IMG/VR virus record: IMGVR_UViG_3300028559_002034
Span: 1 to 24,911 of that record
Length of the DNA stretch: 24,911 nucleotides
Direction: 5' to 3' (one strand)
Origin: a virus
The notes beneath the pieces are model-generated. The model was not told the DNA's origin and searched no databases. It saw only the letters and a program-made list of their open reading frames with translations. The position numbers and the translations under genes are program-made. Position 1 is the stretch's first letter; each line of letters opens with the position of its first letter. Of this stretch, positions 1 through 24,911 are shown one piece after another.

Positions 1-407
1 CCACCAGATAGTGCCATATCTACCTCAGACCATCTTATCCCATCGGGTCCAGCATCATTATCACTGGTGAAAATATAATAAATGTTATTGGATAGTGGCT
101 TTTGAACTATTATTGCAGATTGTGTAGAAGAAAAATCACCCAATAGTCCGTTACCATTTGTCATTATTAAATGGTTTCTATTCCAAACGGTTATACCATT
201 TGTATAGAAGAGTAAGTTACCAGAGTTATCGGATATTGTTGCAACACCTTCGGTTGTCGTAAGAGCACCATTTGTAAGTGCGACGGGTGTTCCTGAGTTA
301 AATGTTATTCCTGCATTTGTTCCAAAATACCAATTAGAGGTTGGGCCTACTTGTGCCGACAATGGTAGATTCAATAACAATATTAATATTAGAATATATG
401 ACTTCAT
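1..407 (-). CDS. Secreted flavobacterial-type surface protein, 3' end outside window
   Basis: The first 135 codons of a gene that runs off the left edge. The N-terminus is a clear signal peptide: M-K, then a hydrophobic run, then LPLSAQ as a likely cleavage region. The mature part (NWYFG.NAGI.F at about 24-34, then NGALTTTEGVATISD, GNLLFYTNGITVWNRNH, STQSAIIV.KP, IYYIFT, SEVDM) matches my recollection of large Bacteroidota extracellular proteins that often end in gliding or type IX secretion sorting domains; that C-terminus is not visible here. A perfect TATAAATA box lies about 12-19 bp upstream of the start, so it appears to be read as a phage late gene. It may be a phage-borne adhesin or receptor-modifying protein. 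The family resemblance is fairly strong; the function is inference. Confidence 0.75.
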   Translation of the reverse strand, partial: MKSYILILILLLNLPLSAQVGPTSNWYFGTNAGITFNSGTPVALTNGALTTTEGVATISDNSGNLLFYTNGITVWNRNHLIMTNGNGLLGDFSSTQSAIIVQKPLSNNIYYIFTSDNDAGPDGIRWSEVDMALSG

Positions 408-418
408 ATTTAACTTAG

Positions 419-426
419 TATTTATA
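419..426 (-). promoter_or_regulatory. Late-type promoter box TATAAATA
   Basis: Minus-strand TATAAATA is an exact match to the T4 late promoter core and lies just upstream of the ATG of the secreted protein gene ending at 407. The same 8-mer occurs upstream of the glycosyltransferase starting at 16676. Confidence 0.55.
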
Positions 427-470
427 AAATTTTTTGTAACCTTTGTTTTTATTTACCGTAAAATCAAAAT

Positions 471-638
471 ATGAAATATACTCTTCACGAAAAAATCAAT
501 CTACGTCCACAACTTGCTAAAGCTATTATAAAAGCGGCAAGTAATCCTTTCAACAAAGAAGTACTTGTTATTACTCCCAAATACTTAATGCTTGTAGCAA
601 TACGTTCAAACAGAATGGTATTGGGAATATCAAGATAG
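471..638 (+). CDS. Small orphan protein (55 aa), ends in TAG
   Basis: ATG at 471 opens a 55-residue frame (begins MKYTLHEKINL, ends NRMVLGISR). I do not recognise it. It is mildly basic, with a hydrophobic core around VLVITPKYLMLVAI and no signal peptide. The stop is TAG, followed after two sense codons (TAT TTT) by TAA, so readthrough by the window's CUA tRNA would add only three residues. Its 3' end overlaps the end of the convergent homing endonuclease by 9 nt. It lies divergently from the secreted protein gene. Confidence 0.5.
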   Translation: MKYTLHEKINLRPQLAKAIIKAASNPFNKEVLVITPKYLMLVAIRSNRMVLGISR

Positions 639-1373
639 TATTTTTAAAATGTCATTTATTATAATTTCTATTTTATCCATATCAGTATATTTTATTCTTA
701 AAAGCCTTATATTATTATTTATACAATAATTTGTCTTCTTTAAATCATTTTCTACCCTATCATTAAATTTTTCATTAATTTTACCATTTGAATTAAAATG
801 AAAATGTTTGTCACTGTAATGTTGCATACCATCGAATTCTAAACAAATATTATAATCAGGTAAGAAAAAATCAAAAGGTAATTTTTTCTTTTTACCTATA
901 CAATTGTCAAAAGTAAATTGTGGTATGTACTTTATATTATTATTTATAAGGTAATTAGTTATTATCTTTTCACCCTTTGAAGATTTACATACAGGACATC
1001 CCGAATAATTAAGATGGTGTTTAGGTAGTTGTTTAAACAAGCCATGTTTAGGACAAATTATATCTACTTTTAGACTTCTATTTATGTAATTTGTTTCAGA
1101 ATAATTATAAAAATAATTATGTATTAAATTTGCTTCTTTTATAAAATCTTCATTATTTTTACCAAATTTATTTCTTAATCTTAGATTAGCACAATCTCTA
1201 CAACCTCTTTTGCTTAAATGTTCGTGTGGTGTTTGGCTAAAATCTCCATGTAATAAACAGGTTATTATTAATTTTTCTTTATTACCGTTATAAATTGATT
1301 TTTCATAATTATACTCATTATTGTGTATAATAGATGCTTTATTTTTAAATTTTTCTATATTATCTACTTTCAT
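630..1373 (-). CDS. Homing endonuclease: two zinc-ribbon repeats plus Vsr/PD-(D/E)XK-like nuclease
   Basis: A free-standing endonuclease of 247 aa. Two tandem repeats (about residues 5-62 and 74-130) each have the pattern aromatic-Y-x-Y, then C-x2-H-G-x-F-x-Q, H-L and G-C-x2-C (C39/H42/C58/C61 and C107/H110/C126/C129), a DUF723-like metal-binding DNA-recognition unit. The C-terminal part (about 132-247) has G-E-x2-I, PFDFFLP (D168) and LEFDGMQHY (E179, D181), the usual catalytic layout of Vsr-like/PD-(D/E)XK phage homing endonucleases. It probably cuts a neighbouring allele to promote its own spread. It overlaps the 3' end of the 55-aa gene on the other strand and is very AT-rich, fitting recent mobility. 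Confidence 0.8.
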   Translation of the reverse strand: MKVDNIEKFKNKASIIHNNEYNYEKSIYNGNKEKLIITCLLHGDFSQTPHEHLSKRGCRDCANLRLRNKFGKNNEDFIKEANLIHNYFYNYSETNYINRSLKVDIICPKHGLFKQLPKHHLNYSGCPVCKSSKGEKIITNYLINNNIKYIPQFTFDNCIGKKKKLPFDFFLPDYNICLEFDGMQHYSDKHFHFNSNGKINEKFNDRVENDLKKTNYCINNNIRLLRIKYTDMDKIEIIINDILKILS

Positions 1374-1407
1374 AAAGTATATATTAAAATCTTATGGCCT
1401 CGTTTGG

Positions 1408-1776
1408 CTACCACTTTTTTTTCAAAATTTTATTAATCACTTCTTCTCTTTTAATTGACTTATATTTATCAATATTTTCAGATTTATAACATTTTAGACA
1501 GATTGCTTTCTGTTGTGGTTCGTTAATATCTTCAGTGATATCTGTAATATGCCAGTCATGACCAAACCATTTACAACCCCATTTTATATTGAAGGGTGTT
1601 AATATTGTGTCAATGAATATAATGCCCCTATCATTCCATTTGTCTCTTTTTAGACAAAGTAAAATTAAAAGATTACTTCTGAATCTTTTGTAGTTTTTAA
1701 ATTTCCAATCCATCCAAATACTATAAGATGCTCTGTAAGAGCCACTATCTGACTGATGCCTTTTTATGTAGCCCAT
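1408..1776 (-). CDS. Small orphan with DUF1660-like zinc motif, ends in TAG
   Basis: 122 aa. The N-terminal half is basic and aromatic (SYSIWMDWKFKNYKRFRSNL). In the second half C68 and G-H73, then C93-x2-C96 (CKWFGHDW ... ICLKC) resemble the C...GH...C-x2-C layout of small prophage DUF1660-type zinc proteins. The tail reads KREEVINKIL before KKKW, a weaker version of the C-terminal motif found on many other small minus-strand proteins here. The stop is TAG; readthrough would add seven residues plus the decoded amino acid before TAA at 1384. Function unknown. Confidence 0.6.
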   Translation of the reverse strand: MGYIKRHQSDSGSYRASYSIWMDWKFKNYKRFRSNLLILLCLKRDKWNDRGIIFIDTILTPFNIKWGCKWFGHDWHITDITEDINEPQQKAICLKCYKSENIDKYKSIKREEVINKILKKKW

Positions 1777-1784
1777 TTTTTATT

Positions 1785-1952
1785 TTATGAAATATGTATT
1801 TTCCTATCACTCATTATCTGATGAAGAGCTTTTTGAAAAGAAGATATAGTGCTTGGTTCATCAAGTTTTGATGCCAGTTCTACCACTTCTTTAAAGATTC
1901 CTAATTGATGAGCTTCTGTTAGTATTTCTTCTAAAAATTCTTCGTTTGTCAT
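1785..1952 (-). CDS. Small acidic orphan protein (55 aa)
   Basis: ATG at 1952, TAA at 1785. The protein begins MTNEEFLEEILTEAHQLGIF and looks like a short all-helical protein, with EFLEEILTEAHQLGIFKEVVELASKL probably one or two amphipathic helices. The start is supported by a Bacteroidota-type TATATTTG box 15 bp upstream and an A-rich leader. It may be a small regulator or adaptor; no family recognised. Confidence 0.6.
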   Translation of the reverse strand: MTNEEFLEEILTEAHQLGIFKEVVELASKLDEPSTISSFQKALHQIMSDRKIHIS

Positions 1953-1966
1953 TTGTTAATTTTTTT

Positions 1967-1974
1967 CAAATATA
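1967..1974 (-). promoter_or_regulatory. Bacteroidota-type promoter -7 box TATATTTG
   Basis: Minus-strand TATATTTG fits the Bacteroidota housekeeping sigma consensus TAnnTTTG and precedes the 55-aa gene starting at 1952. A TTG lies about 22 bp further upstream, inside the 3' end of the glycosyltransferase gene. Confidence 0.5.
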
Positions 1975-1995
1975 TATAAAAATTGTTAAAATGTA

Positions 1996-3813
1996 TCAAG
2001 GTTCCCAAACTAAATTTACCGGACCTTCTAAATCATCATATTGACTATTTGTCCAAGTAGGATTTTCTGGATTACCATCATATGCCCAGTCTTTTAGACC
2101 AAGTTCTTCAAATCTATTTTTAATCTTTTCATTGTAGTGTCCAGCAATTGTTCTAACTCTTCTTTGTATATCGGCTCTTGATATATTATGTGTGTTACCA
2201 CCATCGTTATGAATAAATTGTAAATATTCAACTTTTTTTATTCTTAACATTTTAGTAGTTAAAAAGGTTTGTATCACAAGTTCATAGTCATCTGCAATAG
2301 ATAATCTTCTATTATAACCACCTGCTCTAAAATAATCCTCTCTTCTCCATGATCTAATATGGTTAGGAACACCTACAATGTGTCTAATAGTTTTCGGATT
2401 TATATTAAATGATTGACACACTTTCATATGTTTATTAAAAATTAATTCATCTCTATAACTTCCATATCCAAATCCAAATCCATCACCATAAGTAAGAGAA
2501 TTCCAATTATTATCTAATTCAACAAAATCAGTATAGAAAAATCCACACTCTGGATATTTTTTAGATGCTTGTAGTAAAGTTTCAGTACAACTTGGCATTA
2601 GGTAATCATCGTGGTCAAACTCTGCTAAAATCTCACCTTTAGTTAGTGCTGCTGCCCGATACTTAGACTCACCAACAATACCACCAGACTTTTCTCTGAA
2701 TTCATATAGTTTTACACGATTATCATTTTTAGCAATCTCTTCAGCAACTTTATAAGTAATACCACCATCCGTAGAATCATTTACGATTACCCACTCCCAA
2801 TTATTATTGGTTTGATTCTGTAATGATTGATATGTTACTTTTAATTTTTCTCCTATATTGTATATAGGTGTAAAGTACGATACCAACTCTGACTTTGAAT
2901 CACGATTTAGTATATAAGACATAGCACATCTATAAGCATTTTCTCCTAAATCTGGATTTATATCTTTTGTGTGTATCCATCTTGATCGAATGTCCAGTGG
3001 CTGTGATGATAAGTTTCTAAATTGTGACCAGTCATCAGAGTGAGTGACTATACTATCTGGGTTTATATCTTTTAATATTTGTTGAAGATTACTATCATCT
3101 TTAGCATAGGTTACTCTTAGATCATCACTTTCATAATCAGCGAATTTATAAGATTTTAAAACAGGATTGTCTGGTCCTATGTAAAGAACTTTTGGTGTAA
3201 AGTTTGGAGATACTTTCAGCCAATTATAATAACATAACACATCTGGTATAAAATGGAAATCTTCTTTATTTATATTATAAATTTCTTCAATCAAATACCC
3301 ATCAGCTTTATAATCTCCTGGTTTAAATCGATAATTGTTATAAAGATCTCTTCTCAAAATAAATTGAGCCATATCAATATGTTGAACTCTTGTATTTTCT
3401 GGCTTGGCTTCTCTTATGTCTAGACCTGAGAAGTCCTTACCACCTACTTTTTGAGATACAATAAATCCTCTTTTTTCTGGAAAAAGATTAATATTTTTAT
3501 ACATCACAGTCCAAAAATCTTCATGAAGGATATTATCATCATCTACAAAGTGAATGAACCCATCATCAATAAGATCGATAGTTTTTGAGAGTAATGAGTG
3601 TCCAAAATCTCCTTCTTCTCCCTTAAAAAATAGTGGTTGACCACCAATTGAATATAAATCAGATAAAAAATCAGCATCTATATCTTTGATCACTCTGGTA
3701 TCAAAGACAACCCACCATTTGATATCAAATAGTGATGTTGTGAATATTGATTCCTTTACCTTATTTAGGTATTGAGGTCTTGTACATCTAGTTACTATAT
3801 TAAACTTAACCAT
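1996..3813 (-). CDS. Large multi-domain glycosyltransferase
   Basis: 605 aa, apparently three modules. Residues 1-200 read as a GT-A fold with a D-D-D-N metal and sugar-nucleotide motif at 91-94 (FVDDDN) and later IPDVLCYYNWL. Residues about 205-300 (LYIGPDNPVL ... PDSIVTHSDDW) look like a small Rossmann-type or GT-B-like segment. Residues about 308-605 are a typical family 2 transferase: YFTPIYNIGEKLKVTYQSL, V-N-D-S-T-D-G, and EFDHDDYLMP with D-H-D-D at 400-403. It probably transfers sugars to phage DNA, a virion protein or a host surface polymer; the acceptor cannot be told from sequence. Its last codons overlap the following kinase frame by 8 nt, so the two are translationally linked. Confidence 0.85.
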   Translation of the reverse strand: MVKFNIVTRCTRPQYLNKVKESIFTTSLFDIKWWVVFDTRVIKDIDADFLSDLYSIGGQPLFFKGEEGDFGHSLLSKTIDLIDDGFIHFVDDDNILHEDFWTVMYKNINLFPEKRGFIVSQKVGGKDFSGLDIREAKPENTRVQHIDMAQFILRRDLYNNYRFKPGDYKADGYLIEEIYNINKEDFHFIPDVLCYYNWLKVSPNFTPKVLYIGPDNPVLKSYKFADYESDDLRVTYAKDDSNLQQILKDINPDSIVTHSDDWSQFRNLSSQPLDIRSRWIHTKDINPDLGENAYRCAMSYILNRDSKSELVSYFTPIYNIGEKLKVTYQSLQNQTNNNWEWVIVNDSTDGGITYKVAEEIAKNDNRVKLYEFREKSGGIVGESKYRAAALTKGEILAEFDHDDYLMPSCTETLLQASKKYPECGFFYTDFVELDNNWNSLTYGDGFGFGYGSYRDELIFNKHMKVCQSFNINPKTIRHIVGVPNHIRSWRREDYFRAGGYNRRLSIADDYELVIQTFLTTKMLRIKKVEYLQFIHNDGGNTHNISRADIQRRVRTIAGHYNEKIKNRFEELGLKDWAYDGNPENPTWTNSQYDDLEGPVNLVWEP

Positions 3814-4369
3814 TAATTAAAATTTGTTTTGTGACATAATCTTGTCTTTTCTTGTAGTCAATTTTAGAAAGATCGATATAAGGTATATTCTCAATTTCTA
3901 AATAAGATTTAATCCAAGTATCTAATTTCTTAATATCATCTTCATTATGATATCTGATACCATCATTTGTATTTGTTGGTATCGGTGGAACATAGAATAA
4001 GTATTTCCATTTAGAAAGAGATTTGAGGATTTCTTTTTGAAGATGATTAATTGTTGCAATGTCTTTATCGGATAAAGGATTACCAAATAATCTTCTGAAA
4101 TAAAAATAGTTTAAAATACCAGAAGAATCACAAACAATAAATTCTTTAGATCCAATAAACATATTTTCACGATTAGATTGTTTGTAAAATATTGTTAATT
4201 GATCTATTGGTGTGTTAGGTATTCCATATTCAGCTATATAATCAGTTGCCGATTCTTGAACAAAAATTGAATTTTTTCCTAGTTTTTTTAATTCTGTGTG
4301 AACATCAGTTGCAAGTGTTGATTTTCCTGAACAAGGAGCTCCTATAAAACTTATTAATTTTGATTCCAT
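3806..4369 (-). CDS. P-loop kinase/NTPase of the AAA_28 (NadR kinase-like) type
   Basis: A single-domain P-loop protein. ISFIGAPCSGKST near the start is a Walker A (GxxCSGKS); VQESATDYIAEYG follows as in NadR-type and AAA_28 kinases, and FIVCDSSG (Walker B-like) comes later. Family members phosphorylate small molecules such as nicotinamide riboside or nucleosides; the substrate is not determined. I place the start at ATG 4369; an in-frame GTG at 4375 would add two residues. It is upstream of and overlaps the glycosyltransferase by 8 nt. A TTATATATTAAAA stretch about 35-50 bp upstream may be its promoter. Confidence 0.75.
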   Translation of the reverse strand: MESKLISFIGAPCSGKSTLATDVHTELKKLGKNSIFVQESATDYIAEYGIPNTPIDQLTIFYKQSNRENMFIGSKEFIVCDSSGILNYFYFRRLFGNPLSDKDIATINHLQKEILKSLSKWKYLFYVPPIPTNTNDGIRYHNEDDIKKLDTWIKSYLEIENIPYIDLSKIDYKKRQDYVTKQILING

Positions 4370-4415
4370 CTTCACTTTTATTCTATAATTCCTTATAAGT
4401 TTTTAATATATAAAT

Positions 4416-5125
4416 TTATGATTTATTATCAATAATAAATTTTGAACATTCTAATAGGAAATCTATATCCCAAACACTTTTAAACATATTTATACTATGC
4501 CATATTAGTTGAATATTATCTAATTCATAAGTCCCACCGTTCTTTTTAGGATTTATTCTATCTATTGATGGTAATTTTGGACTGCCATTTTCAATTCAAA
4601 TTTTTGACCTGTTATTGCACATTTATAATTTTGTCTTTCTAAAATAGACATAAGATCACTTACGGAAAAATAATCCTTTCTATCTCTTTTATTTAACAAT
4701 GATTGAAAATACTTTTCAAAAGATGAGTATCTATTCAAATTCAAATTATACTTATTTAGGTAATAATAATCTTTTTTTTGTTCTAATGCACATTCATTAC
4801 AATATTTATGTTTCCATTTAAAAGATGATTCTGGTTTATATTTTTCACACCTATAACATAAAAATTCTCCATCTAGACATTTTAAATCTTTTGAAATTCT
4901 CTTGTTTTTGTTTCTAACTATTTCTATTCCATCTTCATTAACCTCGTCTATAGCATCAAATGCATCATTCCAGGTTGGAAAAAAGGCAACATGTTTCCCA
5001 TCAAATACTAATTGATACGGATTTTTTGGATATTGATTGCAGTTTGCAATAGTTAGCCTACCAATACCTAATTCTTTTTTCTTCTGAAAGAGAATTTTAG
5101 TTTCATCTGTCCATTTCTTACCCAT
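4416..5125 (-). pseudogene. HNH homing endonuclease split by a one-base frameshift
   Basis: The frame from ATG 5125 runs 187 codons and ends in TAG at 4562, in the middle of an HNH nuclease domain. It shows an N-terminal domain (to about residue 95), two C-x2-C pairs (FLCYRCEKY and KYCNECAL, about 105-130) and the start of the nuclease core, Y-K-C-A-I-T-G-Q-K-F-E-L-K. The missing end is intact in the next frame: PSIDRINP, then Y-E-L-D-N-I-Q-L-I-W, to TAA at 4416. Adding one A to the AAAA run near 4590 (TTG AAA ATG to TTG AAA AAT) restores a continuous frame reading ...FELKNGSPKLPSIDRINP. It is therefore a recent pseudogene, a sequencing error in a homopolymer, or a -1 frameshifting site. Confidence 0.8.
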
Positions 5126-5139
5126 GAGTTGTTTTTATT

Positions 5140-5152
5140 TTTATATATTAAA
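5140..5152 (-). promoter_or_regulatory. Late-type promoter box upstream of the HNH gene
   Basis: The minus strand reads TTTAATATATAAAAATAAAAAC before the HNH gene start. The TATATAAAA core followed by an A-rich leader is the same arrangement seen before the plus-strand late-type genes. Confidence 0.4.
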
Positions 5153-5253
5153 TTTACCAATACCTTTATTGATTTTAAGTCATAAAAATTTAATATATAT
5201 AGTTATGACATTTGGGCCGACCAAATTATATTAAAAATAAATTATTCAGAGGC

Positions 5254-5760
5254 ATGAGATATTTGAAACGATTTGAAAATATCAACACACTTTCAGAAGA
5301 TGATAGACAATACCATCTCGACGAGATAAAATCTATATTTCAAGATATAATTGATGATTATAACATTGAAGAATTGCCTGATGATTTGGATGAAAATGAT
5401 GATTCAAGACCCGGTATATATTATTATATAGCTGATTTTAGTGAAATTGCAGATAGACATAGAAGACCAAATGGTGTTTTAAGAAGACCTCAATTTGAAC
5501 TAACATTATACTGCTATAGTGAATTTTATTTAAATTGGTATCTCGGAGATAAAGATTGGACAGAAGAAGATGCAAAAGAAAAGAATGTGCTTTGGTATAA
5601 ATACTTCAAGTTGATAGGAGAAGATATTAGTAAATTCGTAGAAAGACTTAGAGAAGCTGGTGGTTATATTGTAAAATATGAAATTCCAGAAGATATCGAA
5701 GAATTAAAAGATGATTCTGAGTTTAATATTTTTATATCATTGGAAAAATTCACCACTTAA
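5254..5760 (+). CDS. Acidic orphan protein with N-terminal MRYLKRFE tag
   Basis: 168 aa, very acidic (runs such as DDLDENDD and PEDIEELKDD). I place the start at ATG 5254 because the protein then begins MRYLKRFENIN, matching MKYLKKFESDE at 8423 and MKKLKHIKLFENY at 21096; a TTG at 5212 in the same frame would add 14 residues but hides the tag. The segment ISKFVERLREAGGYIVKYEI parallels ISTICKRLESSDFKVKMF in the 8423 protein, so the two may be distant paralogues. The likely promoter is TTTAATATATATAG at about 5190-5203. A plausible role is a capsid-targeted or virion-associated internal protein (inference from the tag only). Confidence 0.75.
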   Translation: MRYLKRFENINTLSEDDRQYHLDEIKSIFQDIIDDYNIEELPDDLDENDDSRPGIYYYIADFSEIADRHRRPNGVLRRPQFELTLYCYSEFYLNWYLGDKDWTEEDAKEKNVLWYKYFKLIGEDISKFVERLREAGGYIVKYEIPEDIEELKDDSEFNIFISLEKFTT

Positions 5761-5762
5761 AT

Positions 5763-5779
5763 CCCTTTAATTTAAAGGG
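5763..5779 (+). terminator. Hairpin CCCTTTA-att-TAAAGGG after the 168-aa gene
   Basis: A perfect 7-bp stem with a 3-nt loop starts 3 nt after the stop at 5760, followed by a moderately T-rich stretch. It fits a weak intrinsic terminator or a 3'-end protecting stem. Confidence 0.55.
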
Positions 5780-5805
5780 TTTAGATAAATTTTATTCTCA
5801 AATAG

Positions 5806-5825
5806 TAATATATAAAAGAAAAATA
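5806..5825 (+). promoter_or_regulatory. Late-type promoter, 20 bp identical to 21068-21087
   Basis: TAATATATAAAAGAAAAATA lies 6 nt upstream of the ATG at 5832. Exactly the same 20 bases precede the gene at 21096 (8 nt gap). The TATATAAAA core resembles the T4 late TATAAATA element; the conserved A-rich segment after it probably includes the transcript start and ribosome-loading leader. Confidence 0.6.
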
Positions 5826-5831
5826 TTATAT

Positions 5832-6404
5832 ATGAGAATAATAGTAGCGACAATCTCTATTTTCTTTTTAAGTCTGTTCGCGGACTTATTGGGTGTAGAT
5901 ACAAACAAAACAACATGCTCACACTGTATTTGGATACAGAATAATGACCCAAAAATTAAAAGGCATGAAGGTCAGCCTGAACCTTATATACACGATAAGG
6001 ATTCAACACTAATGATTTATCCAATATTAGAAAATGCTGATATTCCAGGTGAGAGATACATACAGGATGTAAAATTCATTTATAAGGACTTACATTATTG
6101 TTCAGATATGTCAAAAATAACCATCGTTAATAAAAATGGTAATTTTTCAAGTTTATCTTTACAAAGAATGAGTTGTAAAATTATATCTACTGTTAGATTT
6201 AAACCATCACATATAGAACAATTATCTACTGTACCAACTCAAAAGATTATAATTGAGAATTTGGTTACTGATAATATCTATGAATATCAAATGAAAGATA
6301 GTCTATACTTTATAAAATCTTATAAGAACGTAGATTATAAGGGTGAGATTGTTAAAAAAACAGTTGAGAAAAAGGCACCAGTTAAAGGTGGGCATATTAA
6401 ATAA
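5832..6404 (+). CDS. Exported orphan protein (190 aa)
   Basis: Begins MRIIVATISIFFLSLFADLLG, a signal peptide or membrane anchor, followed by a soluble domain with C-x2-C (TTCSHCIW, about 34-37), further cysteines (LHYCSDM, MSCKIIS) and a lysine-rich end (VKKTVEKKAPVKGG). Export implies action in the periplasm or host envelope, perhaps in lysis or superinfection control, but I recognise no family. The stop at 6404 directly abuts the convergent ferredoxin stop at 6405. Confidence 0.7.
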   Translation: MRIIVATISIFFLSLFADLLGVDTNKTTCSHCIWIQNNDPKIKRHEGQPEPYIHDKDSTLMIYPILENADIPGERYIQDVKFIYKDLHYCSDMSKITIVNKNGNFSSLSLQRMSCKIISTVRFKPSHIEQLSTVPTQKIIIENLVTDNIYEYQMKDSLYFIKSYKNVDYKGEIVKKTVEKKAPVKGGHIK

Positions 6405-6662
6405 TTAGAATATAATCTCTATATCAGATTTAGCGTATGATTGGCAAGCGAGAATGTAGCTGTTCTCAGTCTCCTTGTCAGTCAGCGCTAAATTTGTTTT
6501 CATATCAACCTCACCAGAAATCAACTTACACATACAAGTTGAACAATGTCCACTTAGACAAGCGTAGGGTATATCAAAATCTTTAAGATTATCAAGAATT
6601 GTTTTATCAGAAGATATTTCTATTTGATGAGTTTCATCATCGATTGTAAATTTTAAATTCAT
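6405..6662 (-). CDS. Plant-type [2Fe-2S] ferredoxin
   Basis: 85 aa, a full-length small ferredoxin. The cluster ligands are visible as C35-x4-C40-x2-C43 (ACLSGHCSTC) and C73 (LACQSY), with the usual acidic beta-grasp context and an L-x-D-x-E before the last cysteine. It would carry single electrons. In phages such ferredoxins could serve ribonucleotide reductase, a desaturase or another reductase; no partner lies in this window. No signal peptide, so cytosolic. Confidence 0.88.
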   Translation of the reverse strand: MNLKFTIDDETHQIEISSDKTILDNLKDFDIPYACLSGHCSTCMCKLISGEVDMKTNLALTDKETENSYILACQSYAKSDIEIIF

Positions 6663-6695
6663 AGTTATTATAAAATACTATGAATTAAAAGTTTA

Positions 6696-7103
6696 TCACT
6701 CACCATATCTAATATATTTTTGCATCCTCCCCGATAGTTTAAATAAATATTGATTTACCATATCTATATTTTTAGGTTTAATTGGTTTTCTTTTTAAATA
6801 GAAATCACTAAACTTAGCAATAAAAGATCCATCATTACATATTATTTCAATATTAAATGATAGTTTTTTATTATAAACTGTTCCTGATAGTTTTTTATTT
6901 TTTGAATAGATGGCAACATCATTCATTTTACTTTTCTGAAATTCAATTTCTATCCAAGACTTAGCATTGTTAAAAATGTAGTCAATACTTTTATCAGTAA
7001 CCGAATACTCAATTCTAGCCCTGTACTTACCATCAATCTCTTCAATTCTTTGAGAGTGTAATAGTGTTGGTATAAGTAGTAAAAGTGTGAATAATAATCT
7101 CAT
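6696..7103 (-). CDS. Small secreted protein, DUF4468-like
   Basis: 135 aa with a clean signal peptide (MRLLFTLLLLIPTLLHSQ). The rest (WIEIEFQKSKMNDVAIYSKN, KKLSGTVYNKKLSFNIEI.C.DGSFIAKFSDF) resembles the small DUF4468/TBP-like-fold secreted proteins common in Bacteroidota chromosomes. If correct it was acquired from a host. A TTTAATATATAAATC box sits directly before the ATG. Function unknown; the family assignment is tentative. Confidence 0.65.
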   Translation of the reverse strand: MRLLFTLLLLIPTLLHSQRIEEIDGKYRARIEYSVTDKSIDYIFNNAKSWIEIEFQKSKMNDVAIYSKNKKLSGTVYNKKLSFNIEIICNDGSFIAKFSDFYLKRKPIKPKNIDMVNQYLFKLSGRMQKYIRYGE

Positions 7104-7162
7104 GATTTATATATTAAATCATGAGATATTTTTTAGAACATCATTGATTTTTGACTGAATTA

Positions 7163-7840
7163 TTAGAGTTTCAATTTATTTTTTACTTCTTTTAAGAGAT
7201 GTGGATGTGACCATTTCTCATCTTCTATTTTTACCTCTTCAACAAACCCGCGAGGTATTAAGTCATTAAATAATTGATATCTACCAGCTCTTGTATTTTC
7301 TCTTGAGTTTTTTATTTGAATGATATCACCACTTTCAAGTTGAATAAATAGTGTTCCCTTTTTATATTGTGATTTGTTACCATTATTATATTCAATCTCA
7401 CAATCTTCTTTAACTTTCCAACCTATTATTTCATACTTTTTAGGTTCTTGAGTTGAATTTTCACCTAATAATTTATCAAGTTTAAAGTTTCTATACTCTT
7501 GTTGGTCCATTACATAAAGTGGTTTTACTCTCCACTCATATCCATGACTTTTAGCTATATAAAACTTTAGAGCTGCTTCTGTTGCTGAATTTGCCGAATA
7601 GTATATTTTTCTATTCCAATAAGTTTCCCAATTGTACCAATCACCTTTACTATCTTTCCAACGAACCTCAACGGTCCACCCGTAAGGTTTCATACCTTCA
7701 GCGACAGCTTGTGTTTGGAAGTTAATTGATTTTTCTACTACCCAATTTCTATTAAATAATCTGTAATAGTGATCTGGGATAATTGAATTTCTCTTCTTTT
7801 TGAGAAATTTGAGTAACTTTCTTGAAATAATCTACAACAT
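7163..7840 (-). CDS. Orphan gene with in-frame TAG at codon 3, downstream of tRNA(CUA)
   Basis: From ATG 7840 the frame reads ATG TTG TAG ATT ATT TCA and then stays open to TAA at 7163: 225 residues if TAG is read as an amino acid. Initiating at the internal ATG 7693 would give 176 aa but would discard a protein-like segment (RKLLKFLKKKRNS, PDHYYRLFNRNWVVEKS) that runs without a break into MKPYGWTVEVRWKD. The remainder is rich in W, Y, K and E (GDWYNWETYWNRKIYY, SATEAALKFYIAK), ending HLLKEVKNKLKL. No known family. The only ATG upstream of 7693 in frame is the one at 7840, preceded by an A-rich leader (TAAAAATAAAAATAAAAGCT) joined directly to the tRNA 3' end. Recoding is inferred; alternatives are internal initiation or recent nonsense decay. 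Confidence 0.6.
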
Positions 7841-7861
7841 AGCTTTTATTTTTATTTTTAG

Positions 7862-7940
7862 TGCGACTTGGAGGATTCGAACCCCATATTAGATGGTTTA
7901 GAGCCATCTTATGCTCGCCAGACATATTAATTCAAGTTGC
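7862..7940 (-). tRNA. tRNA with anticodon CUA (amber suppressor-type)
   Basis: The minus strand folds as a tRNA. The acceptor GCAACTT pairs with AAGTCGC (one A-C mismatch, extended by an extra G-C). The D-arm is TATG/CATA with GG in the loop. The anticodon stem is GATGG/CCATC around loop CTCTAAA, giving anticodon CTA at 7901-7899 after T33. The variable loop is 5 nt and the T-arm is TGGGG-TTCGAAT-CCTCC. Discriminator A; no CCA encoded. Anticodon CUA reads UAG. It is unusual in having about 7 nt rather than 2 between the acceptor and D-stems, so a covariance model may score it low. It is the only tRNA seen here and lies 21 nt upstream of a gene with TAG at codon 3. Confidence 0.8.
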
Positions 7941-8033
7941 GTTATTATTACATTACAAATATTGTAAAAAGTTTTAATATTTCATAAAATTTTAAAAATT
8001 TTTAAGATATATACATAAAATATAATTATAACT

Positions 8034-8411
8034 ATGAAACAAAAGAGTTTTGGTCCGCATTTGACATTAGACCTAACAGGATGTCCTAAAGAAATTTTAG
8101 AAAATTATGAATTACACTTTGATTACTTAAAGACATTACCAGAAATGATAGGAATGACACCAATAATTCAACCATATGTATTTCCATATTCAGGATTAGT
8201 ACCAGAAGATAGGGGAATAACAGGAATTGTTATCATAGCAGAAAGTCATTTGTCAGTTCATTCATTCCAAGAAAAGAATTATACTTTTATTGATATATTT
8301 TCTTGTAAAGATTTTGATGTTGATAAGGCAGTAGAATATACACTCGAACTATTTAAACCAATTAGTTATACAAAAAACATTGTTGAAAGAGGAATTGATT
8401 TTCCAAGATAA
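8034..8411 (+). CDS. speD: S-adenosylmethionine decarboxylase proenzyme
   Basis: 125 aa, matching the short bacterial class (SpeH-like). FGPHLTLDLTGCPKEIL at the start and GITGIVIIAESHLSVHSF in the middle are diagnostic. Self-cleavage at E70/S71 would turn Ser71 into the pyruvoyl cofactor; H76 and C91 (FSCKDF) are the other expected active-site residues. The product decarboxylates AdoMet to supply aminopropyl groups for spermidine. In a phage this could raise polyamine levels for DNA packaging or translation, and speD is known from some marine cyanophages. It is preceded by TATACATAAAATATAA and followed 11 nt later by the tagged 8423 gene, probably co-transcribed. Confidence 0.92.
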   Translation: MKQKSFGPHLTLDLTGCPKEILENYELHFDYLKTLPEMIGMTPIIQPYVFPYSGLVPEDRGITGIVIIAESHLSVHSFQEKNYTFIDIFSCKDFDVDKAVEYTLELFKPISYTKNIVERGIDFPR

Positions 8412-8422
8412 ATATATACTCT

Positions 8423-8815
8423 ATGAAATATTTAAAGAAGTTTGAATCTGATGAAATATCTAATTTTATTGATATGAGAGAGGAAATATTAAATCTTTGC
8501 ACTGAACTTACCGATAATGGAATTCGATGTGATATATTGAAACTTCCAAATGGTGGAGTTGAATTAGTTGTCAATTTAGATTTAACTTTAAATCAGTGGG
8601 CCAGTGGATATAAAGATGTTAAAATTCCAGAAGAAGGAAATTATAGTGACTCTATAAAATTCTTTGACGTTTATAGGAATAAATTTAATTTTGTGACTGA
8701 AGAAATATCAACTATTTGTAAAAGATTAGAAAGTTCAGATTTTAAAGTTAAAATGTTTCAACAGATGTCTGTTCTAAAAAATGATTATTTCAAAATAGTA
8801 ATAGTTAGGGATTAG
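8423..8815 (+). CDS. Orphan protein with N-terminal MKYLKKFE tag, ends TAG TAA
   Basis: 130 aa starting MKYLKKFESDEIS, the same N-terminal tag as the 5254 protein and close to the 21096 one. The body has a beta-rich centre (NGIRCDILKLPNGGVELVVNLDL) and a helix ISTICKRLESSDFKVKMF that aligns loosely with ISKFVERLREAGGYIVKYEI of the 5254 protein. It ends with the tandem stop TAG TAA, so amber readthrough would add one residue only. It is just downstream of speD and overlaps the convergent 8805 gene by 11 nt. Function unknown. Confidence 0.75.
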   Translation: MKYLKKFESDEISNFIDMREEILNLCTELTDNGIRCDILKLPNGGVELVVNLDLTLNQWASGYKDVKIPEEGNYSDSIKFFDVYRNKFNFVTEEISTICKRLESSDFKVKMFQQMSVLKNDYFKIVIVRD

Positions 8816-9086
8816 TAAATATTTGATCGATCTTTTCTTCTCTTAACTGATCAACATCAATAAAATATTTATCAAACTCTCTTACTTTTATAGGTGACCA
8901 GAAAGACTCTCTTTCATTCTCCATATAATAATAAACACCTACTCTACGCTCATAATCCTCTGGTATTCTAATTTTATAGTATTTACCTTTAATCCATTTA
9001 GACCAGTGCTCACCATAATCCTTACCGTTGATTGGGTATGTGTTTAAATTTCTCTCAAAATAAGTTCTTTTGCAATAAACTTTCAC
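8805..9086 (-). CDS. Orphan with C-terminal REEKIDQIF tail
   Basis: 93 aa from GTG 9086; no in-frame ATG gives the same N-terminus and a TGA lies immediately upstream, so GTG is the only good start. The protein is basic and aromatic (MKVYCKRTYFERN, GEHWSKWIKGKYYKIRIPEDYERRVGVYYYMENE) and probably forms a small beta-barrel. The end LREEKIDQIFTNP carries the tail shared by several unrelated small proteins in this window. It begins 9 nt after the CoaE-like gene and belongs to that operon. Confidence 0.65.
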   Translation of the reverse strand: MKVYCKRTYFERNLNTYPINGKDYGEHWSKWIKGKYYKIRIPEDYERRVGVYYYMENERESFWSPIKVREFDKYFIDVDQLREEKIDQIFTNP

Positions 9087-9095
9087 TCATAATCA

Positions 9096-9683
9096 TTAAT
9101 TTTTATTAATCAAATCATTTATTTGTTTAACTTGTTCAAATACCCCTTCTGTATAGTCATTATTCACAATGTATTTTGACTTTTCAATTTTAAATTCATC
9201 CGGCATCTGTGTTTTCATTCTTCTGTTATATTCATCAGAAGTAATTTTATCACGATCCATTGCCATTTGTTTCCTTTTCTTAGGATTCGCATTAACGAAA
9301 ATAACTTCATCAAATTGATCCTGCATGTTGTATTCATAGATTAAGGCACTTTCCACAAGAACATACTTCTTATCTGAGAACTCTTCGTAAAACTTCTCTA
9401 ATTCTTCTTGAAGATATGGTTTGATTATCTCTGATATATCTTTTAGATTCTTACCAGTTTCATCATAGAACAACTTTCTAACCATATATTCCTTATTCAT
9501 AACATTACCTGTGTATGAATCTGGAAATCGTTTTTTAATCTTCTTAATAAGACTTTCATTAGTGATTTGAAGTTGTCTAACAACTTGATCCATAATCAAG
9601 ACAGGAACACCTAAACTGGCAAATTTCATCGCAATGAATGTTTTTCCCGATCCCATTGAACTCGTGATTGATATACGTTTCAT
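9096..9683 (-). CDS. Dephospho-CoA kinase-like (CoaE family) P-loop kinase
   Basis: 195 aa, normal CoaE length. Features: Walker A ITSSMGSGKT (8-15), D32 in MDQVVRQL where CoaE has its catalytic Asp, P-x-L-x-E-E-L-E-K-F, VESALIYE, the lid region RDKITSDEYNRRMKTQMP, and the terminal KSKYIVNND. CoaE phosphorylates dephospho-CoA to CoA; related phage enzymes can instead phosphorylate deoxynucleoside monophosphates, so the substrate is uncertain. It lies between adenylate kinase and the 8805 orphan with short gaps, forming one operon. Confidence 0.8.
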   Translation of the reverse strand: MKRISITSSMGSGKTFIAMKFASLGVPVLIMDQVVRQLQITNESLIKKIKKRFPDSYTGNVMNKEYMVRKLFYDETGKNLKDISEIIKPYLQEELEKFYEEFSDKKYVLVESALIYEYNMQDQFDEVIFVNANPKKRKQMAMDRDKITSDEYNRRMKTQMPDEFKIEKSKYIVNNDYTEGVFEQVKQINDLINKN

Positions 9684-9697
9684 AGTTTAGAATAAGA

Positions 9698-10264
9698 TTA
9701 TTTCCACAATTTTATAATGTTTTCAACTCTATTAAAAACCTCTTTTATAGATTCTTCACCATCAATAGTTGCTAAGATCTTTTTATCACCATAAAAATCA
9801 ATTAGAGGTTTAGTTTCTGTTTTAAATTGATGAATTCTACGATCAATAATATCAATACTTTGATCATCTTCACGACCAGAAGTTTTACCACGTTCTAGAA
9901 TTCTTTCTCGGATTGTATCATCAGATACTTCTAAATAGATAACTAAACCAATATCAGCAATTGTATCAAGGAATTCACCTTGAACCACGGTTCTTGGAAA
10001 ACCATCGAATATAACTCGACCGTTCAGTTCAAAGTCTTTAATCTTATTTTTGATAACTTGATTAACAACTTCGTCTGGTACAAGATTACCCTTACCTAGA
10101 ATATCACTGATTTCTTTACCAATCTCACTACCAGATTTCTTTTCTTCTCGGAGTATGTCACCGGTTGATACTAAAGTGAATCCATACTTTTGGACTAATT
10201 GTTTTGAAAGAGTTCCTTTGCCACCACCTGGTGGTGATAATAATACTATATTTCCGTTATACAT
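9698..10264 (-). CDS. adk: Adenylate kinase, short-lid type
   Basis: 188 aa from ATG 10264; a longer frame upstream is hydrophobic non-coding sequence. Features: P-loop LSPPGGGKGTLSKQL (about 9-22), STGDILREE for AMP binding, LVPDEVVNQVIKNKI, the DGFPRT signature, and a short lid RGKTSGREDD in place of the long zinc lid, as in Bacteroidota and eukaryotic AK1-type enzymes. It interconverts ATP + AMP and 2 ADP, supporting nucleotide supply during infection. The transcript leader holds a promoter followed at once by a hairpin and U-run (10286-10324). Confidence 0.92.
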   Translation of the reverse strand: MYNGNIVLLSPPGGGKGTLSKQLVQKYGFTLVSTGDILREEKKSGSEIGKEISDILGKGNLVPDEVVNQVIKNKIKDFELNGRVIFDGFPRTVVQGEFLDTIADIGLVIYLEVSDDTIRERILERGKTSGREDDQSIDIIDRRIHQFKTETKPLIDFYGDKKILATIDGEESIKEVFNRVENIIKLWK

Positions 10265-10285
10265 ACAATTTCTATTATTTAAATT

Positions 10286-10309
10286 AAAAAAGTTGGAGTC
10301 AGGGACTCC
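10286..10309 (-). terminator. Hairpin plus U-run in the adk leader (terminator or attenuator)
   Basis: The minus strand reads GGAGTC-CCT-GACTCC, then AAC and TTTTTT: a 6-bp GC-rich stem with a 3-nt loop and a U-tract, the form of an intrinsic terminator. It sits between a TATATTTG promoter box (10317-10324) and the adk start at 10264, so it either ends transcription coming from rnpA or attenuates the adk transcript. Confidence 0.6.
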
Positions 10310-10316
10310 TATTAGA

Positions 10317-10324
10317 CAAATATA
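10317..10324 (-). promoter_or_regulatory. Bacteroidota-type promoter -7 box TATATTTG before adk
   Basis: Minus-strand TATATTTG (TAnnTTTG consensus) lies 8 nt before the leader hairpin of adk. The same bases read on the plus strand are CAAATATATAAAAAAAC, the late-type box of the divergent endonuclease gene at 10344. Confidence 0.45.
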
Positions 10325-10343
10325 TAAAAAAACAAATAACCAA

Positions 10344-11168
10344 ATGGAAGAATTTAAAAGAAAATGTCCATCTTGTGACAAAGAAATAATTTATAAGAGT
10401 AAAACTACATTTAAAAGAGCATCATTACTGAATACTAAATGTATGAAATGTAATAACTCAGGTCAGAATAATCCTTTTTATGGTAAAACACATAATGACG
10501 ACATTAAAAATATTTTACGAGAAAATAACCTAAAAAATATTGATAAATATCGAACTGAGGAATTCAGAAGTAAAGTTTCAAAGCATAATAGAGGTGAGAA
10601 AAATCCAATGTATGGTAAAAGTTTTTATGAAGTTTGGATAGAAAAGTATGGCATAGATATAGCTGATGAAAAAATGAATGAATTTAAAATGAAACAAAGT
10701 ATAAATAGTACTGGTGAAAATAACTCAATGTTTGGAAGACCATCACCAAATGGTAGCGGAAACGGATGGAGTGGTTGGTATGGTAAGTTCTTTTTCAAAA
10801 GTTTAAAAGAATTATCCTTCATATTAATGATGGAGAAAGAGGGAATTGACATTGAGTCAGCTGAGAAGAAAAAGTTTAGAATTGGTTATATTGATAGAGA
10901 TGGTAATAAAAGAAACTACTATCCAGATTTTTTCATCAAAGAAAAAAAGTTAATAGTTGAGTGCAAGCCTTCTCATTTTTTCGATTCTGAGCAAGTTTTA
11001 TTGAAAAAGGAAAGTGCTTTAAAGTTTTGTGAAGAGAATGGATTAACTTACAAACTAATAGATCCTGTTAAGTTGACAAATCAGAAAATAAAAGAATTAT
11101 ATGATAAAGGTTTAATAAGATTTATAGATAGATATGAAAAGAAGTATAATGATAAATTCATATCTTAA
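10344..11168 (+). CDS. Homing endonuclease: NUMOD3 repeats plus PD-(D/E)XK nuclease
   Basis: 274 aa from ATG 10344. The N-terminal zinc ribbon has C8-x2-C11 and C33-x2-C36. Three NUMOD3 DNA-binding motifs follow: GQNNPFYGK (40-48), GEKNPMYGK (84-92) and GENNSMFGR (124-132). The C-terminal nuclease has YYPDFFI (P194-D195) and LIVECKP (E206-x-K208), a PD-(D/E)XK/Vsr-like active site. It is probably a free-standing mobile endonuclease inserted between adk and rnpA in the opposite orientation; its stop lies inside the 3' end of rnpA (11-nt overlap). Confidence 0.85.
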   Translation: MEEFKRKCPSCDKEIIYKSKTTFKRASLLNTKCMKCNNSGQNNPFYGKTHNDDIKNILRENNLKNIDKYRTEEFRSKVSKHNRGEKNPMYGKSFYEVWIEKYGIDIADEKMNEFKMKQSINSTGENNSMFGRPSPNGSGNGWSGWYGKFFFKSLKELSFILMMEKEGIDIESAEKKKFRIGYIDRDGNKRNYYPDFFIKEKKLIVECKPSHFFDSEQVLLKKESALKFCEENGLTYKLIDPVKLTNQKIKELYDKGLIRFIDRYEKKYNDKFIS

Positions 11169-11436
11169 TTTTTTTCAAATCTTCTTTTATCTCTTGAAGA
11201 GTTTTAATTTCTGCGATATTGTAGATAACAAAAGCATTTTTATTAGAAAAATCAACTTGTCTGATTGCTTCTCTGATAAGTCTCTTCACTCTATTTCTAT
11301 CAACTGCTCTCTTGAATGTTTTAATTGGGGCAGAAATTATTACCTCTCCGTTTCCGGAAACAGATATAACTTTAAGAATCTTACCATAAGATTTCTTACC
11401 AGTTTTAAAAAGATTGTCTATTTCTGTCTTGTTCAT
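11158..11436 (-). CDS. rnpA: RNase P protein component
   Basis: 92 aa from ATG 11436 (a GTG one codon upstream is also possible). It has the RnpA layout: an N-terminal L-F-K-T-G-K-K, a central beta segment VIISAPIKTF, then the RNR signature KRAVDRNRVKRLIREAIRQ (residues 42-60), then FVIYNI and a C-terminal helix. It is shorter than typical RnpA (about 115-120 aa), missing part of the N-terminus. RnpA binds the RNase P RNA and helps cleave tRNA 5' leaders. It has its own TATATTTG promoter and overlaps the 3' end of the convergent homing endonuclease. A phage copy is unusual and may relate to processing of the phage tRNA. Confidence 0.88.
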   Translation of the reverse strand: MNKTEIDNLFKTGKKSYGKILKVISVSGNGEVIISAPIKTFKRAVDRNRVKRLIREAIRQVDFSNKNAFVIYNIAEIKTLQEIKEDLKKIKI

Positions 11437-11443
11437 CACATGA

Positions 11444-11451
11444 CAAATATA
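11444..11451 (-). promoter_or_regulatory. Bacteroidota-type promoter -7 box TATATTTG before rnpA
   Basis: Minus-strand TATATTTG lies 7 nt upstream of the rnpA ATG. No clear TTTG is seen at -33. The very short distance suggests a transcript with almost no leader. Confidence 0.45.
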
Positions 11452-11458
11452 CTAATTA

Positions 11459-11656
11459 TTATTGAATAATTTGCTGAATTTTTCTATCTCTATGAAGTTG
11501 ATCTAAACGATCAAAGAATTCATCATCTGTTGTAGTGGTTGTAAAACTATGACCATCTGGTGATTCATAGTAAAAGAATTCAATATTATAAGTATCACCT
11601 TTATACTCAATATCAACAAATTTACTTTTGAGAGGTATCTCTTGTGTATTTTTCAT
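11459..11656 (-). CDS. Small orphan with C-terminal RDRKIQQII tail
   Basis: 65 aa beginning MKNTQEIPLKSKFVDIEYKGDTYNIEFFYYESPDGHSF, a compact beta-rich domain, then FDRLDQLHRDRKIQQIIQ. The last nine residues before the terminal Q match the tail shared with the proteins at 8805, 11707, 13251, 13926 and 14751. A TATATTTA box 8 nt before the ATG could be a weak promoter. Function unknown. Confidence 0.65.
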   Translation of the reverse strand: MKNTQEIPLKSKFVDIEYKGDTYNIEFFYYESPDGHSFTTTTTDDEFFDRLDQLHRDRKIQQIIQ

Positions 11657-11706
11657 AGTAAGTAAATATACAAAAAATATTTAAGAAGTTAATTAACAAA
11701 TTAAAT

Positions 11707-11997
11707 TTATAAAAGTAATTTATCAATGTTGTATTCTCTGATCCTATCTCTTATACTTGAGTCTTTAACAGCCTCTATAATCCTATCACGAATTTCTTTT
11801 GACATAGACTTTTTAATATGCTTATAAATTTGAAATCTGTGTTGTGGATACTTAGGCTTGTAAGTAGCAATAAACATTTCATCAGTTCCTTCAAAGAAAT
11901 CTATAAAATTAATTTTCCAACGATCACGCATACCACCTAACTTCCTTGACATATCACAAGTAAATATCATATTGTTATATCTGGCTACAACCATCAT
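11707..11997 (-). CDS. Small basic orphan with C-terminal REYNIDKLL tail
   Basis: 96 aa. An N-terminal beta portion (VVARYNNMIFTCDMSRKLG, RWKINFIDFFEGTDEMFIATY) is followed by helices (MSKEIRDRIIEAVKDSSIRDRIREYNIDKLLL). The tail REYNIDKLL matches the shared C-terminal motif. Two adjacent ATGs (11997 and 11994) are possible starts. The start overlaps the previous gene's end by 23 nt, showing translational coupling in the operon. Family not recognised. Confidence 0.65.
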   Translation of the reverse strand: MMVVARYNNMIFTCDMSRKLGGMRDRWKINFIDFFEGTDEMFIATYKPKYPQHRFQIYKHIKKSMSKEIRDRIIEAVKDSSIRDRIREYNIDKLLL

Positions 11998-12331
11998 TTT
12001 CTCCTAATATTTTAGATATCATTTCTTGTCTAATTACTGGTCTCATTACCACATTATATAATTGTTTAAGATTATATCTTAACTCTCCATCGATTTTATC
12101 TTCTGAGTATTTATCTATAAGTCTTTCAATTCTATCATAATATTTAAAAGGATCAAGTGAATTAACTCTTTGCCAATCGGTTGTTTCTTGACCGTATGCT
12201 GTTATAGGAATTGTTATATCTTTTTCAATATCTCTCAACATTGCCGCAAACTCATAATTTTGATTTCTAGTAACAATGTGTTTTAAATTCTTAACACAGG
12301 TTTCAAATGCTTTATATTCTTGTGTCGTCAT
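11975..12331 (-). CDS. Helical orphan with UVR-like motif
   Basis: 118 aa, predicted almost wholly helical. LKHIVTRNQNYEFAAMLRDIEKDI closely resembles the UVR (UvrB/UvrC, ClpC) coiled-coil motif, a protein-interaction hairpin. Near the end, RQEMISKIL resembles the shared C-terminal tail but is followed by GENDGCSQI. It overlaps the upstream micro-gene by 20 nt and the downstream gene by 23 nt. It could be an adaptor or regulator; no enzymatic motif is seen. Confidence 0.65.
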   Translation of the reverse strand: MTTQEYKAFETCVKNLKHIVTRNQNYEFAAMLRDIEKDITIPITAYGQETTDWQRVNSLDPFKYYDRIERLIDKYSEDKIDGELRYNLKQLYNVVMRPVIRQEMISKILGENDGCSQI

Positions 12332-12533
12332 TTATATTGTCTATTATTTTTTTAATTTTTGAAATCTTTTTGTGTTTATTCGGAAAGTACATAGTCATAG
12401 TACTTGGATAGAGAGATGCAAAATCCATATTCATTACATAATCACTCAATTGTTTTGTAGATGATTTAATAATATCTTTCTGCTTTTTTCTCAAACTATT
12501 AAGTTCTTCAAATAAGTCGTCAATATCATCCAT
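12312..12533 (-). CDS. Micro-protein carrying DNA polymerase B motif A
   Basis: 73 aa from ATG 12533; a longer frame upstream lies inside the PARG-type gene and is rejected. Residues 1-30 are a charged helix (DDIDDLFEELNSLRKKQKDI). Residues 31-50 read DYVMNMDFASLYPSTMTMYF, the family B polymerase motif A including the catalytic Asp (D37), followed by PNKHKK and a basic helix. No other polymerase motif is present. It starts inside the end of the PARG-type gene (8-nt overlap), and the gene beyond that encodes a second polymerase-like fragment. It could be a duplicated fragment kept as a regulator of the phage polymerase (inference). Confidence 0.65.
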   Translation of the reverse strand: MDDIDDLFEELNSLRKKQKDIIKSSTKQLSDYVMNMDFASLYPSTMTMYFPNKHKKISKIKKIIDNINDDTRI

Positions 12534-13254
12534 TGAATTTATTGTTAAATATGTCAAAGTTGTTACCAACAGAATTATGATCATTGATAATTGCAAAAAC
12601 TATATTATCAAAATCAACAGAATATCCCTCACCAATTAATACTTCACTGAAATATTGTGACATTGTTGTAGGGTCATTATTAAACACTCCGCATCCCCAA
12701 GCACCAAGTATTAGATTCTTAACTCCATTTTGAGCCGCCAACGAAACCATTAACCTGATTTTATCTTTTGTTATCTTACGATATTCTGTAATATTTTGAA
12801 CAGGATCATATTTCGCATTCTCATTTAAATTAATTGCGGCAATTGTGATAACATCACAAACAACTGGTTCCATATAATCATAGTCCTTATCTTTGAAGAA
12901 GATAGCATCTTTTGTATAGAGTGCCTCATTTACTTCTAATGGATAAAAACTAGTAGGAACAACTTGAATTAGATTAGAACATCTAAATAAACATTCTTCT
13001 TGAGCTCTGGCACCATTATGAACACCACCACCTGGTCTTTTATATGATGCCATATTTAGGACACAGGTCTTGCCTAATTTAGAATACTCAACAACTGCTG
13101 AAACACTATCAGTATTTATAACACTGATAATGTCTTTAAACATTGTTAATCTTGGTGGATTGGTTTCATCAAAAGTATGTTTTGATGTTGTTGAATCTGT
13201 TAGATTCTTGCTATTTTCTAATGTATCTTGAAATACATTTACTAAGTTTTTCAT
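12526..13254 (-). CDS. PARG-type ADP-ribose glycohydrolase (TIGR02452-like)
   Basis: 242 aa, typical for the microbial PARG-like family. The catalytic signature GGG-x7-QEE is perfect (GGG 75-77, QEE 85-87, in RPGGGVHNGARAQEECLF), preceded by VLNMAS, which would contact the ribose, and followed by the second macro-fold loop LGAWGCGVFNNDP. Such enzymes remove ADP-ribose chains or single units from proteins or nucleic acids. In a phage this could undo host ADP-ribosylating defences or toxins, or recycle ADP-ribose. It overlaps its neighbours by 4 and 8 nt within the operon. The family call is strong; the physiological substrate is inferred. Confidence 0.88.
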   Translation of the reverse strand: MKNLVNVFQDTLENSKNLTDSTTSKHTFDETNPPRLTMFKDIISVINTDSVSAVVEYSKLGKTCVLNMASYKRPGGGVHNGARAQEECLFRCSNLIQVVPTSFYPLEVNEALYTKDAIFFKDKDYDYMEPVVCDVITIAAINLNENAKYDPVQNITEYRKITKDKIRLMVSLAAQNGVKNLILGAWGCGVFNNDPTTMSQYFSEVLIGEGYSVDFDNIVFAIINDHNSVGNNFDIFNNKFNG

Positions 13255-13925
13255 ATACCGAGTTTTTCTATTTTATCTTCTCTTACAAGAGTTTTAAGTA
13301 AATCAATTGCGCTCTGAACATTTTTACCTTTGTAACCTTTTGATTCAAAATCTTCTTTCTTGATTACATATCTTTTTAGTTCTTCAATTAAAATATATGG
13401 AATTTCTTCAATATCATAATTAACATTAAATCCCAATAAATCTAACTCTCCACAATAAAAAATAGTATCAGTATCTATGTATAGTATTTTATTTTTATTC
13501 ACCTCTAACAAATCATTATAGAAAGCGTTCAAATACTGAGCAACCATAGTAATAAAATCAACATCCTCAATTTTAGACATATATCCAAGAGTTCCATAAA
13601 ATGAATTTATATAAGTTTTATACTCTTTATACAAATTTGTATCAGACTTTATTACTAATTTATTTTTAGAGAAGTAATCAAATTTTTCAATAAACTCAAT
13701 CATTCCTAATTTCACCTTCTCACTTGCCATTTCATGATATCCAGATTCTACCAATCCACAAATTATATTTGGATATAATGATGAAAATGAAAGTTGTTTA
13801 ACATCTTTCATTGGAACACCTTTTATAAGTGGATTTAACCAATTAAATCCACCACTTTGATAAGAATTTGTAAATTCGTAGTCTGGATTACCAATAGCCA
13901 CTTTATACTTATCTAATAATTTCAT
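13251..13925 (-). CDS. Miniature DNA polymerase B-like palm protein
   Basis: 224 aa with all three palm motifs of family B polymerases in order: QLSFSSLYPNII (45-54; motif A with Ser where the catalytic Asp should be), KTYINSFYG (103-111; motif B, K-x3-N-S-x-Y-G) and LYIDTDTIF (148-156; motif C, DTD). YVIKKEDFESKGYKG follows, like the KKxY/KG region. Exonuclease, most of the fingers and the thumb are missing; motif spacing (about 55 and 45 residues) is much tighter than in T4 gp43. It is unlikely to be an active polymerase because motif A lacks Asp. The tail REDKIEKLG matches the shared C-terminal motif. ATGA overlap with the next gene. Confidence 0.75.
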   Translation of the reverse strand: MKLLDKYKVAIGNPDYEFTNSYQSGGFNWLNPLIKGVPMKDVKQLSFSSLYPNIICGLVESGYHEMASEKVKLGMIEFIEKFDYFSKNKLVIKSDTNLYKEYKTYINSFYGTLGYMSKIEDVDFITMVAQYLNAFYNDLLEVNKNKILYIDTDTIFYCGELDLLGFNVNYDIEEIPYILIEELKRYVIKKEDFESKGYKGKNVQSAIDLLKTLVREDKIEKLGI

Positions 13926-14288
13926 TTAATTTAAAATTTTATCTAATTTACTATCTCGTTGAAGATCTTTATGTTTTGAAAAGAATCTATCTGCAATAAT
14001 TGCCGCTGCTTGTCTATTTTTTTTCTTTTCATAGTTTTTGGCATTAAATCTCATTAAAATTCTCAAAAAATAAAATAAAAATGATGATATCCCAATATAT
14101 GATGATAAAATATTTGAATCATCTATTTGAATACTCCATTTTTTATGGAAATTTCCATCATATTCTATCCTGAAATAATCATTAACATATTTTTCATTAT
14201 TATGTTCTTTCCAAATTCCATTTCTACATTGTTTAATAAACAATGCTCTAATTTCATTAATCCTAATTGTTTCCTCTTTTAAATCCAT
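13926..14288 (-). CDS. Orphan with membrane-like segment and RDSKLDKIL tail
   Basis: 120 aa. After a charged N-terminus, ILSSYIGISSFLFYFLRILMRF (about 59-80) is hydrophobic enough to be a membrane or core helix. It ends KDLQRDSKLDKILN, a strong example of the shared tail. The start overlaps the 3' end of DHFR by 26 nt. No recognised family. Confidence 0.65.
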   Translation of the reverse strand: MDLKEETIRINEIRALFIKQCRNGIWKEHNNEKYVNDYFRIEYDGNFHKKWSIQIDDSNILSSYIGISSFLFYFLRILMRFNAKNYEKKKNRQAAAIIADRFFSKHKDLQRDSKLDKILN

Positions 14289-14754
14289 TTTTTATTAAAT
14301 TTATAAAACTATAATCGTATTGATTCTTTTCATCTGATTTATGTTCTGATTTACTCTCAACTACCCACTCACTCATATCAACATCTACAAACCAAGTATC
14401 TGCTTCTATCTCACAATCTATTTCTGTAGCGAATATTCTATCAGCAAATAGAAGGCAACTTTTGTATATCTCACCACCTCCAATAATAAAAATATCTTCT
14501 TCAATATTTTTAATTTCTTCAATAGATTTAATTATTTCAACACCTTCAATTTGAATATCTTGTCGAGTTATTACTATATTTCTTCTATTCGGCAGAGGCT
14601 TTCCAATTGACTCAAAAGTTTTTCTACCCATCACAACCGTATTACCAGTTGTTAATTCTTTAAATCTTTTTAAATCAGCAGATTGCCTCCAAACAAGTGT
14701 ATTATCTTTACCAATTGCTAGATTTTTATCGTATGCTACTATAACATTTATCAT
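14263..14754 (-). CDS. folA: Dihydrofolate reductase, ends in TAG
   Basis: 163 aa, normal length. Key features: MINVIVAYDKNLAIGKDNTLVWRQSADLKRF with the catalytic acid D27 (E. coli numbering also 27), TVVMGRKTFESIGKPLPNRRNIVITR for NADPH binding, and IIGGGEIYKSCLLFADRIFATEI. It reduces dihydrofolate to tetrahydrofolate, needed when a phage thymidylate synthase oxidises folate; folD is 2 kb away. It ends TAG GAT TAA, so readthrough would add two residues. ATGA overlap (4 nt) with the previous gene and 26 nt overlap with the following one. Confidence 0.95.
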   Translation of the reverse strand: MINVIVAYDKNLAIGKDNTLVWRQSADLKRFKELTTGNTVVMGRKTFESIGKPLPNRRNIVITRQDIQIEGVEIIKSIEEIKNIEEDIFIIGGGEIYKSCLLFADRIFATEIDCEIEADTWFVDVDMSEWVVESKSEHKSDEKNQYDYSFINLIKNGFKRGNN

Positions 14755-14975
14755 TTTAATATTTCATTAATTTTTTTATCTCGTGTTAGTTTAATGAAAT
14801 TAGACAAAGTGACAAAGTTTGAATTTAAAGTGTCTTTATTCATTTCACAAGGAACACCATCTTTATCTAAAAAAGTTATAATTCCAACTTCATTAAAAGA
14901 AATTGCCTTATATAATTCACCGTACTCAAATCTTGAAGTGTGATCACCAATATAAACTAATTCTAATTTTTTCAT
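14751..14975 (-). CDS. Small beta-barrel-like orphan with RDKKINEIL tail
   Basis: 74 aa: MKKLELVYIGDHTSRFEYGELYKAI ... GIITFLDKDGVPCEM suggests an SH3-like barrel, followed by a helix and the tail KLTRDKKINEILK. The tail is the best single match to the shared C-terminal motif. ATGA overlaps at both ends couple it to the membrane protein gene upstream and DHFR downstream. Confidence 0.65.
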   Translation of the reverse strand: MKKLELVYIGDHTSRFEYGELYKAISFNEVGIITFLDKDGVPCEMNKDTLNSNFVTLSNFIKLTRDKKINEILK

Positions 14976-15445
14976 ATTCCTAACTCTTCTAATTTAATTT
15001 GGCGATTGTGTGATTCATCTAAAACTAACTCTGCGGTAGATTTATCAACCCAAGTATCTTGTAAAAATCTTAAAATAGCTTGTCTCATTTTAGGATCTCT
15101 AGAAAAAGAATCATTACCTTTAAAATCAATTGCTCTTACTTTAATCTGATTTTCGGAGATATCAATAACTTCGACTTCATAATCAACACTAGTATTAGTT
15201 TTTATATTATTATTTAATGAATTAGTATGTGTCATTCCATAATCATTTATAAGTGCTTTAGCACCAATATAGAATTTAACTAAGTTTTTCTTACTATTTT
15301 TCTCTGATTTTACTTTTTCATTTAATTCAGAAATTTGTAATTTCATTTTTTTCCTGTCAAGAAATAGAAAAACTATCACTGCCAAAAGTGCAAGAGGTGT
15401 GAGTGATAAAAGTAATATAATATTTTGAAATGTATGATTATCCAT
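14972..15445 (-). CDS. Single-pass membrane protein (157 aa)
   Basis: The N-terminus has one strong transmembrane helix (ILLLSLTPLALLAVIVFLFL, about 10-29) followed by RKKMK and a short coiled coil (ISELNEKVKSEKNSKK), so the bulk is probably cytoplasmic. The rest is a soluble domain (SVDYEVEVIDISENQIKVRAIDF). The end NRQIKLEELGI resembles the shared tail with Gln in place of Asp/Glu. It is the first gene of the operon running down to about 11707, with its own TATATTTG promoter. Function unknown. Confidence 0.7.
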   Translation of the reverse strand: MDNHTFQNIILLLSLTPLALLAVIVFLFLDRKKMKLQISELNEKVKSEKNSKKNLVKFYIGAKALINDYGMTHTNSLNNNIKTNTSVDYEVEVIDISENQIKVRAIDFKGNDSFSRDPKMRQAILRFLQDTWVDKSTAELVLDESHNRQIKLEELGI

Positions 15446-15449
15446 TTTA

Positions 15450-15481
15450 CAAATATAGGAATAAAAAAAGGGAATATCAAA
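15450..15481 (-). promoter_or_regulatory. Bacteroidota-type promoter (TTTG-20 bp-TATATTTG) for the DHFR operon
   Basis: Minus strand: TTTG at 15481-15478, 20 bp spacer, TATATTTG at 15457-15450, 4 nt before the ATG at 15445. It fits the Bacteroidota consensus. The upstream element lies within the loop and stem of the 15463-15494 terminator hairpin. Confidence 0.6.
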
Positions 15482-15494
15482 GACATTCCCTTTT
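15463..15494 (-). terminator. Intrinsic terminator AAAAGGGAAT/ATTCCCTTTT
   Basis: A perfect 10-bp stem with a 9-nt loop, followed on the minus strand by a seven-T run. It ends the glycosyltransferase transcript (stop at 15510). The opposite strand also has a T-rich trailer, so it may work both ways. Confidence 0.85.
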
Positions 15495-15509
15495 AAATAT
15501 TTTTAATTA

Positions 15510-16676
15510 TTAACTAAAGAACTGTGAGTTCATTTGAATTTTATTAAAGTCATCTGGTGTGAAATATTGAGGTTGTTCTCTTGATATCTTAACCATTTCT
15601 TGAAATGTTTGTCTAGCTTCGTCTTTTCTACCAGTATAGAAACATGCTGCCGCGTGTACTTCTAGAATCTTCCAAATATAAAGTGATTCATCTACGAACA
15701 ACAATCTTGTTGGATATGGATTCTTCTGGTGGAAATTCGCCTTAGCAAATTTAGAGAACAAATAAGCATTATTCCATTCACCAACACCTAAGTAATGATC
15801 AATTATCGCTTTAATTGGTTCTGCTCTTAACGGATCCATTGAGTAAGCTTTTAATAATTCATTCAGTGTTAAATGAAATGGTTCATCTAAAACACGCATG
15901 ATTGTACCAACACGGAACTGAGAATAGAATACTTCTTCAGGGTAACCATCATTACGAGAAATTCTTTCTTTGTAATACTTCATACTACGACGAAGACGCT
16001 CCTCATTTTCTTCTCTATTATCTGGTAAACAAGCAGAGTCATGATAAGATTGAGCTGTGTAGAAAATCCAACGAGGATCTTGACGGTTAGTATCAATATA
16101 CTTTTCAAGTACAAATGCGTGTGATTTATACTTCTCAGGAATATTTCCTTTCCAAGAACCACCATCCATTTGAACTCTCACATTTAATCCTTCCATCAAA
16201 CCAGATGTGATGTTCTTATCATCACATACAATAAATTCGTGAACTGGTCCGTAGAATCTAAATGGCTTGTCAAGTTTGTAACACTCATTGCGTGTATATT
16301 TCATGACATTTATATATGTGTTAAACATATAAAGGTCTTTGTTGATTCCAGCCTTATTAAAGTTTGGAAGTATTTCGATGGTTTCATCAGCATCTAACCA
16401 AAATCCCCAATAGTCATTACCTCTATCTTTAGTGACCTCACGAGCAACTTGAATAGAATAGTTACGAGAGTTCTCGAAGTTATCAAATGCTCTTTCAAAA
16501 ACGTGAGTTTCAACATTATTTTGTGTTCCCCAGTTTTTAACTACTTCAATAGTATTATCTGTTGAACCAGTATCAACTAAACATACAATATCTACAATAG
16601 ATTTTATAGAATCAAGCATCCGTGTAATAACGTGTGCTTCATCCTTCATAATTTGTGTTAAAACTAATTTAGCCAT
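15510..16676 (-). CDS. Family 2 glycosyltransferase with TPR-like C-terminus
   Basis: 388 aa. The GT-A domain is clear: VLTQIMKDEAHVITRMLDSI, CLVDTGSTDNT (33-42) and FWLDADETI with D-A-D at 95-97 for metal and UDP-sugar binding. The C-terminal half (about 190-388) is helical with SRNDGYPEEVFYSQFRVG, DPLRAEPIKAIIDHYLGVGEWNNAYLFSKFA and VHAAACFYTGRKDEARQTFQEM, a TPR-like array that could bind an acceptor. Many family members glucosylate glycans or proteins; the acceptor here is unknown. Transcribed from an exact TATAAATA box and ended by a strong terminator. Confidence 0.88.
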   Translation of the reverse strand: MAKLVLTQIMKDEAHVITRMLDSIKSIVDIVCLVDTGSTDNTIEVVKNWGTQNNVETHVFERAFDNFENSRNYSIQVAREVTKDRGNDYWGFWLDADETIEILPNFNKAGINKDLYMFNTYINVMKYTRNECYKLDKPFRFYGPVHEFIVCDDKNITSGLMEGLNVRVQMDGGSWKGNIPEKYKSHAFVLEKYIDTNRQDPRWIFYTAQSYHDSACLPDNREENEERLRRSMKYYKERISRNDGYPEEVFYSQFRVGTIMRVLDEPFHLTLNELLKAYSMDPLRAEPIKAIIDHYLGVGEWNNAYLFSKFAKANFHQKNPYPTRLLFVDESLYIWKILEVHAAACFYTGRKDEARQTFQEMVKISREQPQYFTPDDFNKIQMNSQFFS

Positions 16677-16693
16677 TAAAATTTTTGATTTTT

Positions 16694-16701
16694 TATTTAT
16701 A
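16694..16701 (-). promoter_or_regulatory. Late-type promoter box TATAAATA before the glycosyltransferase
   Basis: The minus strand reads CATATATAAATAAAAAATC 17 nt before the ATG at 16676, an exact T4-late-type core. It overlaps the last codons of folD. Confidence 0.55.
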
Positions 16702-17560
16702 TATGAACAATATGTTTAAGTTTATAAGATTTTAAAGTATTCAACATAAGAGACGCAATTGTCATTGGACCAACGCCACCAGGAACCGGTGTAATCCAAG
16801 AACACTTATCTTTAACATTTTCAAAATCAACATCACCAACTAATCTACCATCATCTGTTCTATTAATACCTACATCTATTACTATAGCACCTTGTTTTAC
16901 CATATCAGATGTTATAAACTTCTTTATACCAACCGCAACAACAATTATATCCGCCATCTGACATTGTTTCATCAAAAGTTCTCTCGGTGTTTCTATGTGA
17001 AGTAGTGTCACCGTACAATTACCAATTGTAAAATCATTACCTAACATAATAGAAATTGGTTTTCCCACTATATTAGATCTACCAATAACAACACAATGCT
17101 TACCTCTAGTTTCAATATCATAGTGTTGAAGTAGTTTTGTTATACCATATGGTGTTGCTGGTCTAAAACTATCAATACCCATTGACATTTTTCCAAAGTT
17201 ATATGGATGAAACCCATCAATATCTTTATCAGGTGATATAGCATTAATAATATTTTGAGAATTTATATGATTTGGAATAGGCATCTGAACAATCATACCT
17301 TGATATGAATCATCATCATTTATATTATCAATAACATTGAGTATCTCCTTTTCTGAGATATCTTCCCCAAATCTCATTAAAACAGATTTAATACCACATT
17401 TTTTAGAAGCAATCATTTTATTTTTAACATAAGTCTCAGATGCTTGGTTTTCACCAATCATTATGATTGCGATTTTAGGAGTTACCCCTGAGCTTATTAT
17501 CTCGTCCTTAATATCATTAAGGATTTTTTCCGACACTAATTTACCATCAAGTATTTTCAT
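16697..17560 (-). CDS. folD: Methylenetetrahydrofolate dehydrogenase/cyclohydrolase
   Basis: 287 aa, full length. Diagnostic segments: [23 protein letters not shown] with catalytic K48 (equivalent of E. coli K56), [28 protein letters not shown], the NADP-binding [17 protein letters not shown], and the terminal [16 protein letters not shown]. It interconverts methylene-THF, methenyl-THF and formyl-THF, so with DHFR it can keep one-carbon units available for thymidylate and purine synthesis. It overlaps the tail of the HAD gene if that is read through its TAG; same operon. Confidence 0.95.
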
Positions 17561-17562
17561 TT

Positions 17563-17928
17563 CTAATCTCCAAATGTTAAAATATCTTTATTCACCGTTT
17601 TAAGATCTCCCCAAACAGCATTGTAAGTAACACCACGAACTTTACGATTATCAACCCAAACATATTCATCATCTTTATTGATACATCTTGGTTTATTCAT
17701 AATTAACCCATGATACTTAAATCCATTATCATCTAACCATTTAATGGTTACTTCTCTATCTTTTTCTTCTCTGGCTGTAAAGAAAGTAATATGATTACCT
17801 TCATCAAACCATTTATTAATTTGCTCTAAAGATCCTTCTATTATTTTTGCACTTGGATATAAATGTGAATCCTCATTTTTTATATCATCACAGACAGTGC
17901 CGTCCACGTCACAAAGAATTATTTTCAT
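17563..17928 (-). CDS. Small HAD-family phosphatase, ends in TAG
   Basis: 121 aa from ATG 17928; longer upstream starts enter the HTH gene. HAD motif I is [15 protein letters not shown] (D7, D9), motif II T51 in [10 protein letters not shown]79 in IMNKP, and motif [11 protein letters not shown] (D93). It lacks a cap domain, so it may act on a macromolecular or small phospho-substrate such as a polynucleotide 3'-phosphate or a sugar phosphate; the substrate is not set by sequence. The stop is TAG, followed by AAA TGA that overlaps the folD start. Confidence 0.8.
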
Positions 17929-17929
17929 T

Positions 17930-18127
17930 TTAATAAATTTTTTTAATAAGATCCGAAACATCTCTGCTTCCTTCTCTATAGAAGAATTCATCAATTCTCC
18001 TTTCTGGAAATTTTTTATTCCTCCAATTTGAAGCTACAGGTCTTGCAACTTTAAAATACTCATTAAGTTTTAAATTATATTTTTTATCAATGTAGAATTC
18101 AATAAATTTTAAATCAATGTTATTCAT
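17930..18127 (-). CDS. Small Cro/cI-like HTH regulator
   Basis: 65 aa from ATG 18127; the longer frame upstream is a hydrophobic non-coding extension. LNEYFKVARPVASNWRNKKFPERR (about 21-44) is a helix-turn-helix of the lambda-repressor type, with RPVASNW as the recognition helix. It probably controls nearby promoters, for example its own upstream ATATAAAAA region or the divergent gene at 18206. The end (SRDVSDLIKKIY) only loosely recalls the shared tail. It is the first gene of the HTH-HAD-folD operon. Confidence 0.75.
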   Translation of the reverse strand: MNNIDLKFIEFYIDKKYNLKLNEYFKVARPVASNWRNKKFPERRIDEFFYREGSRDVSDLIKKIY

Positions 18128-18205
18128 GATTTTTATATGGTAGATTAAAAAAAAGTTTAATAGGAACATTAACTTTTGTAATATATAATTAAAAATATTA
18201 ATTAA

Positions 18206-19072
18206 ATGATTATAACAAAAGAAGTTCAAGTAAAAGTTATAGGAAAAACTTTGAGTTATTTTAGAAATTTGGGATATAGAGTAAATGTGAATGAAAGTAT
18301 TTTAATACCAATAGAACATCTGAATAGAAAATCCAGAATTAAAATTGAAGTTAAATGTGATGTTTGTAGTCAAACCAAGTTTTTGCCTTATCAAAAATAC
18401 ACAAAAAGTTTAGATAATTATAATTATTATAGTTGCTCACAAAAATGTTCTATCGGTAAGTGTAAAAATACATTTTTATCAAACTGGGGTGTTAGTAGTC
18501 CGATGAAAATTGAACAAATAAAACAAAAAGGTAAGAATACTAAATTCAGTAGATATGGTGATGAAAATTACAATAATTTTGAGGATATCTGTAAAACAAA
18601 AAATGAGAGATATGGTGATAAATTTTTTAACAATCAAGAAAAAATTAAAAAGATGATCTACGAAAGGTGGGGAGTTGAAAACTCCATGTATGTTGATGAA
18701 GTAAAAGAGAAAGTAAAAAAAACAAAAATTGAAAGAGGTATAATGTTACCAGATGAACTTTTGGGTGATTTTCAAGTTTATAAAAGGAACGCTAACCGAA
18801 TTACAAGAAATAATAAAATTAAACTTTTTGAACTTTGGGATGGATTTGATTATTATGATAATGAATATATTTATAAAAATTTTAGTAGAAATCCGATGCA
18901 TAGATGTTATCCAACAATAGATCATAAAATTAGTATCTATCAGGGGTTTATTAATAAAATAGATTACAATAAAATAGGAAGTTTAGAAAATCTTTGCATA
19001 ACAAAGAAATTTCTAAACTCTAAAAAGGGATTCACTAAAGAATGTTTTGAATTTAAAGATTCAATTCATTAA
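18206..19072 (+). CDS. Homing endonuclease: zinc-binding and repeat DNA-binding motifs plus HNH-like core
   Basis: 288 aa. It has C51-x2-C54 (VKCDVCSQ) and C77-x3-C81 with C86 as metal ligands. Four copies of a W/Y-G-[VD] repeat follow (WGVSSPMKIEQI, RYGDENYNNFEDI, RYGDKFFNNQEKI, WGVENSMYVDEV; about 94-166), typical DNA-contact repeats of phage endonucleases. The C-terminal core YPTIDHKIS (D239-H240), IGSLENLCITKKFLNSKKG (N262, N271) is HNH-like. A TAATATATAATTAAAAA box precedes the ATG. The stop lies 20 nt inside the end of the convergent PRPP synthetase gene. Probably mobile. Confidence 0.8.
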   Translation: MIITKEVQVKVIGKTLSYFRNLGYRVNVNESILIPIEHLNRKSRIKIEVKCDVCSQTKFLPYQKYTKSLDNYNYYSCSQKCSIGKCKNTFLSNWGVSSPMKIEQIKQKGKNTKFSRYGDENYNNFEDICKTKNERYGDKFFNNQEKIKKMIYERWGVENSMYVDEVKEKVKKTKIERGIMLPDELLGDFQVYKRNANRITRNNKIKLFELWDGFDYYDNEYIYKNFSRNPMHRCYPTIDHKISIYQGFINKIDYNKIGSLENLCITKKFLNSKKGFTKECFEFKDSIH

Positions 19073-20003
19073 TACTTTCATGTCTTTGGAGCTTTTTAAT
19101 TGAATCCGTAATTAAATTAGAACAAGATAATATGGTGACATTGCAGTTATTTACAGATTGATTGTAAATTTTGATTTTATCATAAATATTTGGGATACTA
19201 TCACTAATAATCAATTCATTCATTTTTGAATTTGAGAGTCTCTCAAGTGCATTTCCTGACATTACTGGATGTGTTAGAACACCTCTAACTGAAAGAGCTC
19301 CATTTTCCAGAAGTAAATCCGTGGCTTTACAAAGAGTTCCCAGAGTATCTCCGAGATCATCAAATATTATAACATTTTTACCTTCAACTGAGTTTATTAA
19401 ATTCATGGATGCTATTTCATTAGGCTTTACTCTTTTTTTATCAATAACCGCGAATGTGGAATTTTCAAAGTTTTTAGCTAATAATAGGTTCCTTTTAGTA
19501 GCTCCATGATCCGGTGCAACAAAACAAAGGTTATCTAAATTTAGAGATTTAATATGATTTATGAAGATTTTATTTGATAGTAGATGTATTACGGGAACAT
19601 TGTAGAATCCCTGAATGCACGGATTGTGTAAATCAATAGTGATAATCTTTGATATTCCAACATTAGTTAGAATATCAGCAAGAAGTTTAGCAGAAATACT
19701 TTGTCTTATATGGTCATTTTTATCAGACCTTGAGTATGGTAGATAAGGAGCTATTACTGAAATTGATTTTGCACCAGATCGTTTAGATGCATCAATTGTT
19801 AGTAAAAGCTTTATAATATCTTCCGAGGAATGACCATCAAAGATGATATAGACCTCCTCCTCACGAATAGATGATAGAAAAACTGGACAAAATTCACCGT
19901 CAGAAAATTTATCAATTTTCAATTGACTATCAGAGTCTTGATCAGAAAAATTATCCAGTATTTTTTTAGATAAAATTGATTTGTTGAGTGAGAATATTTT
20001 CAT
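19053..20003 (-). CDS. prs: Ribose-phosphate pyrophosphokinase-like (PRPP synthetase or Adps)
   Basis: 316 aa, normal Prs length. Visible: FSDGEF (33-38), IDASKRSGAKSISVIAPYLPYSRSDK (70-95), ITIDLHNPCIQGFYNVPVIHLL, FVAPDHGATKR and the PRPP loop VIIFDDLGDTLGTL (211-224). It would make PRPP from ribose-5-phosphate and ATP for nucleotide or NAD synthesis. Phage Prs homologues in the NARP1 system instead pyrophosphorylate ADP-ribose (Adps) to rebuild NAD after host NADase defence; no NadV/Namat-like partner is visible here, so the choice is open. It lies 1 nt after the 20005 orphan in one operon. Confidence 0.88.
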   Translation of the reverse strand: MKIFSLNKSILSKKILDNFSDQDSDSQLKIDKFSDGEFCPVFLSSIREEEVYIIFDGHSSEDIIKLLLTIDASKRSGAKSISVIAPYLPYSRSDKNDHIRQSISAKLLADILTNVGISKIITIDLHNPCIQGFYNVPVIHLLSNKIFINHIKSLNLDNLCFVAPDHGATKRNLLLAKNFENSTFAVIDKKRVKPNEIASMNLINSVEGKNVIIFDDLGDTLGTLCKATDLLLENGALSVRGVLTHPVMSGNALERLSNSKMNELIISDSIPNIYDKIKIYNQSVNNCNVTILSCSNLITDSIKKLQRHESINELNL

Positions 20004-20004
20004 A

Positions 20005-20325
20005 TTAATTGAATAGATTATTTAGTGCACTTTCTCTTAATTTTTGTTTAGAAACGAAAAACTTTCTTTTCTTCCGCATCTCGTATAAAAATTTTCGTAA
20101 AGACACTTGATTTTTATTTTCTTTTGCAAAATATTTCTTTTTCTTCCACAAAAATAGAAGATCCCATTGATTCTTACTACTTAGAGCATCGAACCAAGGA
20201 GTATGTTTTCCTACTCTACTCTTAAAAGATTCAAATTCATTTTGAAATTTTCTAGGGTTATCAATTTTATCATAATCATAACCACCAACAAACCAGTCCA
20301 TACGATCAAAATTAGGAAATACCAT
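20005..20325 (-). CDS. Basic orphan with RESALNNLF tail
   Basis: 106 aa, first gene of the prs operon. Tryptophan and lysine rich: MVFPNFDRMDWFVGGYDYD, TPWFDALSSKNQWDLLFLWKKKKYF, LRKFLYEMRKKRKFF. The strong positive charge suggests nucleic-acid binding. The end KLRESALNNLFN fits the shared tail with Ala at the Lys position. Family not recognised. Confidence 0.65.
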   Translation of the reverse strand: MVFPNFDRMDWFVGGYDYDKIDNPRKFQNEFESFKSRVGKHTPWFDALSSKNQWDLLFLWKKKKYFAKENKNQVSLRKFLYEMRKKRKFFVSKQKLRESALNNLFN

Positions 20326-20334
20326 TTTGTTTTA

Positions 20335-20365
20335 CAAATATAGTTATTAATTTTTACCTTCCAAA
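20335..20365 (-). promoter_or_regulatory. Bacteroidota-type promoter (TTTG-19 bp-TATATTTG) for the prs operon
   Basis: Minus strand: TTTG at 20365-20362, 19-bp spacer, TATATTTG at 20342-20335, 9 nt before the ATG at 20325. This is the best full match to the Bacteroidota consensus in the window. Confidence 0.65.
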
Positions 20366-20904
20366 ATATTTCTCTCAGTTTCTAAATCACGATTGATTGC
20401 TTTTTCCGATGAAAATTTATCACCATATCTTGCCTTCAATTTATCAATATTCACATCAAATGATTTTTCTAAATTTATATCATAGCAATTAGCGTAATCA
20501 GAAAAGTTTAATAGTATTAAATGAAATATAGTTTTAAAATTATTCTCATCAATTGGTCTGTTATAATACAATTTCTTTTTTAGCATGTCTAATAATTTAC
20601 AAGTATTTTTAATGATTTTAATAATCAAACCCATTGGATCTCCATTAGGCATTTTTGTAACTATTTGTGGATAATCAATATTAAATTCTCTAGATATTAT
20701 AGCACAGTACCATAAAGCGTCAATAACTTCTTCGTTTCTACCAACCTCGTCAGGTGATTTATCGATATCGTGATTATCTAGTAACTCTTCAATTTCTGTC
20801 AAGATACCAATAACGGCATGTAATAGTCTTTCATCCTTTGAATCACAGTGGAATTCGGTGGACATAGTTTTTTCAGACATCACTAAATATTCGTTCCAAT
20901 TCAT
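20347..20904 (-). CDS. MazG-like nucleoside triphosphate pyrophosphohydrolase
   Basis: 185 aa. ILTEIEELLD (E37, E40) and RNEEVIDALWYCAII (E58/E59, D62) form the ExxE...ExxD metal site of all-alpha NTP-PPases. The end LKARYGDKFSSEKAINRDLETERNILEG is a strong family marker. It hydrolyses NTPs or dNTPs to monophosphates; phage MazG-like enzymes are thought to adjust nucleotide pools or alarmone signalling. The A+T-rich leader includes TTTTATATAAAAAAT, a late-type box. Confidence 0.85.
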   Translation of the reverse strand: MNWNEYLVMSEKTMSTEFHCDSKDERLLHAVIGILTEIEELLDNHDIDKSPDEVGRNEEVIDALWYCAIISREFNIDYPQIVTKMPNGDPMGLIIKIIKNTCKLLDMLKKKLYYNRPIDENNFKTIFHLILLNFSDYANCYDINLEKSFDVNIDKLKARYGDKFSSEKAINRDLETERNILEGKN

Positions 20905-20975
20905 AATTTATATTTTTTATTTTTTATATAAAATTAGAGAGAAGTAGTTTATTATAAGAAGAAATAACCGACTAT

Positions 20976-21058
20976 ATGGAGAATTATATTTATGCGTTAA
21001 AAAAACCAACCACGAATGAAGTTGTTTATATTTAAAAGACTAATGACTTTAAAAATGG
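20976..21058 (+). pseudogene. Remnant of a GIY-YIG homing endonuclease N-terminus
   Basis: ATG 20976 reads MENYIYAL; moving to the adjacent frame at the A6 run (20999-21004) continues KPTTNEVVYI, then TAA where Gly is expected, then KTNDFKNGF. Joined, this is the start of a GIY-YIG domain (Y-I-Y-x-L, N-E-V-V-Y-I-G-K-T). The rest is missing and the sequence runs straight into the 21068 promoter. It is best explained as a decayed mobile endonuclease lost by deletion. Confidence 0.55.
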
Positions 21059-21067
21059 TTTTTTTAT

Positions 21068-21087
21068 TAATATATAAAAGAAAAATA
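21068..21087 (+). promoter_or_regulatory. Late-type promoter, 20 bp identical to 5806-5825
   Basis: TAATATATAAAAGAAAAATA lies 8 nt before the ATG at 21096. Identity over 20 bases with the copy before the 5832 gene, which encodes an unrelated protein, marks it as a regulatory element. Confidence 0.6.
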
Positions 21088-21095
21088 ATAACATA

Positions 21096-21416
21096 ATGAA
21101 AAAATTAAAACACATTAAACTATTTGAGAACTACGGAGAATTTGATCCCAAAGTTTTCAATTTTGAAGCAGCAATAGAAGGTTTTATGCAATGTACTTTT
21201 GGTGGACTTTCCAGATATTTCAGATCTAATAAAGATGATAAGGATCTGAAGAACCTTACAGACGCTCTTAAAGTAACAAATAAAATTGGGGATTTAGGTA
21301 AAATACTCGCAGAATTTGAAAATGATGAATTTGACACATTTAACGAAGTTTTTGATCAAATGAGTAAAGAGGAATTCAAGAGGTCTGATTACTATATGAG
21401 AATTAACAATTTCTAA
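21096..21416 (+). CDS. Orphan protein with N-terminal MKKLKHIKLFE tag
   Basis: 106 aa, acidic. The start MKKLKHIKLFENYGEFD matches the tag type of the 5254 and 8423 proteins, and L-F-E fits the L-x-E recognition rule of the T4 prohead protease gp21. The body is helical (FNFEAAIEGFMQCTFGGLSRYF, DALKVTNKIGDLGKILAEF). It lies in a plus-strand late-type pair with the probable structural gene at 21572. It could be packaged in the capsid; this is inference. Confidence 0.75.
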   Translation: MKKLKHIKLFENYGEFDPKVFNFEAAIEGFMQCTFGGLSRYFRSNKDDKDLKNLTDALKVTNKIGDLGKILAEFENDEFDTFNEVFDQMSKEEFKRSDYYMRINNF

Positions 21417-21571
21417 AATGATCAGTTTATAGGCACGAAGAGCTGGAGAATTTTTTAATTTAGAAATCTGGAAATTGGGAGTATATTAATGATTTTTAAT
21501 ATATAAAATATAAATTTTAACACAATTTTGTCAGAAAACGTCTAAATATATAAAAATTCAAAACAAATTTT

Positions 21572-22357
21572 ATGATTAATAAAGAAAAAATAGAGGTCGA
21601 AAAGATCTATCAAAAAATTGATAAATTAGCAAAGGTAGGTAATGACAATTATATAAACTATCATATTTTCGTAGATGATATAATAAAAAGATCTCAATAT
21701 AATTTATTTAAAATTACATTGGAGTTAAAATATGATATTATAGTAGACGACCTAGATGTACCAACTGTAAAAAAGACATCTTGGAAGAAAATTCTTTTCA
21801 AAACAAACTCAACATTTCAAGAATTACATAAAATTTTATTTAAGAGTAGAGGTGTTTATCAAACAGGGCCTTATTATCATAAGCAATTACCTAGAACAAG
21901 AGCCGTTGTAATTGACTCTAAAGGATCAGGTGCTGAGCTTGAACCAGTTGTGGTTAATGGTGCAGTTACATCAATTAATATTATTAGACCTGGTCAAAAT
22001 TACTCAGCATCAGCTTCGGTTGTTATCACTGGTGGTATAATTCCAGCGAGTGCTACTCCGGTGGTGATTGGTTCTAAAATATATCAAGTTAATGTAACTG
22101 CAACAGGATCATCACACAACAGAGATCCAAAATTAGGTGTTATTAATGAAGTGGATAATTATATAAGTATTCTACCAGAGGGTATAGTTACAAGTGATTT
22201 ATTTCAGAAACTAACTAAGAATAAAACCACTATATTAATAGCAACAAAAGATGGCGCTACCCAGAGTGCAACTTTTAGTTCTTGGGATATTGGAAGATCT
22301 TATGATAAAAATTTAAATAAGTTATACACATCAGCCATTGATTATTTACTAACTTAA
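21572..22357 (+). CDS. Probable virion structural protein
   Basis: 261 aa. The N-terminal 100 residues are charged and helical; then a beta-rich segment, KGSGAELEPVVVNGAVTSINIIRPGQNYSASASVVITGG (about 117-155, shown here as a range with key residues G118-G120, N129-G130, P140-G141, Y144), matches the GSGA/NG/PGxGY pattern common in phage tail, baseplate and fibre proteins. AAATATATAAAAATT about 17 nt upstream of the ATG is a late-type box. The stop overlaps the convergent deoxyribonucleotidase stop by 4 nt. The exact virion part is not determined. Confidence 0.7.
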   Translation: MINKEKIEVEKIYQKIDKLAKVGNDNYINYHIFVDDIIKRSQYNLFKITLELKYDIIVDDLDVPTVKKTSWKKILFKTNSTFQELHKILFKSRGVYQTGPYYHKQLPRTRAVVIDSKGSGAELEPVVVNGAVTSINIIRPGQNYSASASVVITGGIIPASATPVVIGSKIYQVNVTATGSSHNRDPKLGVINEVDNYISILPEGIVTSDLFQKLTKNKTTILIATKDGATQSATFSSWDIGRSYDKNLNKLYTSAIDYLLT

Positions 22358-22854
22358 CAACCACAAAAAGATTCTATGGATCTTTGAGTTATAAAATCTT
22401 TATTAGACATAAGATAAGTAACAACTTTGTCCCAATTATTAAATTCATCAGAACCAAAGTGAATATGTTTACCTTCAAACTCTGATTGACCGTGTTCAAC
22501 TTGATCATCAACCAAGAAGTGTCCTTTTAATAAGGATTTATCAACACACATAATAGTTTTGGCTTGCATATCCATACCAAGATGTTTTCTAACCCATTGT
22601 GCTTTTTCTGTATAACAAGATAAATTTTGAACGGATGGTCTAGTTAAAATCCAAACATCAAAATATTTTTGTAGATGGTTTATAGAGTCAATAGCAAATG
22701 AAATTGATTCTAAATTCATAAAGAATCCAAATTGTGATTGTGGATATGGTTGTGATGGATTTGATTCCAATTCACTATTATATAACTTTTTAAAGTCACA
22801 TAAAACACCATCCATATCTACGTAAAGTCTCTTTTTTAATCTGCGTGTATCCAT
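22354..22854 (-). CDS. 5'(3')-deoxyribonucleotidase (NT5C-like HAD)
   Basis: 166 aa. HAD motif I is RLYVDMDGVLCDF (nucleophile D13, D15), motif II T71 in WILTRPS, a Lys in CVDKSLLKG, and motif III FLVDDQ (D116, D117). The layout, with the cap inserted after motif I and W-V-x-K-H-L-G, matches the NT5C family that dephosphorylates dNMPs. In a phage it can balance deoxynucleotide pools or remove unwanted dNMPs. It overlaps the 22836 gene by 19 nt. Confidence 0.85.
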   Translation of the reverse strand: MDTRRLKKRLYVDMDGVLCDFKKLYNSELESNPSQPYPQSQFGFFMNLESISFAIDSINHLQKYFDVWILTRPSVQNLSCYTEKAQWVRKHLGMDMQAKTIMCVDKSLLKGHFLVDDQVEHGQSEFEGKHIHFGSDEFNNWDKVVTYLMSNKDFITQRSIESFCGC

Positions 22855-23243
22855 TGTAAATCTTTTTTTAAATCGTTATTAATAAATTTTATCTTAGCGT
22901 CTCTCATATCCGAAACCAACATTCTCCAAAATTCTTTTGAATACATTGCGTGTCCTTTCCACCATTCTTCAAATTCATATGGTTGATATTTAATACAATA
23001 TTCTATCTCCATTATATTCATCCAATTATATGGATAAATACCATCATCTACTAATTGGTCTGGTAGAATTGGTTTTCCACCACCAGATGCTGTAAAATAA
23101 ACTCGACCATCTTCGGTTATAATTAAACTACCAAGAAGCATTGCTTTTTTGTAATCTTTTTTAAACAAAAAAGTATCACTACTGGTTTTATCCTGGTAGT
23201 AATACCTTAATGATGCGTATGAAGGATCAGTCTTGAGTTTCAT
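22836..23243 (-). CDS. Orphan protein (135 aa)
   Basis: Begins MKLKTDPSYASLRYYYQDKTSSDTFLFKK; contains GSLIITEDGRVYFTASGGGKPILPDQLVDDG, a beta-hairpin-rich stretch, and a tryptophan-rich centre (FEEWWKGHAMYSKEFWRML). No family recognised. It is the first gene of the pair with the deoxyribonucleotidase and has a TATATTTG box 4 nt upstream of its ATG. Confidence 0.65.
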   Translation of the reverse strand: MKLKTDPSYASLRYYYQDKTSSDTFLFKKDYKKAMLLGSLIITEDGRVYFTASGGGKPILPDQLVDDGIYPYNWMNIMEIEYCIKYQPYEFEEWWKGHAMYSKEFWRMLVSDMRDAKIKFINNDLKKDLQWIHAD

Positions 23244-23247
23244 ACTA

Positions 23248-23255
23248 CAAATATA
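23248..23255 (-). promoter_or_regulatory. Bacteroidota-type promoter -7 box TATATTTG
   Basis: Minus-strand TATATTTG just upstream of the ATG at 23243, with no clear TTTG at -33 but a T-rich tract there. Confidence 0.45.
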
Positions 23256-23285
23256 CGAAATAAAAGTTAATTAAAAAAATTAATC

Positions 23286-23762
23286 TTAAGCGTTTTCGTT
23301 TTCGTACATCCCATCGATATATTCAACATAAAGTTCTTTTTGCTTAACAACTTCAATTATCTGTTGAGTAATTTCAAGTTTAGGATTAACATAAACAACT
23401 GTGCTTTTATTAACCACTAGATCAAGTGAATTCTCAATTGAATATTCTTGAACAATATCCATAATTTGTTGGAAATTCTTCTCAACTTCTTCATTTTGTC
23501 TAGCAACAATATTAGATCTGAATTCAGACTCAGCTTGCATAGCTTTGTTTTGTAATTCTTTAAATCTCATTTGATTTTTTTGATTTGTAGCATCATCTAG
23601 TATTAGAGATTTAGATCCACTTAGAATAGTTTCCATCTCTACCTTGATAGCATCAATTAGTTCTGAAAATTCTTTTTTCTCTTTTTGAATAGATTTCAAT
23701 GATACATGATACGGTTCGAAGTTACGTAAAACTTCTTCAAAGTCTAGTATGTGAGTTGTCAT
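23286..23762 (-). CDS. OmpH/Skp-like coiled-coil protein without signal peptide
   Basis: 158 aa. A long helical region (about 17-110, with EKKEFSELIDAIKVEM and RFKELQNKAMQAESEFRSNI) leads to FQQIMDIVQEYSIENSLDLVVNKSTVVYVNP and EITQQIIEVV, which is the ending typical of OmpH/Skp periplasmic chaperones. Unlike those it has no signal peptide, so it would stay in the cytoplasm. It may be a phage assembly chaperone or scaffold (inference). AATAATATAAAAAATAAAAAC before the ATG is late-type. Confidence 0.65.
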   Translation of the reverse strand: MTTHILDFEEVLRNFEPYHVSLKSIQKEKKEFSELIDAIKVEMETILSGSKSLILDDATNQKNQMRFKELQNKAMQAESEFRSNIVARQNEEVEKNFQQIMDIVQEYSIENSLDLVVNKSTVVYVNPKLEITQQIIEVVKQKELYVEYIDGMYENENA

Positions 23763-23803
23763 AATTATGTTTTTATTTTTTATATTATTTTAATTATTTA
23801 AGT

Positions 23804-24544
23804 TTAAAAAATGTGTGTAGGTAAGTAGGTTTTAAGTTGTTCTTTAAAATCATGTGCCTTATGTATTTTGGCTTCAGAATCTGGTCCAATATGTACCAAG
23901 TAAGCACCTTTTGTTTCAAATCCCCATTCTTCCAATATCATTGAGTAAAGAGAAACTTGAATTGAATATTCGTTAAGATGGTTTTTCCAATACTCTTTAA
24001 ATGGATCAAGTAATTTTTGGTATTTACCTTTAAAGTGATCATCATGTGTAAAGGTACCATTAGTTTTCCAGTCTAAAATAAAGATATTTCCTTTGTAAAT
24101 AAATAGTGAGTCAAGTGTTCCGGCTATAGGATATCTCTTTGAAAAGATTCTTAGTTCGAATTTTAATGGAGATAATTTATGTAAATGTTTAGCATAAATT
24201 ATATTAAATTTATTAATTCGATCAACAATATCTAAATCAGTCGGTATATCTTGTGATATTTTATTATAATAATTTTCTATCCAAGTGTGTGTTGAATGTC
24301 CAACAAAATTACCTCTATCTCTTTTCTCTTCCCACTCTTTTAGAATATCCTCTTGTGTAACCCCAGCTTCTTCTGCTTTTTTCTTTGACAAAAAATCCTC
24401 TTCAAATGGCTTATGGAAGTTATGTAGGAACTTTGTTACAGATGTATATTTTACACCATTATAAGTGTACTTATGCCATTTAGGATCAAACTTAAATGCA
24501 CTATCGTTAAAACATTCAAATCTACTAATTAGATCATCTATCAT
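23804..24544 (-). CDS. RecB/Cas4-like PD-(D/E)XK exonuclease
   Basis: 246 aa. An early GVKYTSVTKFLHNF, then GHSTHTWIE (H83, H86), FELRIFSKRYPIAGTLDSLF (E130, D145), ILDWKTN (D158-x-K160) and EYSIQVSLYSMIL (Q196, Y200) are the five motifs of the RecB-family nuclease fold (PD-(D/E)XK with QxxxY). Phage members act in recombination, DNA end processing or host DNA degradation. It lies 31 nt after the small 24576 gene on the same strand. Confidence 0.85.
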   Translation of the reverse strand: MIDDLISRFECFNDSAFKFDPKWHKYTYNGVKYTSVTKFLHNFHKPFEEDFLSKKKAEEAGVTQEDILKEWEEKRDRGNFVGHSTHTWIENYYNKISQDIPTDLDIVDRINKFNIIYAKHLHKLSPLKFELRIFSKRYPIAGTLDSLFIYKGNIFILDWKTNGTFTHDDHFKGKYQKLLDPFKEYWKNHLNEYSIQVSLYSMILEEWGFETKGAYLVHIGPDSEAKIHKAHDFKEQLKTYLPTHIF

Positions 24545-24575
24545 TTAAGTTATATGATTTAACTAGTAGATTTGT

Positions 24576-24800
24576 TTATAATGACATAAAATCATTTATA
24601 ATTGATTCTTCTACTGGAATCTCGTACTCTCGAGTAAAATACCTAGAGGATTTTACCCTGTCAAATATTAGATCGGAGTATCTTTTTCTTTCATCAGCCA
24701 GTTGAATTTTTCTTTCCTCGATTAACTTTTCATCATTTTTTGATGCGTCTATATAAATGAAATCATCTATAGATTCTTCATATATTGAATCTTTATACAA
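24576..24800 (-). CDS. Small charged orphan, start uncertain
   Basis: 74 codons from TTG 24800; no ATG exists in this frame and the frame stays open about 60 nt further upstream. The protein is highly charged and helical (ASKNDEKLIEERKIQLADERKRYSDLIFDRV), ending EESIINDFMSL. It would lead the nuclease gene, but its beginning overlaps a plausible plus-strand coding start (24757-24911), so one of the two is wrong or disrupted. Confidence 0.45.
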   Translation of the reverse strand: MYKDSIYEESIDDFIYIDASKNDEKLIEERKIQLADERKRYSDLIFDRVKSSRYFTREYEIPVEESIINDFMSL

Positions 24801-24911
24801 ACTACTATACAGATAGAAGTACCGCAGATTTATACAAACTATTTGATGACAGTAAGTTTATGTATGAAGCCGTTTTTGATAAACCTAAGGACTTCTTCAA
24901 AATGATTTCTG
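24757..24911 (+). CDS. Possible start of a plus-strand gene, frame broken, runs off window
   Basis: From 24773 to the window end one plus frame is open and reads TDRSTADLYKLFDDSKF, MYEAVFDKPKDFFKMIS, which is convincingly protein-like. In the adjacent frame ATG 24757 gives MKSSIDSSYIESLYKLLY before TAG; removing one A at 24811 joins the two as ...YKLLYDRSTADLYKLF. It could be an indel, a TTG start (24785) in the second frame, or chance. TTTATACAAACTA is repeated here (24792 and 24830). Confidence 0.35.

Follow-up and report, generated by a model that had tools for sequence, protein, structure and literature searches.

A putative gene-specific amber gate on tRNA-related genes of jumbo phages, linked to a phage-encoded CUA tRNA

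Layout of the locus

The window analyzed here is a 24.9-kb IMG/VR virus fragment with the features of interest on its minus strand. Searches at the DNA level found no relatives of it among phages; the closest relative is phage G001 (IMGVR_UViG_3300028559_000035, locus L002). The window carries a tRNA gene with the anticodon CTA, followed by an open frame (here named gene X) with TAG as its third codon. Below, "gated" denotes a start of this type.

7956 to 7963, minus strand: promoter-like sequence AATATTTG, 15 nt ahead of the tRNA (predicted from sequence)
7862 to 7940, minus strand: putative tRNA gene for amber codons (anticodon CTA), with an extended acceptor-to-D-stem linker (ARAGORN; Rfam RF00005)
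7841 to 7861, minus strand: 21-nt spacer, tRNA 3' trailer and gene X leader (sequence)
7832 to 7840, minus strand: gated start ATG TTG TAG (sequence)
7163 to 7840, minus strand: gene X, 225 codons, TAG as codon 3 (homologues in relatives)
6696 to 7103, minus strand: gene next to gene X, collinear with G001 8754 to 9014 (tblastn, 60%)
6405 to 6662, minus strand: 2Fe-2S ferredoxin (Fer2; Pfam PF00111, E = 2e-16), collinear with G001 9571 to 9825 (tblastn, 76%)

The start of gene X reads ATG TTG TAG ATT ATT TCA, with the ATG at 7840 to 7838, the TTG at 7837 to 7835, and the TAG at 7834 to 7832. The frame is open from 7831 to a TAA ending at 7163 and comprises 225 codons when the TAG is read as sense. 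Both the coordinates and this reading, with 21 nt between the tRNA 3' end and the ATG, were confirmed from the sequence as the preliminary description had given them.

Ahead of the tRNA, AATATTTG deviates by one mismatch from TAnnTTTG, the -7 promoter consensus of Bacteroidota; promoter activity is predicted. Window and G001 have ATATTTGTAATGTAATAA in common immediately ahead of the tRNA, and TATATTTG precedes the tRNA of phage LR745206. Together, the promoter-like sequence, the tRNA, the spacer, and gene X appear to form a single transcription unit. Divergently from the tRNA, the window encodes an S-adenosylmethionine decarboxylase (8034 to 8411; Pfam), which, like the ferredoxin, is likely an auxiliary metabolic gene. 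Elsewhere, a NUMOD3/TnsA-like homing endonuclease gene (10155 to 11168) overlaps an opposite-strand frame (9698 to 10381).

Coding status of gene X

Homologues of gene X were identified in G001 (L002:4899-5570, 223 residues), L042, L045, LR745206, and G002. In the protein alignment with G001, similarity extends across the whole N terminus, including the stretch upstream of 7693, and the ATG of the G001 gene is matched to the codon that directly follows the window TAG. The first 43 aligned codons have a dN of 0.36 and a dS of 0.98. Judged by these comparisons, the stretch upstream of 7693 is coding, which bears out the earlier claim that the frame behind the TAG is protein-like.

Translation from the internal ATG at 7693 (M-K-P-Y-G), with a noncoding frame upstream, would make use of the first in-frame ATG, GTG, or TTG after the TAG. 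However, the homologues in five phages reach further upstream, and in the gated peptidyl-tRNA hydrolase genes described below the equivalent start either is absent or would leave as little as half of the domain. Homologues that all begin at 7693, the outcome that the preliminary description had set against its own reading, were not seen; similarity reaches the TAG. Because of this homology and the purifying selection upstream of 7693, the internal start was ruled out, and we give it hardly any credence.

Gene X had no match in Pfam or PHROG. Its AlphaFold model was poor (mean pLDDT, 58.7), and a Foldseek search with this model gave no match.

The gated cluster in related phages

In G001 and in LR745206, a 634-kb phage, gene X lies between genes for a PTH2-type peptidyl-tRNA hydrolase (PF01981) and an HD-domain protein, forming a PTH2-gene X-HD cluster. 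The genes flanking gene X start with ATG AAC TAG ATT and ATG AAT TAG ATT in G001 and with ATG AAC AAT TAG ATT and ATG AAT ACT TAG ATT in LR745206. The PTH2 Pfam score is 28.1 bits in G001, above the cut-off of 23, and 20.4 bits, below it, in LR745206; the HD match, at 20.9 bits, just misses its cut-off of 22.

PTH2 and HD genes starting with ATG, a few codons, and TAG were found in G001, G002, LR745206, and dozens more jumbo phages. Among phage genomes, tblastn revealed gated starts in LR756500, LR756501, LR756502, LR756504, LR756511, Tenacibaculum phage pT24, Acinetobacter phage ME3, Salmonella phage Arash, Xanthomonas phages XbC2 and XacN1, Cronobacter phage GAP32, Serratia phage BF, and Stenotrophomonas phage CM1, and also in Mycobacterium phages IkeLoa and ScoobyDoobyDoo, where the start is ATG TAG or GTG TAG. 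In XbC2, GAP32, and BF, the HD gene has an in-frame TAG deeper in the gene, at codon 47. In RaK2, a TAG lies ahead of the annotated ATG of the PTH2 gene, and no ATG comes before that TAG. In several annotated records the gated gene is split or given an internal start; upstream extension of XacN1 ORF364 (HD-PTH2) reaches ATG AAG TAG.

With respect to the tRNA, G001 has a CTA tRNA that shares the unusual shape of the window tRNA. After 24 nt follows the start ATG AGT AAT ATG TAG of an endonuclease-like gene and then a TAG-gated PTH2 gene, a plain gene X, and a TAG-gated HD gene. In L044, the tRNA lies 137 nt ahead of a TAG-gated PTH2 gene, so that a tRNA directly upstream of gated genes is found in the window, G001, and L044. 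These two loci, with the tRNA ahead of gated genes and G001 being an independent phage collinear with the window, support the earlier proposal that tRNA and gene are coupled rather than placed by chance.

History of the window locus

By tblastn, collinearity between the window and G001 extends from the gene at 3806 to 4375 through the ferredoxin, the gene at 6696 to 7103, and gene X to the tRNA. The PTH2, HD, and endonuclease-like genes are absent from the collinear stretch of the window, and PTH2 and HD are absent from the entire fragment. Gene X shares two features with the gated PTH2/HD cassette: its in-frame TAG falls within codons 2 to 8 after the ATG (codon 3) and a CTA tRNA is present in the locus (21 nt upstream). 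By Pfam and PHROG it is neither PTH2 nor HD.

In G001, L042, L045, and LR745206, gene X starts with a plain ATG without TAG, so the gate of gene X itself is known from one contig. The reading given in the preliminary description is supported with a qualification: the homologues do begin upstream of 7693, but the TAG sits mainly on PTH2 and HD genes. If the TAG of gene X were due to faulty assembly or to a nonsense mutation of recent date, leaving the window phage without a gate, this would fit the plain starts of these homologues. It would not account for the 12-mer ATGTTGTAGATT at the gated start, which is identical to the conserved HD-gene start in L042 and L045, or for the placement directly behind a CTA tRNA, which repeats the G001 arrangement. 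Because of the 12-mer shared with the HD starts, we consider decay or an assembly error distinctly unlikely.

The gate instead seems to belong mainly to PTH2 and HD and to have been taken over by gene X of the window, where this is the first gene behind the tRNA. In the simplest account, the gate would have been retained by whichever gene comes first behind the tRNA or would have been copied from an HD gene, the latter being suggested by the match of ATGTTGTAGATT to the HD starts.

Survey of gated starts

An IMG/VR scan with the HD alignment yielded 39 loci; together with phage records and after removal of four duplicates, 52 loci were HMM-scored on frames with stops read as X. We found 64 gated genes (40 PTH2 and 24 HD) in 46 of the 52 loci, with an ATG or GTG 1 to 7 codons before an in-frame TAG at the domain start. 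In 33 of them the TAG is the third codon, and in 18 it is the fourth. Although the classification was open to any stop, no TAA or TGA gate was present in the 52 loci, and TAG was used in all 64 genes. Divergent gated PTH2 genes in L051 and L052 start with ATG TTG TAG and ATG ACC TAG, and in the remaining four loci (L047, L065, L067, and L079) a TAG is located close to the start, but no in-frame ATG is clearly recognizable. Since the loci include groups of close relatives, the 64 gated genes are not independent events. Repeated selection for TAG itself is nevertheless suggested by the codons on either side of it, by its position, and by the TAGs further inside the genes (HD codon 47 and the LR756501 PTH2 gene).

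As background, 2276 long ORFs from 2.0 Mb of sequence (eight genomes or fragments) were screened for cases in which an ATG lies no more than 4 codons ahead of the upstream stop and that stop is followed by 5 or more codons without a start. Such gate-like starts amounted to 31/1455 for TAA, 11/426 for TGA, and 19/395 for TAG, and 13 of the 19 TAG cases were cluster genes.

Most gated PTH2 genes have no ATG, GTG, or TTG for 20 to 88 codons after the TAG, or none at all. The first standard start lies at least 48 codons downstream of the TAG in Arash and its relatives, and the G001 PTH2 gene has none in 116 codons. In PTH2 pairs, dN/dS over the first 40 codons after the TAG is well below 1 and similar to that of the rest of the gene (for example, dN and dS of 0.02 and 0.32 for Arash versus L075, 0.03 and 0.56 for XbC2 versus GAP32, and 0.08 and 0.82 for LR745206 versus L045). 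In 35 of the 64 gated genes, a 4-mer resembling a Shine-Dalgarno sequence lies ahead of the ATG.

Fifteen kinds of codon follow the TAG in these genes, ATT being the commonest (30/64). For this reason we rank as the main rival that ATG-x-TAG is a two-codon upstream minigene and that the real start is a noncanonical codon after the TAG, reached by reinitiation or direct initiation. ATT is a rare but real initiator, and the alignment of the G001 gene X ATG with the first post-TAG codon would also fit. However, the other genes have AAC, AAT, ACC, GTT, GCT, CTT, and so on at this position, 14 non-ATT kinds in all. A minigene would tolerate TAA or TGA, yet TAG is never replaced; a minigene is impossible for the deeper TAGs and leaves the linkage to a CTA tRNA unexplained. 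Taken together, we regard it as improbable.

Phages of genetic code 15 are known (PMC9523058, PMC10607447), and the presence of a CTA tRNA would be compatible with a genome-wide reassignment of that type, in which early TAGs are ordinary sense codons. TAG, however, terminates about 8 to 15% of long ORFs in the background genomes, from which it follows that TAG is not reassigned, and it ends five genes in the window. Moreover, in-frame TAGs are concentrated at codons 2 to 5 of the cluster genes and not spread across long late genes. Genome-wide reassignment is thus very improbable; code 15 was set aside, as its hallmarks, TAG as sense in many genes and rarely as a stop, were not found. The five TAG-terminated ORFs of the window (1408, 4562, 8815, 14263, and 17563) all meet a second stop within 1 to 8 codons, possibly as a back-up against readthrough.

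The tRNA and its class

ARAGORN called the window tRNA at 7934 to 7863 with the anticodon CTA and labeled it tRNA-Pyl for no other reason than this anticodon. The T-loop TTCGAAT and the long D region are not those of a tRNA-Pyl. The sequence folds into a four-arm structure with a 7-nt anticodon loop, CUCUAAA, as expected of a CUA cloverleaf, and its acceptor stem (GCAACTT/AAGTCGC) contains one A-C mismatch. The Rfam tRNA model gave positions 7940 to 7862 a score of 23.5 bits, short of its gathering threshold (29), and this score and the long acceptor-D linker set it apart from canonical tRNAs. We consider it a candidate amber suppressor, with charging and suppression predicted.

The long-linker architecture is common to the window, G001, and LR745206. 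Such CTA tRNAs in G001 (5683 to 5764), L044, and LR745206 were missed by ARAGORN and found by a separate scan. Used alone as a query, the window tRNA gave only short matches to tRNA-Arg. A DNA-pattern search of IMG/VR for the odd shape returned 44 loci, which were set aside, as the sole CTA tRNA that the separate scan detected among them was of ordinary shape.

Across the survey, CTA was the commonest anticodon by ARAGORN (32 of 53 loci), followed by CAT (18). XacN1 and pT24 have CTA tRNAs, and the L045 phage has an ordinary one (ARAGORN) far from the cluster; none was seen in G002 and G003, both of which are fragments. Because nearly all homologues have the TAG, the residue added at the UAG cannot be deduced from them.

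A proposed amber gate

It appears that a few tRNA-related genes of jumbo phages are locked by a stop at the third codon, with the unlocking tRNA usually nearby. For the window, we propose that gene X starts at 7840 and that its UAG is a gene-specific gate opened by the phage-encoded suppressor tRNA, a reading to which we assign a probability of roughly 80%. Without a charged CUA tRNA, ribosomes would stop on gene X after two codons. The phage tRNA, transcribed just upstream, would be released by RNA processing and charged; it would then compete with RF1 and insert an amino acid at the UAG, giving the 225-residue protein. During early infection, RF1 would outcompete the tRNA, and translation would yield just a dipeptide. 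We infer that the UAG is decoded in vivo and that tRNA and gene share a transcript.

In jumbo phages more widely, the conserved cassette consists of a CUA tRNA, a PTH2-type peptidyl-tRNA hydrolase, and an HD-domain protein; PTH2 and/or HD carry the UAG at codons 2 to 5, rarely deeper, and UAG elsewhere remains an ordinary stop. The link to a peptidyl-tRNA hydrolase suggests timing or feedback: the gate may delay expression until the tRNA has accumulated, or may couple suppressor activity to an enzyme that acts on tRNA. We favor the two together. We also lean toward the broader view that this is an ancient natural lock shared by jumbo phages that infect Bacteroidota, Proteobacteria, and Mycobacterium, in which PTH2 and HD (plus gene X in the window) need the phage CUA tRNA, with probable feedback between suppressor-tRNA activity and enzymes for peptidyl- or aminoacyl-tRNA.

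Relation to known systems

In code-15 recoded phages (crAss-like and Lak), a phage-encoded CUA tRNA likewise decodes UAG during infection, as would be the case here, and a timing role for lytic genes has been proposed. In contrast, UAG stays an ordinary stop in the phages studied here and is in frame at codons 2 to 5 of two or three specific genes. As with pyrrolysine (tRNAPyl, UAG) and selenocysteine, a dedicated tRNA would read a stop in a few genes only, but the cassette tRNAs are mostly ordinary looking, with a TTCGA T-loop, and the cassette UAG lies at the very start instead of in the active site. In prfB, encoding RF2, an early in-frame UGA of a translation factor senses termination efficiency, with a +1 frameshift that senses RF2. 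The cassette UAG differs in that it appears to sense suppressor tRNA versus RF1, on a peptidyl-tRNA hydrolase.

An engineered suppressor-tRNA feed-forward loop combines an amber codon with a controlled suppressor tRNA for tight conditional expression (PMC7969014); the phage cassette would be the equivalent of this man-made circuit in nature. The authors of XacN1, a jumbo phage with CUA tRNAs and a PTH2-HD gene, identified no target for its two CUA suppressor tRNAs (PMC5852040); in its annotation, the gated ORF364 begins at an internal start. Agrobacterium phage Atu_ph07 carries an opal (UCA) suppressor together with two PTH genes (PMC6102473). In the open-licence literature, which was partially covered, we found no description of a conserved gene-specific amber gate, which seems to be new; genome-wide CUA-tRNA recoding in gut phages is already known. 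Many large phages carry amber suppressor tRNAs with puzzling targets, and a conserved target set would supply a function. Such a gate would show stop-codon suppression as a natural switch per gene, not per genome, and would explain the systematic mis-annotation of PTH2 and HD genes with internal starts.

Further observations in related loci

In L039 and L153 (Mycobacterium phages), PTH2 is annotated from a GTG directly after GTG TAG or ATG TAG, and a tRNA-Pyl(cta) lies about 180 to 250 nt downstream of it. L034, L035, and L154 (Mimasvirus, Eneladusvirus) have an HD gene with a conserved TAG at codon 47 (SELDTG*GDP), annotated as two separate hypothetical proteins, and a gated PTH2 gene just upstream. 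The PTH2 gene of L152 (LR756501, a 735-kb phage) has a second in-frame TAG (EFP*IYEQW) besides that at codon 3, with a CTA tRNA about 2.2 kb downstream.

In L079 (5600 to 5660), no in-frame start is present for PTH2; a frame opened by an ATG enters CAG TAG G and the PTH2 frame resumes one base on, as if by a +1 frameshift at the UAG or a sequencing indel. ARAGORN found no CTA tRNA in this 12.5-kb locus. In LR745206 (L028:7364-7437), ARAGORN called a tRNA with an enlarged anticodon loop (gtag). The phage of L075 encodes a tRNA with the ochre-type anticodon TTA (10804 to 10882) and also has a CTA tRNA.
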